Shown here: in pieces, positions 1 through 64,000 of the stretch | How the letters are laid out: each line of letters starts with the position of its first letter | Numbering within the stretch: the first letter of the stretch is position 1 | Source: Geodermatophilus sabuli | GTDB taxonomy: Bacteria > Actinomycetota > Actinomycetes > Mycobacteriales > Geodermatophilaceae | Assembly: GCF_010686765.1 (NCBI RefSeq) | Contig: NZ_JAAGWF010000012.1 | Span: 186,001-250,000 of the forward strand | Length of the DNA: 64,000 nt | Reading direction: 5' to 3' | Notes under the pieces: model-generated | What the model was told of the DNA's origin: nothing | Seen by the model: only the letters and a program-made list of their open reading frames with translations | The model's database searches: none | Position numbers and translations under genes: made by a program

Positions 1-318
1 GATCTTCTCGCAGGTCGGCGGCACCCCGGCCAGGTCGACCTGCACGACCTCGTCGTCGCCCTCGCCCTCACCGGTCAGGTTGTCGCCGACGTGCACGACC
101 GAACCGTCGGGGCTCCGGAGGTTGTTGAAGAAGACGAAGCCCGAGTCGTCGGGCGTGACCTTGCCGTTGGCGCCGACCATGATCGCCGAGGCGTCGAGGT
201 CGAACTCGCCTCCGGAGAAGGTGTTGACGTCCCAGCCGAGACCGACGTTCACCGCGGTCAGGCCGGGCGCCTCCTTGGTGAGCGAGACGTTGCCGCCCTT
301 GGAGAGGCTGACACCCAT
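1..318 (-). CDS. TerD family protein, C-terminus cut by the window edge
   Basis: Only the first 106 residues are visible; the reading frame is open to base 1, so the end lies outside the window. The start is the ATG at 318-316, with a GGGAG ribosome site about 8 bases upstream. The protein begins [19 protein letters not shown], the standard TerD opening. It carries the acidic calcium-binding motifs of the family, FDLDAS near residue 40 and [13 protein letters not shown] near residue 80. TerD proteins are cytosolic calcium-binding proteins linked to tellurite and general stress resistance; their biochemical role is unsettled. A second terD and terC lie just upstream on the same strand. Confidence 0.93.
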
Positions 319-538
319 GTGGAGAACTCCCATACATCGCCAGGTACGAGGCGGCGGTTGCCGCTCCGCGTCACGACAGGGGACGCCGCCGGGCCGGCGG
401 TCGCCGGACGCTCCGGTGCCCGGGCGTCGTCCCCCGTTCCGCACCCGTGACCGGCGCCACGGGCTGCGGACGTTCGTCGGGATACTGCCGCACCTGATCC
501 GGTAGCGACAGGCACCCCGTGGTGCCCACCAGCCCGGG

Positions 539-572
539 GGCGCCGGTCACCGGCCCGGGGCGGACCGGCGCC
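539..572 (-). terminator. Hairpin after the terC-terD pair
   Basis: A perfect 10-base inverted repeat (GGCGCCGGTC at 539-548, GACCGGCGCC at 563-572) with a 14-base loop lies 18 bases past the stop of the second terD gene. There is no T-run, which is common for actinobacterial terminators. A second small hairpin (GGCACC/GGTGCC, 511-526) lies just beyond. Confidence 0.55.
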
Positions 573-589
573 GACCACCCCCGGGGCCG

Positions 590-1168
590 TCACAGGTGCG
601 GTGTCACCGCGGGGACCAGGTCGCCCACGGTGCGTCCCGACGCGACGGCCCCGATCGCCGTCATCACCCAGCCGCCGCCGGCACGCGAGACCTTGGCCAT
701 GATCTGCGCGGTGTGCCGGCCCGAGCCGGACAGGTCGAACCGGGCCAGCTCCTGCCCGGTGGTCTCGTCGACCAGCCGGCAGAAGGCGTTCTGGATCTGC
801 GAGAAGTCCTGCCCGGTGAACGAGTTCACCGTGAAGACGAGGCTGTGCACGGCAGCCGGCACGCGGGGCAGGTCCACGACGATCGACTCGTCGTCCCCCT
901 CCCCCGCCCCGGTGAGGTTGTCGCCGGTGTGCTGCACGGAGCCGTCGGTGCTCCGCAGCTGCCGGAACCACACCTGGTCGACCAGCCGTCCGCCGGCGTC
1001 CATCAGCAGACAGGACGCGTCGAGGTCGATGGACTGGTCCTTCAGCCGCCCGAACACGCTCTTCTTCTGGACGGCGTCCCAGCCCAGACCCATCCGGACG
1101 CGGCTGAGGCTGCCGCCCCCGGGCTTGGCCAGGCTCACTCCCTGACCCTTGGTGAGGGTGACGCTCAT
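590..1168 (-). CDS. TerD family calcium-binding stress protein
   Basis: This 192-residue protein starts MSVTLTKGQGVSLAKPGGG, a full-length TerD. The conserved acidic motifs are visible: IDLDAS near residue 46 and GDNLTGAGEGDDE near residue 80. Its ATG (1168-1166) overlaps the TGA of terC by four bases (ATGA), so translation is probably coupled and the two form an operon terC-terD. Another terD follows after 271 bases. TerD and TerC are thought to act together at the membrane in metal and oxidant stress. This copy is more divergent from the TerD consensus than the one at the left edge. Confidence 0.93.
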   Translation of the reverse strand: MSVTLTKGQGVSLAKPGGGSLSRVRMGLGWDAVQKKSVFGRLKDQSIDLDASCLLMDAGGRLVDQVWFRQLRSTDGSVQHTGDNLTGAGEGDDESIVVDLPRVPAAVHSLVFTVNSFTGQDFSQIQNAFCRLVDETTGQELARFDLSGSGRHTAQIMAKVSRAGGGWVMTAIGAVASGRTVGDLVPAVTPHL

Positions 1169-2322
1169 GCCCGCTCCTCCCCGTTCCGGCCGCCGTCGGT
1201 GGCTCGCACCGCGGCGGTCCGACCGGTCGGCGGGGCGTCGGCCCGGCCGCCGGTCGGCAGGTCGTCGTGCAGCTGCGGTGCGGCCACCTGGCGGCCCTCT
1301 CGGCCCGCGCCCGCGTCGCCCGCCTCGGTCGGTGACGGGCGCCCGGCAGCGGCGTCCCGCTTGTTCTTGCGCAGGCTGGCCCAGGTGGTGACCGCCAGAG
1401 TGACGACGATGACCAGCAGGGACAGCCAGGTCGGGATCTCGGGGATCGCCGTGACGTGCTCGCCGCCGTTGATGAACGGCAGCTCGTTCTCGTGCAGGGC
1501 GTGGATGACCAGCTTGACGCCGATGAACCCGAGGATGACCGCCAGGCCGTAGGCGAGGTAGACGAGCTTGTCGAGCAGCCCGTCGAGCAGGAAGAACAGC
1601 TGGCGCAGGCCCAGCAGCGCGAAGGCGTTCGCGGTGAAGACCAGGTAGGTCTCCTGGGTCAGCCCGAAGATCGCCGGGATGGAGTCGACGGCGAAGAGGA
1701 TGTCGGCGCTGCCGATGGCGATCAGCGCGATGAACAGCGGCGTGATGAACCGCTTGCCCCCGACCTTCGTGGTGAGCCGGTCGGAGTGGTAGTCCTCGGT
1801 GGTCGGCAGCAGCCGGCGGGTCAGCCGCAGGAAGCCGTTCTCCTTGAACTCCTCGTCGTCGTCGTGGCCGCCGCTCTTGGCCTGCGCCCACGCGGTGTAG
1901 ATGAGGAAGCCGCCGAACAGGTAGAAGATCCAGCTGAAGTTCTCGATGGCCGCGGCGCCGGCGAAGATGAAGACCGTCCGCAGCGCGAGGGCGAACGCGA
2001 TCCCGAAGAGCAGCACCTTCTGCTGCAGCTCACGGGGGACGGCGAAGCTCGCCATGATCAGGACGAACACGAACAGGTTGTCCACCGAGAGGCTCTTCTC
2101 GGTGATGAAGCCGGCGAAGTACTCGCCGCCGTACTGCGGCCCGGCGAAGACCAGGACCAAGAGCCCGAACACCACCGCGATGCCGACGTAGATCGCCGAC
2201 CAGGTGGCCGACTCGCGCAACGTCGGCGCGTGCGGTGTGCGGACGTGGCCGATGAAGTCGAACGCGATCATGGCGATGATCGCGGCGACGGTGAGGCCCC
2301 AGATCCAGAGTGGGACGTCCAT
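1165..2322 (-). CDS. TerC family integral membrane protein
   Basis: 385 residues with about nine hydrophobic helices. Signature motifs are EKSLSVDNLFVF near residue 80 and ADILFAVDSIPAIFGLT near residue 210, whose acidic residues inside membrane helices are typical of TerC and fit metal-ion binding or export. A cytoplasmic loop with the acidic run GGHDDDEEF lies near residue 155. The last 60 or so residues, after SLRKNKRD, are a low-complexity tail rich in Ala, Gly and Arg that ordinary TerC proteins lack. The start is the ATG at 2322, with CGGAGG upstream. It is the first gene of the pair with terD. Known TerC homologs function in tellurite resistance or manganese export; which applies here cannot be told from sequence. 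Confidence 0.93.
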   Translation of the reverse strand: MDVPLWIWGLTVAAIIAMIAFDFIGHVRTPHAPTLRESATWSAIYVGIAVVFGLLVLVFAGPQYGGEYFAGFITEKSLSVDNLFVFVLIMASFAVPRELQQKVLLFGIAFALALRTVFIFAGAAAIENFSWIFYLFGGFLIYTAWAQAKSGGHDDDEEFKENGFLRLTRRLLPTTEDYHSDRLTTKVGGKRFITPLFIALIAIGSADILFAVDSIPAIFGLTQETYLVFTANAFALLGLRQLFFLLDGLLDKLVYLAYGLAVILGFIGVKLVIHALHENELPFINGGEHVTAIPEIPTWLSLLVIVVTLAVTTWASLRKNKRDAAAGRPSPTEAGDAGAGREGRQVAAPQLHDDLPTGGRADAPPTGRTAAVRATDGGRNGEERA

Positions 2323-2569
2323 GCAGCTGTACCTCCGGGAAACTGGCAGTCGTCAGCACCGGAGGTCTCTCCCGCCGCTCCGGAGATCGGGCGACCGGCA
2401 GCGCCGGGGGTCATGGGACCCCGTGTTGACGACCCTGCCGCGCGGGGATACTCCCCTCCACGTTCGGGGACCGGTCGTGCGGGCCGCGCGTGGCTCGGCG
2501 TGCCCAGGTCCCTTGCGGTGCAACGGGCGGGCACCAGCCGGGGTTCCCGGACGCTGAGGACGGCCGGGC

Positions 2570-2921
2570 TCAGCCCGCGGGGCGCCGGCTCCGGGGCAGG
2601 CGGGCGACGATCGCGTCGTAGGAGCCGTCGACCAGCTCACGCACCTCGTCGTCGGGCACCGGCCCGGTCCAGTCCACGGAGTTCCAGCCGTAGCGGCCGA
2701 CGTAGGAGCTGCTGGTGATGGCCCCGGGGTGCCGCTCGCGCCACTCGGCCGCCTCGGCAGCGTCCCGGCCGCACTTCACGCCGACGGTCCCGCCGGCCAG
2801 GCCGATGAAGGCGAACGCCTTGCCGCCGACCTTGGCCACCAGCTCCTCGTCTCCCCACGGCCAGGTCTCCTCCGCCCCCGGCTTGGCGAGGCCAGTACGC
2901 CACCAACTCGTCCCGCTGCAC
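2570..2921 (-). pseudogene. MmcQ/YjbR family protein, interrupted by a frameshift
   Basis: The C-terminal frame reads LAKPGAEETWPWGDEELVAKVGGKAFAF and ends SYDAIVARLPRS, a clear MmcQ/YjbR (CyaY-like fold) protein of about 115 residues. The expected N-terminus (VQRDELVAY) is in another frame, starting at a GTG (2921-2919) with GGGAGGAG just upstream. The two parts join if one base near 2890-2894 is removed (TACTGGCC to TACTGCC), giving the family-typical YCLAKPGAEE. The C-terminal frame alone has no start before an unlikely Cys/Trp-rich 47-residue extension. Either the gene is recently inactivated or there is a one-base sequence error. The family is often called DNA-binding, but its function is not established. 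Confidence 0.75.
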
Positions 2922-2944
2922 GGGCACTCCTCCCTGGAGGTCCA

Positions 2945-2964
2945 GCAGGGGGCGCAGCCCCTGC
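2945..2964 (-). terminator. Hairpin downstream of uvrB
   Basis: Seven-base arms GCAGGGG and CCCCTGC with a six-base loop lie between the uvrB stop (3113) and the MmcQ/YjbR start. It could end uvrB transcripts or form a leader hairpin of the downstream gene. Confidence 0.4.
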
Positions 2965-3112
2965 GGACGCCGATGATCAACTCGGCGAGCCGACGTGTCC
3001 AGGCGCAGCGATGTGCGGCTGGGGCGCATCCCGTGGCCAGGAGGCGCCACGAACGCACACCGTCGGCAGGTCGATCGGCCGGCGACCGCTCGACGGGGGG
3101 CAAGGTCCTCTG

Positions 3113-5227
3113 TCAGGCGTGTGCGGCGTCGAACTGCCGCAGCTCCTTCTTCAGCTCGGCCAGCTCGTCGCGCAGCCGGGCGGCCACCTCGAACTGCAGC
3201 TCGCGGGCGGCGGCCAGCATCTGCTCGTTCATCTGCGTGATCAGGTCGGCCAGCTCGTTGCGCGGCAGCCCCTGCACGTCGATGGACCCGGCCTTGGCCC
3301 GGTTCTTCGACGACAGCCCCGGGACCGGCGACTTGCCCCGGGACTGCTGGCGGCCGGAGCCCCCGATGAGCTCGCCGGACTCGGAGTCCTCCGCCTCGCG
3401 GTAGATGCCGTCGAGGATGTCGACGATCTTCTTCCGCAGCGGCTGCGGGTCGACGCCGCGCTCGGTGTTGTAGGCGATCTGCTTCTCCCGCCGGCGGTTG
3501 GTCTCCTCGATCGCCAGGGCCATCGACGGGGTGATCTTGTCGGCGTACATGTGCACCTGGCCGGAGACGTTGCGCGCCGCCCGCCCGATCGTCTGGATCA
3601 GGGAGGTGCCCGACCGGAGAAAGCCCTCCTTGTCGGCGTCCAGGATCGCGACCAGCGACACCTCGGGCAGGTCGAGGCCCTCCCGGAGCAGGTTGATGCC
3701 GACCAGGACGTCGTACTCGCCCTGCCGCAGCTCCCGCAGCAGCTCGACCCGGCGCAGGGTGTCCACCTCGGAGTGCAGGTACCGCACCTTGATGCCGAGC
3801 TCGAGCAGGTAGTCGGTGAGGTCCTCGGCCATCTTCTTGGTCAGGGTGGTGACCAGGATCCGCTCGTCCTTCTCCGTGCGGATGCGGATCTCGTGCACCA
3901 GGTCGTCGATCTGGCCCTTGGTCGGCTTGACCACGACCTCCGGGTCGACCAGCCCGGTGGGCCGGATGACCTGCTCGACGAACTCGCCGCCGGTGCGGCC
4001 GAGCTCGTAGTTCCCCGGCGTGGCCGACAGGTAGACGGTCTGGCCGATGCGGTCGGTGAACTCCTCCCACTTCAGCGGCCGGTTGTCCATCGCCGAGGGC
4101 AGCCGGAAACCGTGCTCCACCAGGGTGCGCTTGCGGCTCATGTCGCCCTCGTACATGCCGCCGATCTGCGGCACGGTGACGTGCGACTCGTCGATGACCA
4201 GCAGGAAGTCGTCGGGGAAGTAGTCGATGAGGCAGGCGCCGGCGGTGCCGGGCGCGCGGCCGTCGATGTGCCGCGAGTAGTTCTCGATGCCGGAGCAGAA
4301 CCCGACCTGCCGCATCATCTCGATGTCGTAGGTGGTGCGCATGCGCAGCCGCTGGGCCTCGAGCAGCTTGCCCTGGCGCTCCATCTCGGCCAGCCGCTGC
4401 TCGAGCTCGGCCTCGATGGTCGCGATGGCCCGCTCCATGCGTTCGGGGCCCGCGACGTAGTGGGTGGCCGGGAAGACGAAGAGCTCCTGGACCTCGCGCA
4501 CGACCTCGCCGGTGAGCGGGTGCAGGTAGTACAGCCGCTCCACCTCGTCGCCGAACATCTCGATCCGGACGGCGAGCTCCTCGTAGACCGGGAAGACCTC
4601 GATGGTGTCGCCGCGGACCCGGAACGTGCCGCGGGTGAAGGACAGGTCGTTGCGGGTGTACTGCTCGGTGACGAGGGTGCGGAGCAGCTCGTCGCGGTCG
4701 CGCTCCTCTCCCACGGCGATCTTGAGCGCCCGGTCGACGTACTCCTGGGGCGTGCCCAGGCCGTAGATGCAGGAGACGGTGGCGACGACGACGACGTCCC
4801 GCCGGGTGAGCAGCGCCTGCGTCGCGGAGTGCCGCAGCCGCTCGACCTCCTCGTTGATCGAGGAGTCCTTCTCGATGTAGGTGTCGGTCTGCGGGACGTA
4901 GGCCTCGGGCTGGTAGTAGTCGTAGTACGAGACGAAGTACTCGACCGCGTTGTTCGGCAGCAGTTCCTTGAACTCGTTGGCCAGCTGCGCGGCCAGCGTC
5001 TTGTTCGGCGCCATGACCAGCGTCGGCCGCTGCACCTGCTCGATCAGCCAGGCCGTGGTGGCCGACTTGCCGGTGCCGGTGGCGCCGAGGAGGACGACGT
5101 CCTGCTGTCCGGCGTTCACCCGCTCGGCGAGCGCGGCGATGGCGGCCGGCTGGTCGCCGGAGGGCTCGAACTCGCTGATGACGCGGAAGCGCCCCTGGGT
5201 GGGCCGGAGATCGGTGGTCGCGCGCAC
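3113..5227 (-). CDS. uvrB: Excinuclease ABC subunit B
   Basis: 704 residues, the normal UvrB length. UvrB receives damaged DNA from UvrA, opens the helix with its beta-hairpin and recruits UvrC in nucleotide excision repair. Visible are the Walker A motif GATGTGKS near residue 50, the beta-hairpin region [12 protein letters not shown] near residue 108, the helicase DESH motif near residue 345, and the C-terminal UVR domain (IDVQGL to LKKEL), which contacts UvrC. I chose the GTG at 5227 ([14 protein letters not shown]) because family members start there; the frame stays open 39 codons further upstream to an ATG at 5344 with no homology. The gene is divergent from glgX. Confidence 0.97.
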
Positions 5228-5676
5228 GGGGACGACGGTACGACGGGGGTGTGACAGGACGGCGTCCCTGCGACGTCCGCGCACTCCCGGTACGGACGTG
5301 ACGGGTCGACTGGCCCCCGGTGCTTGCCCCGGAGTACACCGCACCCCTAGCGTCCCCGATCGCAGGAGCGGTCACTGCCGAGGACCAGCGCCACCCGGGC
5401 ACGCGCCCGGGCGAGGTCGGCCCCCGGCGCCCGAGTCCCGGCCGGACCTGCGCACGACGCCCCCCGCGGAGGACCGTGGGGGGCGTCGTCGTGCGCGGCC
5501 GCGCGGTGAGCGAGATCTCGGCGGCCGCGGCGGGGCGGCAGGTGTGCGGGAGGTCCCGGGCGGGCACCGGGGACCACGGAGCAGCACGTGCATCCGACCT
5601 CCCGACCGACGCCCCACGGCCGGGAGGCCATCGGCCCCCGGCCCGCCGGGGGCGTCAGCGCAGGAGGACCTCTCTC
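5228..5676. other. Divergent uvrB/glgX intergenic region with a large hairpin
   Basis: No gene is supported in these 449 bases, which must hold promoters for both flanking genes. The notable element is an imperfect inverted repeat at 5451-5494: CGCACGACGCCCCC pairs with a later arm ending GGGGGGCGTCGTCGTGCG, with a three-base bulge. Read rightward it would sit in the glgX leader about 180 bases before the start codon. The glgX ribosome site AGGAGG is at 5662-5667. Confidence 0.5.
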
Positions 5677-7787
<2,111 letters not shown>

Positions 7788-7791
<4 letters not shown>

Positions 7792-10121
7792 CCGTGCCGG
7801 AGCAGCCCGACGGCGGACGACGGCGAGCGGTCCCCAGCGCGACCTACCGGCTCCAGGTCACCGCCGACTTCACCCTGGACGACGCGGCGTCCGTCGCCGG
7901 CTACCTGGCCGACCTCGGCGTGACCCACGCGTACTCCTCGCCGCTGCTGCGCTCCGCGGCGGGGAGCACGCACGGGTACGACACCGTCGACCACGCGCAC
8001 ATCGACGAGTCCCGGGGCGGCCGGGCCGGCTTCGACCGGTTGGTCGCGGCGCTGCACGAGCAGTGCCTGGGTCTCGTCCTCGACCTGGTGCCCAACCACA
8101 TGGGCGTGGCCGACCCGGCCGAGGCGCCGTGGTGGTGGGACGTGCTCCAGCACGGACGCGACAGTGCGCACGCCGACGCGTTCGACGTCGACTGGGACTT
8201 CGGCGGGGGCCGGCTGCGGCTGCCGGTGCTGGGCTCGGCGGACGACGTCGAGAAGCTCGAGGTCGTCGACGGCGAGCTGCGCTACTACGACAACCGCTTC
8301 CCGATCGCGCCCGGGACCGGTGCGGGGACGCCGCAGGAGGTGCACGACCGCCAGCACTACGAGCTGGTCGACTGGCGGCGCGCCGACGCGGACCTCAACT
8401 ACCGGCGGTTCTTCGCGATCAACACCCTCGCCGGACTGCGTGCCGAGGACCCGGCCGTCTTCGCCGCGACGCACGAGCTCGTGCTGCGCCTGGTCGAGGA
8501 CGGCGCCGTCGACGGCCTGCGGATCGACCACCCCGACGGGCTGGCCGACCCCAAGGGCTACCTCGACCGGCTGGCCGAGGCCTCCGGTGGCCGGTGGACG
8601 GTCGTCGAGAAGATCCTCGAGCCCGGCGAGAACCTGCCCGAGAGCTGGGCGACGGCGGGGACGACGGGCTACGACGCGCTGGCCGAGGTCGACGAGGTCC
8701 TGGTCGACCCGGCCGGGGAGGCGGCGCTCACCGCGCTGGACGCCGAGCTCACCGGCGCGACCGTCGACTACGCGCGACTGGTCCACGACAGCAAGCGCGA
8801 GGTGACCGACGGGATCCTCGGCTCGGAGGTCGCCCGGCTGGTCCGTGTCATCGGCGAGCTCCCGGGCGTCGACCCGGCGCAGCAGACGGAGGCGCTGGCC
8901 GAGCTGCTGGCGAGCTTCCCGGTGTACCGCAGCTACCTGCCCGACGGCCGGGAGCACCTGGACGCGACGGTGGCCGCCGTGCGGGAGCGCCGTCCCGACC
9001 TCGGCGCCGCCGTGGACGCCCTGCACCCGGTCCTCTCGCAGGCCGGCACCGAGGCCGCGACCCGCTTCGAGCAGACCAGCGGCCCGGTCATGGCCAAGGG
9101 CGTCGAGGACAGCGCCTACTACCGGTGGGCGCGGTTCGTGGCGCTCAACGAGGTGGGGGGCGACCCCGCGCGGTTCGGCAGCACCGTCGAGGAGTTCCAC
9201 GCGGCCCAGGCGCACCGGCGAACGCGGTACCCCGAGGCGATGACCACGCTGTCCACGCACGACACCAAGCGCAGCGAGGACGTGCGGGCCCGGCTGGCGG
9301 TGCTGGCCGAGATCCCGACCGAGTGGGCGGAGCTGGTGCGTCACCTGCTCGCCCGGCACCCGCTGAGCGACCGGCCGCTGGCCCACCTGGTCTGGCAGAA
9401 CCTGGTCGGCGCCTGGCCGCTGTCACGCGAACGGGCGCACGCCTACGCGGAGAAGGCGGCCCGCGAGGCCGGCACGTCGACGACGTGGACCGACCAGGAC
9501 GAGGAGTTCGAGGCCCAGCTGCACGAGCTGGTCGACGCCGCGTTCGACGACGAGGCGACGAACGCCGCCATCGAGGACGTCGTCGCCCGGATCGCGCCGT
9601 TCGGCCGGTCGAACTCGCTGTCCCAGAAGCTCCTGCAGCTGACGATGCCCGGCGTCCCGGACGTCTACCAGGGCACCGAGCTGTGGGACCTCTCCCTGGT
9701 CGACCCGGACAACCGGCGGCCGGTCGACTACGACCTGCGCCGGCGTCTCCTGGCCGGCCTGGACGGCGGGGAGGTCCCGCCGGTCGACGACACGGGGGCG
9801 GCGAAGCTGCTGGTGGTCTCGCGTGTCCTGCGCGCCCGCCGCGACTCCCCGGAGCTGTTCAGCGGCTACGAGCCGGTGGCCGCCACCGGCTCGGCGGCCG
9901 GGCACGTGGTGGCCTTCGACCGCGGCGGCGCGGTCTCGGTGGCGACCCGGCTGCCGGTCGCCCTGGCCGCCGCGGGGAGCTGGGGCGACACCGCGCTGCA
10001 GCTGCCCACCGGTGCCTGGCGGGACCTGCTCACCGGGCAGCGACATGTGTCCGACATCACAGGAATCGCCATGGGCCCCCTGCTCGACCGGTTGCCGGTG
10101 GCCCTGCTGGTCCGCGACTGA
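7788..10121 (+). CDS. treY: Malto-oligosyltrehalose synthase TreY
   Basis: 777 residues, GH13 family. TreY isomerises the reducing-end alpha-1,4 bond of a maltodextrin to the alpha,alpha-1,1 bond of maltooligosyltrehalose. It opens with PSATYRLQVTADFTLDDAA, which is typical of TreY. Catalytic-barrel motifs are LVLDLVPNHMGV near residue 98, VDGLRIDHPDGL near 240, WTVVEKIL near 272 and STHDTKRSEDVRARL near 490. The GTG start at 7788 overlaps the glgX stop; a second in-frame GTG at 7794 is possible. A strong hairpin follows the stop, so the gene probably ends this operon. Its partner treZ is 3.7 kb further on. Confidence 0.97.
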
Positions 10122-10144
10122 GGACACGCCGCCCCGACCAGCGC

Positions 10145-10190
10145 GTCCGGGGTCTCGCGCACCACCCGAGTGGCGCACGGGACCCCGGAC
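10145..10190 (+). terminator. Strong hairpin after treY
   Basis: Perfect 10-base arms GTCCGGGGTC (10145-10154) and GACCCCGGAC (10181-10190), with further inner pairing, lie 24 bases past the treY stop. It should separate the glgX-treY transcript from the riboswitch and rpf-like gene. Confidence 0.75.
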
Positions 10191-10251
10191 GGCCCGGCGT
10201 GACCCAACCGTTACCTTCTTCCGGCGCTGGTCCAACGGGCCGGTGCCGGAG

Positions 10252-11127
<876 letters not shown>

Positions 11128-11140
11128 CCGAGTCTGGTCA

Positions 11141-11190
11141 CCGGGAGCCGGAGCGGTCACGTGCCTCGGCGCGTGTCGTCCGGCTCCCGG
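11141..11190. terminator. Bidirectional hairpin between convergent genes
   Basis: Perfect 12-base arms CCGGGAGCCGGA (11141-11152) and TCCGGCTCCCGG (11179-11190). It follows the Rpf-LysM stop by 14 bases and overlaps the last codons of the convergent gene at 11157, so it could serve both strands. Confidence 0.7.
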
Positions 11191-13658
11191 CGGCCGGCGG
11201 CCCCGCCCTCCGCGGGGCCGTGGGCAGCAGCGCCGCGGCCATCGCCCTCCACGGGGGGCCCGTCGCCCGTTCCTCGTCCGCCGGGCACCCGGCCGCGCAC
11301 GACCGCGAGCGCGAGCGGCCAGTCCGGATCGGTCCAGTAGCCGCCGTGCCCACCGATCCGGGTGACCGCTCGCGTCTGCAGCCCGAGGTCACCGGGCACC
11401 GGATCGAGCAGCCGCCACTCGTCCCCGCACACCCGCCGGCCGGTGCACGGGTCCAGCCAGTCCGGCCGGAGCGCCGACGGGTCGTCGATCCGCCGGGAGA
11501 GCAGTCGCCCGCCCTCCCGCGTGTGGTCCCAGCTCGTGACCGGGCCGGCCACCGGATCGGTGTCGCGGTACAGGCTCACCCAGCGGAAGGCCCCGGCCAT
11601 GTCCCGCAGCAGCTCGACGGGCACGTAGTGGGGGAACCCGCGGGCGAACTGCTGGCGCAGCTGCGAGCCGAACGTCACCCAGCGGACCCGGTCCCGCACC
11701 TGCTCGGGCAGCCAGAGCAGGGCGACCAGCGAGATCAGGCTGCCCTGGCTGTGCGCCGCGACGACCACCTCCGGCGCGGGAGCGGGGTTGACCGCGCCTG
11801 CCTGCGCCCCGCCGTCCGGGTCGGCGTCCTGCAGCGGGTCGGGCACGCCCAGGTGCCAGCAGATCCGCCGGACCAGCGCCGGCACCACCTCCGACGCGTA
11901 GGGCGGCGGGACGAAGGGGTGCACCGAGCGGGGCCAGAACGCGACGACGTCCCAGACCACGTTCAGGCCGCGGCGGGCGCCCTCCGACCGCAGCGCGCCG
12001 CGCGCCAGGAGCACCGTGCCCAGCCCGATGGCCAGCAGGGTCAGCTGGCCCAGACCGATCACCACGTCGTCCCCGGTGATCGCGCCGCCCGGCGGTGAGG
12101 CCACCCCGGTGAGCACGCTGACCGGGAAGGCCGGCTCCTCCCCCGCACCCCGGCCGGCCCACGACGCCGCGCCGATCGCCACGGCCAGCACCAGCCCCAG
12201 CACCGTCCAGGACGCGAGCGCGAGCGGGACGGCGTTCTTCAGCCGGGCCAGCTGCATCGCCCGGCCGACCCGCCACACCCAGGCCGCCGGCAGCCGGGGA
12301 CCGGGCAGGTCCCCGAACGTCATGGCGGCCGCCGCCCGGGCGCGGAAGGACTCGCGGCGCCGGCGGAGCAGGGCCCACGTGACCACACCCGCCGCGGCGA
12401 AGACGACCGCGGTCACGCCCCAGGCGTAGGAGAAGCGCTGGAGCAGCGCCGGCACCGCGACGTCCGTGCCGCCCAGCCGGTCGAGCAGCCACGCCGCCCC
12501 CAGGGTCAGCCCGGCGGTGGACCCCACCCCGAGGTAGCAGCCGATCGCGGTGGCCAACGCCGCGGACATGCCGCGAGCGAACCGGCGGAAGGGTGCCGGC
12601 ACCGCGCGGTCGGCGGCGGCGGTGGCGGCCGCGAGGAGGGCCACACCCACCACCAGCAGGGTCACCGCCGCGGTGCCGGCGAGGGTGAGGACGGCGACCG
12701 CGGTCTCCATCCCGGGCAGCCGGCCGGCGCCGTCCACGTCGGTGCTGAGCACGGCGACGATCGCCGACACCAGCGCGGCGACGGCGAGGAGCCGCACCAC
12801 GTGCGCCGCGACCAGCGTCCACCGCAGCGCCGCGGACCGGTCCCGGCCCGTCACCGTCGTCCGCCGCTCGGGGTCGCCGCTGGCCGCGACGACCAGCGCC
12901 ACCAGCGCCAGCAGCACCGCGGGGCACCAGCGCCACCACAGCGCCCAGGCGACGCCGGCGTCGGCCGCCACCGACAGCCCCAGCCAGGCGACCACGAGCA
13001 GGCCGGCCGAGCGGTGCAGCCGGCGCAGCGCGGGGCTGTCGGGGTCGCCGTCGAAGAAGGCCGCGTCCCCGAGGCCGGGCAGTCCGGCCGCACCGTGGCC
13101 GAGGTCGCGCGGCCCGGCGGAGGCGAACCGGTAGCGCCGCCCGGTGTCGACCTGGCCGAGGCGGGACAGCCCGACGACCAGCAGGGCGGCGACCAGCAGG
13201 GCGGCGGCCAGGACGAGTCGGTCGGCCACCGGCAGGCCGCGGCGGGCCAGCCACTGCCAGCCGGCCAGGTCGACGACCACCAGGCAGGCGGCGAGCGCGA
13301 ACAGCCCGGTGAGCACCAGGGCGACGGTGCGCAGCAGCGCCCCGCACAGCGCGTGCAGGCGGCGGGTGGGGCGGGAGCCCGGCGGCGGCAGCATGAACTG
13401 GGCGGCGTTGACGATCCCGAACGGGATCAGCAGCAGCCACAGGCCCTGCGACCACGACCCGGACGTCCAGCGGCCCCAGTGGAACGCCTCGAGCACGTGG
13501 CCGTCGGCGGCACGCACCTCCCGCCCCTGCGCGTCGGTCGGCCGGAAGCAGCGACTGCGGTGGTCGCCGGCCACCTGGGCGGTGTGCGCGCTGCCCAGCA
13601 TGTAGCCCGGCGGCGTGCCGCTCACGCCGTGCACCCGCAGCTCCACCCAGCCGGCCAT
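11157..13658 (-). CDS. Large multi-pass membrane protein with lipase-like C-terminal domain
   Basis: 833 residues; I do not recognise a named family. The N-terminus [21 protein letters not shown] looks like a small alpha/beta-hydrolase strand (HGVSGT). Many hydrophobic helices span about residues 75-560. The C-terminal third is soluble-looking and contains [20 protein letters not shown] near residue 635, a GxSxG-like nucleophile elbow (H-S-Q-G-S), followed by [19 protein letters not shown], which resembles lipase-class sequence. A serine hydrolase bound to a membrane module is an inference. The gene lies convergent to the Rpf gene and divergent from treZ. Composition matches the neighbours. 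The start is the ATG at 13658; no clear alternative. Confidence 0.85.
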
Positions 13659-13792
13659 GGGTCCTCCTCCCCCGGCCGGCTGCTGCCCACGTCACGGTTG
13701 GCCGACGGGTGTGCGGGCATGATCTGCCCCGTTCACCGGCCCTGACCAGACCCCGCTCCACCCCCCCCGAAGTCCCGCCTGGAGGCGCCAGC

Positions 13793-15547
<1,755 letters not shown>

Positions 15548-15548
15548 C

Positions 15549-16271
15549 GTGCGCCGGCTGCTGCCCGGGCCGGCCGGCGACCTGGACGACGCCGGCCTGG
15601 CGGAGGCCTACCGGCGGCCGCCGGGCCGGTCGCTGCGGGTGAACTTCGTCGCCTCGCTGGACGGCGCGATCACCGTCTCCGGGCGCAGTGCGGGCCTGGG
15701 CTCGCCGGGCGACAAGCGGGTGTTCCGGCTGCTGCGGGCCCTGTCGGACGTGGTGCTGGTCGGGCACGGGACGGCCGCGACGGAGGGCTACCGGCCGATC
15801 GCCGCGGACTCCTCGGTCGGGCGGCTGCGCGAGACGCTCGGCCGACCGGCCACGGCACCGCTGGCGGTCGCCTCCCGGCGGGCCTCCCTCGCACCCGGCG
15901 ACCGGCTGGCGGCCGCACCGACCGTCCTGGTCACCTGCGCGGCCGCCGACCCCCGGCGCCGGGCCGCGCTGGCCGACGCCGGTGTCACCGTGCTGGTCTG
16001 CGGGGAGGACGACGTCGACCTGCCGCTGGCGCTCGACGAGCTGGCCGCCCTGGGCCACGAGCAGGTGCTGTGCGAGGGCGGGCCGCAGCTGTTCCGCGCC
16101 GCGCTGGAGGCCGGCGTCGTCGACGAGCTCGACCTGACGATCGCCCCGGCACTGGTCGGCGCTGACCAGCCGCACCTGCTCGACGGGCCGCTGGCCGACC
16201 TGGCCACGACGCGGCTGGAGCAGCTGCTCGAGGAGGACGGCGTCCTGTTCACCCGGTACGCGGTCGGCTAG
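15549..16271 (+). CDS. Pyrimidine-reductase-like protein (RibD C-terminal/dihydrofolate reductase fold)
   Basis: 240 residues, starting at a GTG one base after the treZ stop, so co-transcribed with it. The fold markers are VNFVASLDGAITVSGRSAGLGSPGDKRVFRLLRALSDVVLVG near residues 30-75 and LCEGGPQLFRAALEAGVVDELDLTIAPALVG near 175-205. These match the NADPH-dependent reductase domain of RibD (5-amino-6-ribosylamino-uracil reductase) and are annotated in actinobacteria as pyrimidine reductase family. There is no deaminase domain and no rib cluster here, so a true riboflavin role is unproven. The stop overlaps the convergent GYD gene by four bases. Confidence 0.85.
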   Translation: MRRLLPGPAGDLDDAGLAEAYRRPPGRSLRVNFVASLDGAITVSGRSAGLGSPGDKRVFRLLRALSDVVLVGHGTAATEGYRPIAADSSVGRLRETLGRPATAPLAVASRRASLAPGDRLAAAPTVLVTCAAADPRRRAALADAGVTVLVCGEDDVDLPLALDELAALGHEQVLCEGGPQLFRAALEAGVVDELDLTIAPALVGADQPHLLDGPLADLATTRLEQLLEEDGVLFTRYAVG

Positions 16272-16606
16272 GTGCGCTGCTGGGCCGCCGGCGGCTGGTA
16301 GGCGATCCGGCCCGCCCCGCGCAGGGCGTCGATCGTCTCCTCCACGGTCAGCAGCACCGTCGTCTCCAGCGACGTGACCGCGCCACCGCCGCCGATGGCC
16401 AGCACGACCGAGGCCATCGACACGTTGCCGGGTGCCTCCCACAGGGTGACGCCGTCGTGCGCGCCGAAGGCGTACCAGAACCCGTGGAGGGTGCCGCCGA
16501 CCGACTCGACGTAGGCCCGGGCGGCCTCCCGCCGGTCCTCCGGGTGCTCGATCAGCCGCTTCCAGGTCGCCGGGGTGTAGCTGAACCTCGTCAGGTACAT
16601 GGGCAT
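16268..16606 (-). CDS. GYD-domain-like small protein
   Basis: 112 residues. The sequence MPMYLTRFSYTPATWKRLIEHPEDRREAARAYVESVGG, with FWYAFGAHDGVTLWEAPG and an Ala/Gly-rich segment, matches the GYD family, a ferredoxin-like fold of unknown function. AGGAGG lies upstream of the ATG. The 3' end overlaps the stop of the reductase gene, tail to tail, leaving no room for a separate terminator. Confidence 0.8.
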   Translation of the reverse strand: MPMYLTRFSYTPATWKRLIEHPEDRREAARAYVESVGGTLHGFWYAFGAHDGVTLWEAPGNVSMASVVLAIGGGGAVTSLETTVLLTVEETIDALRGAGRIAYQPPAAQQRT

Positions 16607-16738
16607 CGTGGAGCCTCCTGGTCATCCCCCGCGGACCGACGCTAGGGACAGCGGCTCCGGCCGTCGAGGTCCTCGCGCGCGGCTGACCGGACGGCTCTCC
16701 GGTCAGGTGCTCCGATCCAGGCCCAGCTCTCCGCCGGG

Positions 16739-17401
16739 CTACCGGAGGACCGCCACCCGGCCGCGGGCGGTGCCGCCGTCCGGCCGCACCCACCCGATCT
16801 CGACGCAGCCGTCGGCCGGATCGTGCTCCGCCCCCGGGACGGGCCGGCGGAGGAGGTCCAGGAACCGGGGCCGGTCGGCCGGGGCGCCGTCCGCCGGCTC
16901 GACGGCGATGGTGGTGCGCCCGTCCGCCGTGTGCTCCACGCGGAGCGGGCTCCCGCCGACGAGCCGTTCCGAGGCGGCGGAGTGCCGGCCGACGGACGGG
17001 TCGGGGGTGTCGCTCTCGTCCTGGTGCTGGGCCTCGGCCCGGCCCCCGATGAGGGCGAGCAGCTGCGCCACGGCCACCGGGTCGTGTGCGGCGTCGTAGA
17101 TCCACCGGGTGCCCAGCACGCCGTGCTCGGAGGTGCCGACGAGCCCGTCCGCCGCCCCGGCCGCGGGCGCACCCCGGTAGGCAAGGGGGACGAAGTACGT
17201 CGTCGCCCCGCCGTCCGTGCCGTCGGAGACGACGATGCACTCGATCCCGACCTCGCCGGCGGGGTCGTCGAGGCGGAACCCGCCGACCCGCGTCAGTGCC
17301 GGGAGCCGGCCCGTGCCGCGGTACCAGGGCTGCCGCGGCAGCCAGCCGGCCAGCAGTTCGAGCTTGGTGGGCGTCATCGTCGTGCGGTGGATGGTGGCCA
17401 T
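16739..17401 (-). CDS. Maltokinase N-terminal cap-like protein (CG0192 type)
   Basis: 220 residues from the ATG at 17401 (MATIHRTTMTPTKLELLAGWLPRQPWYRG), which matches where relatives begin; five upstream codons to an ATG at 17416 have no homology. TPTKLELLAGWLPRQPWY is the signature of the N-terminal cap of actinobacterial maltokinases. Here the cap occurs without the kinase catalytic domain. A conserved middle (GIECIVVSDG to YFVPLAYRG) and C-terminus (GCVEIGWVRPDGG) are visible. The position near glgX/treY/treZ suggests a role in maltose or trehalose phosphorylation pathways, possibly as a partner subunit; this is inference. Confidence 0.75.
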   Translation of the reverse strand: MATIHRTTMTPTKLELLAGWLPRQPWYRGTGRLPALTRVGGFRLDDPAGEVGIECIVVSDGTDGGATTYFVPLAYRGAPAAGAADGLVGTSEHGVLGTRWIYDAAHDPVAVAQLLALIGGRAEAQHQDESDTPDPSVGRHSAASERLVGGSPLRVEHTADGRTTIAVEPADGAPADRPRFLDLLRRPVPGAEHDPADGCVEIGWVRPDGGTARGRVAVLR

Positions 17402-17478
17402 CCCCCACCGTGGCATGCCGGCGCCGTCCGTGATCGCCCCGCGCCCGGACGTCGTCCCCGGCTGCTTGACTGACCGGC

Positions 17479-18561
17479 ATGGACCTGCCCGTTCTCCCGC
17501 CGGTCAAGCCGATGCTGGCCAAGGCGGCGACCAAGGTGCCCACCGCCGACGGCATGTACTACGAGCCGAAGTGGGACGGCTTCCGCTGCATCGTCTTCCG
17601 GGACGGCGACGAGGTGGAGCTGGGCAGCCGCAACGAGCGGCCACTGACGCGCTACTTCCCCGAGGTCGTCGAGGCGGTCAAGGCCGCGCTGCCGGGACGC
17701 TGCGTCGTGGACGGCGAGATCGTCGTCCCCCGCGGGGACCGGCTGCACTTCGAGGCCCTGCTGCAGCGCATCCACCCGGCGCAGTCGCGGGTCACGCTGC
17801 TGGCCGAGCAGACGCCCGCGTCGTTCGTCGCCTTCGACCTGCTGGCGATCGGCGACGAGTCGTTGATGGAGACGCCGTTCGCGCAGCGCCAGGCGCGGCT
17901 GCGCGAGGTGCTCGGCGGCGGCACCGAGTCGGTGCACGTCACCGCCATCACCCAGGACGCCGGAACCGCTCAGCGATGGTTCCAGGAGTTCGAGGGCGCG
18001 GGTCTGGACGGCGTCGTCGCCAAGGCCGCCGACCTGCCCTACGGGCCCGACCAGCGGCTGATGACCAAGGTGAAGCACGTCCGCACCGCCGACTGCGTGG
18101 TCGCCGGCTTCCGCTGGCACAAGAGCGGGCCGGTGGTCGGCTCGCTGCTCCTCGGCCTGTACGACGACGCGGGCGACCTCCAGCACATCGGCGTCGCGGC
18201 GTCCTTCCCGATGTCCCGGCGGGCCGAGCTGGTCGAGGAGCTCGACCCCTACCGCGCCGAGGCGCTGGACGGGCACCCGTGGCAGGACTGGGCGAACGCC
18301 CAGACGACGAACGGGGCCGACGGCGAGGAGCACCGGATGCCCGGCGCGCAGAGCCGGTGGAACGCCGGCAAGGACCTGTCCTGGGTGCCACTGCGGCCAG
18401 AGCTGGTGGTGGAGATCAAGTACGACCAGCTGGAGGGGCGCCGGCTGCGGCACACCGGGCACTTCCTGAACTGGCGTCCGGACCGGGACCCGCGCAGCTG
18501 CACCTACGACCAGCTGGAGGTGCCGGTGCGCTACGACCTGGCCGAGGTCTTCGCCGGCTGA
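17479..18561 (+). CDS. ligC: ATP-dependent DNA ligase, LigC type
   Basis: 360 residues. ATP-dependent ligases of this small size act in backup repair and can work with Ku and LigD-type polymerases in end joining. Nucleotidyl-transferase motifs: motif I YEPKWDGFR with the AMP-accepting Lys at 31, motif III CVVDGEIVV near 76, motif IV LDGVVAK near 178, motif V LMTKVKH near 197. The oligonucleotide-binding domain occupies about 205-355 (DCVVAGFRWHKSG to LRHTGHFLNW). The stop lies inside the first copy of an 84-bp tandem repeat. A lipoprotein gene separates it from a LigD-type polymerase gene on the same strand. Confidence 0.95.
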   Translation: MDLPVLPPVKPMLAKAATKVPTADGMYYEPKWDGFRCIVFRDGDEVELGSRNERPLTRYFPEVVEAVKAALPGRCVVDGEIVVPRGDRLHFEALLQRIHPAQSRVTLLAEQTPASFVAFDLLAIGDESLMETPFAQRQARLREVLGGGTESVHVTAITQDAGTAQRWFQEFEGAGLDGVVAKAADLPYGPDQRLMTKVKHVRTADCVVAGFRWHKSGPVVGSLLLGLYDDAGDLQHIGVAASFPMSRRAELVEELDPYRAEALDGHPWQDWANAQTTNGADGEEHRMPGAQSRWNAGKDLSWVPLRPELVVEIKYDQLEGRRLRHTGHFLNWRPDRDPRSCTYDQLEVPVRYDLAEVFAG

Positions 18562-18730
18562 CAGCCGCGGGAGCATCGCAGCGAGCGCCAGCGAGCGAGG
18601 AGCGGACCGCGGCGCGGAAGCCGGCCGAGGGACACCGCCGGCTGACAGCCGCGGGAGCATCGCAGCGAGCGCCAGCGAGCGAGGAGCGGACCGCGGCGCG
18701 GAAGCCGGCCGAGGGACACCGCCGGCTGAC
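18553..18730. repeat. 84-bp direct tandem repeat, two full copies plus ten bases
   Basis: Units at 18553-18636 and 18637-18720 look identical, and the first ten bases (GCCGGCTGAC) recur at 18721-18730. The first unit begins inside the last codons of ligC and includes its stop. The unit contains short inner repeats based on CAGCGAGCG. Since 84 is a multiple of three, a frame other than that of ligC stays open through it with a 28-codon period, but nothing suggests it is translated. It resembles the GCGAGCG-rich gene-end repeats scattered in some actinobacterial genomes; that link is from memory. Confidence 0.95.
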
Positions 18731-18819
18731 GGTGAACTCGGCCACTGCACCGCGCTCGTGAGCGGGGAGCGTGGGCCGGCTGGCTGCACGGGGGCCGGAC
18801 GGCTCCTAGTCTCGTGATC

Positions 18820-20382
18820 ATGCGTCTGTCCTCCGCACTGGTAGCCGCGGCCGCCGGGCTGCTGCTGGCGGTGTCCGGCTGTACCTCGTCCTCCGACACC
18901 ACGGATGCGGGGTCCTCGTCGTCGGCGGCTGCCACCACACCCGCCGAACCGCAGGCGGCGGAGATCGAGTGGGAGGACTGCAACGACCGCATCCAGCCGC
19001 TGATCGCCGGCAGCCCCGGCAGCGAGCGGCCACTGGCGTTCGAGTGCGGCCGCACCGAGGTGCCCATCACCTACGAGGAGCCGGAGGGGGCCACCCTGCC
19101 GGTGTTCCTCATCCGCGCCCGGCTGACCGGCCAGGCCGACCCGATCGGGTCCCTGGTGGTCAACCCCGGCGGCCCGGGGGCGTCGGGCGCCGACGCGGCG
19201 ATCCGGCAGGCGCTGACACTGCCCGAGGACGTGCTGCGCCGCTTCGACGTCGTCGGGTTCGACCCGCGCGGGGTGGGGCTGTCGACGCCGGTCGAGTGCA
19301 TCCCCGACGAGCTCAAGGACCGGATGGTCGCCGCCGAGCCGCGGCCGACCACGGAGGCGGCGCTGGACGACGCGTTCGGGCTCGCCCAGGAAGCCGCGGA
19401 CGGCTGCGCCGAGGAGTACGGCGAGGCGCTGGGCACCTTCACCACGACCGCCACCGCGCGCGACATGGACCTGCTCCGCCAGGGCCTCGGCGACGAGCAG
19501 CTGACCTTCCTCGGCTACTCCTACGGCACCACGCTCGGGTCCACGTACGCCGAGCTGTTCCCCGACCGCGTCCGGGCGATGGTCCTCGACGCGGCGGTCG
19601 ACCCCGACACCGATCCGCGGGCCGACGCCGAGGCCGGTGCCGCCGCGTTCGAGGCCGGCTTCGACGCCTTCGCGGCCAACTGCACCCAGCTGATCGCCGG
19701 CTGCCCGATCGGCGGGGAGCCCCGCCGGTTCGTCGAGGACCTGCTGGCCCAGGCCGCCGCCGCCCCCATCGCCAGCGCCCGCGCCGGGGAGACCCGGCAG
19801 GCCACCCCGGGTGTCGTGATGGCGGCGGTCCAGGCCGCGCTGTACACGACCAGCGCCTGGCCGCAGCTGGCCCAGAGCCTGGCCGCGGCCCAGCAGGGGG
19901 ACGCGCAGGGACTGTTCTCGCTGGCCGACAACTTCTACGGCCGGCTCCAGGACGGCAGCTACTCGAACCTCATCGACGCCAACCGGGCGATCAACTGCGC
20001 CGACAGCGACCCCGAGCAGGACCTCGACGAGGCGGAGATCCGGGCGCTGGCGATCGACTGGGGCCAGCGGTACCCGCTGTTCGGCGCCGAGTCGGCGGCC
20101 TCCCTCTACACGTGCACCGTGTGGGAGGCCGAGCGCACGCCACTGCCCGACCGTGACGCGGCGGGCGCCGCGCCGATCCTGGTCGTCGGGAACTCCGGCG
20201 ACCCGGTCACCCCGCTGCCCGGCGCGGTCGACCTGGCCGAGGACCTGACCTCCGGTGTGCTGCTCACCTGGCAGGGGCAGGGGCACACCTCCTACCCCAA
20301 GACCGAGTGCGTCACGGCCGCGGTCAACGCGTACCTCATCGACCTCACCGTGCCCGCGGAGGGCACGACCTGTCCTCTGTGA
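18820..20382 (+). CDS. Secreted lipoprotein alpha/beta hydrolase, tripeptidyl-aminopeptidase-like
   Basis: 520 residues. The N-terminus MRLSSALVAAAAGLLLAVSGC is a lipoprotein signal with the lipid-accepting Cys at 21, followed by a Ser/Thr/Ala-rich linker. The fold is that of the SlpD/SlpE and TAP-like peptidases: oxyanion region VVNPGGPGASG near 108-118, VGFDPRGVGLSTP near 145, nucleophile elbow LGYSYGTTLG with Ser near 234, Asp in GNSGDPVTP near 460 and His in QGQGHTSY near 489. It should cleave N-terminal peptides outside the cell. I use the ATG at 18820; a GTG six bases earlier is possible. TAGTCT at 18808-18813 would make the transcript nearly leaderless. Confidence 0.92.
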   Translation: MRLSSALVAAAAGLLLAVSGCTSSSDTTDAGSSSSAAATTPAEPQAAEIEWEDCNDRIQPLIAGSPGSERPLAFECGRTEVPITYEEPEGATLPVFLIRARLTGQADPIGSLVVNPGGPGASGADAAIRQALTLPEDVLRRFDVVGFDPRGVGLSTPVECIPDELKDRMVAAEPRPTTEAALDDAFGLAQEAADGCAEEYGEALGTFTTTATARDMDLLRQGLGDEQLTFLGYSYGTTLGSTYAELFPDRVRAMVLDAAVDPDTDPRADAEAGAAAFEAGFDAFAANCTQLIAGCPIGGEPRRFVEDLLAQAAAAPIASARAGETRQATPGVVMAAVQAALYTTSAWPQLAQSLAAAQQGDAQGLFSLADNFYGRLQDGSYSNLIDANRAINCADSDPEQDLDEAEIRALAIDWGQRYPLFGAESAASLYTCTVWEAERTPLPDRDAAGAAPILVVGNSGDPVTPLPGAVDLAEDLTSGVLLTWQGQGHTSYPKTECVTAAVNAYLIDLTVPAEGTTCPL

Positions 20383-20433
20383 CGCGCCGGAGCCCTAGGG
20401 TGCGCGGGTGACGAGCCGCCGGTGGAGTCGATG

Positions 20434-21501
20434 ATGGCCGCGTCGAAGGACGCCGTCCTGTTGCAGGTGGACGGGCACGAGGTGCGGGTCTCCAGCCCCG
20501 AGAAGCCGTACTTCGCCGAGCGGGGCATCCGCAAGATCGACGTCGTCGAGTACTTCATCTCGGTCGGTGACGGCATCCTGAACGCGCTGCGGAACCGGCC
20601 GACGACGCTGGAGCGCTGGCCGGGCGGGGTGTTCGAGGGAGCCCGCCTCTCCACCCGGGTGGACAACACCGGCGACGCCTTCTACCAGAAGCGGGTGCCC
20701 AAGAACGCCCCGGACTGGGTGCCGACGGCGCACATCACCTTCCCCAGCGGCCGGACCGCCGACGAGATCGCGCCCGACTCGGTGGCCGTGGTCGCGTGGT
20801 GCGCCAACCTGGGCACGCTGACGTTCCACCCGTGGCCGGTGAGCAAGGGTGACGTCGAGCAGCCCGACCAGATCCGCATCGACCTGGACCCGCAGCCGGG
20901 CACCGACTTCTCCGACGCGGTCTGGGTGGCGCCGCACGTGCGCGAGCTGCTGGCGGAGTTCGGGATGCAGGGGTGGCCGAAGACCTCCGGTGGCCGGGGC
21001 GTGCACGTCTACGTGCCCATCCAGCCGCGCTGGACCTTTCCCGAGGTGCGCCGGTCGGTGATCGCCTTCGGCCGGGAGCTGGAGCGGCGCATCCCCGACC
21101 GCGTGACGATGAACTGGTGGAAAGAGGAGCGCGGCGAGAAGATCTTCATCGACTACAACCAGATGGCCCGGGACCGGACGATCGCCAGCGCCTACTCCAT
21201 CCGGCCCAAGCCGCACGCGCCGGTCAGCGCCCCGCTCGACTGGGACGAGCTGCCCGACGTCACCCCGTTCGATTTCGACGTGCTCACCATGCCTGCGCGG
21301 TTCGAGGAGGTGGGTGACAAGCACGCCGGGCTGGCCGACCACGCCTTCGGCATCGAACCGCTGATCGAGCTCGCCGAGAAGCAGGAGCGGGACCTCGGCC
21401 TGGGCGAGATGCCCTATCCCCCGGACTACCCGAAGATGCCGGGCGAGCCGATGCGGGTCCAGCCGAGCCGCGCCAGGCGGCCCGCCAGCGAAGACGGGTG
21501 A
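20434..21501 (+). CDS. Stand-alone LigD-type polymerase/primase domain protein
   Basis: 355 residues, only the polymerase (PrimPol) domain of LigD, without ligase or phosphoesterase domains. Such proteins fill gaps and extend ends in bacterial non-homologous end joining. Catalytic motif IRIDLDPQPG (Asp near 150 and 152), the SGGRGVHVYVPI motif near 190 and IFIDYNQMARDRTIASAYSIRPKPHAPVS near 238-265 are standard for PolDom. The ATG at 20434 has GGTGGAG six bases upstream; ATG 20431 and GTG 20422 are alternatives. No ku gene is in the window. With ligC 2 kb upstream it could form a repair module. Confidence 0.93.
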   Translation: MAASKDAVLLQVDGHEVRVSSPEKPYFAERGIRKIDVVEYFISVGDGILNALRNRPTTLERWPGGVFEGARLSTRVDNTGDAFYQKRVPKNAPDWVPTAHITFPSGRTADEIAPDSVAVVAWCANLGTLTFHPWPVSKGDVEQPDQIRIDLDPQPGTDFSDAVWVAPHVRELLAEFGMQGWPKTSGGRGVHVYVPIQPRWTFPEVRRSVIAFGRELERRIPDRVTMNWWKEERGEKIFIDYNQMARDRTIASAYSIRPKPHAPVSAPLDWDELPDVTPFDFDVLTMPARFEEVGDKHAGLADHAFGIEPLIELAEKQERDLGLGEMPYPPDYPKMPGEPMRVQPSRARRPASEDG

Positions 21502-21541
21502 TCGCGGCGCGTCGTCGGGCCTGGCCCAGCGCTCACCCGCC

Positions 21542-21772
21542 CGATCACCTGAAGGAGCGTCGATCCAACGGGAGGACCTGCTGGCGTCCGTCCGGCGGGA
21601 CCTGCGGGCCGCCGCCAAGGCACCGCGGACGATCGAGCTGTACGGCCAGTCCGTCGTCTGCTCCGGCCGCTGGCTGACTGCCGAGCCATCCGGCGTCCAG
21701 GACACCCTTGCCGGACACCGCCGATCAGAGGAATCGCCGCGGAGATGCGATCCGTGCCAGACGAAGAGGTGA
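21542..21772 (+). pseudogene. Tyrosine recombinase (integrase) N-terminal remnant
   Basis: The frame ending at 21772 reads EDLLASVRRDLRAAAKAP, then RTIELYGQSVVCSGRWL. This resembles the SAM-like core-binding domain of phage-type tyrosine recombinases. It stops after about 65 further codons, with no catalytic domain. No ATG or GTG starts the frame. A good GAAGGAG ribosome site (21551-21557) is followed five bases later by ATC (21563), where an ATG would be expected, so the start codon may have mutated. It is probably the scar of a lost integrated element. The call rests on about 35 recognisable residues. Confidence 0.55.
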
Positions 21773-21777
21773 GTGGG

Positions 21778-22236
21778 TCACTCGCTCTCGGCGACCGCCG
21801 CGAGCCGGGCGAGTGAGGCCTGGAGCCTGTCGGTCGTCGTCGCCCGGGCACGGGCGAAGCGCTTCTCATCGCTCAACCGGGACCAGTCATAGGTGTGGGT
21901 CACGCGAGTGCGCGAGGAGTCGATGGGGTCGAGTTCCCAGAGCCACAGGTGGCCCGGCGGCTCCTGACCCGGCTCAGCGGGTCGCCATGCGATACGCCGG
22001 CCCTCCTCGAACTCGACCACGTGGTTCTCCCGGACGCTGCCCCCTGTGAGGGTCATGGTGAACACCTCACCGACCGCCCGGACGCGCTGCCCGCCGGCGG
22101 CCTCGGCCAGGTTGTCGTTCCCGTCCCAGCGAGGCTGTTGAGCCGGGTCAGCGATGAGCTCGAAGACCCGCTCTGCGCCGGCTGCGACCTCGCGGCTCGC
22201 GCTGGCGACGCGCGAAGACCCCTCGTGGCCGGACAT
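21778..22236 (-). CDS. SRPBCC/polyketide-cyclase-like protein
   Basis: 152 residues from the ATG at 22236 (MSGHEGSSRVASASREVAAGAERVFELIADPAQQPRWDGND); a GTG six bases earlier is equally possible and no ribosome site is obvious. The pattern of an N-terminal strand, an ERVFELIADP helix, PRWDG and a C-terminal helix (TTTDRLQASLARLAAVAES) marks the START/SRPBCC fold, which binds hydrophobic ligands. No function can be assigned. It faces the integrase remnant tail to tail across a few bases and lies beside another decayed region, so it belongs to the accessory stretch. Confidence 0.8.
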   Translation of the reverse strand: MSGHEGSSRVASASREVAAGAERVFELIADPAQQPRWDGNDNLAEAAGGQRVRAVGEVFTMTLTGGSVRENHVVEFEEGRRIAWRPAEPGQEPPGHLWLWELDPIDSSRTRVTHTYDWSRLSDEKRFARARATTTDRLQASLARLAAVAESE

Positions 22237-22242
22237 GCCCAC

Positions 22243-22689
22243 ATCGAAGCACGGACGGCGTCGGTGGCCGCCGGGTCGCGGCCGCGGTCGCGGCGATCAT
22301 GGGCTCGACTCTCATCGGCGGCGCCGTCACCTCCGCCGATGTCTCGCGCACGCCATCCTGGTCATGGGCACGCTCCTCATCAGTGCCGGCGCCATCGGAG
22401 AGACCGTGCCCGCGCGGCACGGGCGGACGGGATCCCGCCGCCGTGGGGATCGCGCGCGTACGTGAGCGCGTGGCTGGATCGCTACGCCGCCGAAGGCGGG
22501 ACGCTCCGGCCGGCTGGTCCCGACCGGCCACAGGACTCACCTCGCCGAACGGCTCGCGACGTCGAGGACGGCTGGGACTCCGCCTCCCCTGGGCGTCCTC
22601 AGCGGGCCGTCGGACGGGCGCGCTACGTTCCGACGACGTCCGGACGGCCCTCGGGTCCGAGCGGTCCAGGACACGAGTGAGGAGTGGAC
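22243..22689. other. Gene-free stretch with decayed-looking coding sequence
   Basis: No intact gene is supported. On the + strand, two hydrophobic segments in different frames, AAVAAIMGSTLIGGAVTSAD near 22290-22345 and AHAILVMGTLLISAGAIG near 22345-22405, suggest a frameshifted former membrane protein. A third fragment in another frame (RAYVSAWLDRYAAEGG, near 22455-22500) hints at a second remnant. The right end should contain the SDR promoter. Confidence 0.45.
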
Positions 22690-23436
22690 GTGCGCCGATC
22701 GGTCGCCATCGTGACGGGAGCGGGCAGCGGCATCGGGGCGGCCACCGCCGTGGCCCTGGCCGCCCAGGGCTGGGAGGTCCTCCTCGCCGGGCGTCGGCGT
22801 GCGGCGCTGGAGGCCGTCGCCGAGCGGGACCCCGACGGTCGCCTCCACCCGGTACCGACCGACGTGACCGACGAGGCGTCGGTGCGGGCGCTGTTCGACG
22901 GCGCCGTGGAGGCTCACGGCCGGGTGGACCTGCTCTTCAACAACGCCGGCCGGTCGGCTCCCGCCGCCACCCTCGACGCCGTGCCCCTCGCCGAGTGGCA
23001 GGCGGTCGTGGCGGTGAACCTCACCGGCACCTTCCTGTGCACCCGGGAGGCCTTCCGCGTCATGCGGGCGCAGCAGCCCCAGGGCGGCCGGATCATCAAC
23101 AACGGCTCCATCGCCGCGCAGGTGCCGCGCCCGAGATCGGTGGCGTACACCGCGACGAAGCACGCCATCACCGGCCTGACCAAGTCGACGTCCCTCGACG
23201 GCAGGCCGTTCGGCATCGCCTGCGGCCAGATCGACATCGGCAACGCCGCCACCGAGATGACCGAGCGGATGGCCGACGGCGTGCTCCAGGCCGACGGCAG
23301 CACGCGCCCCGAGCCGCGCATGGCGGTCGAGGACGTCGCCCGCGCTGTGGTCTACATGGCCGGCCTGCCCCTGGAGGCCAACGTCGCCAGCCTGACCGTC
23401 CTGGCCACGACGATGCCCTACATCGGCCGCGGCTGA
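22690..23436 (+). CDS. Short-chain dehydrogenase/reductase
   Basis: 248 residues. The NAD(P)-binding motif TGAGSGIG lies near residues 8-15 and the structural NNAG motif near 85. The catalytic Ser is in NNGSIAAQ near 140 and Tyr-x-x-x-Lys in YTATK near 155. It is a classical SDR oxidoreductase of unknown substrate. I prefer the GTG at 22690 ([12 protein letters not shown]), which has AGGAG five bases upstream, over a GTG at 22684 that would overlap that site. A RidA-like gene lies 37 bases beyond, convergent. Confidence 0.92.
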
Positions 23437-23473
23437 CCGCTGCAGTCGAGTCCTGCCCCGCGGGCCCGCACGG

Positions 23474-23860
23474 TCAGCCGCGGAACGCCGCGACCTCGAC
23501 CATGAACCGGGCGCCCTCTCGCGGACGGCCGAACGCGGGCGACTCGATCGCGGAACGAGCGGGGCGGTGGTCGCCGAAGCGGGAGACCCACACCTCGTTG
23601 AACACCGGGCGGTCGCGGTACAGGTCCCGCATGACGATCCCCACGCGGACGACGTCGGTGAGCCCGGCACCTGCGGCCGCCAGGATCGCCCCCAGGTTGT
23701 CGAAGAGCTGCTCGGCCTCGGCCCGGACGTCATCGGGGATGGCCCGGGTCTCCGGGACCGCGCCGAACAGGGCCGAGACGTGGATCCAGCCGCCGGCCAC
23801 GACCGCTTGCGGCACGGGCCCCGAGTGGTCGGGAGCTTCGGCGGTTCGGATGATCTCCAC
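23474..23860 (-). CDS. RidA family protein
   Basis: 128 residues, normal RidA (YjgF/YER057c) length. RidA proteins are trimeric deaminases that hydrolyse reactive enamine/imine intermediates. Visible features are the IHVSALFG strand, the EAEQLFDNLGAILAAAGAGLTDVVRVGIVMRDL segment and the C-terminal RSAIESPAFGRPREGARFMVEVAAF, where family members keep an Arg for substrate carboxylate binding. The start is the GTG at 23860 with CAGGAGG upstream; the frame is open a further 69 codons but has no homology there. Some members are not deaminases, so activity is unproven. Confidence 0.9.
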   Translation of the reverse strand: MEIIRTAEAPDHSGPVPQAVVAGGWIHVSALFGAVPETRAIPDDVRAEAEQLFDNLGAILAAAGAGLTDVVRVGIVMRDLYRDRPVFNEVWVSRFGDHRPARSAIESPAFGRPREGARFMVEVAAFRG

Positions 23861-24144
23861 GATGCCTCCTGGGACGACCGGTGCGGGTTCGACCGCCGGC
23901 GCACGGTCCGAGGGTCCGACGGCGGGGGGCGCGAGTCCCGGCCAACCATGCCGCACGCCCGGCGGTCCTACGACCATCGGCCACTGTCTGCTCCTCCCAG
24001 CGCGCTCGCAGGGTAGAGGTCCGTGATCAACAACTCGGGAGGACCCATGACGGGGGCGCGCGGTCATCGACGAGGACGCCGAGGGCGGACCGGACCCCCC
24101 GACCGCCTGCCCGAGGACTGCCTGACGGCAGGGAGGGGATCGCG

Positions 24145-24639
24145 GTGCGCCTCATCCGACTGATCTGGGTCACCCCCTACGGCGCGCTGTCCGGCGTGGA
24201 GGCCGAGGTGGACGACGCGGTCCTGGTCGACGGCACGATCACGGCCGGTGCCGGGAGCGACTTCCCGGGGCCGCCCGGCCGTTACCGGCTCCTCGGCGAG
24301 GAGTTGTGGCGGACCATGGAGCCGAACGACCCGGCGCCGGCCTTCCTCCACGAGTCCTACGAGGCCCTCCTGGAGAAGTGGGTGAACTCCCTCCCCGACG
24401 CCGCCGTCGAGGTCACCATCGTGGCCAGGGTTCGCGATGCCGTGCGGCAGCTGGTCGAGACCGACCTGTCGGCCGATCCGCAGGCGATCTCGGCCAGCCC
24501 GACCGTCACCACGACCGAGCCCACGCCCCAGGGCATGGCCGTCATCGGTCGTTCCGTCGTCCTGCGGCCATCGCGCTCACCGCGCCGATCGACGCACGCC
24601 CTGGACGACGCGGAGACCCCAGGACGCCCCGTCCCCTAG
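24145..24639 (+). CDS. Hypothetical protein
   Basis: 164 residues, unrecognised. The GTG start has a strong GGGAGGGG six bases upstream and opens VRLIRLIWVTPYGALSGVEAEVDDAVLVDG. Mixed strands are followed by a likely amphipathic helix (FLHESYEALLEKWVNSL) and a VTIVARVRDAVRQLVE segment; the C-terminal 35 residues are Arg/Ser-rich and look disordered. A 38-codon open frame (ATG 24047 with GGGAGG) ends 16 bases into this gene and could be a leader peptide. Confidence 0.6.
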   Translation: MRLIRLIWVTPYGALSGVEAEVDDAVLVDGTITAGAGSDFPGPPGRYRLLGEELWRTMEPNDPAPAFLHESYEALLEKWVNSLPDAAVEVTIVARVRDAVRQLVETDLSADPQAISASPTVTTTEPTPQGMAVIGRSVVLRPSRSPRRSTHALDDAETPGRPVP

Positions 24640-24659
24640 GTCTGCACGCCGTCTCGGGA

Positions 24660-24770
24660 TCAGGCGTCGGGAGACCTGACGGCCTTGACCATCGACGTGG
24701 TCAGGGCGCCGACCGCGGCCGTCGCGGCCGCGGCGATCACCGAGCGCAACAGACGGTGCCTGCGACTCAT
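24660..24770 (-). CDS. Small single-span membrane protein
   Basis: 36 residues: MSRRHRLLRSVIAAAATAAV, then GALTTSMVKAVRSPDA. A basic N-terminus leads into one hydrophobic helix and a short polar tail. GGGAGG lies just upstream of the ATG at 24770, which is the main support. No family is recognised. It sits between a convergent hypothetical gene and the PucR/CdaR-type regulator gene. Confidence 0.5.
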   Translation of the reverse strand: MSRRHRLLRSVIAAAATAAVGALTTSMVKAVRSPDA

Positions 24771-24899
24771 GGCAGCCTCCCGGGGAGCGGTCCACCCAGT
24801 GTCCCCTCGGACCGTGCCACCCCGCCCGGCAGCCGAGGACGTCGCGGCGAGCCCGCGTGCCATGCGGGGGGATGCCGGCGGACCTGTCATGACCGGCGG

Positions 24900-26114
24900 T
24901 CAGGAGTCGACCGGCAGGTCCCGGGTCGGCCACTCGAGGAGCCGGGCCCCGAGCACGGCGGCGTGCAGCGAGAACCGCTGATCGGGCCGGGAGACCGCGT
25001 ACCCGGTCAGCTGGGCGACACGGGCCAGCCGGTAGGTCACCGTGCGGACCGAGACGTGCAGGCGCCGGGCGGCCTCGGTCGCGACGTCCCCGGCGTCGAA
25101 GTACTCCAGCAAGGTCTCCAGCAGCACCTCGGGGCCGCCGCGGCTCTGCTGCAGCGGACCCAGCACGTCGTGGACCAGGTCGGCGATGGCGGCCTGGTCC
25201 CGGCCCAGCACCCGGTAGATCAGCAGGTCGCGGGCGTGGACCACGTCGGCGTCCAGGTCGAGCCGGTCGGCGAGGACCAGGGCCTCCCGGGCCTCCTCGT
25301 AGGAGCGGGCGACGCCGTAGGCGCCGGGGAAGGCGCGCCCCGCTGCCACCCGCCAGCGCCGCGTGCCGTCGAGGCGGGCCACCTCGGCGTGGATGAGCGA
25401 GCCGAGGTCCCCGGTGCGCGCGGCGGAGGGCGCCGGCGTGGCCGGTACGACGACGACCACGCGACCGTCCTTCGTGGCCACGAGCACGTCCCGGTCGCCG
25501 AACCGGTCGACGACGGCCCGCTCCAGGACGACGGCCGCGCGGTCGACCGGCCCCTCGGGACTCCGGGAGGCGGCGAGGGCCACGTGGTGGGACTTGCCCA
25601 GGTCGATGCCGAACGGTTCGGCCCGCTCCACCATGCGGGCGACGTCGGCGTCCCCGCGCAGCAGGTCGTCGACGAACTCCGCCCGCAACGCCTCCTCGTG
25701 GCGGATCATCTCGCGCCGCTGCGTCTGGTGACCGTCGACGAGCACCCCGACGGCGTCGTCGAGCACGCGCAGCACCGCCTCGGCGGCGCGGCGCACCTTC
25801 TCCGGATCGTCGGAGCGCGCGACGACCGGCAGCGTCCGCCACAGCCGCCAGGACGCCGACAGGTACAGGTCCACCGCGCGGCGGGCGCCGACGCCCTGCC
25901 CGGCTGCCCGCCGTCCCAGCTCCCGGACGGCGTCGAGCTCCCACGCGTCCGGACGGCGGCCGTTGACCGCGGCGTCGGCCAGCATCGGCAGGTACCCACC
26001 GAGCAGCTCCACCGGCGCCTGGCAGGCGGCGGCCGCCGACGCCGCGACCGGAGCCAGCCAGTCCGCGCCGCCCACCGGCCCACCGGGCTCCCCGACCTGC
26101 CGGTTGCCGGACAT
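24900..26114 (-). CDS. PucR/CdaR-type helix-turn-helix regulator
   Basis: 404 residues. The C-terminal 60 residues (LLEYFDAGDVATEAARRLHVSVRTVTYRLARVAQLTGY) are the PucR C-terminal helix-turn-helix, and the middle region (GIDLGKSHHVALAA to WRVAAGRAFPGAYGVARSYEEAREAL) is the GGDEF-like module of CdaR/PucR regulators. The N-terminal 170 residues are helical, as in the RsbT co-antagonist-like sensor part of many actinobacterial members. Targets are unknown. A perfect 9-base inverted repeat lies 28 bases upstream of the start codon and may be its own operator. Transcribed on the same strand as the TraR/DksA-type gene upstream. Confidence 0.9.
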   Translation of the reverse strand: MSGNRQVGEPGGPVGGADWLAPVAASAAAACQAPVELLGGYLPMLADAAVNGRRPDAWELDAVRELGRRAAGQGVGARRAVDLYLSASWRLWRTLPVVARSDDPEKVRRAAEAVLRVLDDAVGVLVDGHQTQRREMIRHEEALRAEFVDDLLRGDADVARMVERAEPFGIDLGKSHHVALAASRSPEGPVDRAAVVLERAVVDRFGDRDVLVATKDGRVVVVVPATPAPSAARTGDLGSLIHAEVARLDGTRRWRVAAGRAFPGAYGVARSYEEAREALVLADRLDLDADVVHARDLLIYRVLGRDQAAIADLVHDVLGPLQQSRGGPEVLLETLLEYFDAGDVATEAARRLHVSVRTVTYRLARVAQLTGYAVSRPDQRFSLHAAVLGARLLEWPTRDLPVDS

Positions 26115-26141
26115 CCGTCCTCCTCGTCGCGGGCCGTCCCT

Positions 26142-26162
26142 GGTTGCCGATGGTCGGCAACC
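26142..26162. promoter_or_regulatory. Perfect inverted repeat GGTTGCCGA-N3-TCGGCAACC
   Basis: Nine-base perfect arms (26142-26150 and 26154-26162) with a three-base spacer lie between the TraR/DksA-type stop (26201) and the PucR/CdaR-type start (26114). It may be an autoregulatory operator or, as a hairpin, the terminator of the upstream gene; no T-run follows. Confidence 0.55.
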
Positions 26163-26200
26163 CAGCCTGCACCAGCCGGCCGGCGGCGGCCGTGGTCCGG

Positions 26201-26536
26201 TCAGCGCTCGTGCTGCTGGCAGGAGACGCAGCCGGCCGCGAACGGGCGGAACTCCAGCCGCTCGACGGGGATGGCCGATCCGCAGTGCACGCAGCGGCCA
26301 TAGGTGCCGGTGTCGATCCGGTCCAGCGCGGCGTCGATCTCCTCGACGGTGCGGAGCAGGGTCGCCACGCGACTCATCGCCACCGCATCGGGCATCGAGG
26401 TGGCCGTCTCGGCCAGGGCCATCTCACGCTGGCGGAGGCAGTCGGCGCGCTGGTCCTCGAGCAGGACCCGGAACGAGTCCCACGTGACCGCGGCGGAGTC
26501 GGTGGTCGCTGCCTGCGAACTGATGGTGACGCTCAT
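26201..26536 (-). CDS. TraR/DksA family zinc-finger protein
   Basis: 111 residues. A helical hairpin (about residues 18-75, with TWDSFRVLLEDQRADCLRQREMAL) precedes a C4 zinc finger, CVHCGSAIPVERLEFRPFAAGCVSC, near residues 82-106. DksA-type proteins enter the secondary channel of RNA polymerase and modulate initiation; many actinobacterial members are uncharacterised. GGAGGA lies seven bases before the ATG. A large hairpin lies 38 bases further upstream. Confidence 0.92.
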   Translation of the reverse strand: MSVTISSQAATTDSAAVTWDSFRVLLEDQRADCLRQREMALAETATSMPDAVAMSRVATLLRTVEEIDAALDRIDTGTYGRCVHCGSAIPVERLEFRPFAAGCVSCQQHER

Positions 26537-26942
26537 GGGTGGTTCCTCCGGTAGGTGGACGGCGCGTAGGAGGAAGGCGCGCCCACTGATCGGTGGGACG
26601 CGCCTTCGGGTGCGGGCGGGACGACCCGGTGGGGGTCAGGGCCCGTCCGGCGGCGCCCGGTCGTGGCCGCGTCGCGGTGCGGCGAGGTCGAGCAGGCCAC
26701 GAGGCGGCCGGCTGGTCGCCGGCGCCGCGTGACCCGACCATCCCCCGGGGCAGGAGCCGCCACCAGGGCGTCCACCGGCGAACCGGCGACGCTCGACGTT
26801 GCCGACGACCGGCGAGGTCGGGCGTTCCGCTCCGCCGTCCCGCCTCGACGGGGGGACCGCCCGGGACGCTCGCCCCGGCGTGCGCGACCGCCACGAGGCG
26901 GGCGGGCGGCACCCGAGGGCACCGACCGCCCGCACCCGAACG
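26537..26942. other. Gene-free stretch with a hairpin at 26574-26606
   Basis: I see no supported gene. Near the left end, AAGGCGCG-CCCAC (26574-26586) pairs with GTGGGACGCGCCTT (26593-26606) with one bulge. For minus-strand transcription it lies in the leader of the TraR/DksA-type gene and could also terminate the alpha/beta hydrolase transcript. The remainder is GC-rich with no further signal I can name. Confidence 0.5.
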
Positions 26943-27692
26943 TCAGGCCATGGCGGGTACCGCGGCGTCCGCAGCCTGGAGGATGAGCTGTGTCGCGGCC
27001 TCCGGCTGCGACACCATCGAGGCGTGGGAGGCCGGCACCTCCTGGATCCGGGCGTGCGCACGCTCGGCCATGAACCGCTGGGTCGCGGCCGGGATCGCCC
27101 TGTCCTCCGTGCAGAGCAGGTACCAGGACGGGATCGTCCGCCAGGCCGGCGGGCCCGACGGCTCGTAGAACCCGGCACCGCTCCACGGTCGCTGCGTCGC
27201 GGCCATGACGTCGGCCGTGTCGCGGTCGACGTCGGCGGCGAAGGCCGCGTGGAACTGCTCGGTGTCCAGGTAGAGGTCCTGGCCGGCCTCGCTCCCGTCC
27301 GGACCGGTGAACGGCTGGGGTCGGATGGCCGCGCCTGCGAGGCTGCCCTCGCCGCGCTCCTCGAACACCTGCGCGATGCTCTCGCCCTCGTCGGGCATCC
27401 ACCCGCTGAAGTAGACGAGCGCCTTGACCTGCTCGTTCCCCGTCGCGGCGACCGAGATCACCGCGCCGCCGTAGGAGTGCCCCACGAGGACGAGCGGCCC
27501 GGCCAGGGTCCGCAGGTGGTCGGCCAGGTACCTCGCGTCGTCCGCGAGCCCGCGGAGCGGGTTGGCGAACCCCATGGCCCGGAAGCCGCGGTCCCGGAGG
27601 GCGCGGATCTCCGCCGCGAAGCCCGAGGCGTCGGCCCAGGCGCCGTGGACGAGGACGATCGTCGGCTTGGTCTCGCCGGACTGGGTGGTCAT
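26943..27692 (-). CDS. Alpha/beta hydrolase
   Basis: 249 residues from the ATG at 27692, which has GAGGAG upstream. Features: IVLVHGAWADASGF (oxyanion strand) near residue 15, the nucleophile elbow LVLVGHSYGGAVIS with Ser near 84, and a C-terminal His region (PASHASMVSQPEAATQLIL). The HGAWADAS to GHSYGG pattern places it with the small esterases of the salicylate-esterase/RsbQ-like group common in soil actinobacteria. The substrate is unknown. It is divergent from the DUF4062-STAND gene. Confidence 0.9.
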   Translation of the reverse strand: MTTQSGETKPTIVLVHGAWADASGFAAEIRALRDRGFRAMGFANPLRGLADDARYLADHLRTLAGPLVLVGHSYGGAVISVAATGNEQVKALVYFSGWMPDEGESIAQVFEERGEGSLAGAAIRPQPFTGPDGSEAGQDLYLDTEQFHAAFAADVDRDTADVMAATQRPWSGAGFYEPSGPPAWRTIPSWYLLCTEDRAIPAATQRFMAERAHARIQEVPASHASMVSQPEAATQLILQAADAAVPAMA

Positions 27693-27979
27693 GTCAGCTC
27701 CTCGCCGTCGTGGTGGTGTCGCGAAGCGGGCGACGCTCCTCGCCCGCGCGGCCACCCGCCAGACCGACGCGGGTCCGTCCACGTCATCGGTGGGCGCGTC
27801 GCCGCCGCTCCCGGCGCGTCACCGCGGTCGGCTCACCGCTGTCTGCGCAGCGGCACCTGCCGGACGTCGCCGGAGCCCGCGGCAGGGTCTACCCCGGCCA
27901 CCGGCGGAGCGCCAGGATGGCCGGAGGCTCCCCCGGCACGACCGCCCGACCTCCACGGCGAGAACCCCGAGGACGACGC

Positions 27980-30568
27980 ATGACGGTGGACGAGCAGGAC
28001 ATGGTGGCGATCCGGACCCCGGACCAGCGACTGCGCGTCTTCGTGAGCTCCACGCTCGCGGAGCTCGCGGAGGAGCGGGCAGCGGTCGCGCGGGCGATCA
28101 CGGCGCTCCGGCTCACACCGGTCATGTTCGAGCTCGGCGCTCGACCGCACCCACCCCGCGAGCTGTACCGGGCCTACCTCGCGCAGTCGGACGTCTTCGT
28201 CGGTCTGTACTGGCAGCGCTACGGCTGGATCGGGCCCGGCATGGACGTCTCGGGTCTCGAGGACGAGTTCCGGCTCTCCGGCTCGATCCCCCGGCTGCTC
28301 TACCTCAAGGAACCGGCACCGGAGCGGGAAGCCCGGCTGACGGCCATGATCACCGAGCTCCAGGCGGAGGGAGCCGACTCCTACCGCCAGTTCCGCACCC
28401 CGCGCGAGCTGGCCCGGCTGGTCCGCGACGACCTCGCCCTGCTCCTGAGCGAACGGTTCGCCTCCGCGGCCCGTGTCGCCGATGCCGGCGCGGCCGCGTC
28501 CCCGGCCGCGGACCGGCCCGGTTCCCGGTCCCTGCCGACGACGTCGACGTCGTTGATCGGGCGCGAGCAGGACATCGCCGACGTCGCCGGCCTGCTCCGG
28601 TCGCCGGGGGTGCGGCTGGTGACCCTGACCGGCCCCGGTGGCGTCGGCAAGACGCGGCTCGCGATCGCCGTCGCCGAACGTCTCGAGGGCTCCTACCCGC
28701 GTGGCGCGACGTTCGTCCCGCTGGCCTCGATCAGCGAGCCGGCGCTGGTGCTGCCGCGCATCGCCGCCGTGGTCGGCGCCACCATCGACGGTCCACGCCG
28801 GCCCCTGGACGTCCTGGTCGAGCGCCTCGCGGACGAGCCGACGCTGCTCGTGCTGGACAACCTCGAACAGCTCGTCGACGTGGCCGCCGACCTCGACCAG
28901 CTCCTCGCCCGGTGCGCGGGGCTGACGATCCTCGTCACGAGCCGCACCGCACTCCGGCTGCGGGCCGAGCACGAGTACCCGGTCGGCGCGCTCACGGTGC
29001 CGGCCTTCCCGGAACGTCCGGGAGTGGCGGAGCTGGCCGCGCTGCCCGCCGTCCGGCTCTTCGCCGACCGGGCCCGGGCCGTGCGGTACGACTTCGAGCT
29101 GACCGGGGACAACGCGCCGGCCGTCGCGGAGATCTGCCGCCGGCTCGACGGACTGCCGCTCGCCATCGAACTCGCGGCCGCCCGCAGTCGGCTGCTGGAC
29201 CCGGCGGCACTGCTGGCCCGGCTCGGACGCCGCCTCGACGCCCTGGGCCCCGGGCCGGTCGATCTCCCCGAACGCCAGCGCACCCTCCGGGCGACCGTCG
29301 AGTGGAGCGTCGGGCTGCTGGAGGACGACGAGCAGCAGATGCTGGCGACCCTGTCGGTGTTCCTCGAGGGATGGACCGTCGAGGCGGCCACCGCCGTCTC
29401 CGGCCTCCCCGAGGACCGGACGCTCGACCTGCTCGACGAACTCTCCGGGCACAGCCTGGTGACCATCGACGTCACCGACGACGGTCCGCGGTTCGGCATG
29501 CTGGGCTCGGTCCGGGAGCTCGCCGCCGAGCGCCTCGCCGGCCGGGCGGACCGGGCCGACGTCGAGCGGCGGCACGCCGCGTACTTCCGTGCGCTCGTGG
29601 AGGACGCCGACTGGCCCGCCGAGCGCCAGGGCGAGTGGGCCGACCGGTGGCAGACCGAGGAGGAGAACCTGCGGGTCGCCATCCGCTGGTTCTGCACGCA
29701 CGACATCGCGCCGCTGCCGCACCTGTTCCGCATCCTCTGGCTGTTCTGGCAGATGCGCGGACGCATGCCGGAGGCGAGGGCCTGGATCGACGAGGTGCAG
29801 CGCCGGGCCGACGCACTGGACGAGCGGGCACGAGCCGAGCTGTTGTTCACCTCGGCCATCACCGCCGTCGAGGTCGGTGACGACGACAGTGCACTGGCCG
29901 CCGTCGACCAGCTCCGCGCACTCCCAGCCCACGTCGACGACCCGTACCTGGAGAGCGCCGCCCAGCTGGCGATCTCCTGGATCCTGCCCGCCGTCGACGA
30001 CCTCGACGGAGCCCTCCGGGCCGCCTCCGCCGCACTGGACGGCTTCCGCCGGCAGGACGTGCCCTTCCTGGCCTTCGCGGCGCTCACGGTCGGCGGGGTC
30101 GAGCTGGCGCTCGGCCGGGACGAGGCCGCCCGCGCGCACCTCGTGGAGGTCGCCGAGCTCGGCCGCCGGTTCGGCAACACCTGGCTCACGTCGGCGGCCC
30201 GGAGCCAGCTCGCCGGGATCGAGGTGACCTCCGGTCACCTCGAGGAGGCTCGCGCACTGCTGCGGGATTCCGTGGCCGCGGGCGAGGAGACCGAGGTCGC
30301 CACCATCACCCTGACCTTCTCGCTCGTCGCCGCTGCCCAGCTGGCGCTGGCCCGCGGTGAGGCGGTGCAGGCTGCCCGGGCACTCGGCGCAGCCGAGGGC
30401 CTGCGCCGGCGGGCGGGCCTGCGGGCGTGGCCGGCGAGGCGGCGAGCCGAGGCAGACCTGGTCGCCCGAGTGGCGCAGGAACTCGGCGCCGGGGACTACG
30501 AGGACGCCGTCGCCGTGGGTGCCCGCTCCAGTCACCGGGAGGCGGTCGCCCTCGTCCGTCGCGCCTAG
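27980..30568 (+). CDS. DUF4062-STAND ATPase-TPR protein
   Basis: 862 residues. Residues 15-105 are a DUF4062 domain (LRVFVSSTLAELAEERAAV to DVFVGLYWQRYGW). Then comes a STAND/NB-ARC-type ATPase: Walker A TGPGGVGKTRLA near 217, Walker B TLLVLDNLEQLVD near 291, an ILVTSRTALRLRAEHEY sensor near 316 and GLPLAIELAAARSRLL near 391. A winged-helix-like part and TPR-like helical repeats fill about 450-860. No DNA-binding domain is present, unlike AfsR or LuxR-type STAND regulators. STAND proteins assemble on binding a signal; several are anti-phage sensors, others regulate metabolism. Which applies is unknown. The start is the ATG at 27980 with GAGGAC upstream. Confidence 0.9.
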   Translation: MTVDEQDMVAIRTPDQRLRVFVSSTLAELAEERAAVARAITALRLTPVMFELGARPHPPRELYRAYLAQSDVFVGLYWQRYGWIGPGMDVSGLEDEFRLSGSIPRLLYLKEPAPEREARLTAMITELQAEGADSYRQFRTPRELARLVRDDLALLLSERFASAARVADAGAAASPAADRPGSRSLPTTSTSLIGREQDIADVAGLLRSPGVRLVTLTGPGGVGKTRLAIAVAERLEGSYPRGATFVPLASISEPALVLPRIAAVVGATIDGPRRPLDVLVERLADEPTLLVLDNLEQLVDVAADLDQLLARCAGLTILVTSRTALRLRAEHEYPVGALTVPAFPERPGVAELAALPAVRLFADRARAVRYDFELTGDNAPAVAEICRRLDGLPLAIELAAARSRLLDPAALLARLGRRLDALGPGPVDLPERQRTLRATVEWSVGLLEDDEQQMLATLSVFLEGWTVEAATAVSGLPEDRTLDLLDELSGHSLVTIDVTDDGPRFGMLGSVRELAAERLAGRADRADVERRHAAYFRALVEDADWPAERQGEWADRWQTEEENLRVAIRWFCTHDIAPLPHLFRILWLFWQMRGRMPEARAWIDEVQRRADALDERARAELLFTSAITAVEVGDDDSALAAVDQLRALPAHVDDPYLESAAQLAISWILPAVDDLDGALRAASAALDGFRRQDVPFLAFAALTVGGVELALGRDEAARAHLVEVAELGRRFGNTWLTSAARSQLAGIEVTSGHLEEARALLRDSVAAGEETEVATITLTFSLVAAAQLALARGEAVQAARALGAAEGLRRRAGLRAWPARRRAEADLVARVAQELGAGDYEDAVAVGARSSHREAVALVRRA

Positions 30569-30865
30569 CCGGACCGGAGCAGCACCCGGTCACGTCCATG
30601 ACGTCGACGATGCCCCGGCGGCCCCGTCGCCGGCGGCGACCAGGTGGTGCAGCCCCGTCCCGGCATCAACCAGGTCGCCTCCTCGGTGAGGGCACCGTCG
30701 CGGGACCACGAGGTCGGCCTCGACACGAGGATCAGCGACCATGGGGAGACCGGGCAGGTCACCGACGCCGGGTACGAGGAGACTGCCCGGGGCGGCCCGG
30801 CCGTCGACGTCATCGAGTGCCGAGGAGCCGGTGTACCGGCCCTCCCGACGCAGCCTGGAGGGCCC

Positions 30866-33800
30866 GTGTTCGCCAAGGTCCTGGTCGCCAACCGCGGTGA
30901 GATCGCCGTGCGCGCGTTCCGCGCCGCCTACGAGCTGGGAGTCGGCACCGTCGCGGTCTTCCCGTGGGAGGACCGCAACTCCGTCCACCGGCTGAAGGCC
31001 GACGAGAGCTACCAGATCGGCGAGGCCGGGCACCCCGTCCGGGCCTACCTGTCGGTGGCGGAGGTCGTCCGCGCGGCGCAGCAGGCCGGCGCGGACGCCG
31101 TCTATCCCGGCTACGGGTTCCTCTCGGAGAACCCGGACCTGGCCGAGGCGTGCGCGGCCGCGGGACTCACCTTCGTCGGCCCGCCGGCGGCGGTGCTGGA
31201 GCTGACCGGCAACAAGGCGCGGGCCATCGCGGCGGCGCGCGAGGCGGGCCTGCCGGTGCTCGCCTCCACCGAGCCCAGCGCGGACGTCGACACCGTGGTC
31301 GCCACCGCGCGGGAGCTGCCGTTCCCGGTGTTCGTCAAGGCCGTGGCCGGCGGCGGCGGGCGCGGCATGCGCCGGGTGACCGACCCCGCCGACCTCGCCG
31401 CGGCGGTGCAGGCCGCCATGCGGGAGGCGGAGTCCGCGTTCGGCGACCCGACGGTCTTCGTCGAGCAGGCGGTCGTCGAGCCCCGGCACATCGAGGTGCA
31501 GATCCTCGCCGACGGGCAGGGGGACGTCGTCCACCTGTTCGAGCGGGACTGCTCAGTGCAGCGGCGGCACCAGAAGGTCGTCGAGCTGGCCCCGGCGCCG
31601 AACCTCGCCCCGGAGCTGCGGGAACGGATCTGCGCGGACGCGGTCGCCTTCGCGCGCGCCATCGGCTACGTCAACGCCGGCACCGTGGAGTTCCTGCTCG
31701 ACGCGCAGGGCCGGCACGTCTTCATCGAGATGAACCCGCGGATCCAGGTGGAGCACACGGTCACCGAGGAGGTCACCGACGTCGACCTGGTGCAGTCCCA
31801 GCTGCGGATCGCCGCCGGCGAGACGCTGGCCGACCTCGGGCTGGCCCAGGAGTCGATCACGCTGCGCGGCGCGGCCCTGCAGTGCCGGATCACCACCGAG
31901 GACCCGGCCAACGGGTTCCGCCCGGACACCGGCCGGATCACCGCCTACCGGTCGCCCGGCGGGGCCGGCATCCGGCTGGACGGGGGCGCGTCGCTGGGCG
32001 CGGAGGTCGAGGCGCACTTCGACTCGCTGCTGGTGAAGCTGACCTGCCGGGGTGCGGACTTCGGCATCGCCGTCGCCCGCGCCCGCCGCGCGGTGGCGGA
32101 GTTCCGCATCCGCGGGGTGGCCACCAACATCCCGTTCCTGCAGGCCGTCCTCGACGACCCGGACTTCCGTGCCGGCCACGTGACGACGTCCTTCATCGAG
32201 CAGCGCCCCGAGCTCCTCACCTCGCGCAGCTCGGCCGACCGCGGCACCAAGCTGCTGACCTACCTGGCCGACGTGACGGTGAACAAGCCGCACGGGGACC
32301 GCCCGCACCTGGTCGACCCGGTCGGCAAGCTGCCGCAGGTGGACCTGCGCACCCCGCCGCCGGACGGCTCGCGGCAGCGGCTGCTCGATCTCGGGCCCGA
32401 GCGCTTCGCCGCCGAACTGCGGGCACAGACGGCGCTGGCGGTCACCGACACCACCTTCCGCGACGCCCACCAGTCGCTGCTCGCCACCCGGGTCCGCACC
32501 AAGGACCTGCTCGCCGTCGCCGGCCACGTCGCCCGCACCACCCCGCAGCTGCTCAGCCTGGAGTGCTGGGGCGGAGCGACCTACGACGTCGCGCTGCGGT
32601 TCCTGCACGAGGACCCCTGGGACCGGCTGGCCGCACTCCGGGAGGCGGTGCCCAACATCTGCCTGCAGATGCTGCTGCGGGGCCGCAACACCGTGGGCTA
32701 CACGCCCTATCCGGAGCAGGTCACCACGACGTTCGTCGAGGAGGCCGCCCGCACCGGCATCGACGTCTTCCGCGTCTTCGACGCCCTCAACGACGTGGCG
32801 CAGATGCGCCCGGCGATCGACGCGGTCCGGGAGACCGGGACGGCGGTCGCGGAGGTGGCGCTGTGCTACACCGGCGACCTGTCCGACCCCGGCGAGACGC
32901 TCTACACGCTGGACTACTTCCTGCACCTCGCCGAGCAGATCGTCGACGCCGGTGCGCACGTGCTGGCGATCAAGGACATGGCCGGCCTGCTCCGGCCGCC
33001 CGCCGCGGCCCGGCTGGTGGCCGCGCTACGGCAGCGGTTCGACCTGCCGGTGCACCTGCACACGCACGACACCGCCGGCGGTCAGCTCGCCACCCTGCTG
33101 GCCGCGGAGCGGGCCGGGGTGGACGCCGTCGACGGCGCGGTCGCGTCCATGGCCGGCACGACGTCGCAGCCGCCGCTGTCGGCCATCGTGGCCGGCACCG
33201 ACGCCACGGAGCGCGCCACCGGGCTGGACCTGCGCGCGGTCAACGACCTGGAGCCCTACTGGGAGGCGGTCCGCCGGGTGTACGCGCCGTTCGAGTCGGG
33301 GCTGCCGGCACCGACCGGGCGGGTCTACACCCACGAGATCCCCGGCGGGCAGCTGTCCAACCTGCGCCAGCAGGCGATCGCGCTGGGGCTGGGCCAGCGG
33401 TTCGAGGAGGTCGAGGACGCCTACGCCGCCGCCGACCGGCTGCTCGGCCGGCTGGTCAAGGTCACCCCGTCGTCCAAGGTGGTCGGCGACCTGGCGCTGC
33501 AGCTGGTCGGCTCCGGGGTCACGGTGGACGACTTCGCCTCCGACCCGGGCACGTACGACCTGCCGGACTCGGTCATCGGCTTCCTCCGCGGCGACCTCGG
33601 CGACCCGCCCGGCGGCTGGCCCGAGCCGTTCCGCACCCGCGCACTGGAGGGCCGCCGTCCGGCCGACCCGCCCGCGGAGCTGTCCGACGACGACCTGCGG
33701 GGGCTGGCGGAGCAGCCCCGCCAGACGCTCAACCGGCTGCTGTTCCCCGGTCCCACCCGCGAGTACCAGGCGCACGGCGAGGCCTACGGCGACGTGTCGG

Positions 33801-34267
33801 TGCTGCCCACCAAGGAGTTCCTCTACGGCCTGCGGCCCGGCGACGAGCACGCCGTCGAGATCGAGCCCGGGGTGACCCTGCTCCTGGGCGTGGAAGCGGT
33901 CTCCGACGCCGACGAGCGCGGCATGCGCACCGTCATGAGCAGCCTCAACGGGCAGCTGCGGCCGGTGTCGATCCGCGACCGCAACGTCGAGGCGCAGGTC
34001 AGGGCCGCCGAGAAGGCCGACCGCACCGACCCCCGCCAGGTGGCCGCTCCCTTCGCCGGCGTCGTCACCCTCACCGTCGCCGAGGGCGATCCGGTGGCGT
34101 CCGGCCAGGCGGTCGCGACCATCGAGGCCATGAAGATGGAGGCCGCCATCACCGCACCGCAGGACGGCACCGTCCGCCGCCTCGCGATCGGGCCGATCCA
34201 GCAGGTCGAGGGCGGTGACCTGCTCCTGGTGCTCGACGCGGCCACCGGGCCCGGCCCGGCGTCCTGA
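30866..34267 (+). CDS. pyc: Pyruvate carboxylase
   Basis: 1133 residues, full length for single-chain pyruvate carboxylase, which makes oxaloacetate from pyruvate and bicarbonate using ATP and biotin. Order: biotin carboxylase (FAKVLVANRGEIAVRAF at the start, ATP-grasp loop VAGGGGRGM near 160, EMNPRIQVEHTVTEE near 290); carboxyltransferase (TDTTFRDAHQSLLATRVRT near 528, LHTHDTAG near 730); C-terminal biotinyl domain with the biotin-accepting Lys in EAMKM near 1088. The GTG at 30866, with TGGAGG upstream, is the family start. It appears to be a single-gene unit. A hairpin follows the stop. Confidence 0.98.
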   Translation: MFAKVLVANRGEIAVRAFRAAYELGVGTVAVFPWEDRNSVHRLKADESYQIGEAGHPVRAYLSVAEVVRAAQQAGADAVYPGYGFLSENPDLAEACAAAGLTFVGPPAAVLELTGNKARAIAAAREAGLPVLASTEPSADVDTVVATARELPFPVFVKAVAGGGGRGMRRVTDPADLAAAVQAAMREAESAFGDPTVFVEQAVVEPRHIEVQILADGQGDVVHLFERDCSVQRRHQKVVELAPAPNLAPELRERICADAVAFARAIGYVNAGTVEFLLDAQGRHVFIEMNPRIQVEHTVTEEVTDVDLVQSQLRIAAGETLADLGLAQESITLRGAALQCRITTEDPANGFRPDTGRITAYRSPGGAGIRLDGGASLGAEVEAHFDSLLVKLTCRGADFGIAVARARRAVAEFRIRGVATNIPFLQAVLDDPDFRAGHVTTSFIEQRPELLTSRSSADRGTKLLTYLADVTVNKPHGDRPHLVDPVGKLPQVDLRTPPPDGSRQRLLDLGPERFAAELRAQTALAVTDTTFRDAHQSLLATRVRTKDLLAVAGHVARTTPQLLSLECWGGATYDVALRFLHEDPWDRLAALREAVPNICLQMLLRGRNTVGYTPYPEQVTTTFVEEAARTGIDVFRVFDALNDVAQMRPAIDAVRETGTAVAEVALCYTGDLSDPGETLYTLDYFLHLAEQIVDAGAHVLAIKDMAGLLRPPAAARLVAALRQRFDLPVHLHTHDTAGGQLATLLAAERAGVDAVDGAVASMAGTTSQPPLSAIVAGTDATERATGLDLRAVNDLEPYWEAVRRVYAPFESGLPAPTGRVYTHEIPGGQLSNLRQQAIALGLGQRFEEVEDAYAAADRLLGRLVKVTPSSKVVGDLALQLVGSGVTVDDFASDPGTYDLPDSVIGFLRGDLGDPPGGWPEPFRTRALEGRRPADPPAELSDDDLRGLAEQPRQTLNRLLFPGPTREYQAHGEAYGDVSVLPTKEFLYGLRPGDEHAVEIEPGVTLLLGVEAVSDADERGMRTVMSSLNGQLRPVSIRDRNVEAQVRAAEKADRTDPRQVAAPFAGVVTLTVAEGDPVASGQAVATIEAMKMEAAITAPQDGTVRRLAIGPIQQVEGGDLLLVLDAATGPGPAS

Positions 34268-34283
34268 CCTGACGGCCCGGGTC

Positions 34284-34300
34284 CGGGGGCATTGCCCCCG
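34284..34300 (+). terminator. Hairpin after pyc
   Basis: Perfect seven-base arms CGGGGGC and GCCCCCG with a three-base loop lie 17 bases beyond the pyc stop; there is no T-run. Confidence 0.5.
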
Positions 34301-34373
34301 AGCCACTCCCCGAGGACAGTCGGGCGCGCGGCGGAGCCGTCGGGGCAGCGCCGCCTCGAGGGGGAACACTGGC

Positions 34374-35003
34374 ATGTACGCGCGTTCGACCACCTTCCGC
34401 GGGAACCCGGCCGCCATCGACGACGGCATCGCCTACACCCGCGAGAAGGTCCTGCCCGCCGTCACCCAGATGGACGGCTGCCTGGGGCTCGCGATGCTCG
34501 CCGACCGCCACACCGGCCGGTGCATCGTGACGACGTCCTGGGACGACGCCGAGGCGATGCGCCGCAGCGCGGAAGCCGTCCGCTCCATCCGCGAGACGGC
34601 GATCGCGACCGTCGGCGGCACCGACGCGGACACCGAGGTCGTCGAGTGGTCCGTCGCCGTCCTGCACCGCGTGCGCGAGGCCCCCGAGGGAGCCGCCACC
34701 CGGGTCATCTGGACGAAGGGCCCGATCGGCCCGATGGACCACGTCGTCGACGCGTTCCGCACCAGCATCGTGCCCCACCTGGACGACCTGCCCGGCTTCT
34801 GCAGCGTGAGCCTGCTCGTCCACCACGACACCGGCCGCTCCGCGACCGCGACCACCTACGACAGCCGCCAGACGATGAACCGCGCCAGGGGCCAGAGCCA
34901 GGCGATGCGCGAGGAGTTCACCCAGCACCTGGGCAGGCGGGTCACCGAGGTGGCCGAGTTCGACCTCGTCCTCGCCCACCTGCGCGTCCCCGAGACGGTC
35001 TGA
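34374..35003 (+). CDS. Hypothetical protein, probable duplicated ABM/ferredoxin-like fold
   Basis: 209 residues. The first half (MYARSTTFRGNPAAIDDGIAYTREKVLPAVTQMDGCLGLAMLADRHTGRCIVTTSWDDAEAM) has the pattern of an antibiotic-biosynthesis-monooxygenase-type ferredoxin-like fold. The second half repeats it (DHVVDAFRTSIVPHLDDLPGFCSVSLLVHHDTGRSATATTYDSRQTM). This points to an internal duplication forming a pseudo-dimer. No function is assigned. The ATG has AGGGGGA about nine bases upstream. Confidence 0.7.
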   Translation: MYARSTTFRGNPAAIDDGIAYTREKVLPAVTQMDGCLGLAMLADRHTGRCIVTTSWDDAEAMRRSAEAVRSIRETAIATVGGTDADTEVVEWSVAVLHRVREAPEGAATRVIWTKGPIGPMDHVVDAFRTSIVPHLDDLPGFCSVSLLVHHDTGRSATATTYDSRQTMNRARGQSQAMREEFTQHLGRRVTEVAEFDLVLAHLRVPETV

Positions 35004-35084
35004 CCCGGGCACGCCGGCCCAACTGCACCCGGGAGTTCAGCAGCCCGTCACGGGTTCGACACCTGCGGTGCGCATCCTCGCGAC

Positions 35085-35321
35085 ATGACCGCGAGCCTGT
35101 ACGTGACGGGAACCCATGTCGCGTGGATGGAGCGGCACCTCCCGGTCGGCGGCGGGGACCTGCCGCGGCCGGACGGCGTCGCGCACGCCGTGGCGAAGCC
35201 GGTCGTCGACGGCCTGGCCGCCTCGGTCTGCGGGGTCCTGGTGACCGCGCGGACCGACGTGGACTGGCAGGCGACCCGGGACGCTCCCCGCTGCGAGGAG
35301 TGCCAGCGGGTGGTCGGCTGA
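35085..35321 (+). CDS. Small hypothetical protein with a CxxC motif
   Basis: 78 residues. A central VCGVLVTARTDVDWQATRDAPRCEECQRVV pairs one Cys in the middle with a C-terminal CEEC, a pattern seen in small actinobacterial proteins that may bind a metal. The ATG lies at 35085 with no strong ribosome site. Confidence 0.6.
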   Translation: MTASLYVTGTHVAWMERHLPVGGGDLPRPDGVAHAVAKPVVDGLAASVCGVLVTARTDVDWQATRDAPRCEECQRVVG

Positions 35322-35323
35322 CC

Positions 35324-35500
35324 TCAGGGCAGCAGGGGCGCTGCAGCGCCCGATGCGCCGCTGACCGAGCGCGGGAACGGGTCCTCCGCGGGGTCGAACG
35401 CACCGACGGTCGCGAAGACCATGAGCCCGGCCGTCGCGACCAGGACGCCGAGCGACTGGACGCACTGCCCGATGACCCGCACCGGTGCAGGCTGCCGCAC
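35324..35500 (-). CDS. Possible small membrane protein
   Basis: 58 residues if started at the GTG at 35500. One hydrophobic helix (VIGQCVQSLGVLVATAGLMVFATVGAF) is followed by a polar tail (DPAEDPFPRS). Codon third positions are GC-rich, as in real genes here. The start is uncertain: GGAG lies only two bases before this GTG, and GTGs at 35482 and 35524 are also in frame. Its end abuts the convergent CxxC gene. Confidence 0.4.
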   Translation of the reverse strand: MRQPAPVRVIGQCVQSLGVLVATAGLMVFATVGAFDPAEDPFPRSVSGASGAAAPLLP

Positions 35501-35670
35501 GTCTCCGGGCCGGGCGACGGGCACGGCCGCCGACCGCCCGATCCAGCGACACGAGGCGCGCGTTCCCCCTGACGGGTGAGAACGTCGCCCACTGGCCGGC
35601 CGGGACCTCCGACTGGGCACCGGACCTGTCGATGGGGCGGGGACGGGTCCACGAGGGGAGGTGCGCGGCG

Positions 35671-36066
35671 ATGCGGGTGTCGTTGGTGGTGTACGGACTG
35701 CTCTACGTCCTCATGGAGGTGGTCGGGTACCAGCTCGAGCTCATCGGCTGGCCGCAGCTGACCGCGCTGGACGTCGCCACCGCGGTGGCCAACGCCTGCC
35801 TGGTGGTCGCCGTCGCGATCGCCGCGCTCGTCGGGCTGGACGTCGGTGCCCGGCGCTGGCGCCGCGCGGTGCACGCCCGGCGGCAGGACCAGCGGCGCCT
35901 CGCCGAGGAGTACTGGGCCGCCCAGCAGCCGATCGGCGTCTCCTCGTGGCGGGCGGAGCCGACGCTGGCGCTGCCCGCGGCCGGTCCCCGCCCGAGCCGG
36001 AACCCCTACCTCGTCGGGTGGTCGGCCGGGCGCCGCTACCCGGAGGAGCCCGGCCGGCTGCTCTGA
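35671..36066 (+). CDS. Hypothetical membrane protein with two helices
   Basis: 131 residues. Two N-terminal hydrophobic helices (VSLVVYGLLYVLMEVVGYQLELIGW and LDVATAVANACLVVAVAIAALVGLDVGA) are followed by a basic, cytoplasmic-looking tail with RRAVHARRQDQRRLAEEYWAAQQ. The ATG at 35671 has GGGGAGG about nine bases before it. The family is not recognised. Confidence 0.6.
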   Translation: MRVSLVVYGLLYVLMEVVGYQLELIGWPQLTALDVATAVANACLVVAVAIAALVGLDVGARRWRRAVHARRQDQRRLAEEYWAAQQPIGVSSWRAEPTLALPAAGPRPSRNPYLVGWSAGRRYPEEPGRLL

Positions 36067-36123
36067 CGTCCGCTGGTCCGGCCGCCGCTCATCCGGCCAC
36101 CGCGGGGGTCGACCGCCGGTCGG

Positions 36124-36423
36124 TCAGTCGGCGAGCACCGCTGCCGTGAGGCCGAGGTCGTGCGCGTCGAGGGCCTGCGGGCCGCCACGCCGGATCGCCC
36201 AGGCGAGCGCCACCGCGTCGGCCCGGCCGGGACGCGCACCCGGAGCAGCGACGATCTGGCCCATCTCGTCGGCCGAGGCACCGGCGCCGTCGGACCGCAG
36301 CAGCACCCAGCCGGCGTCCTCGAGACGCTGGGAGAGGTCGGCCTCCAGGTCGGCCTCGGCGAGGTCCTCGAAGTCCCACAGGGCGATCGGCTCGGTGGGG
36401 CGCAGGGCGGCGACGGCGGGCAT
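36124..36423 (-). CDS. Hypothetical acidic protein
   Basis: 99 residues from the ATG at 36423 (MPAVAALRPTEPIALWDFEDLAEADLEADLSQRLEDAGW), with GAGGAA upstream. The protein is acidic and probably helical, with ADAVALAWAIRRGGPQALDAHDLGLTAAVLAD at the end. No family is recognised. Confidence 0.55.
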   Translation of the reverse strand: MPAVAALRPTEPIALWDFEDLAEADLEADLSQRLEDAGWVLLRSDGAGASADEMGQIVAAPGARPGRADAVALAWAIRRGGPQALDAHDLGLTAAVLAD

Positions 36424-36673
36424 GGCGGGTCTCGTTCCTCGGCGGACCGGGCTCGTTCCCGGCGAGGACGACTCTGCGGACGCAACCGCAGGTCCCCGCC
36501 GAGGAAGCCGCAGGACTTCCGCAAGACCGGCCGCACCTCGCGTCCCGACGCGCCGACCACGATCCGTGCGCCCCCGCCTCCCGCGAGCGCCCACGGACGA
36601 CTATGGTCGACACGTCGGGAAGGCCCTGCGCTATGGCAGGACCCCGATGCACGACCTCAGCTAGGAGCGAGCA

Positions 36674-36877
36674 ATGCCCGAAGGCACAGTGAAGTGGTTC
36701 AACGCAGAGAAGGGGTTCGGCTTCGCCACCCCTGACGGTGGCGGACCTGATGTGTTCGTCCACTACTCGGCCATCCAGACCAGCGGGTACCGCTCGCTCG
36801 ACGAAGGCCAGCGGATCTCGTTCGACATCGAGCAGGGCCAGAAGGGCCCGCAGGCGGCGAACGTCAACCCGGTCTGA
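36674..36877 (+). CDS. Cold-shock domain protein
   Basis: 67 residues, one cold-shock domain. RNA-binding motifs are KGFGFA (residues 16-21) and VFVHY (about 30-34), and the C-terminus is the usual GPQAANV. CspA-type proteins are single-stranded nucleic-acid-binding RNA chaperones. AGGAG lies seven bases before the ATG. The 250-base upstream region has no other gene and may contain a long leader. A hairpin pair follows the stop. Confidence 0.97.
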
Positions 36878-36891
36878 TCCCAGACCACACC

Positions 36892-36927
36892 AGCGCCCCC
36901 CGTCCGGTTCTCCGGGCGGGGGGCGCT
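36892..36927 (+). terminator. Strong hairpin after the cold-shock gene
   Basis: Arms AGCGCCCCCCGTCCGG and CCGGGCGGGGGGCGCT (one mismatch) with a short loop, followed by GTCGTTC. A smaller hairpin (GGTCTG/CAGACC, 36871-36886) covers the stop codon. Confidence 0.75.
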
Positions 36928-36953
36928 GTCGTTCGCCCGGGGGCGGGCGGGTG

Positions 36954-37415
36954 TCAGCGGGCCCGGGGCACGTAACCGCCGATCAGCGCCGACATGAGCA
37001 GGGCCCCGTCGTCCGGGCCGACCGCGGTGGCGGCGTCGGCGAGGGCCCGCCAGCGCGCCCGCTCCACGTCCGTCGGCGCGTTCTCCGCCCGGGTGGTCAC
37101 CTGCTCGAGGAGCCGGTCCCACTCCCCCTGCGGTGTCGGCCAGAGCCCGGCCAGCCGCCGCGCCTCGGGGGAGATCCCGGTGAACCGCACGATGTCGCCG
37201 GCGTGGTTGGTCAGCGCCTCGGCGTACCCGGCGGACACCAGCGCCCGCGCGGCGTTCAGCACGTCGGCCTTCGGCAGGCCGCTCGCGGGGACCACCTGAC
37301 CGAGCAGGTAGGGCGAACCGCCGTGCGCGCCCTCGTCCACGAGCCGGGCGATCGCCCGCAGCACGGGCAGGTCGCGGGTGAACCAGACGTCGGGCAGGGG
37401 CGAGGCGGTGGTCAC
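36954..37415 (-). CDS. Hypothetical protein, possible winged-helix
   Basis: 153 residues from a GTG at 37415. The segment VLRAIARLVDEGAHGGSPYLLGQVVPASGLPKADVLNAARALVSAGYAEAL reads like a winged helix-turn-helix (helices, then a wing into HAGDIVRFTGISPEARRL). The C-terminal half is helical. No family name can be given; regulation of transcription is only a possibility. Confidence 0.6.
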   Translation of the reverse strand: MTTASPLPDVWFTRDLPVLRAIARLVDEGAHGGSPYLLGQVVPASGLPKADVLNAARALVSAGYAEALTNHAGDIVRFTGISPEARRLAGLWPTPQGEWDRLLEQVTTRAENAPTDVERARWRALADAATAVGPDDGALLMSALIGGYVPRAR

Positions 37416-37440
37416 CCGCCCAGTCTCCGCCGCGGACGGC

Positions 37441-37475
37441 GGCGCCCCGCCACCCGGGTCGGGTGGCGGGGCGCC
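37441..37475 (-). terminator. Perfect 15-base hairpin
   Basis: Arms GGCGCCCCGCCACCC (37441-37455) and GGGTGGCGGGGCGCC (37461-37475) are fully complementary with a five-base loop. It lies 68 bases after the stop of the membrane protein gene at 37543 and just before the next minus-strand gene. Confidence 0.75.
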
Positions 37476-37542
37476 GTCGAGCGGTCTCCCCGCCGGGTCC
37501 CGCCACGAGCGTGCGCGCGGCGGGGGCAGGGAGGTCCTCGTC

Positions 37543-38190
37543 TCAGGGGCGGGCGCCGGTGAGCTCCGGCCGCAGCACCAGGAGGACGCCCAGCGCCGCG
37601 TAGCCGGCCAGCAGGTGCCCGGCGGCGATGGCGGGCGCGGCGGCGGCGAAGGCGACCGACGCGGGGATGACCACGGGAGCCCAGCTCTCCGCACCCAGCG
37701 GCCAGAACCGCGCCGCGCCGCGCCACCGGCCCGCGATCGCGATCCGGATGCCGATGGCGAACATGCCGAGCATCGAGATCGGCCAGAACGCGTCGACGGC
37801 CACCCAGGCCGGGACGTCGTCCCACGCCGGCACCAGGATCGTCTGCAGGGTCGAGAGCATCGCCAGCCCCAGCAGCACGTGCTCGATCCGCAGCACCGCC
37901 CGGGCCAGCCGGCCGGTGCCGATGGCGCCGGTGGCCTGCTGGGCGCCGACCAGCGCGACCAGCCCGACCTGGAACAGCAGCGTGGAGGTGTTGTAGACGG
38001 CGGCGTCCAGGCCCGGGTCGGCACCGAGGCCGTAGACCAGGATGCAGCTCGCCCAGGCGGCCGAGCCGAGGGCCGTGGCGGCGCCAGCGGCCCGGACCGT
38101 GCGGACGGCGGGACCGGCGGGCGGGACGGCGGCCGGCGCGGCGCCGGTCCGGTCGGTGCGGGCCGGCGCGGGGGTGGTGCTGAGGGACAT
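37543..38190 (-). CDS. Membrane protein, DUF4386-like
   Basis: 215 residues with about six hydrophobic helices. The pattern GSAAWASCILVYGLGADPGLDAAVYNTSTLLFQVGLVALVGAQQATGAIG, then IEHVLLGLAMLSTLQTILVP and DAFWPISMLGMFAIGIRIAI, resembles DUF4386-type membrane proteins. The ATG is at 38190. It is divergent from the histidine kinase gene and could be its target; nothing shows that directly. Confidence 0.65.
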   Translation of the reverse strand: MSLSTTPAPARTDRTGAAPAAVPPAGPAVRTVRAAGAATALGSAAWASCILVYGLGADPGLDAAVYNTSTLLFQVGLVALVGAQQATGAIGTGRLARAVLRIEHVLLGLAMLSTLQTILVPAWDDVPAWVAVDAFWPISMLGMFAIGIRIAIAGRWRGAARFWPLGAESWAPVVIPASVAFAAAAPAIAAGHLLAGYAALGVLLVLRPELTGARP

Positions 38191-38353
38191 CTCGTCTCCC
38201 GGATCTTGGTCGCGGTGCCCGGTGCACCGCCTGGGAGAACCGTCTCGGCGCGGCGTCCCGGGCAGCCAGGGCGCGCCGCCCCGATCCGGTCCCCCTCCCC
38301 GTCCCGGGCGACACGGGACGGCTGCCTCGTGACGCTCGGGACACCGGCGCGGA

Positions 38354-40483
38354 ATGATCTCGCGCGTGCTGACCGAGACCGGGGCGCCGCCGGCTGCTCC
38401 GGCCGGCGCCGACTCCCCCGCCTCCCCCCGCTCGCGGGCGCGGTGGGTCGCCGGCGCGGTGGCGGTGGCCAGCGGCGGCGCCACCGTGGCCGCGGTGGTC
38501 CTCGATGCGCTCACGCCCGCAGCGGCGCGGGCGGCCGCGGAGGCCACCGTCGGCTCGATCCTCGGCCTGCCCGGTCTGCTCCTCGCGGTCCCGGCCTTCC
38601 TCCTGCTGTCTCGGCTGCCCCGGCACCCGGTGTCCTGGGTGGTGGCCGGCAACGCGCTGGCCTGGGGCCTGGACGGGCTGGCCCAGTCGTGGCTGACCCA
38701 CGCGCTGCGCGGTGAGGTGGTGCTGCCCGGCGCCACCGCCGCGTTCTGGTACGTCTCGCGCTTCGGCGCCTGGCTGCTGGTGGGGTTGCCGCTGCTCCTG
38801 CTGCTCTACCCGGGCGGGCGACTGCCGGGGGGCCGGTGGCGCCCGGTCGCGGTCATGGCCTTGCTCGCCACCACGGTGCTGCCGTTGCTGCTCATGGTCG
38901 CACCGGCCGCGGCCCTGGACGCCGGGAGCGACATCGACCCGCCCGCCTACTACGACCGGATCGACGTCGACCCGACCAGCCTCCCGCTGCCGGCCGGGCT
39001 CGTCGTGCCCCTGGCCCGGGTCGGCCTGCCGCTGGCACTGCTGGGCGTCCTCGTCTGCGTCGCCATCGTCGTACTGCGGCACCGGGGCGCCGGGGGCGAG
39101 CAGCGTCGGCAGCTGCGCTGGCTCGTCTGGGCCGCGGTGGCCGACGCGCTGGTGCTGCTGACCGCCGGCGTGGCGCCCGGCGACCTCTCGTCGCTGGCGC
39201 TCGCGCTGACCGTGTCCCTGACCGGGGCGGCGGCCGCGGTCGGGTTGCTGTGGCCGCGCGCGGTCGACATCGACCGCCTGCTCGGGGGGACGCTCGTCTA
39301 CGGCGGGCTGGCGGTGGCCGTCGTCCTGCTCGACCTCGCGGTGATCGCCGCCGCCGGCGCGTTGCTCGGCGACCGGCTCGGCGAGCGGGACGCCACCCTC
39401 CTCGCCCTCCTCGTCGTGACCGCGCTCTACGTGCCGTTGCGTGCTCAGGCGTGGCGGCTGGTGCGCCGCTGGGTGCTGGGTGAGCAGGAGGACCCCTACC
39501 GCGTGGTCTCCGGGCTGGCCGAGCGGCTGGAGCGTTCCGACGGCGCGGAGGAGCAGCTCACGGCGGTCGCCGGAGGGGTCGCCGAGGCCTTCCGTTCGCC
39601 GTACGTGGGGGTGGAGGTCGACGCCCCCGGCGGCGGCCGGCTGGTCGCCGAGCACGGACGGCGCCCCGCCACCGTCCAGTCGCTGCCGATCGCCTACCGC
39701 GGGGAGGAGGTCGGCCGGCTGCTGCTCCCCCGGGACGGCGTCCGCGCGCAACTGGTGACCCGCGACGAGCGGCTGCTCGCCGACGTCGTCCGGCAGGCCG
39801 CGGCGGCCGCCCGCGCCAGCGCCCTGGCCACCGAGCTGCAGACGAGCCGGGAGCAGCTGGTCGCGGCGCGGGAGGAGGAGCGCCGGCGGCTGCGCCGGGA
39901 CCTGCACGACGGCCTGGGACCCTCGCTGGGCGCGGTGGTGCTGCGCATCGACACCGCCCGGAACCTCGCCGCGCACCGCCCGGAGGACGCCGACCGGCTG
40001 CTGCGCCAAGCACGCGACGACGTCGCGGCCGCGCTCGCCGACGTCCGCCGGCTGGTGCACGACCTGCGCCCGCCCGCGCTCGACGACCTGGGTCTGGGTG
40101 GCGCGGTCCGCCAGCAGGCCGGGCGGCTGCTCGCGCCGCCCGTGGCCGTCACCGTGGACGCCGCCGACCTCCCCCACCTGCGTGCGGCCGTCGAGGTCGC
40201 TGCGTACCGGATCGCCTCCGAGGCCCTGGCCAACGTGGCGCGACACGCGTCGGCGTCCCGGGTCCGGGTCTCGCTGTCCTGCGACGGTGACGGCGCGCTG
40301 GTGGTGGAGGTCTCCGACGACGGCGTCGGCATCGCGCCGGGGGCACCGGCCGGGGTGGGGCTGGTGTCGCTGCGCGAGCGGGCCGCCGAGCTCGGGGGCC
40401 GCTGTTGGGTGGAGTGCCCGCCGTCGGGGGGCACGGTGGTCCGGGCTGTGCTGCCCGTCGACGGGAGGGGTGACGGTGGCTGA
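38354..40483 (+). CDS. Membrane sensor histidine kinase, HisKA_3 (LiaS/NarX) type
   Basis: 709 residues. About nine hydrophobic helices fill residues 30-365. A GAF-like region follows (EEQLTAVAGGVAEAFRSPYVGVEVDAPGGG). The HisKA_3 box EEERRRLRRDLHDGLGPSLG carries the phospho-accepting His near 517, and the HATPase_c domain shows SEALANVARHA near 621 and DDGVGIAPG with GVGLVSLRERAAELGG. The multi-helix sensor matches the LiaS/ComP-like kinases of actinobacteria. The response regulator gene overlaps its 3' end. ATG at 38354 is used; a GTG at 38366 would be nearly leaderless behind AATGAT. Confidence 0.93.
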   Translation: MISRVLTETGAPPAAPAGADSPASPRSRARWVAGAVAVASGGATVAAVVLDALTPAAARAAAEATVGSILGLPGLLLAVPAFLLLSRLPRHPVSWVVAGNALAWGLDGLAQSWLTHALRGEVVLPGATAAFWYVSRFGAWLLVGLPLLLLLYPGGRLPGGRWRPVAVMALLATTVLPLLLMVAPAAALDAGSDIDPPAYYDRIDVDPTSLPLPAGLVVPLARVGLPLALLGVLVCVAIVVLRHRGAGGEQRRQLRWLVWAAVADALVLLTAGVAPGDLSSLALALTVSLTGAAAAVGLLWPRAVDIDRLLGGTLVYGGLAVAVVLLDLAVIAAAGALLGDRLGERDATLLALLVVTALYVPLRAQAWRLVRRWVLGEQEDPYRVVSGLAERLERSDGAEEQLTAVAGGVAEAFRSPYVGVEVDAPGGGRLVAEHGRRPATVQSLPIAYRGEEVGRLLLPRDGVRAQLVTRDERLLADVVRQAAAAARASALATELQTSREQLVAAREEERRRLRRDLHDGLGPSLGAVVLRIDTARNLAAHRPEDADRLLRQARDDVAAALADVRRLVHDLRPPALDDLGLGGAVRQQAGRLLAPPVAVTVDAADLPHLRAAVEVAAYRIASEALANVARHASASRVRVSLSCDGDGALVVEVSDDGVGIAPGAPAGVGLVSLRERAAELGGRCWVECPPSGGTVVRAVLPVDGRGDGG

Positions 40484-41132
40484 GCCGGAGGAACCGCTGC
40501 GGATCGTCGTCGTCGACGACCACCCGGTCTACCGGGACGGGCTCGCCGTGCTGCTCGGCTCGGTACCCGGACTGGTCGTCGTGGGCACCGCGGCCGACGG
40601 CGCGGCGGCGGTCGAGCTGGCCCGCGAGGAGCAGCCCGACGTCGTCGTCATGGACGTGCAGATGCCGGTGCTCGACGGGATCGAGGCCACCCGCACCATC
40701 ACCACCGAGTCGCCCTCGGTCGGCGTCGTGGTGCTCACCATGAGCGAGGACGACGGGACCGTGTTCGCCGCCGTCCGCGCCGGTGCCCGCGGCTACCTGC
40801 TCAAGGGCGCCGACCAGGAGGAGGTGGTCCGGGCGATCACGACCGTCGCGTCCGGCGGGGCGGTCTTCGGTGCCGCGCTGGCCCGGCGGATCGCGGACTT
40901 CTTCGCCGGTGGGCCCGCCGGGCCGCAGGCGGCGTTCCCGCAGCTGACCGCCCGCGAGCGGGAGGTGCTCGACCTGGTGGCCGCCGGGCGGTCCAACGCG
41001 CAGATCGCCGCGGCCCTGTACCTGTCGCCGAAGACGGTCCGCAACAACGTCTCCAACGTGCTGGCCAAGCTGCAGGTCACCGATCGGGCCCAGGCCATCG
41101 TGCAGGCGCGGGACGCCGGGCTGGGCCGCTGA
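40476..41132 (+). CDS. NarL/LuxR-family response regulator
   Basis: 218 residues. The receiver domain shows the acidic pair DD at 14-15, the phospho-accepting Asp at 60 (VVVMDVQMPVLDG), and Lys near 110 (YLLKGAD). The LuxR helix-turn-helix at the C-terminus reads LTAREREVLDLVAAGRSNAQIAAALYLSPKTVRNNVSNVLAKLQV. The start is the GTG at 40476, with GGGAGGGG five bases before it; a GTG at 40470 is also in frame but overlaps that site. The gene overlaps the kinase by eight bases, a clear cognate pair. Confidence 0.95.
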   Translation: MAEPEEPLRIVVVDDHPVYRDGLAVLLGSVPGLVVVGTAADGAAAVELAREEQPDVVVMDVQMPVLDGIEATRTITTESPSVGVVVLTMSEDDGTVFAAVRAGARGYLLKGADQEEVVRAITTVASGGAVFGAALARRIADFFAGGPAGPQAAFPQLTAREREVLDLVAAGRSNAQIAAALYLSPKTVRNNVSNVLAKLQVTDRAQAIVQARDAGLGR

Positions 41133-41163
41133 TCGGGGCCGTTCCGGTCGTACCGTGGAGCTC

Positions 41164-41580
41164 ATGACGACGTCCGCGGAGAAGCAGCCCCAGGTCATCA
41201 AGAGCGACGCCGAGTGGCGGGCGGAGCTGTCGCCGGAGGAGTACGCCGTCCTCCGGCAGGCCGGCACCGAACGGCCCTGGACCGGCGAGTACGTCGACAC
41301 GAAGACGACCGGCGTCTACAGCTGCCGGGCCTGCGGGGCCGAGCTGTTCCGCTCCGGCGCGAAGTTCGACTCGCACTGCGGCTGGCCGTCGTTCTACGAG
41401 CCGACGTCCGCCGACAACGTGGTGCTCCGCCAGGACCGCAGCCACGGCATGGTCCGCACCGAGGTGCTCTGCGGCAACTGCCACAGCCACCTGGGGCACC
41501 TGTTCGCCGACGCCCCGCAGACCCCCACCGGCGACCGGTACTGCATCAACTCGGTCTCGATCAGGCTGCTCCCCTCGTGA
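41164..41580 (+). CDS. msrB: Peptide-methionine (R)-S-oxide reductase
   Basis: 138 residues. MsrB reduces methionine-R-sulfoxide in proteins. Structural zinc sites CRAC and CGNC, the substrate region FDSHCGWPSFYEP and the catalytic Cys in RYCINSVS near the C-terminus are all present. I use the ATG at 41164 with GGAG just before; a GTG nine bases earlier is possible. It lies tail to tail with hemQ. Confidence 0.97.
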   Translation: MTTSAEKQPQVIKSDAEWRAELSPEEYAVLRQAGTERPWTGEYVDTKTTGVYSCRACGAELFRSGAKFDSHCGWPSFYEPTSADNVVLRQDRSHGMVRTEVLCGNCHSHLGHLFADAPQTPTGDRYCINSVSIRLLPS

Positions 41581-41674
41581 CCCCCCGGGTCACAGCGCGG
41601 CCAGGTGCCGTACCCGCGCTGGGCTGAGCCGGTCCGCGGTCGGCGTCGGGAGGCCTCCGGCCCCCGCGACGCCG
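41577..41674. terminator. Two hairpins between convergent msrB and hemQ
   Basis: GTGACCC/GGGTCAC (41577-41593) covers the msrB stop. CGGCGTCG/CGACGCCG (41641-41648 with 41667-41674, inner GGAGGCCTCC palindrome) lies 13 bases past the hemQ stop. Each probably ends one of the two transcripts. Confidence 0.55.
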
Positions 41675-41687
41675 ATCGCCGGGCTCC

Positions 41688-42404
41688 CTAGGCCAGGTCG
41701 GCGACCAGCTCGGCGACGGGCTTGCGGACGCCGGTGTAGAACGGGATCTCCTCGCGGACGTGCCGCCGGGCCCGGCTGGCCCGCAGGTCCCGCATCAGGT
41801 CGACGATGCGGTGCAGCTCGTCGGCCTCGAAGGCCAGCATCCACTCGTAGTCGCCCAGGCCGAACGAGGCGACGGTGTTGGCGCGCACGTCGGGGTAGGG
41901 CCGGGCCTGCATGCCGTGCTCCTTGAGCATGTCCCGGCGCTCCTCGTCCGGCAGCAGGTACCACTCGTAGGACCGGACGAACGGGTACACGCAGACGTAG
42001 CGGCGTGGCTCCTCGTCGGCGAGGAACGCCGGGATGTGGCTGCGGTTGAACTCCGCCGGACGGTGCAGCGCCATCTGCGACCAGACGGGGTCGAGGTGCC
42101 GGCCCAGTCCGGTGCGGCGGAACCGGGTGTAGGCCTCCTGCAGCGCGTCGGCGGTCTCCGCGTGCCACCACACCATGACGTCGGCGTCGGCCCGCAGGCC
42201 CGCGACGTCGTAGGTCCCGCGGATGACGACGTCCTTGCCGGCGAGCTCCGTGAACAGCTCGTCGACCTCGTCGGCGACGCGGTGCCGGCCCTCGGCCTCG
42301 AGCGGGCGGGCCAGCCGGAACACCGACCACATCGTGTAGCGGATGGTCGCGTTGAGCTCGTTCGCCCGCTTGCCGATGCTGCGTTCCCCGGTCTGCTCGC
42401 TCAT
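41688..42404 (-). CDS. hemQ: Coproheme decarboxylase HemQ (chlorite-dismutase family)
   Basis: 238 residues from the ATG at 42404 ([31 protein letters not shown]). HemQ oxidatively decarboxylates coproheme to protoheme in the last step of the coproporphyrin-dependent pathway. Family features are [15 protein letters not shown] near 85, [21 protein letters not shown] near 140-160 with the Tyr region that forms the reactive radical, and [24 protein letters not shown] near 195. The hemG and hemE genes are on the same strand 4.4 kb upstream, separated by unrelated genes. Confidence 0.95.
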
Positions 42405-42468
42405 GGGGTCATTGTCCCCCGCGTCCCGGCGGTTCCCGCCGTGCGGGTCGCCGAGGGACCGCGACCGG

Positions 42469-42630
42469 TCAGCGCGCGCGGAGCGGCTCGCGCTCTCGCT
42501 CGCGCTCGATCCGCGCGGTGCGTTCGTCGCGGCAGTCGGCACAGGCGGCCATCGACACGTGGTGGCGCAGGCAGCGGACGGGACGGGGGGACCGGACAGG
42601 GACGGGATCTGGATGGTGCAGGGAACTCAC
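42469..42630 (-). CDS. Possible small Cys-containing protein
   Basis: 53 residues if started at the GTG at 42630. The segment [31 protein letters not shown] has a Cys and a CxxC that could bind metal, and codon third positions are GC-rich. The ribosome site is weak. It lies between hemQ and the YceI terminator. Uncertain. Confidence 0.35.
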
Positions 42631-42657
42631 GTCGCATCCAACAACCGCCGGGTCCGC

Positions 42658-42701
42658 GGGATGCCCGGGCGTGGCCGGGGACACGGGACGGGCATCCCGG
42701 G
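42658..42701 (-). terminator. Hairpin after the YceI gene
   Basis: Eleven-base arms CGGGATGCCCG and CGGGCATCCCG are exact complements with a loop of about 20 bases, 12 bases beyond the YceI stop. No T-run. Confidence 0.55.
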
Positions 42702-42712
42702 ACGGCGTCGGC

Positions 42713-43243
42713 TCAGCCGGGACGGCGCCGACTCAACCAGGCGTCGACGGCGATCTCGACCGTGCGGCCGACGAGGAATCCGGGAGCCCGGATCCCGACC
42801 GCCGTCCGGTCCAGGACGGCCACCGCGCCGACCCGCAACCACGTGCCGTCCGGACCGGCCACCGGCGCCGCGCTGACCGCGAGCGGTGCCGAGGTGCCGC
42901 GGACGCGCAGCACCCCGTGGGCGGTCCAGCCGACACCGTCGGCACCGGTGAACCGGTCGGCCGACCAGGTCATGGCCGGGTGGCGGTCGATGTCCAGGAA
43001 CCGCGGCTTGCGCAGGTCCGAGTCGCGCCGGGCGATGCCGGTGGCGAGGCTCTCCAGGTCCAGCTCCGCCGCCACCCGCACGGGCGTGCCCTGGTCGTCG
43101 ACCTCGACCTCGCCCCAGCTGCAGGCCACCGAGCCGTGCACCGGGCGGCCCAGGTTGGACACGGTGAAGGTGATCCGGGTCCGGCTGTCGGAGACCGCCC
43201 ACGTGCCGGCGGTCACCCGCTGGGTCCGCACCCCGGCGGTCAC
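42713..43243 (-). CDS. YceI family protein
   Basis: 176 residues. The pattern AGTWAVSDSRTRITFTVSNLGRPVHGSVACSWGEVEV, then RDSDLRKPRFLDIDRHPAMTWSADRF and a C-terminal beta segment, marks the lipocalin-like YceI fold, which binds isoprenoid-like lipids. There is no signal peptide, unlike E. coli YceI, so it is probably cytosolic. Its GTG start overlaps the stop of the upstream gene by four bases (GTGA), so they are co-translated. Confidence 0.9.
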   Translation of the reverse strand: MTAGVRTQRVTAGTWAVSDSRTRITFTVSNLGRPVHGSVACSWGEVEVDDQGTPVRVAAELDLESLATGIARRDSDLRKPRFLDIDRHPAMTWSADRFTGADGVGWTAHGVLRVRGTSAPLAVSAAPVAGPDGTWLRVGAVAVLDRTAVGIRAPGFLVGRTVEIAVDAWLSRRRPG

Positions 43244-43791
43244 GACCGCACCTCGGCGGGGACGTCGGCGCGCAGGACCCGCCCCAGCTCCACGCGGTCC
43301 GCGCCCGGCAGCAGGGCCGGGTCCTCGCCGGGCAGCAGCGACGTGTGCCTGATCCGGTCCTGCACCTCGGTGAGCGTCTCCAGGCCGGTCGCCAGCCCGA
43401 CGACGACGATGGCGTCGTCCGCCGACCGGAACACCAGCACACCGATCAGGCCGTCGACGTCCCGGACCGCCGGGTGGATCCGCTCGCGACCGCCCCGCTC
43501 CGCGGCCTGCGCGACCGCCGGGTCGCCGGCTCCGTTGACCCAGGTCAGCTGGGCGAACAGCGGGGTCCGGCCGGCGGCGATGCCGTCCATGCGGTCGACC
43601 AGCCGGTAGGCACGGCTGCCGGGGACGGCCGGGGGCTCGCCGGACCAGAGCGTGACGACGGTGCCCTCGTCCCCGTCCTGGTGCTCGACGACGATCGCGC
43701 CGGCCGGGTCCGCGCCCGCGGCGAGCACGCGTGCGAGGGGATCGGTGTCGGCGCCGGTCGGACGCCGGTAGGGGTGGACGGTGGCGTACAC
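43240..43791 (-). CDS. Hypothetical protein co-transcribed with YceI
   Basis: 183 residues from a GTG at 43791 with GAGGAG upstream (VYATVHPYRRPTGADTDPLARVLAAG). Its two halves, GAIVVEHQDGDEGTVVTLWSGEPPAVPGSRAYRLVDRM and LIGVLVFRSADDAIVVVGLATGLETLTEVQDRI, suggest ferredoxin-like, ABM-type strands. No family name is secure. It is divergent from the LuxR-type ATPase gene. Confidence 0.7.
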   Translation of the reverse strand: MYATVHPYRRPTGADTDPLARVLAAGADPAGAIVVEHQDGDEGTVVTLWSGEPPAVPGSRAYRLVDRMDGIAAGRTPLFAQLTWVNGAGDPAVAQAAERGGRERIHPAVRDVDGLIGVLVFRSADDAIVVVGLATGLETLTEVQDRIRHTSLLPGEDPALLPGADRVELGRVLRADVPAEVRS

Positions 43792-43940
43792 GGGGTGCTC
43801 CTCGGGTCGGGGACCGGCTGGTCGGTCCCGGCGCCGAGAACGATCCGGCGGCGGCGCGGCCGGGACATCCGTGGAAGCACGGGATCTCGGCACTGAGAAG
43901 CCGGTACGCACGCAGGCCACCCGCGGGGATACTGCCCGCC

Positions 43941-46775
43941 GTGGGGACCGCCACCCGATCCGCCGGCGACCCCGCGTTCGTCGGCCGCACCGCCGAGCTG
44001 GCGCAGCTGACGGCGGGCATCGCCGCGGCCGCGGCCGGCCGGGGCGGTCTGTTCCTGCTCTCCGGGCCGGCGGGCATCGGCAAGACGCGCACCGTCGAGG
44101 AGGCGGTGGCCGACGCGCCCGCCGTCGCCTGGGGGCGGTGCGTGGACGACCCCGGCGCCCCGCCGCTGTGGCCGTGGCGCCGGGTGGCCCGGGCGCTGCC
44201 GGGGGTGCGGGCGGCCGTCGCCGAGGCCCTGTCGGGCATCGACCTGGCCCGCGAGGGGTCCGCCGACCCGGAGGCCGCGCGCTTCGCGCTGGTCACGACC
44301 GCCACCGAGGCGCTGCTGGACGCGGCCGAGCCGGACGGCGTGGTCGTCGTCCTGGAGGACCTGCACTGGGCGGACGAGACCTCGCTGCGGCTGCTCCGCC
44401 ACCTGGCCGGCGAGCTGCAGCGCTCCCGGCTGCTCGTCGTCGGCACCTACCGCGACCCGGCGGGCGGGGCGGAGGGCCGACCGCTGGACCGGACGCTGCC
44501 CGACCTGCTCCGCTGGCCCACCACGCGTGCGCTGGCACTGGCCCCGCTCACCGAGGAGGACGTCCGGGCCTACCTGCCCGATGCGCCGCTGGAGGCGGTC
44601 CGCGTCGCCCACCGGCGCAGCGGCGGCAACCCGCTCTACCTGCGGGCGGTCGCCCGGACGCCCGCGTCCGGCGACGGTGACGGCGGCACCGAGCTGCGCC
44701 ACCTGGTCCGGACGACGCTGACGGCGCTGTCCCCCGCGGTCCTCGACCTGCTCGACACCGCCGCGGTCCTGGGCGAGGAGGTGGACGCCGGCCGGCTGGC
44801 CCTGGTGACCGGGCGGCCGCCGGACGAGGTGCGCGACGGGCTGGACGCCGCGGTCCGGGCGGGCGTCCTGACCGCCGTCCCGGACACCCCCGGCAGACGG
44901 CGGTTCGCGCACGCGGTGGTGCGCGACGCGATCTACGGCGACCTCTCCCCCAGCACGCGCGAGGAACTGCACCGCCGCAGCGCCGAGGCGCTGGAGCAGG
45001 TCGCCGACGACGACGACACCGCGGCCGGGCTGGTCGCCGGGCACTGGCTCCGGGCGGCCACGGAGCGGGCCACGCTGCGGCGGGCGGCGTCCTGGGCTCG
45101 CCGCGCGGCGGACGCGGCGACCGGGTCGCTCGCCTTCGACGAGGCGGCCCGGTTCCTCGCGATGGCGCTGGCCGCCACCGACCGCGCCGGCCCCGCCCTC
45201 GGGGACCGGGCCGAGCTGCTGCTGGAGCTCGCGACGGCGGAGTTCCGCGCCGGGCGGTTCGGCGAGAGCCTGGAGCACGCCACCGCCGCCTCCGACGCCG
45301 CGGCCGAGTGCGGACGCACCGACCTGCTGGCCCCCGCCGCGCTGACCGTCCAGGACGTGGCGGCACCCGGGTTCCCGCCGGCGGTCCTCCGCATGTGCGA
45401 GCGGGCGCTGGCGGACCCGTCCGTGGCGGGGCGGCCGGCGCTGCGGGCCCGGCTGCTCGCCCAGGCGGCCTCGGTGCTGGCCGACGCGGGACGGGGAACC
45501 GCCTCGACGGTGCACTCGACGCAGGCCCTGACCCTGGCGGAGGAGAGCGGCGACCCGCAGGCCGTCATCGACGCCGTCCGCGCCCGGATGAAGGCGCACC
45601 CCACCGCGCTGCCGCGGGCCGAACGGCTCCGCCTGGGCCGGCTGGCGATCGACCACGCGGCGGCGACCGGTCAGCCGCTGGCCGAGCTGTGGGGCGCCAA
45701 GTGGCGGATCGACGCGGCGCTCGAGGGCGGCGACACGGCCACCGTCGAGGACGAACTGGCCCGCGTCACCGCGCTGGCGCGGCGCACCCGCCTGCCGCTG
45801 GTCCGGTGGCACGACCTGCGGCTGCGGGCGTCGGTCGCCGCGCTGTACGGGCGGTTCGAGGAGGCGCTCGCGCTCAACGAGGAGGCCCGGGTCGTGGGCG
45901 CGACCGAGCTGACCCAGGACCTGTCCGCGGCGGGCATGTCGGGCGCGTTCCTGTACCAGTACTCGCTGGTCACGGGGATCGCGCACGACCTGGAGGGCGA
46001 GGCGGTCAGCCTCATGGACCTCGCCGACGACGTGCCGATCGTGCAGGCGAGCCGGACGGTCGTCGCCCTGGTCAACGGGCGCCGGGACGAGGCCGCGGCC
46101 CGGTACGCGCAGCTGCGCCCCCGGATGGCCGAGCCGGACTTCGTGGAGTCGGCGGGTGTGGCGGAGACGCTGGTGCCGCTGGTCGAGGAGTTCGGCGACG
46201 CAGCGGCGGCGGAGGCGCTCGGCGCGATCATCGGCGCGATGCCCATGGACGCCGGGGGCGCGGGCGTCTACTGCTGCGGCTCCCTGGAGGTCCTGCTCGG
46301 CCGGCTCGCCGCGGTGCGGGGCCGGTGGGACGAGGCGGTCGGGCACTTCGACGCGGCGCTGGCGGTGGACTCCCGCACCGGCGCCCGCCCGGCCGCCGTC
46401 AACGACCGGCTGGGGCTGGCGGGGGCACTCCTCGAGCGGGGCCGGGCCGCCGACCTGCCCCGGGCGCACGAGCTGGCGCGGACGGCGCTGGCCGAGGCCC
46501 GGCGCCTCGGCATGCCGGGGCCGGCGGGCCGGGCCGCCGCCCTCGTCGAGCGGGCCGGCCGGGCGGCGCGCGCCGCGGACCCGCTCACCGGCCGGGAGCG
46601 GGAGATCGCCACGCTCGTCGCCGCGGCCCTCACCAACCGCCAGATCGCCGACCGGCTGGTGCTCTCGGAGCGGACCATCGAGAGCCACGTGCGCAACATC
46701 CTGGCCAAGCTCGGCCTCGCCAACCGCACCGAGATCGCGACCGTGACGGCCGCGCACGGCCGGGCCCGCTCCTGA
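43941..46775 (+). CDS. LuxR-family ATPase regulator (LAL type)
   Basis: 944 residues. An N-terminal ATPase domain (FVGRTAELAQL, Walker A SGPAGIGKTRTVEEA near 43, Walker B VVVVLEDLHWADE near 137) is followed by about 550 residues of helical repeats and a C-terminal LuxR helix-turn-helix, LTGREREIATLVAAALTNRQIADRLVLSERTIESHVRNILAKL near 880-925. Large ATP-binding LuxR (LAL) regulators control secondary metabolism or sugar use in actinobacteria; the target here is unknown. GATACT at 43928-43933 lies seven bases before the GTG, so the message may be leaderless. It is inserted on the opposite strand between hemG and hemQ. Confidence 0.92.
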   Translation: MGTATRSAGDPAFVGRTAELAQLTAGIAAAAAGRGGLFLLSGPAGIGKTRTVEEAVADAPAVAWGRCVDDPGAPPLWPWRRVARALPGVRAAVAEALSGIDLAREGSADPEAARFALVTTATEALLDAAEPDGVVVVLEDLHWADETSLRLLRHLAGELQRSRLLVVGTYRDPAGGAEGRPLDRTLPDLLRWPTTRALALAPLTEEDVRAYLPDAPLEAVRVAHRRSGGNPLYLRAVARTPASGDGDGGTELRHLVRTTLTALSPAVLDLLDTAAVLGEEVDAGRLALVTGRPPDEVRDGLDAAVRAGVLTAVPDTPGRRRFAHAVVRDAIYGDLSPSTREELHRRSAEALEQVADDDDTAAGLVAGHWLRAATERATLRRAASWARRAADAATGSLAFDEAARFLAMALAATDRAGPALGDRAELLLELATAEFRAGRFGESLEHATAASDAAAECGRTDLLAPAALTVQDVAAPGFPPAVLRMCERALADPSVAGRPALRARLLAQAASVLADAGRGTASTVHSTQALTLAEESGDPQAVIDAVRARMKAHPTALPRAERLRLGRLAIDHAAATGQPLAELWGAKWRIDAALEGGDTATVEDELARVTALARRTRLPLVRWHDLRLRASVAALYGRFEEALALNEEARVVGATELTQDLSAAGMSGAFLYQYSLVTGIAHDLEGEAVSLMDLADDVPIVQASRTVVALVNGRRDEAAARYAQLRPRMAEPDFVESAGVAETLVPLVEEFGDAAAAEALGAIIGAMPMDAGGAGVYCCGSLEVLLGRLAAVRGRWDEAVGHFDAALAVDSRTGARPAAVNDRLGLAGALLERGRAADLPRAHELARTALAEARRLGMPGPAGRAAALVERAGRAARAADPLTGREREIATLVAAALTNRQIADRLVLSERTIESHVRNILAKLGLANRTEIATVTAAHGRARS

Positions 46776-46787
46776 GCCGGCGCCCGG

Positions 46788-48173
46788 TCAGTACGGCTGG
46801 AGCAGCGCGTCGACGGCGTGGAGGGCGTCGCGGATGCAGGCGGGGACGCCGACCCCGCGGAAGGCGGCTCCGGCGATCGCCAGCCCGGGCACCTCGCTCA
46901 CCGCGGCCCGGACGGCGTCGACCCGCTCCTGGTGACCCACCAGGTACTGGGGCAGCCCACCACCCCAGCGGACCACCCGGGTCTCCACCGGCTCGGGACG
47001 GTCGAGCTCGAGCAGCTCCGCGACGTCGGCGACCACCGCGGCCGCCAGGTCGTCGTCGGGCCGCTGCAGCTGGGACTCGTCCCGGAAGCGGCCCACCGAC
47101 GAGCGGACCAGCAGGTGCGGTCCGGCGGGCCCGGCGGAGAGGTGCGGCCACTTCGACGACGAGACGGTCACGCCCTTGACCAGCCGGCCGGTCACCGGCG
47201 GCACGAGCAGTCCCGAGCCGGCCGGCACGGCCTGCGCGGGGAAGGCCATGGCGACCACCGCCATCGACGCGTAGGGGATGCCCTGCAGCGGGTGCACCGC
47301 GCCGGGCGCCACCGCGCCGAGCAACCGGGCGGCCTTGGGCGCGGGCGCGGCCACGAGCACCGCGTCGGCGGACAGGACCTGCGGCGCGGCGGCCGGCCCG
47401 ATCGACAGCTCGAAGCCGCCGGGCACCCGCCGCAGTCCGTGCGCCGGCGTGCGGAGCCGGACGTCGGCGCCCGACGCCGCCACCAGCGCGGCAGGCAGCG
47501 AGCCGATGCCGTCGGCCACGGTCACGAACACCGGCGCGCCGACGTCGAACCGGCTGCCCGCCCCGGCGTCCCGCGCCGCGGCCGCCGCGCCGAGGACCGA
47601 GCCGGCGCCGGTCAGCTGCGCGGCCAGCTGAGGCATGGTCGCGCGGAGGGACAGCTCGTCGGCCCGCCCGGCGTAGACCCCGCCGAGCAGCGGCTCGACG
47701 AGGCGGTCGACCACCTCGTCGCCGAGCCGGTCGCGCAGCAGGGTGCCGACGGCGACGTCCCCGTCGACGGTCAGCGGCGGCAGACCGGCCTCGGCGGCGA
47801 CCCGGGCGACACCGGCCGGGGTGAGGAGCCCGTCCAGTCCCTCGGCCGAGGCGGGGACGCCGAGCACCGTCCCCGCCGGCAGCGGGTGCCGGCCGTCGGG
47901 CAGCACGACCGCCGCCTGCGTGGTGGCCGGGGCGACCAGCCGGTCGGCCAGCCCGAGCCGCTCGACCAGCTGCACCGCCTCGGGCACGCGGGCGAGCATC
48001 GCCTCGGGCCCGGTGTCGTACCAGTGGCCGGCCAGCCGTACCCGGTCCAGCTTGCCGCCCACGCGGTCGCCGGCCTCGAGGACGACGATCTCGTCCTCCG
48101 GGCGGCGCCGGCGCCACTCGAACGCCGCGGCCAGACCGGTGATCCCGGCACCGACGACGACCAGCCGGCTCAT
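46788..48173 (-). CDS. hemG: Coproporphyrinogen III oxidase (HemY/HemG-type, CgoX)
   Basis: 461 residues. The FAD-binding motif [16 protein letters not shown] lies at residues 5-20, followed by [14 protein letters not shown], and the C-terminal FAD motif is [21 protein letters not shown]. The oxygen-dependent HemY-type enzyme oxidises coproporphyrinogen III to coproporphyrin III in organisms with HemQ; older names call it protoporphyrinogen oxidase. Its ATG overlaps the hemE stop by four bases. A family-typical [22 protein letters not shown] lies near residue 165. Confidence 0.95.
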
Positions 48174-49255
48174 GGCATCGGGGCGGTGGGGCGGGCCGGG
48201 GACGTGGTGAGCTCGTGGACCAGCTCGGCGACGTGGGTCAGCACACCGGGGTCGGTGTCGGGCAGCACGCCGTGGCCCAGGTTGAACACGTGCCCGCGGG
48301 CCGCCCGGCCCTGCTCGACCACCCGGCGCACCTCGCGGTCGACGGTCGCCCGGTCGGCCAGCAGGACGGCGGGGTCGAGGTTGCCCTGCAGGGACCGTTG
48401 GGGCCCGACCCGGCGGGCCGCCTCGTCCAGCGGCAGCCGCCAGTCCACGCCCACGACGTCGGCCCCGGCGTCCCCGATCAGCGGCAGCAGTTCGCCGGTG
48501 CCGACGCCGAAGTGGATGCGCGGGACGTTCCGGTCCCCTAGACCGTCGAAGACCGCGCGGGAGTGCGGCAGCACCCGCTCGGCGTAGTCGGCGGCGGACA
48601 GCACGCCGGCCCAGGAGTCGAACAGCTGGACGGCGGAGGCACCGGCGTCCACCTGGGCCCGCAGGAACACCGCCGCGGAGATCGCCAGGCGGTCCAGCAG
48701 CCGTCCCCACGCCTCCGGTTCGGCGTACATGAAGGCCTTGGTGCGGGCGTGCTCCTTGGACGGGCCACCCTCGATCAGGTAGGTCGCGAGGGTGAACGGG
48801 GCCCCGGCGAACCCGATCAGCGGCGTGGGGCCGAGCTCGGCGACCAGCCGGCGCACCGCCGTCTCCAGGAACGCGAGGCGCTCGGGCTCCAGCGGCGGCA
48901 GTGCGTCGACGTCGGCGACCGACCGCACCGGCTCGGCCACCACCGGGCCCACGCCGGGCTTGATCTCGATGTCGACACCGGCCACGACCAGCGGCAGCAC
49001 GATGTCGGAGAAGAGGATCGCGGCGTCCACCCCGTGCCGGCGCACCGGCTGCAGGGTGATCTCGGTGACCAGGTCGGGGTCCTGGCAGGCGGCCAGCATC
49101 GCCGTCCCGGCGCGCAGGGCGCGGTACTCCGGCAGCGAGCGGCCGGCCTGGCGCATGAACCACACCGGCGTCCGGCTGACCGGCAGGCCGCGGGCGGCGC
49201 GCACCAGGTCCGAGTCGGCGGGAGAGGGTCCGGGCGTGCCGGCGGCGGAGGTCAC
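48170..49255 (-). CDS. hemE: Uroporphyrinogen decarboxylase
   Basis: 361 residues. HemE removes four carboxyl groups from uroporphyrinogen III to give coproporphyrinogen III. Motifs: [16 protein letters not shown] near residue 30 with the substrate-binding Arg residues, [11 protein letters not shown] with the catalytic Asp near 82, [17 protein letters not shown] near 148, and [13 protein letters not shown] near 330. It starts at a GTG (49255) and is coupled to hemG, which follows. The promoter must lie in the 71-base space shared with the divergent DUF3000 gene. Confidence 0.97.
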
Positions 49256-49326
49256 GACCGCCGATCCTCCCAGAACGGTGCGGCGCGTCGGCCGCGCGGG
49301 GCGGCATCGCGACCTACCCTGCGAGC

Positions 49327-49947
49327 GTGGAGCCTTCCAGCCTGGCCGGCGCCGGGCGCGGTGCCGGCGACGAACCCCCGGAGGAGTTCCGCGCTGCCCT
49401 CGAGGCCCTGGCCGGTGTCCGGGTCCGGCCCGAGATGCTCCTGGAGCACATCCCCGCCCCGCAGCGGCTGGCGCCCTACGCGCACGCGGTGGGCGTCCTG
49501 GTCACCGAGCCCGACGGCGACGAGGACGTCGAGATCGCCACCGGGCGGTTCATCGTCCTGCACGACCCGGCCGGGCACGAGGCGTGGGCCGGCACCACCC
49601 GGTGCGTCGGCTACCTGTCGGCGGCCACCGACGAGCACATGGTCGACGACGCGATGTTCTCCGAGGTCGCGTGGAGCTGGCTCACCGACGCGCTCAGCGA
49701 GTCCGGCGCCACCCACCACGCCGTGGGAGGCACGGTCACCCGCACCGCGTCGACGCGCTTCGGGGACCTGGCCGGACCCGAGCACTCGGTCGACGTGGAG
49801 ATCCGCGCCTCGTGGACGGCCGAGGACAGCCGGCTCGACCGGCACCTCGACGCCTGGCTGGAGGTGCTCGGCAACGCGGCGGGTCTGCCACCGCCCGGCG
49901 TCCGGCTGCTGGGTCCCTCCGGCACCGCCGGAGACGGAACTCTCTAA
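49327..49947 (+). CDS. DUF3000 family protein
   Basis: 206 residues, starting at a [44 protein letters not shown] and the following [37 protein letters not shown] are typical of DUF3000, an actinobacterial protein of unknown role. It usually lies next to an RNase D gene and near hemE, as here. A small hairpin (CGGGGG/CCCCCG near 49960) follows the stop. Confidence 0.92.
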
Positions 49948-50076
49948 CATCGGTGTCCCGGGGGCCGGAACGCCCCCGCGCCGGCGGCCCCTCCCCGGCT
50001 CCACGCGGCCCGTGCCGCGGAGCTGTGCGCTGCCGGAGGCACCTGCTGACGAGACGGGCGAGAAGGTGGACGGCAA

Positions 50077-51318
50077 CTGAGCACCGAGCCCATCCCGGCG
50101 CCGGACGAGGAGCAGACCGCTCCCCCGGCGACCCCGCTGCTGGCCCCGCGCGACGGCCTGCCACCGGTCATCGAGACCTCCACCGCGCTCGTCGAGTACG
50201 CCGAGGCGCTCCGGTCCGGGACGGGTCCGGTGGCCGTGGACGCCGAGCGGGCGTCGGGCTACCGGTACGGCCAGCGCGCGTACCTGGTCCAGCTGCGCCG
50301 GGAGGGGGCGGGCACCGGCCTGGTGGACCCGATCCCGTTGCCGGACCTGTCCGTGCTCCAGGAGGCGATCGCCGACGCCGAGTGGGTGCTGCACGCGGCC
50401 AACCAGGACCTCCCGTGCCTCGCGGAGATCGGCCTGGTCCCGGCCCGCGTCTTCGACACCGAGCTGGCCGCGCGGCTGGCCGGCCTCCCGCGGGTGGGCC
50501 TCGGCGCGGTCGTCGAGTCACTGCTCGGGTTCTCGCTGCAGAAGGGCCACTCCGCCGCCGACTGGAGCACCCGGCCCCTGCCCGAGGAGTGGCTGGTCTA
50601 CGCCGCCCTGGACGTCGAGGTGCTGGTCGACCTGCGGGACGCACTGGCGGCCATCCTCGAGGAGCAGGGCAAGACGGAGTGGGCGCGCCAGGAGTTCGAG
50701 GCGATCCTCGCCGCGGGCCCACCCGCACCCAAGGCGGACCCGTGGCGGCGCACCTCCGGCGTGCACGGGCTGCGCAACCGCCGGCAGCTGGGCATGCTGC
50801 GCGCCCTGTGGCAGGCCCGCGACGACCTGGCCCGCCGCCGGGACGTCGCCCCCGGACGGGTGCTGCCCGACACCGCCATGGTCTCGGCGGTGCAGGCCGA
50901 CCCCCGGACCGAGGGCGCCCTCCTGGAGCTGCCGGTGTTCCGCGGCCGGGCCAACCGCAAGCTGGTCGCCACCTGGTTCGGCGCGCTGGCCCGGGGCCGC
51001 GAGCTGCCGGAGGCCGAGCTCCCCCCGCACAGCAAGCCGAGCGACGGCCCGCCGCCGGTCAACCGCTGGGCCGACCGCGACGCGGCCGCCGCCACCCGGC
51101 TGGCGACCGCCCGCGCGGGGCTGGCGGCGCTGGCCGCGGCGCACGCCCTCCCGGTGGAGAACCTGCTCTCCCCCGACCTGGTCCGCCGGCTGATGTGGAC
51201 CCCGCCCGAGCCGCGGGACGCCGCGACCGTGGCAGCCGCCCTGCGGGACGGGGGCGCACGGGAGTGGCAGGTCGAGCTCACCCGCGACGTCCTCACCGAC
51301 GCGATCAGCCGCGCCTGA
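50077..51318 (+). CDS. Ribonuclease D-like exonuclease with HRDC domain, apparent CTG start
   Basis: 413 residues from CTG 50077. DEDD-family 3'-5' exonuclease: first acidic motif VAVDAERASGYRYGQRAYLVQL, AANQDLPCLAEIGL and the third motif DWSTRPLPEEWLVYAALDVEVLVDL, then HRDC-type helical regions (LRNRRQLGMLRALWQARDDLARRRDVAPGRVLP and a second). The homologous N-terminus (PLLAPRDGLPPVIETSTALVEYAEAL) precedes the first GTG at 50230, and the frame is closed by a TGA 30 bases before the CTG with no ATG, GTG or TTG between. GAAGGTGG lies seven bases before the CTG. Starting at 50230 would remove the strand before the first catalytic Asp. Confidence 0.88.
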   Translation: MSTEPIPAPDEEQTAPPATPLLAPRDGLPPVIETSTALVEYAEALRSGTGPVAVDAERASGYRYGQRAYLVQLRREGAGTGLVDPIPLPDLSVLQEAIADAEWVLHAANQDLPCLAEIGLVPARVFDTELAARLAGLPRVGLGAVVESLLGFSLQKGHSAADWSTRPLPEEWLVYAALDVEVLVDLRDALAAILEEQGKTEWARQEFEAILAAGPPAPKADPWRRTSGVHGLRNRRQLGMLRALWQARDDLARRRDVAPGRVLPDTAMVSAVQADPRTEGALLELPVFRGRANRKLVATWFGALARGRELPEAELPPHSKPSDGPPPVNRWADRDAAAATRLATARAGLAALAAAHALPVENLLSPDLVRRLMWTPPEPRDAATVAAALRDGGAREWQVELTRDVLTDAISRA

Positions 51319-51421
51319 CCGGACGGCCGCTGTCCCGTGCAGCGGACCGACCACCGCGCCGCCCCGCGTGCGACGCTCGCCTCCACGTGTCGTCGAGGAC
51401 GCCGGGCGAGGAGCAGGTGGC

Positions 51422-52774
51422 ATGGGCGAGGACCGCGACCAGGCGCCGGCCCGCTCCGCGGCGACCCGGCCCGGCCCGCGACTGTGCCTGGCCGCCGCCT
51501 GCGCGGTCCTCGCGGTGGCCGCCACGCTGGTCCTCCGGTCGGGCCGCGACCCCGTCCCCGCCCCCGCGGCGGCGCCCTCGGCCTCCGTGCCCGCGCCGGT
51601 CGACGTCCTGGGGCTGCCGACGCGCGGGTCGCTCGCCGGCGATCCCGCCTTCCTCGACGGCGTCCGGCGGCTGCCCTGGACCGTGCGCGAGTCGACCGTG
51701 GGGCCCGGCCTGCCGGACGCCCCGGTCGACTCCCGCCGGGTGGTCTTCGCCGGCGACGTCCCCGGGGGCCGGTGGGCGCTCGTCGTCGGCGCGCACACGC
51801 TGGCCGCGGGGGTGCCGGCCGACCCACCCGGCCCGCCGGACGGCGACCTCGCGGCGGCCTGGTTCGCCGGACCTCCGGGGGCACGCCCGGACCAGATGCG
51901 GCTGCGCACCGTCCCCCGCCGCGCCCCGCCCGGGCAGCCGGTCGCCATGGTCGATCCGGCGACCGGCGCGCTGGCCGTCGTCGCCGCACCCGGCGACGTC
52001 GTCGAGGTGTCCGACCACCCGGACATCTCCGCCGACGGCGACGCCGCCCGCAGCTACCGGCGGGTTCCGGTCGAGGCGGGCGTGGCCGTCGTCGCCCTGC
52101 CCCCCAACGACCTCTTGCTCACGGCCGTGGCCTACCGCGTGGTGCGCGACTGGACCCAGGTCGTGCGCACCAAGCCCGACCCCTTCCCGGCCCCGCCGTC
52201 CCGGCCGGCCCCCGTCCTGCTCCGCCGAGAGCTGCCGTCCGCCGCGGCCGAGCGGCTGGTCCAGCGGGCGGCGACCGCGGTCCTCGAGCGACTGGGGCTG
52301 CCCCCGGCCGACGTGCAGGTGGCCGCCGAGTGGGCCGGGGACGTGCCGGTCCCGCGCGGGGGGACGGGCACCGCCGCGGTCGTCACCGTGACCGTCCCGA
52401 GCGGTGCCGTGGTGGTGAACACCGAGTGGGCCGTCCCCGGCCCCGGCGGCGCGGTGTCGCACACCCGGTGCTCGCTGGCGATCGAGCCGGCCGGGATCCC
52501 GACCGACCGCCGGGTCCACGCCATGGCGTGCGGGGCGCGGACCGGCGGGCGCACGGCGTCGTGGACCAGCCTCGTCGTGGTCGGGCCACCGATGGTCGCC
52601 GTGGTCCGCGCCCACGACGCACGGGGCGCCTTCCTGGCCGAGCACCGGGCGACCGACGGCGTGGTCGTCGCTCCGTTCCCGCGCGGGACCGCGACGGTGG
52701 AGGCGGTGACCGACGGCGGGGTCAGCCTGGGCCGGGTGCGGCTGCTCGGCCAGGCCGCCGACTTCGGCAGCTGA
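51422..52774 (+). CDS. Membrane-anchored or secreted protein of unknown function, copy 1
   Basis: 450 residues. A charged N-terminus leads into one hydrophobic helix (LCLAAACAVLAVAATLVL, about 37-54), then a Pro/Ala-rich linker and a large extracytoplasmic domain. Landmark segments are VDVLGLPTRGSLAGDPAFL, RRVVFAGDVPGGRWALV, AAAWFAGPPGA and the C-terminal GGVSLGRVRLLGQAADFGS. All recur in the next gene, so the two are tandem paralogs. No known domain is recognised. GAGGAG lies upstream of the ATG. The upstream stretch (GTCGTCGAGG, then GCCGGGCG and AGGAGCA) is also shared with copy 2. Confidence 0.85.
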   Translation: MGEDRDQAPARSAATRPGPRLCLAAACAVLAVAATLVLRSGRDPVPAPAAAPSASVPAPVDVLGLPTRGSLAGDPAFLDGVRRLPWTVRESTVGPGLPDAPVDSRRVVFAGDVPGGRWALVVGAHTLAAGVPADPPGPPDGDLAAAWFAGPPGARPDQMRLRTVPRRAPPGQPVAMVDPATGALAVVAAPGDVVEVSDHPDISADGDAARSYRRVPVEAGVAVVALPPNDLLLTAVAYRVVRDWTQVVRTKPDPFPAPPSRPAPVLLRRELPSAAAERLVQRAATAVLERLGLPPADVQVAAEWAGDVPVPRGGTGTAAVVTVTVPSGAVVVNTEWAVPGPGGAVSHTRCSLAIEPAGIPTDRRVHAMACGARTGGRTASWTSLVVVGPPMVAVVRAHDARGAFLAEHRATDGVVVAPFPRGTATVEAVTDGGVSLGRVRLLGQAADFGS

Positions 52775-52920
52775 CCGGGGCCGCGACGATCCGACCCCAC
52801 GGCGCCGTCCGGTGGCGGGCGGCCGACGGCCCACGGAGCCACCGGCCGTGCCACCATCGTCCTGACGACGCGTCGTCGAGGCAGCAGGCCGTCGGCGCGC
52901 CGGGCGGAGGAGCACGCGGC

Positions 52921-54321
52921 ATGACCGGCGAGCGGGACCAGGTGCCACCGGCTCCGGGCGCGGACGGGCGCGGTGCGTCGCGCCGGCTCCTCGCCTGGGC
53001 CACCGTGGGCTGCGTGGTCCTCGCGGTCCTCGTCCCGCTCGTCGTCCGTGCGGACCGGGCGCCCGCTCCCGCGCCGGCCGCGACGCCACCCCCGACGGCG
53101 GCGTCCACGGCGAGGGGCGTCGGCGTCCCGGCGGCCGCGGACGTGCTGGGGCTGCCGACGCGCGGGTCGCTGGCCGGCGATCCCGCCTTCGTGGCGGGCG
53201 TCCGGCAGCTGCCCTGGAACGACGCGGGCGCGCCGCCGGACCGCCTCCAACCCGATCCGGGGACCCGCAGGGTCGTCTTCGCCGGCGACGTCCCCGGCGG
53301 CAGGTGGGCGCTCGTGGCCGGCCGCAACCCGCTGCTCGCGGCGGAGTCCCCGGGCGCACCACCGGCACCGGGCGGTCGCGGGCTCGTCGCGGCCTGGTTC
53401 GCCGGACCGCCCGGTGCGACGGCTGAGCAGATGCGGCTGCGCGGCGTCCCCCGGGGCGTGGCGGGCGACCGGCCCGCCGCCCTCCTGGACCCGCTCGCGG
53501 GCGCCCTCGTCGTGCTGGGCGCCCCCGGCGACGTGGTCGAGGTGTCCGACCACCCGGTCGTCTCCGCCGACGGGAGGGTCTCGCGCAGCTACCGGCCCGT
53601 GGCCGCGCCGGACGGGGTGGCCGTGGTCGCGCTCCCACCCGCCGAGCTGCCGTCGGTGTCCGCCGTGGCGTACCAGGTGGTGCGCGACGGGGCGCTGCTG
53701 ATCCGCACCGAGCCCGACCCGTTCCCGGACCCGGCCGCTCCGCCGCCGCCTCCGGTGCCCATCGACTACCGGCGCGGCCTCCCGTCGGCCACCGGTGCGC
53801 AGGTGGCGCAGCGGGTGGCCGCGGGGATCGTCGCCCAGGTCGGGCTGCCACGGACGGCCGTGCAGGTGGCGGCGCCCTGGGTCGGCGACGTGCCGCAGGA
53901 CGGACCGGGCGCCGGCACCGTCGCGGTCGTGACGGTGACCGTGCCCAGCGGCGCCGTCGTCGTCGGCGCCGAGTGGGCCGCCCCGGCCGATGACGGCGCT
54001 GCGGGGCGCCGGTGCGCCTTGGCGATCGCGCCGGCCGGGTTCCCGCTCGACCGGCAGGTGCACGCGCTGTCCTGCGGCGCGCCCAGCAGCACCGGGACGG
54101 CCGCTCCGCAGACCGACCTCGTGGTGGTCGCCCCGCCGTCGGTCGCGACGGTCCGCGCCCACAGCGCCGCCGGCATCTTCCTCGCCGAGTTCCCGGCCGC
54201 CGACGGCGTGGTCGTCGCCCCGTTCCCCCGGCGGACGGTGACGGTGGAGGCCATCACCGGCGGCGGGGTCAGCCTCGGCCGGGTGCGACTGCTCGGCCAG
54301 TCCGCGGACTTCGGCAGCTGA
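52921..54321 (+). CDS. Membrane-anchored or secreted protein of unknown function, copy 2
   Basis: 466 residues, same layout as the preceding gene: one helix (LLAWATVGCVVLAVLVPLVV, about 22-41), a Pro/Ala linker, then the same domain (VLGLPTRGSLAGDPAFV, RRVVFAGDVPGGRWALV, GGVSLGRVRLLGQSADFGS). Identity looks above half by eye. Both carry a conserved pair of Cys (RRCALAIAPAG and HALSCGAP here), likely a disulfide. No known family. It starts at the ATG at 52921 with GGAGGAG upstream and precedes the fadA promoter. Confidence 0.85.
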   Translation: MTGERDQVPPAPGADGRGASRRLLAWATVGCVVLAVLVPLVVRADRAPAPAPAATPPPTAASTARGVGVPAAADVLGLPTRGSLAGDPAFVAGVRQLPWNDAGAPPDRLQPDPGTRRVVFAGDVPGGRWALVAGRNPLLAAESPGAPPAPGGRGLVAAWFAGPPGATAEQMRLRGVPRGVAGDRPAALLDPLAGALVVLGAPGDVVEVSDHPVVSADGRVSRSYRPVAAPDGVAVVALPPAELPSVSAVAYQVVRDGALLIRTEPDPFPDPAAPPPPPVPIDYRRGLPSATGAQVAQRVAAGIVAQVGLPRTAVQVAAPWVGDVPQDGPGAGTVAVVTVTVPSGAVVVGAEWAAPADDGAAGRRCALAIAPAGFPLDRQVHALSCGAPSSTGTAAPQTDLVVVAPPSVATVRAHSAAGIFLAEFPAADGVVVAPFPRRTVTVEAITGGGVSLGRVRLLGQSADFGS

Positions 54322-54343
54322 CCCGGGCGGGGTTGGAGCAGCG

Positions 54344-54359
54344 GTTACCGGCGGGTAAC
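54344..54359. promoter_or_regulatory. Inverted-repeat operator GTTACC-N4-GGTAAC before fadA
   Basis: Perfect six-base arms with a GGCG spacer lie 54 bases upstream of the fadA start, in an otherwise short intergenic region. The size and symmetry suit a TetR- or GntR-type fatty-acid regulator site. I recall similar TTAC-GGTAA motifs upstream of actinobacterial beta-oxidation genes, but cannot confirm the regulator. Confidence 0.55.
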
Positions 54360-54412
54360 TTGAAGCTGCCGCACGCTCCCGCGCGGCGGTACCGAACTGC
54401 TTCGGAGGTCCC

Positions 54413-55636
54413 GTGTCATCCAGAGAGCGGCAGCCGCGCCCGCTGCGGGAGGTCGTCTTCGTCGACGGCGTCCGCACCCCCTTCGGCAAGGCCGGCCCGA
54501 AGGGCCTGTACGCGGAGACCCGTGCCGACGACCTGGTCGTGCGCTGCATCCGCGAGCTGCTGCGCCGCAATCCGGCGCTGCCGGCCGACCGGATCGACGA
54601 GGTCGCCATCGCGGCCACCACGCAGATCGGCGACCAGGGCCTCACCATCGGCCGCACCGCCGCGTTGCTGGCCGGGCTGCCGAAGTCCGTCCCGGGGTAC
54701 GCGATCGACCGGATGTGCGCCGGCGCGATGACGGCGGTGACCACCACCGCGTCCGGGATCGCCTTCGGCGCCTACGACGTCGCCATCGCCGGCGGCGTGG
54801 AGCACATGGGCCGCCACCCGATGGGCGAGGGCGTCGACCCCAACCCGCGGATCCTGAGCGAGAAGCTGGTCGACCCCTCCGCACTGGTCATGGGCTCCAC
54901 CGCCGAGAACCTGCACGACCGCTTCCCGCACCTGACCAAGGAGCGCGCCGACGCGTTCGCCCTGGCCAGCCAGCAGAAGTACGCCAAGGCCGTGGCCAAC
55001 GGCCAGATCGGCCCCGAGCTGGTCACCGTGGCCACCCGCTCGGCCGAGCACGGCTGGGGGGTCGCCACGCTCGACGAGCCCCCGCGGCCGCAGACCACCC
55101 TCGAGGGCCTGGCGTCGCTGAAGACGCCGTTCCGCCCGCACGGCCACGTCACGGCCGGCAACGCCGCAGGGCTCAACGACGGTGCCACCGGGTGCCTGCT
55201 GGCAGCCGAGGACGTCGCGCTCGAGCTCGGGCTGGGCGTCGGCATGCGGCTGGTGGGCTACGGCTTCGCCGGCGTCGAGCCCGAGGTCATGGGCGTGGGC
55301 CCGATCCCCTCCACCGAGAAGGCGCTGGCGCGGACCGGGCTGTCGATCGAGGACGTCGGCCTGTTCGAGCTGAACGAGGCCTTCGCCGTCCAGGTGCTGG
55401 CCTTCCTGGACCACTTCGGCATCGCCGACGACGACGAGCGGGTCAACCCCTGGGGCGGCGCGATCGCCGTCGGCCACCCGCTGGCCTCCTCCGGCGTGCG
55501 GCTGATGACCCAGCTGTCCCGCCAGTTCGCCGAGCGGCCCGACGTCCGGTACGGCCTGACCGCCATGTGCATCGGGCTGGGCATGGGCGGCACGGTGATC
55601 TGGGAGAACCCGACCTGGGAAGGCTTCGCCACGTGA
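54413..55636 (+). CDS. fadA: Acetyl-CoA C-acyltransferase (thiolase), beta-oxidation
   Basis: 407 residues. Thiolytic cleavage of 3-ketoacyl-CoA. Active-site Cys in YAIDRMCAGAMTAV near residue 102, the HP motif with catalytic His in GGAIAVGHPLASSG near 358, and Cys in TAMCIGLGMGG near 388 are all present. NEAF near 323 is also conserved. It starts at a GTG with GGAGG upstream; its TGA overlaps the fadB GTG by four bases. Confidence 0.96.
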   Translation: MSSRERQPRPLREVVFVDGVRTPFGKAGPKGLYAETRADDLVVRCIRELLRRNPALPADRIDEVAIAATTQIGDQGLTIGRTAALLAGLPKSVPGYAIDRMCAGAMTAVTTTASGIAFGAYDVAIAGGVEHMGRHPMGEGVDPNPRILSEKLVDPSALVMGSTAENLHDRFPHLTKERADAFALASQQKYAKAVANGQIGPELVTVATRSAEHGWGVATLDEPPRPQTTLEGLASLKTPFRPHGHVTAGNAAGLNDGATGCLLAAEDVALELGLGVGMRLVGYGFAGVEPEVMGVGPIPSTEKALARTGLSIEDVGLFELNEAFAVQVLAFLDHFGIADDDERVNPWGGAIAVGHPLASSGVRLMTQLSRQFAERPDVRYGLTAMCIGLGMGGTVIWENPTWEGFAT

Positions 55637-57720
55637 CCACAGCAGTGTTCGAGAACGAGGTCGTCACGGCGGCGAAGGTGCGCTTCCTGACCCTGCCCGG
55701 GCTCTCCGGCGAGTTCGCCCTGATCACGATCGACAACGGCCACGACCACACCCGGCCGTCGACGTTCGGGCCGGGCGGGCTGGCGTCGCTGGACGCCGCC
55801 CTGGACGAGATCGCCGCCCGCTCCCCCGCCCCCGTGGCGATCGGCGTGACCGGCAAGCCGTTCGTCTTCGCCGTCGGCGCCGACCTGTCCGGCGTCCCGG
55901 CCATCATCGACGCCGCCATGGCCCGGGAGATCGCCGAGACCGGGCACCGGGTGTTCCGCCGGCTCAAGGACGCGCCGGTCCCGACGTTCGCCTTCGTGAA
56001 CGGCGTCGCGCTCGGCGGCGGCCTGGAGCTGGCGCTGCACTGCCGGTACCGGACGATCGCGTCGACGGCGACGGTCGCCTTCCCCGAGGTCTTCCTCGGC
56101 CTGGTCCCCGGCTGGGGCGGCACCCAGCTGCTGCCGAACCTGATCGGCATCGACCCGGCCGTCACGGTCGTCGTCGAGAACGCGCTGGCGCAGAACAGGA
56201 TGACGCCCGCGCCGAAGGCCGCGAAGCTGGGCATCGCCGACGCCGTCCTGGAGCCGGCCGACTTCCTGGAGCGGTCGCTCGAGTGGGCCGTCGGCGTCCT
56301 CGACGGGTCCGTCACGGTCCCGCGTCCCGACGTCGATCCCGCGGCCTGGGACGAGTCGATCGAGCGGGCCCGCGCGATCGTGGCCGGCCGCACGCGCAAC
56401 GCGTCGCCGGGCGCCGTCCGGGCCGTGGAACTGCTCGACCTGGCTCGCAACGGCGTCGACGGCGAGGCGTTCACGGCGGGCACCGCGGCCGAGGACGACG
56501 CACTGACCGACCTGCTGATGAGCGACCCCCTGCGGGCCTCGCTGTACTCGTTCGACCTGGTCAACAAGCGGGCCAAGCGGCCGGCGGGTGCGCCGGACCG
56601 GTCACTGGCCCGCACGGTCACCAAGGTCGGCGTCGTCGGCGCGGGTCTCATGGCCTCGCAGCTGGCGATGCTGTTCGTGCGGCAGCTGACGGTGCCGGTC
56701 GTGCTGACCGACGTCGACCAGGCGCGCGTGGACAAGGGCGTGGCCTACGTGCACGGCGAGCTGGACGAGCTGGCCCTGCGCGGCAGGCTGAACCGGGACG
56801 AGCTCAACCGGCTCAAGGGCCTGGTCACCGGCTCGCTGTCCAAGGGCGCCTTCGCCGACGCCGACCTCGTCATCGAGGCCGTCTTCGAGGAGATGTCGGT
56901 CAAGCAGCAGGTGTTCGCCGAGGTCGAAGCGGTCGTGTCCGAGACGTGCGTGCTGGCGACCAACACCTCGGCTCTGTCGGTCACCGAGATGGCGTCGAAG
57001 CTCGAGCACCCGGAGCGGGTCGTCGGCATGCACTTCTTCAACCCGGTCGCGGTCCTGCCGCTGCTCGAGGTGGTGCGCGCCGAGCGGACCGACGACGCCA
57101 CGCTGGCCACCGCGTTCTCGGTCGGCAGGTCCCTGAAGAAGTCGTGCGTCCTGGTCGCGGACGCCCCCGCGTTCGTGGTCAACCGGCTGCTCACCCGCTT
57201 CCTCGGCGAGGTCACCGCCTCGGTGGAGCAGGGCACCCCGGTGGCGGTGGCCGACCGGGCGCTCGATCCGCTCGGCCTGCCGATGACGCCCTTCGAGCTG
57301 CTCACTCTCGTCGGCCCCCCGGTGGCGCTGCACGTCGCGGAGCGCATGCACGAGGCCTTCCCCGACCGCTTCTCCGTCGGCGTGGGGCTCAGGAAGATGG
57401 TCGAGCTCGGCAAGTCGTCGGTGTACAGCGAGCCGGGCGTCGTCGACCCCGAGCTCGCGGGCATCGACGCCGGCGACTCCCCGCTCACCGAGGAGCAGGT
57501 GCGCGAGCGCGCCGTCGAGGCGCTGGCGCAGGAGATCCGGCTGATGCTGGACGAGGGCGTCGTGCAGGCCGTGCAGGACATCGACCTGTGCATGCTGCTG
57601 GGCGCCGGGTGGCCGTTCTGGCTGGGCGGCATCTCCGCCCACCTGGACCGAGCAGGCGTCTCCGAGCAGGTCACCGGCGAGCGGTTCCTGCCGAAGGGCG
57701 TGGCCTCGCTGCCCGCCTGA
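55633..57720 (+). CDS. fadB: Trifunctional-type enoyl-CoA hydratase / 3-hydroxyacyl-CoA dehydrogenase
   Basis: 695 residues. The N-terminal crotonase domain (ALITIDNGHDHTRPSTF, oxyanion region VNGVALGGGLELALHC near 125, FPEVFLGLVPGWGGTQLLPNL with the catalytic Glu region near 155) catalyses hydration. The NAD-binding domain begins at VGVVGAGLMASQLAMLF near 333, followed by LATNTSALSVTEMA and the catalytic His in VVGMHFFNPVAVLPLLEVV near 460. It forms the beta-oxidation complex with FadA, with which it is translationally coupled. A strong terminator follows. Confidence 0.96.
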   Translation: MTTAVFENEVVTAAKVRFLTLPGLSGEFALITIDNGHDHTRPSTFGPGGLASLDAALDEIAARSPAPVAIGVTGKPFVFAVGADLSGVPAIIDAAMAREIAETGHRVFRRLKDAPVPTFAFVNGVALGGGLELALHCRYRTIASTATVAFPEVFLGLVPGWGGTQLLPNLIGIDPAVTVVVENALAQNRMTPAPKAAKLGIADAVLEPADFLERSLEWAVGVLDGSVTVPRPDVDPAAWDESIERARAIVAGRTRNASPGAVRAVELLDLARNGVDGEAFTAGTAAEDDALTDLLMSDPLRASLYSFDLVNKRAKRPAGAPDRSLARTVTKVGVVGAGLMASQLAMLFVRQLTVPVVLTDVDQARVDKGVAYVHGELDELALRGRLNRDELNRLKGLVTGSLSKGAFADADLVIEAVFEEMSVKQQVFAEVEAVVSETCVLATNTSALSVTEMASKLEHPERVVGMHFFNPVAVLPLLEVVRAERTDDATLATAFSVGRSLKKSCVLVADAPAFVVNRLLTRFLGEVTASVEQGTPVAVADRALDPLGLPMTPFELLTLVGPPVALHVAERMHEAFPDRFSVGVGLRKMVELGKSSVYSEPGVVDPELAGIDAGDSPLTEEQVRERAVEALAQEIRLMLDEGVVQAVQDIDLCMLLGAGWPFWLGGISAHLDRAGVSEQVTGERFLPKGVASLPA

Positions 57721-57730
57721 CCGAGAGCCC

Positions 57731-57770
57731 GACGGCCCGGCCCCCTCAGCGTCGAGGGAGCCGGGCCGTC
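57731..57770 (+). terminator. Strong terminator after fadB
   Basis: Arms GACGGCCCGGCCCCCTC and GAGGGAGCCGGGCCGTC pair almost completely with a six-base loop, followed by GTCGTTCGGT. It closes the fadA-fadB operon. Confidence 0.8.
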
Positions 57771-57890
57771 GTCGTTCGGTCGCCGACCGATCAGCCGCCT
57801 GAGCTCGGCGAGGCGATCCGCGGCCCTCCCCGGTCGTCGAGGTGGAGTTCGGACCTCCCCCGTGGTGATCCCTCCTCGAATGCGCGCGGG

Positions 57891-58433
57891 TCAACCGGCG
57901 AAGCCGGAACCGGTCTCCAGCAGGGACTTGAGATCGCTGAGCACCCAGTCCCAGCCGCCGCCGCCGGGCGCGCCGAGCTCCTCGGAGCCACGGACCAGCG
58001 CGTCCAGCGCGGGCATGCCGCCGACCTCGTGGGTGACGGTGAGCCGGCAGACGCCGTCCGGGCCGGGGCCGGCGATGTCGTAGGTGAGCCGACTGAAGCC
58101 CTCGGCCGCCGTGGTGGGGTCCATGAGCATCCGCCAGGTCTGCACCAGCTCGTGCGGCGGCTCGGCCACGATCACCTCGCCGTCGACGATGACCTCCGGC
58201 GGCGGCGGGTAGCCCATCTCGGCCGATGCCTGCTTCATGCCCTCCGAGGCGAAGGAGCGGTAGGAACCGCCCGGGCTCAGGTCGTACTCAGCTGCGGCGC
58301 CGTACCCGTACCGGCCGTTCCACTCCGGGTCGATGATCGCCTGCCAGATCCGCTCCGGCTCGGCCTTGATGAAGATGCGGTGCACCTGGACCGTCGTGGC
58401 CCGCTCGGCCGGCACCGTCTCGGTGCTCGTCAT
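57891..58433 (-). CDS. SRPBCC domain protein (AHSA1-like)
   Basis: 180 residues from the ATG at 58433 (MTSTETVPAERATTVQVHRIFIKAEPERIWQAIIDPEWNGRY). The repeated elements IFIKAEPERIWQAI, GGSYRSF, VIVDGEVIVAEPPHELVQTWRML and the C-terminal helix GGWDWVLSDLKSLLETG define the AHSA1-like START fold. Such genes commonly pair with an ArsR regulator, as here: the ArsR stop in its proper frame overlaps this ATG (ATGA). Ligand unknown. Confidence 0.88.
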   Translation of the reverse strand: MTSTETVPAERATTVQVHRIFIKAEPERIWQAIIDPEWNGRYGYGAAAEYDLSPGGSYRSFASEGMKQASAEMGYPPPPEVIVDGEVIVAEPPHELVQTWRMLMDPTTAAEGFSRLTYDIAGPGPDGVCRLTVTHEVGGMPALDALVRGSEELGAPGGGGWDWVLSDLKSLLETGSGFAG

Positions 58434-58748
58434 GGTCGCTCCTCCAGCTCGTTCGTGAGGTCGATGAGCGCCGTGACCTGGCGCTCCGTGTACTCGTCGA
58501 TCCACCGGTCGTGGACCAGGCGGATGGGCACCGGGTTCAGGAAGTGCAACCTTCTCCCGGTCGGACCTACGCGAGACGACCAGGTCGGCCGCCTCGAGCA
58601 CGCGCAGGTGCTTCATCACGCCGTAGCGCGTCATCTCCACCGCCGACTCGAGCTCGGTGAGCGTCTGCCCGTCACGGGCGAACAGCCGGTCGAGCAGGAG
58701 CCGGCGGGTCGGGTCGGCGAGCGCCTTGAACACGCGGTCGTCGTCCAT
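58430..58748 (-). pseudogene. ArsR-family regulator interrupted by a frameshift
   Basis: The first 63 or so residues (MDDDRVFKALADPTRRLLLDRLFARDGQTLTELESAVEMTRYGVMKHLRVLEAADLVVSRRSDREK) are a standard ArsR winged helix. After that the family C-terminus, LHFLNPVPIRLVHDRWIDEYTERQVTALIDLTNELEERP, is in another frame and ends in a TGA overlapping the SRPBCC start. Removing one G near 58550 (AAGGTTG to AAGTTG) restores the gene to about 105 residues. As read, the ArsR frame runs straight into the SRPBCC gene in frame, creating a 285-residue fusion frame. Either a recent mutation or a one-base sequence error. Confidence 0.8.
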
Positions 58749-58802
58749 GCGGCGAAGACAGGTGACCAAGAAGTCACACGTCGACGGCGACCGGGCCGAC
58801 GA

Positions 58803-58822
58803 CGTGACGGACGTCCGTCACG
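58803..58822. promoter_or_regulatory. 20-bp perfect palindrome upstream of the ArsR gene
   Basis: CGTGACGGAC followed by its exact reverse complement, 55 bases upstream of the ArsR start codon. The position and symmetry suit an autoregulatory ArsR operator for the arsR-SRPBCC unit. It lies 145 bases past the dxs stop. Confidence 0.55.
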
Positions 58823-58966
58823 CCGTGTGGAGGGTCGCCACCGGGGCGCGCGAACGGCTCAGCGAGGCAGGGCGACGACGCGCGGCCGCAGATCCCGCCG
58901 GTGCTCAGCCCGTGCGCGTGCCCGTTCCCACCCCGAGACCGCGGAGGTGCCGCGGACGGAGCTCCG

Positions 58967-60883
58967 CTACTGCTGCGCGCCGTCCACCGGCGCCGGCACC
59001 GAGGCCTCGGCACGCTCGGCCAGCCGCGCGGCCCACTCGGCGATGCGCCGGGCGACGTCCTGCTCGGTGAGACCGACGTCGGCGAGCACCTGCCCCCGGC
59101 TGCCGTGGTCGAGGAAGGCCTGCGGCAGTCCCAGCGTGCGGACCGGGACGTCGTGTCCCCCGTCCTGCAGCGCCTGGGTCAGCGTGGTGCCCACACCCCC
59201 GGCCCGGCCGCCGTCCTCCACGGTGACCACCAGACGGTGCCCGGCGGCGAGGTCGACCAGCTCGGGGGCGACCGGCAGCACCCAGCGCGGATCGACGACG
59301 GTCACCTCGATGCCGTGGTCGGCGGCCCGCTCGGCAGCGGCCAGGCACAGCGGCACCATCGACCCGACGGCGACCAGCAGCACCTCCGCGGACGCGCCGC
59401 GGCGCAGCACGTCGACCGGCCCCCGGCGCTCCAGCGCCGGGAGGTCGACCGGCGGTGCCCCCTTCGGGAAGCGCAGCACGGTCGGCCCGTCGGTGACGGC
59501 GACCGCCTCGCGCAGCGCCTCACGGAGGGTGGACTCGTCCCGGGGGGCGGCCAGCCGCAGCCCCGGGACGACCGAGAGGATCGACATGTCCCACATGCCG
59601 TTGTGCGAGGCGCCGTCGGTGCCGGTCACGCCGGCCCGGTCGAGGACGACCGTCACCGGCTGGCGGTGCAGCGCGACGTCCATGAGCAGCTGGTCGAACG
59701 CCCGGTTGAGGAAGGTCGAGTAGACCGCGACCACCGGGTGCAGGCCGCCCATGGCCAGCCCCGCGGCCGAGGTCAGCGCGTGCTGCTCGGCGATGCCGAC
59801 GTCGAAGGTGCGCTCGGGGAAGCGCTCGGCGAACGGCGCCAGGCCGGTCGGGTGCAGCATCGCCGCCGTGATGGCCACGACGTCCGAGCGCTCCGTGCCG
59901 ATCCGCACCAGCTCGTCGGAGAAGGCGGCCGTCCAGTCGCGGGCGGCGGCGGCACTGGCCCCGCTGTCGGGGTCGAAGACGCCGGTGGCGTGCCAGGCGT
60001 CGATCTGGTCGGTCTCCGCCGGCGGGTAGCCGAAGCCCTTGGTGGTGACGGCGTGCACGATCACCGGCCCGCCGAAGGACCGTGCCCGGCGCAGCGCGGA
60101 CTCCATCACCTCGGCGTCGTGGCCGTCGACGGGTCCGACGTACTTCATGCCGAGGTCCTCGAACATGCCCTGCGGGGAGAGGACGTCCTTGAGGCCCTTC
60201 TTGATCGCGTGCAGCGCGTCGTAGAGGGCCGAGCCGAGGACCGGCGCGCGGTGCAGCGCCTGCCGCACCTGCAGCAGCGCCTGCTCGTACCCCGGCCGCA
60301 GCCGCAGCGTCGCCAGCGCGTCGGCGACCCCGCCGATCGTGGGCGAGTAGGACCGGCCGTTGTCGTTGACCACGATGACGACGGGGCGGTCCTGCGCCGC
60401 GGCGATGTTGTTCAGCGCCTCCCAGGCCATGCCGCCGGTCAGTGCGCCGTCGCCGATGACGGCGACCACCGGGCGGGAATCGCCGCGGACCGCGAAGGCC
60501 TTGGCCAGCCCGTCGGCGTAGGACAGCGAGGTGGAGGCGTGGCTGTTCTCGACCCAGTCGTGCTCGCTCTCCGCCCGGCTCGGGTACCCGGAGAGCCCGC
60601 CGCGCTGGCGCAGCCGCTCGAAGCCCTCGACCCGGCCGGTGAGCATCTTGTGCACGTAGCTCTGGTGCCCGGTGTCGAAGACGATCGGCTCGCGCGGGGA
60701 GTCGAAGACCCGGTGCAGGGCGATGGTCAGCTCCACCGCGCCGAGGTTCGGGCCCAGGTGCCCACCGGTCCTGGCGATGCTGGTGACCAGCGCGTCGCGG
60801 ATCTCCGCGGCCAGCACCGGGACCTGGTCGGCGGGCAGTGCCCGGAGGTCGGCGGGGGTGCGGAGGGAGCGCAGGAGCGACAC
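58967..60883 (-). CDS. dxs: 1-deoxy-D-xylulose-5-phosphate synthase
   Basis: 638 residues from GTG 60883. Dxs condenses pyruvate and glyceraldehyde-3-phosphate in the first step of the MEP isoprenoid pathway, using thiamine diphosphate. Visible: [22 protein letters not shown] near 40, [13 protein letters not shown] near 70, [15 protein letters not shown] with the ThDP/Mg site GDG near 147 and [11 protein letters not shown] near 173, and [16 protein letters not shown] with the catalytic Glu near 367. The family start ([17 protein letters not shown]) fits the GTG, although its ribosome site is weak; an in-frame ATG at 60946 adds 21 residues. Confidence 0.96.
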
Positions 60884-61046
60884 GAGGAGGTGGCGTCCTC
60901 TCTTGTCGGCGGCAGGTGCGCAGCGACCCAGGAGGCCGCCGATCAACTGTAGACGCGGTTTCCCCGGTCTTCCGGTCGAGCGGCGGACGTGGATGCAGGC
61001 TCACAGCGCCGTCGCCCGCGCCCGGCCCACCGCGGGTGGACGGCGG

Positions 61047-61415
61047 TCACAACCGCGGCACCCAGCGCTCGCCGCGCAGTGCGCCGGCGACGACCTCGAC
61101 CCCCCGGGCAGCCGAGACCAGCCGGGTGCCCTCGCGCTCGTAGGCGTTGACCGCGGCCTCCATCGCGTCCGCGGGCAGGTCGTCGGCGAGCTCGACGCGC
61201 ACGGTGCGCCACCCGGCGCGGGCGGCCTCGAGTCCGGCGGTCACGTGGTCCCGCGCGAACCGCGCCAGCAGCACGGGGTAGCGGCGCAGCACCTCGTGCG
61301 CGCGGTAGTCCGGCGGGACGAGGTCGAACAACCACGCGACGGCGGTCTGCTCCCAGTCCGGCGCCCCGGGGGGGCGCACCGCGTCGGGCCAGCCCGGCGG
61401 CAGGGTCGCGTCCAC
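61047..61415 (-). CDS. Hypothetical protein
   Basis: 122 residues from a GTG at 61415 (VDATLPPGWPDAVRPPGAPDWEQTAVAWLFDLVPPDYRAHEVLRRYPVLLARFARDHV). The protein is mostly helical. I recall similar short proteins in other actinobacteria but no function. It lies upstream of dxs on the same strand with a 163-base gap. Confidence 0.7.
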   Translation of the reverse strand: MDATLPPGWPDAVRPPGAPDWEQTAVAWLFDLVPPDYRAHEVLRRYPVLLARFARDHVTAGLEAARAGWRTVRVELADDLPADAMEAAVNAYEREGTRLVSAARGVEVVAGALRGERWVPRL

Positions 61416-61474
61416 CCGACCAGTGTGCCGTACCGGTCGAACACGCGTTCGATCGACGCGCGCCCGGGTCGTCG

Positions 61475-61705
61475 TCAGGCCGACGACGGCCGCTTGAGCC
61501 AGAACTGCTCGAAGCCCCACGTCCCGGCGCCGCTCGAGTGGTAGCTGACCAGCTCCCACCCCTCGGCGCCCAGCCGGTTGAGCACCGAGCTGGTGTCGCC
61601 GGCCTGCCGCTCCGACGCCCCGCCGGGGAGCTTGACGCTCACCCCTGCGCGCTGCGACTCCGCGTCGTTGGCCGTGATGACCGAGGCGTACTCCCAGGTG
61701 GTCAC
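61475..61705 (-). CDS. Small DUF4177-like protein
   Basis: 76 residues from a GTG at 61705 (VTTWEYASVITANDAESQR). The pattern WEYASV, SSVLNRLGAEGWELVSYHSSGAGTWGFEQFWLKRP resembles DUF4177: LNRLGAEGWELV with a strand before and after. Role unknown. Confidence 0.65.
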   Translation of the reverse strand: MTTWEYASVITANDAESQRAGVSVKLPGGASERQAGDTSSVLNRLGAEGWELVSYHSSGAGTWGFEQFWLKRPSSA

Positions 61706-61894
61706 GGGATGCACGGTAGCCGGTCCACCGCGGGCCGACGCGCCGGCCGTCACATCTCGACCCGGACCCTTCCGTCACCGGACGTCTCCGGCTACGGTGA
61801 CTCCGCGCGCTGAGCCGACTCCACTCCGTGTCTGCCCTCTGGTCCCCCGGGCCGCGCCGTCTTCCCGCCCTGCCGCTTCCCGAGGGGACCCTGC

Positions 61895-62869
61895 ATGAGC
61901 CGCGCGTCCACATCCCGCTCCCGCCGCCCGGTACGGGGTCACTCGCGGGTGGCGACCGCCGTCCTCGGGGTGCTGTCGGTGGCCGGCATGGCCGCCGGCC
62001 TGGGCGCCGTCGCGCTCGACGGCCGGTCCGCGGCCGCGTCGGCGACCGAGGTGGCGACCGCGGCCGACGAGGTGGCCGGCGCGACCCCGTCGCGGGCCGC
62101 CGGCATCGGGGACGCCTCGCGCCTCGCCGCGACCGCTGCTCCGACGCCGAGCGCGACCGCCTCGGCCACGCCGCCGCCGTCGGAGGAGCCGGCGCCCTCC
62201 CCGGCCGCACCGCCGGCGACGACCGAGGCCCCGGTGGTGGCCGCGGCTCCGCGCAGCACCACCGCGCCGCCGCCGGCCCCCGCGCCGGGGCCGGCCCCCG
62301 CACCGGCTCCCGCCCCCGCTCCCGCTCCCGCCCCGAAGCCCCCGGCGCCGGCACCGCCGCCCGCGGCGCCCGTTGCGGCGGCCGCGCCCGCGCCGTCCGC
62401 GGGCGAGCGGCAGATCCAGGCCTACCTCACCGGCTACTCCTGGTTCGACAACACCCCCGCGGGCAGCCCGGGGATCTCGCACCCGCAGGTGCACCGGCAG
62501 GCGGCGGGGACCGGTACGTACGCCGACCCCATCACCGTCGCGGTCGGGCACTCCAAGGCCGGTGGCCAGCACACCCTCGACTGGCCGGCGGGCACGCGCT
62601 TCTACGTGCCCGCGCTGAGCCGGTACCTGATCGTCGAGGACACCTGTGGCGACGGGGCCGCTCCGCAGAACGGGGCCTGCCACACCGGCTACCCCTCGTC
62701 GGCGTCCACCTGGCTGGACGTCTGGGTGGACGGCCGCGACGGCGGCGAGAGCGCGGCCGACGCCTGCATGGGCCGGCTGACCGGCGTGCGCCCGGTGCTC
62801 GTCGACCCGGGGCCCGGGCACCCGGTGACGGCCGGCCCCATCGCGTCCGGCGGGGGCTGCGCGGCCTGA
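61895..62869 (+). CDS. Secreted protein with Pro/Ala linker and double-psi beta-barrel-like domain
   Basis: 324 residues. A basic N-terminus and a hydrophobic stretch near 20-42 form a signal sequence. A long low-complexity Pro/Ala/Thr linker spans about 75-165. The C-terminal domain reads QAYLTGYSWFDNTPAGSPGISHPQVH, TYADPITVAVGHSKAGG, LDWPAGTRFYVPALSRYLIVEDTCGDG and NGACHTGYPSSASTWLDVWVDG. This looks like a six-strand double-psi barrel, as in RlpA or expansin-like cell-wall-binding proteins, with Cys residues for disulfides. A wall-binding or wall-loosening role is inferred. The linker resembles that of the Rpf-LysM protein. Confidence 0.85.
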   Translation: MSRASTSRSRRPVRGHSRVATAVLGVLSVAGMAAGLGAVALDGRSAAASATEVATAADEVAGATPSRAAGIGDASRLAATAAPTPSATASATPPPSEEPAPSPAAPPATTEAPVVAAAPRSTTAPPPAPAPGPAPAPAPAPAPAPAPKPPAPAPPPAAPVAAAAPAPSAGERQIQAYLTGYSWFDNTPAGSPGISHPQVHRQAAGTGTYADPITVAVGHSKAGGQHTLDWPAGTRFYVPALSRYLIVEDTCGDGAAPQNGACHTGYPSSASTWLDVWVDGRDGGESAADACMGRLTGVRPVLVDPGPGHPVTAGPIASGGGCAA

Positions 62870-62888
62870 TCCGCGCACCCCGGCCGGG

Positions 62889-64000
62889 TCAGGCGGGGAC
62901 CAGCAGCGCGACGCACTCCACGTGGTGGGTCATGGGGAAGGCGTCGAAGCCCCGGAGCGCCTCCAGCCGGTAGCCGGCGGACCCGAAGGCGGCGACGTCC
63001 CGGGCGAGGGACGCCGGGTCGCAGGCCACGTAGACGACGGCCCGGGGGCCCGCGCCGGCCAGGACCCGGCTGACGGCGGGCCCGGCCCCGGCCCGCGGCG
63101 GGTCGAGGACGACGACGTCGGGGGCCGCCCCCAACTCGGCCAGCAGTCCGGTCAGCCCGTCGGCGTCCACCTCGCCCTGCCAGACCTCGGCCTGGGGCAG
63201 CCCGGCCAGGTTCGCCTCGGCCGCCGCACAGGCGCCGGGGTCGGCCTCGACGCAGACCACCCGGCCGTCCGTGCCGACCGACGGCGCCAGCGCGCCACCG
63301 AAGAGCCCGGCACCGGCGTAGAGGTCGAGCACGCTCTCGCCCGGCCGTACCGCCGCGAACGCCTCGACCGCGCCGACGAGCGCGTCGGCCGCCGCCGGGT
63401 GCACCTGCCAGAACCCGGTCCCCTCGACCTCCCAGTCCCGGCCGCCGGCCCGCCGCTCGGCGCGCACCGCCGGCTCCTGCGGGACGTCGCCGCCCGGACG
63501 CAGCACCCGGGTGGACGTCGGGTGCCCGCGGCGGTCGAGCCGCGTCGTGGTGACCGCGCCGGTCGCGTCCACCGAGACGTCGACCGCCCCGGCCCCCGGC
63601 CAGCGCCGCCCGAGCACCGCGGTCGCGGCGGTCTCCAGGGTGATCGGGCAGTCGTCGAGGACCTCCAGGTCGTGCGAGCGGTGCCGGCGCAGGCCGGCCG
63701 CGCCGGACCGGTCGACGGCGAACCGCGCCCGCGACCGCCAGCGCAGCGGCCCGCCGGGCAGCTCCGCCACCTCGACGTCCACGTCGAGTCCCGCGAGCCG
63801 GGACAGCTGCTCGTGGACCACCGCGGCCTTGAGCCGGCGCTGCGCGGCCGGGTCGACGTGCTGCCAGTCGCAGCCGCCGCAGCGACCCGGCCCGCTGTAC
63901 GGGCAGGGTCGCTGCACGCGATCGGGCGAGGCGTCCAGGACGCGGACGGCGTCGGCACGGCAGAATCCCGGCTGGCGGTCCTCGGTCACCCGCACGACCA
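62889..64000 (-). CDS. Class I SAM-dependent RNA methyltransferase (RumA/TrmA type), N-terminus cut by the edge
   Basis: At least 370 residues are visible and the frame stays open to base 64000, so the start and probably a TRAM domain lie outside. The iron-sulfur motif CPYSGPGRCGGCDW near the visible N-terminus and a later Cys in DDCPI match RumA/RlmD-type enzymes. SAM-binding motif VLDLYAGAGLFGGAL, then VVVLDPPRAGAG, VVYVACDPASLARD and the C-terminal FDAFPMTHHVECVALL complete the uracil-5-methyltransferase pattern. The catalytic Cys is the one in ACDPASLARD. In other actinobacteria such a gene often lies near dxs, as here. Confidence 0.93.
   Translation of the reverse strand, partial: VVRVTEDRQPGFCRADAVRVLDASPDRVQRPCPYSGPGRCGGCDWQHVDPAAQRRLKAAVVHEQLSRLAGLDVDVEVAELPGGPLRWRSRARFAVDRSGAAGLRRHRSHDLEVLDDCPITLETAATAVLGRRWPGAGAVDVSVDATGAVTTTRLDRRGHPTSTRVLRPGGDVPQEPAVRAERRAGGRDWEVEGTGFWQVHPAAADALVGAVEAFAAVRPGESVLDLYAGAGLFGGALAPSVGTDGRVVCVEADPGACAAAEANLAGLPQAEVWQGEVDADGLTGLLAELGAAPDVVVLDPPRAGAGPAVSRVLAGAGPRAVVYVACDPASLARDVAAFGSAGYRLEALRGFDAFPMTHHVECVALLVPA

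What the first reader, a model, noticed from the sequence alone, without database searches (positions are those of the whole stretch)
27980..30568. DUF4062-STAND-TPR protein lacking any DNA-binding domain
DUF4062 at the N-terminus, a STAND ATPase and a TPR-like sensor tail form the architecture of a signalling NTPase rather than a transcription factor. Comparable N-effector/STAND/repeat proteins include anti-phage sensors. It sits alone in an accessory stretch beside an integrase scar. This is the best candidate for an undescribed conflict or signalling system in the window.
Basis: partly seen in the sequence, partly recalled or inferred. Interest (0 to 1): 0.6.

Follow-up and report, generated by a model that had tools for sequence, protein, structure and literature searches.

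The report
Bacterial sensor with predicted NAD-destroying head
This gene encodes a large bacterial sensor protein that is built like animal and plant immune receptors and carries a predicted NAD-destroying enzyme where its bacterial cousins carry a DNA-binding part, so it may shut a cell down when it detects trouble.

Summary
The gene is real (27980-30568, +, 862 aa) and is DUF4062-STAND-TPR, with no DNA-binding domain detected. The "integrase scar" is not supported: no tyrosine-integrase match lies in the window.

The N-terminal domain is no longer unknown: a 2026 preprint (PMC13174449) shows that DUF4062 is a TIR-like NADase used in antiphage defence (Swarozyc) and in human TEP1. Here the fold is predicted (pLDDT 86.6) and groups with TIR and nucleoside/nucleotide hydrolases. 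The catalytic Glu maps to E96, present in 80 of 80 aligned domains. Residues 181-684 model as Apaf-1-like (Z 27.8), with NTPase motifs intact, running into a TPR array.

Best reading: a one-gene, NLR-like, STAND-gated NADase, a bacterial counterpart of the TEP1/NWD architecture, with the effector in place of the DNA-binding part of actinobacterial STAND transcription factors.

Against an antiphage role: no defence family recurs among window-clade neighbours (control 83), and close relatives were not found on viral contigs. NADase activity, trigger and phage protection are untested. Verdict: new variant of a known kind.

The parts
27980..30568 (+). DUF4062-STAND-TPR gene, 862 aa
28016..28459 (+). 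N-terminal DUF4062 / TIR-like domain (residues 13-160), predicted NAD(P) glycohydrolase effector
   Evidence: Pfam 5.6e-19; AF2 pLDDT 86.6; DNPH1 Z 14.7, plant TIR 12.8, SARM1 12.1; KpSwz 10wc E 6e-7, TEP1 11gz E 0.0039 by sequence
28250..28267 (+). motif SGLEDE (residues 91-96); E96 (codon 28265-28267) = predicted catalytic Glu, aligned with KpSwz E97
   Evidence: E96 80/80, S91 80/80, E94 76/80; E96 column Glu in 33 of 33 wild-type rows of a wider DUF4062 alignment
28547..29539 (+). NB-ARC/STAND module with winged helix (residues 190-520)
   Evidence: D293, T320-S321-R322, G391/P393/L394 invariant in 55 rows
28631..28654 (+). Walker A GPGGVGKT (residues 218-225)
   Evidence: G218, G220, G221, G223, K224 invariant in 55 rows; a Walker A motif in 71 of 71 homologues of at least 800 aa
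29540..30565 (+). alpha-helical TPR array (residues 521-862), predicted sensor; the fastest-evolving part
26943..27692 (-). divergent alpha/beta-hydrolase neighbour; possible but unproven partner
   Evidence: class commoner within 2 genes in the clade, post hoc

Best explanation
A self-contained NLR-like sensor. In the resting cell the NB-ARC/STAND module holds nucleotide and the TPR array keeps the protein inactive. When the TPR array binds its (unknown) trigger, nucleotide exchange lets the STAND modules oligomerise, which brings the N-terminal TIR-like domains together; these hydrolyse NAD+ (and perhaps NADP+) with E96 as the catalytic Glu, and the cell stops growing or dies. The likeliest use is abortive defence against phage or another invader. 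Shown here: domain anatomy, conserved catalytic and NTPase residues, strong constraint on the N-domain, faster-evolving TPRs, patchy distribution. Inferred: NADase activity (from the DUF4062 preprint), gating by STAND oligomerisation (from Apaf-1/NLR/TEP1 logic), ligand and antiphage role.
For: DUF4062 members KpSwz and TEP1 are NADases needing the equivalent Glu (PMC13174449). The window's N-domain profile finds those two proteins by sequence (E 6e-7 and 0.0039) and has the TIR/NDT fold. E96 is in 80 of 80 aligned domains and aligns with KpSwz E97 and with the Glu of diverse DUF4062 domains. STAND motifs are invariant and the model matches Apaf-1 Z 27.8, plant NRC2 24.9, a maltose-system chain that I take to be MalT (8bob, 23.3) and 6mfv 22.4. 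DUF4062 next to a NACHT is the TEP1/NWD/NPHP3 arrangement. Patchy: orthologue in 2 of 25 other genomes of the genus, DUF4062 in 15 of 26 and in 31 of 396 of the phylum; the 20-row clade spans four actinobacterial families plus MAGs of other phyla. TPR/STAND dN/dS ratio 1.45, against 1.05 in STAND-TPR-LuxR regulators of the same genus.
Against: No defence family recurs among neighbours (control 83). No relative on viral contigs; no plasmid or phage place covers 80% of the protein. In the preprint NWD1, NWD2 and NPHP3 (same DUF4062-NACHT order) showed no NADase activity. The closest solved folds listed are nucleotide hydrolases (DNPH1, MilB), ahead of TIRs. In the paralogue clade the N-domain is less constrained (median dN/dS 0.29, against 0.10 in the window clade). 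That clade, which includes the own-genome paralogue, is tied to a thioredoxin-reductase-like flavoprotein and a hydrophobic protein, which hints at redox or physiological signalling.
Confidence: 0.55

Rival explanations
1. Same machine, different job: a STAND-gated NADase/nucleosidase that answers a small molecule or a redox/metabolic state (stress or developmental signalling), not phage.
For: Sister clades carry a TrxR-like flavoprotein and/or a hydrophobic protein on 18 of 81 sources, in Geodermatophilaceae, Microbacteriaceae and one Frankiales MAG, with opposite gene orders. In the window clade 7 of 54 genes within two places are alpha/beta-hydrolases against 3 of 145 further out (post hoc). 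No recurrent defence family (79, 82, 83).
Against: Patchy presence even inside the genus; none of the window clade's 20 loci has the flavoprotein or hydrophobic partner at the thresholds used; faster TPR evolution.
Confidence: 0.25
2. The N-domain is a nucleotide N-glycosidase (DNPH1/MilB-like) that depletes (d)NMPs rather than an NADase.
For: DNPH1 is the best solved fold (Z 14.7) and MilB reaches 13.7, against 12.8 for the best TIR; the NDT/DNPH1/TIR families share a catalytic Glu (recalled; MilB E103A and CtNDT E88A entries appear).
Against: By sequence it is DUF4062 and finds KpSwz and TEP1, both NADases. Those two are not among the 50 rows listed, so a direct comparison of folds is lacking.
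Confidence: 0.12
3. The DUF4062 domain is catalytically inert and acts as an assembly or signalling platform, as may be so for NWD1/NWD2/NPHP3.
For: Three of four human DUF4062-NACHT proteins were inactive in vitro.
Against: E96 and S91 are invariant in 80 of 80; in the window clade the N-domain is the most constrained part, dN/dS 0.10.
Confidence: 0.08

Closest known systems
Swarozyc (KpSwz), DUF4062 TIR-like NADase antiphage protein (PMC13174449)
   Same: Effector domain family; catalytic Glu (E97 = E96 here)
   Different: KpSwz is short (PDB chain of 326 residues) and its C-terminal AUX HTH/winged domain binds the phage portal; here a STAND NTPase plus TPR array takes that place
Human TEP1 / NWD1 / NWD2 / NPHP3
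   Same: DUF4062 placed next to a STAND-class (NACHT) NTPase
   Different: Eukaryotic; several carry WD40 repeats rather than the TPRs found here; only TEP1 was active in vitro
TIR-AP-ATPase-TPR proteins of prokaryotic conflict systems (PMC7159879)
   Same: Order of effector, STAND NTPase and TPR
   Different: Canonical TIR rather than DUF4062; described there with vWA-MoxR ternary systems and peptide-processing genes. I did not search for those systems; one neighbour in the clade has a Pfam TCAD9 'ternary complex associated' domain
STAND transcription factors (MalT, AfsR/BTAD-STAND-TPR, STAND-TPR-LuxR)
   Same: STAND-TPR chassis; the three other own-genome matches are HTH_31-STAND, STAND-TPR-GerE and BTAD-STAND
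   Different: DNA-binding domain absent, TIR-like enzyme domain present
Apaf-1 / plant NLRs
   Same: NB-ARC fold (Z 27.8 and 24.9); N-terminal effector, C-terminal sensor
   Different: Other effectors (CARD, coiled coil, canonical TIR) and sensors (WD40, LRR) (recalled)

Membership tests
DUF4062 TIR-like NADase family (PF13271) | Pfam DUF4062 above the gathering score | tested here: met
   68.6 bits against 24.7
DUF4062 TIR-like NADase family (PF13271) | TIR/NDT-type fold | tested here: met
   pLDDT 86.6; Z 14.7 DNPH1, 12.8 plant TIR, 12.1 SARM1
DUF4062 TIR-like NADase family (PF13271) | catalytic Glu equivalent to KpSwz E97 | tested here: met
   E96, 80/80; aligned with the E97A position of KpSwz. 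HMMER's own alignment put a two-residue insert there
DUF4062 TIR-like NADase family (PF13271) | NAD+ hydrolysis | not testable with these tools
   needs purified protein
Swarozyc (KpSwz-type) | DUF4062 followed by an AUX HTH/winged portal-binding domain | tested here: not met
   DUF4062 is followed by an NB-ARC-like module and a TPR array
Swarozyc (KpSwz-type) | defence-gene neighbourhood | tested here: inconclusive
   No recurrent PADLOC family in 107 and 116 neighbours against 98 control proteins; the preprint reports about 20% of bacterial DUF4062 in predicted islands
Swarozyc (KpSwz-type) | portal-triggered abortive infection | not testable with these tools
   experiment
STAND NTPases (NB-ARC/AP-ATPase-like) | Walker A, Walker B, TSR and GxP motifs; winged helix | tested here: met
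   Invariant in 55 rows; Apaf-1 Z 27.8 over 434 residues; Pfam NB-ARC 22.7 bits, just under 23.5
STAND NTPases (NB-ARC/AP-ATPase-like) | nucleotide-dependent oligomerisation | not testable with these tools
   experiment
Catalogued antiphage proteins, incl. Avs-type STANDs (PADLOC 2.0.0) | match to a catalogued defence-protein model | tested here: not met
   Only mad8, E 0.097, over the P-loop; the library dates from 2023
STAND transcription factors | DNA-binding domain (LuxR, HTH or BTAD) | tested here: not met
   None among the 15 families at E<=1
TIR-AP-ATPase-TPR conflict effectors | canonical TIR domain | tested here: inconclusive
   No Pfam TIR match, but TIR-class fold

The most novel reading that the evidence does not exclude
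A prokaryotic family of one-gene 'TEP1-like' receptors: DUF4062 NADase, STAND NTPase and TPR sensor, about 860 aa, in isolates of Actinomycetota, Thermomicrobiota and Myxococcota and in MAGs labelled Chloroflexota, Bacteroidota, Pseudomonadota and archaea. It arose by exchanging the DNA-binding output of bacterial STAND regulators for NAD+ destruction, and it works outside defence islands. One branch has acquired a flavoprotein and a hydrophobic partner, so that some members may gate NAD+ hydrolysis by redox state.
Probability: 0.35. Interest if true: 0.7.

Novelty: new variant of a known kind. Interest (0 to 1): 0.5.

Why it matters
DUF4062 beside a STAND NTPase is the arrangement of human TEP1, NWD1/2 and NPHP3, whose gating is only speculated upon in the preprint. 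A bacterial protein of 862 aa with the same two modules could make that gating testable. One genome also offers the STAND-TPR type of protein wired either to DNA binding or to a predicted NADase. And the gene lies where screens that rely on defence islands would not look.

Tried and rejected
Rejected: integrase scar (PF00589); a transcription factor. An empty-site comparison through pyruvate carboxylase failed: in the 12 congeners read, the genes around pyc are not those of the window, so insertion could not be shown.

Neighbour survey by PADLOC at E 1e-10: 107 of the 145 window-clade neighbours listed (80 families match; each of the 25 shown matches 1 member), 116 of the 145 listed for other clades (13 families, at most 2 members each), and 98 of 100 control proteins from pyc loci (40 families; the 25 shown match 5 members each, mostly kinase-type models). 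The tool does not give the number of members with any hit, so this is weak. The strongest single hits (DpdF 7.8e-188, PsyrT 1.3e-109) probably come from a RecQ-like helicase at L098:12259-13872, judged by its motifs only; mad3 may be an SNF2-like helicase (L085:7470-9596) and PD-T4-6 a protein kinase. A defence role of these single neighbours is not excluded. In one search single members match TIR-effector and HIT-family models at about 1e-10 to 1e-12.

Viral contigs: 59 pattern matches, 0 relatives. Phage records: 3, STAND-TPR part only. Plasmids: 292 records, none over 80% of the query; the 15 rows listed start at residue 185 or later, the other 277 were not seen. Against a wholly cellular picture, distant relatives of the N-domain do occur in phages: phrog_15411, E 1.1e-6, and a siphovirus 'deoxyribosyltransferase' model, TM 0.85.

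KpSwz and TEP1 structures are not among the 50 rows. Foldseek alone listed mainly flavodoxin-like and other alpha/beta folds with TM around 0.5. For the dN/dS control, one STAND-LuxR regulator had no match in 4 genomes at the limit set and another only matches of about 36%, so a third group was used; its BTAD outlier L221 was dropped. The wider DUF4062 alignment used 24 of 29 survey loci (L199, L201-L204 were left out beforehand as too divergent; 36 matches in the survey). One search read minus-strand loci on the wrong strand and was redone. The 79 named loci were found with N-domain peptide patterns, which inflates N-domain identity (64% mean pairwise); of the four sequences behind the dN/dS values, the window's own gene and those of G. 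sabuli and G. saharensis were also found by a full-length search. The alpha/beta-hydrolase count (Abhydrolase_6: 7 of 54 against 3 of 145, Fisher p 0.005; 0.010 or 0.019 if 4 or 5 of 145; the union over related families is not given) was noticed first and tested afterwards on the same loci (14 of the clade's 20, syntenic duplicates dropped; 2 of 147 distant proteins dropped for length), so it is a lead only. A search for the system's name gave 0 papers although the preprint is held; probably the name is printed with an accented letter.

Full report
What is there. The ORF at 27980-30568 (+) encodes 862 aa and is the one my gene caller picks. Pfam gives DUF4062 at 19-98 (E 5.6e-19), with sub-threshold STAND and TPR matches and no DNA-binding domain among the 15 families at E<=1. 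PADLOC and NCBIfam have nothing meaningful. The neighbours are ordinary: PucR-type regulator, DksA-type zinc finger, alpha/beta-hydrolase (divergent, 287 bases upstream), pyruvate carboxylase downstream. GC is uniform. No PF00589 integrase lies in the window.

What the head is. A preprint in the library (PMC13174449; outline, parts 1-2 of 6 of the text, found passages and the figure legends read) shows that DUF4062 is a TIR-like NADase: K. pneumoniae Swarozyc is activated by a phage portal and causes abortive infection through E97; human TEP1 is active through E1008, while NWD1, NWD2 and NPHP3 were not active. A profile of 80 N-domains finds KpSwz (E 6e-7) and TEP1 (E 0.0039) among solved chains. 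The AlphaFold model of residues 13-160 (pLDDT 86.6) matches DNPH1 (Z 14.7, rmsd 2.4, 125 aligned), MilB (13.7), a deoxyribosyltransferase (12.8), a plant TIR (12.8) and SARM1 (12.1). E96 is invariant in 80 of 80 and E94 present in 76 of 80. In a wider alignment (window, KpSwz, 8 homologues, 24 of 29 survey loci) the E96 column is Glu in all 33 rows other than the E97A mutant, which aligns there. HMMER's pairwise path placed a two-residue insert at that point, so the register rests on conservation and on the multiple alignment.

What the body is. The full-length model (55 sequences, pLDDT 84.9) aligns with Apaf-1 (Z 27.8), plant NRC2 (24.9), a maltose-system chain that I take to be MalT (23.3) and a STAND-TPR protein, 6mfv (22.4 over 548 residues). 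Walker A (five of its eight positions), D293, T320-S321-R322 and G391/P393 are invariant in 55 rows. In the same genome the three other matches carry HTH_31, LuxR or BTAD outputs; the nearest matches residues 163-621 at 46%. One MAG homologue (L130) has both DUF4062 and a LuxR end. So the output looks exchanged on a common chassis; the direction of the exchange was not tested.

Family and spread. From 342 confirmed relatives the best 80 (79 loci) were kept; 71 of the 79 encode proteins of at least 800 aa and all 71 have a Walker A motif. In the tree the window sits in a 20-row clade (100*) of Geodermatophilus, Blastococcus, Microbacterium, Catellatospora, Asanoa and Pseudonocardia with MAGs labelled Rokubacteria, Myxococcota, Acidobacteriota and Actinomycetota; the own-genome paralogue lies in another clade. 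MAG labels may reflect binning errors. In the genus, DUF4062 occurs in 15 of 26 genomes (23 matches) and the window's orthologue (76-79%) in 2 of the other 25; in the phylum, in 31 of 396, the window's genome included.

Neighbourhoods. The window clade has no conserved partner gene; shared sites occur within Microbacterium (five loci, between ftsY-like and smc genes), Catellatospora (two) and partly Asanoa. G. sabuli keeps a 61-aa remnant related to the window's alpha/beta-hydrolase beside its orthologue. Abhydrolase_6 proteins make up 7 of 54 genes within two places against 3 of 145 further out, a post hoc lead. Sister clades carry a Pyr_redox_2 flavoprotein (13 of 81 sources at 500 bits or more) and a Pfam-less hydrophobic protein (13 of 81 at 300 bits or more), 18 of 81 with either, divergent in Geodermatophilaceae and co-directional in Microbacteriaceae; none of the 20 window-clade loci has either. 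Defence models: no family recurs in the window-clade neighbours (107 proteins), at most two members in other clades (116), while control proteins (98) show kinase-type models in five; single strong hits are told under Tried and rejected. One downstream neighbour (probably L094:4808-6871, kinase-like by eye) has a TCAD9 domain, a name taken from ternary conflict systems; the term is not in the text of PMC7159879. A missing island does not exclude defence: in E. coli about 17% of known defence genes lie in islands (PMC13092281, passages).

Selection. Median dN/dS among four orthologues (6 pairs, not independent): N 0.10, STAND 0.29, TPR 0.43, last 142 residues 0.54; TPR/STAND ratio 1.45 (1.23-1.69). 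Paralogue clade (10 sequences, 45 pairs): N 0.29, STAND 0.38, TPR 0.51, ratio 1.46 (1.04-2.05). Control STAND-TPR-LuxR regulators (9 sequences, 36 pairs): STAND 0.38, TPR 0.36, ratio 1.05 (0.57-1.33). A constrained head and a faster tail fit a fixed executioner with a changing sensor, but relaxed constraint would look the same, and in the paralogue clade the head is less constrained.

Mechanism and status. The step from trigger to STAND oligomer to clustered NADase is inferred from Apaf-1, NLR and TIR biology and from the preprint's speculation for TEP1. The trigger is unknown. TIR-AP-ATPase-TPR proteins are already described in prokaryotic conflict systems (PMC7159879, passages; PMC8195603, passages). 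In the preprint's main text 'TPR' and 'Actinomycet' do not occur; its supplement was not read, so bacterial DUF4062-STAND members may be listed there. Of the 9 papers holding 'DUF4062' I opened only this one; the other paper searches showed no description of the bacterial architecture in their listings. Hence: a new variant of a known kind.

Noticed in passing
L039:5843-8351 (own genome C3) and 17 further loci: Sister DUF4062-STAND-TPR clades travel with a Pyr_redox_2 (thioredoxin-reductase-like) flavoprotein and/or a Pfam-less hydrophobic protein, in more than one chromosomal setting and two gene orders.
   Followed up: partly
L087, L089, L090, L096, L097: In five Microbacterium genomes the window-clade gene sits between ftsY-like and smc genes, an unusual place for a patchy gene.
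   Followed up: no
window 26943-27692; L086:9482-9667: Alpha/beta-hydrolases lie within two genes of window-clade genes more often than further out; G. sabuli has only a 61-aa remnant related to the window's hydrolase.
   Followed up: partly
L130:5280-8108: A Sphaerobacteraceae MAG protein carries DUF4062, NB-ARC, TPR and a LuxR DNA-binding end together, a possible intermediate between effector and transcription-factor types.
   Followed up: no
probably L094:4808-6871: Beside an Acidobacteriota-MAG member of the window clade lies a protein with a Pfam TCAD9 (ternary complex associated) domain; the scan names the family but not the member.
   Followed up: partly
window 43941-46775: A second large ATPase-TPR protein in the window is a LuxR-type regulator; no match at E<=1e-100 in 4 congeners.
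   Followed up: no
G005:C14:3457, G008:C12:477420: Two congeners carry DUF4062 in shorter open frames (382 and 376 codons) with the strongest Pfam scores in the genus; they may be Swarozyc-like and were not read.
   Followed up: no
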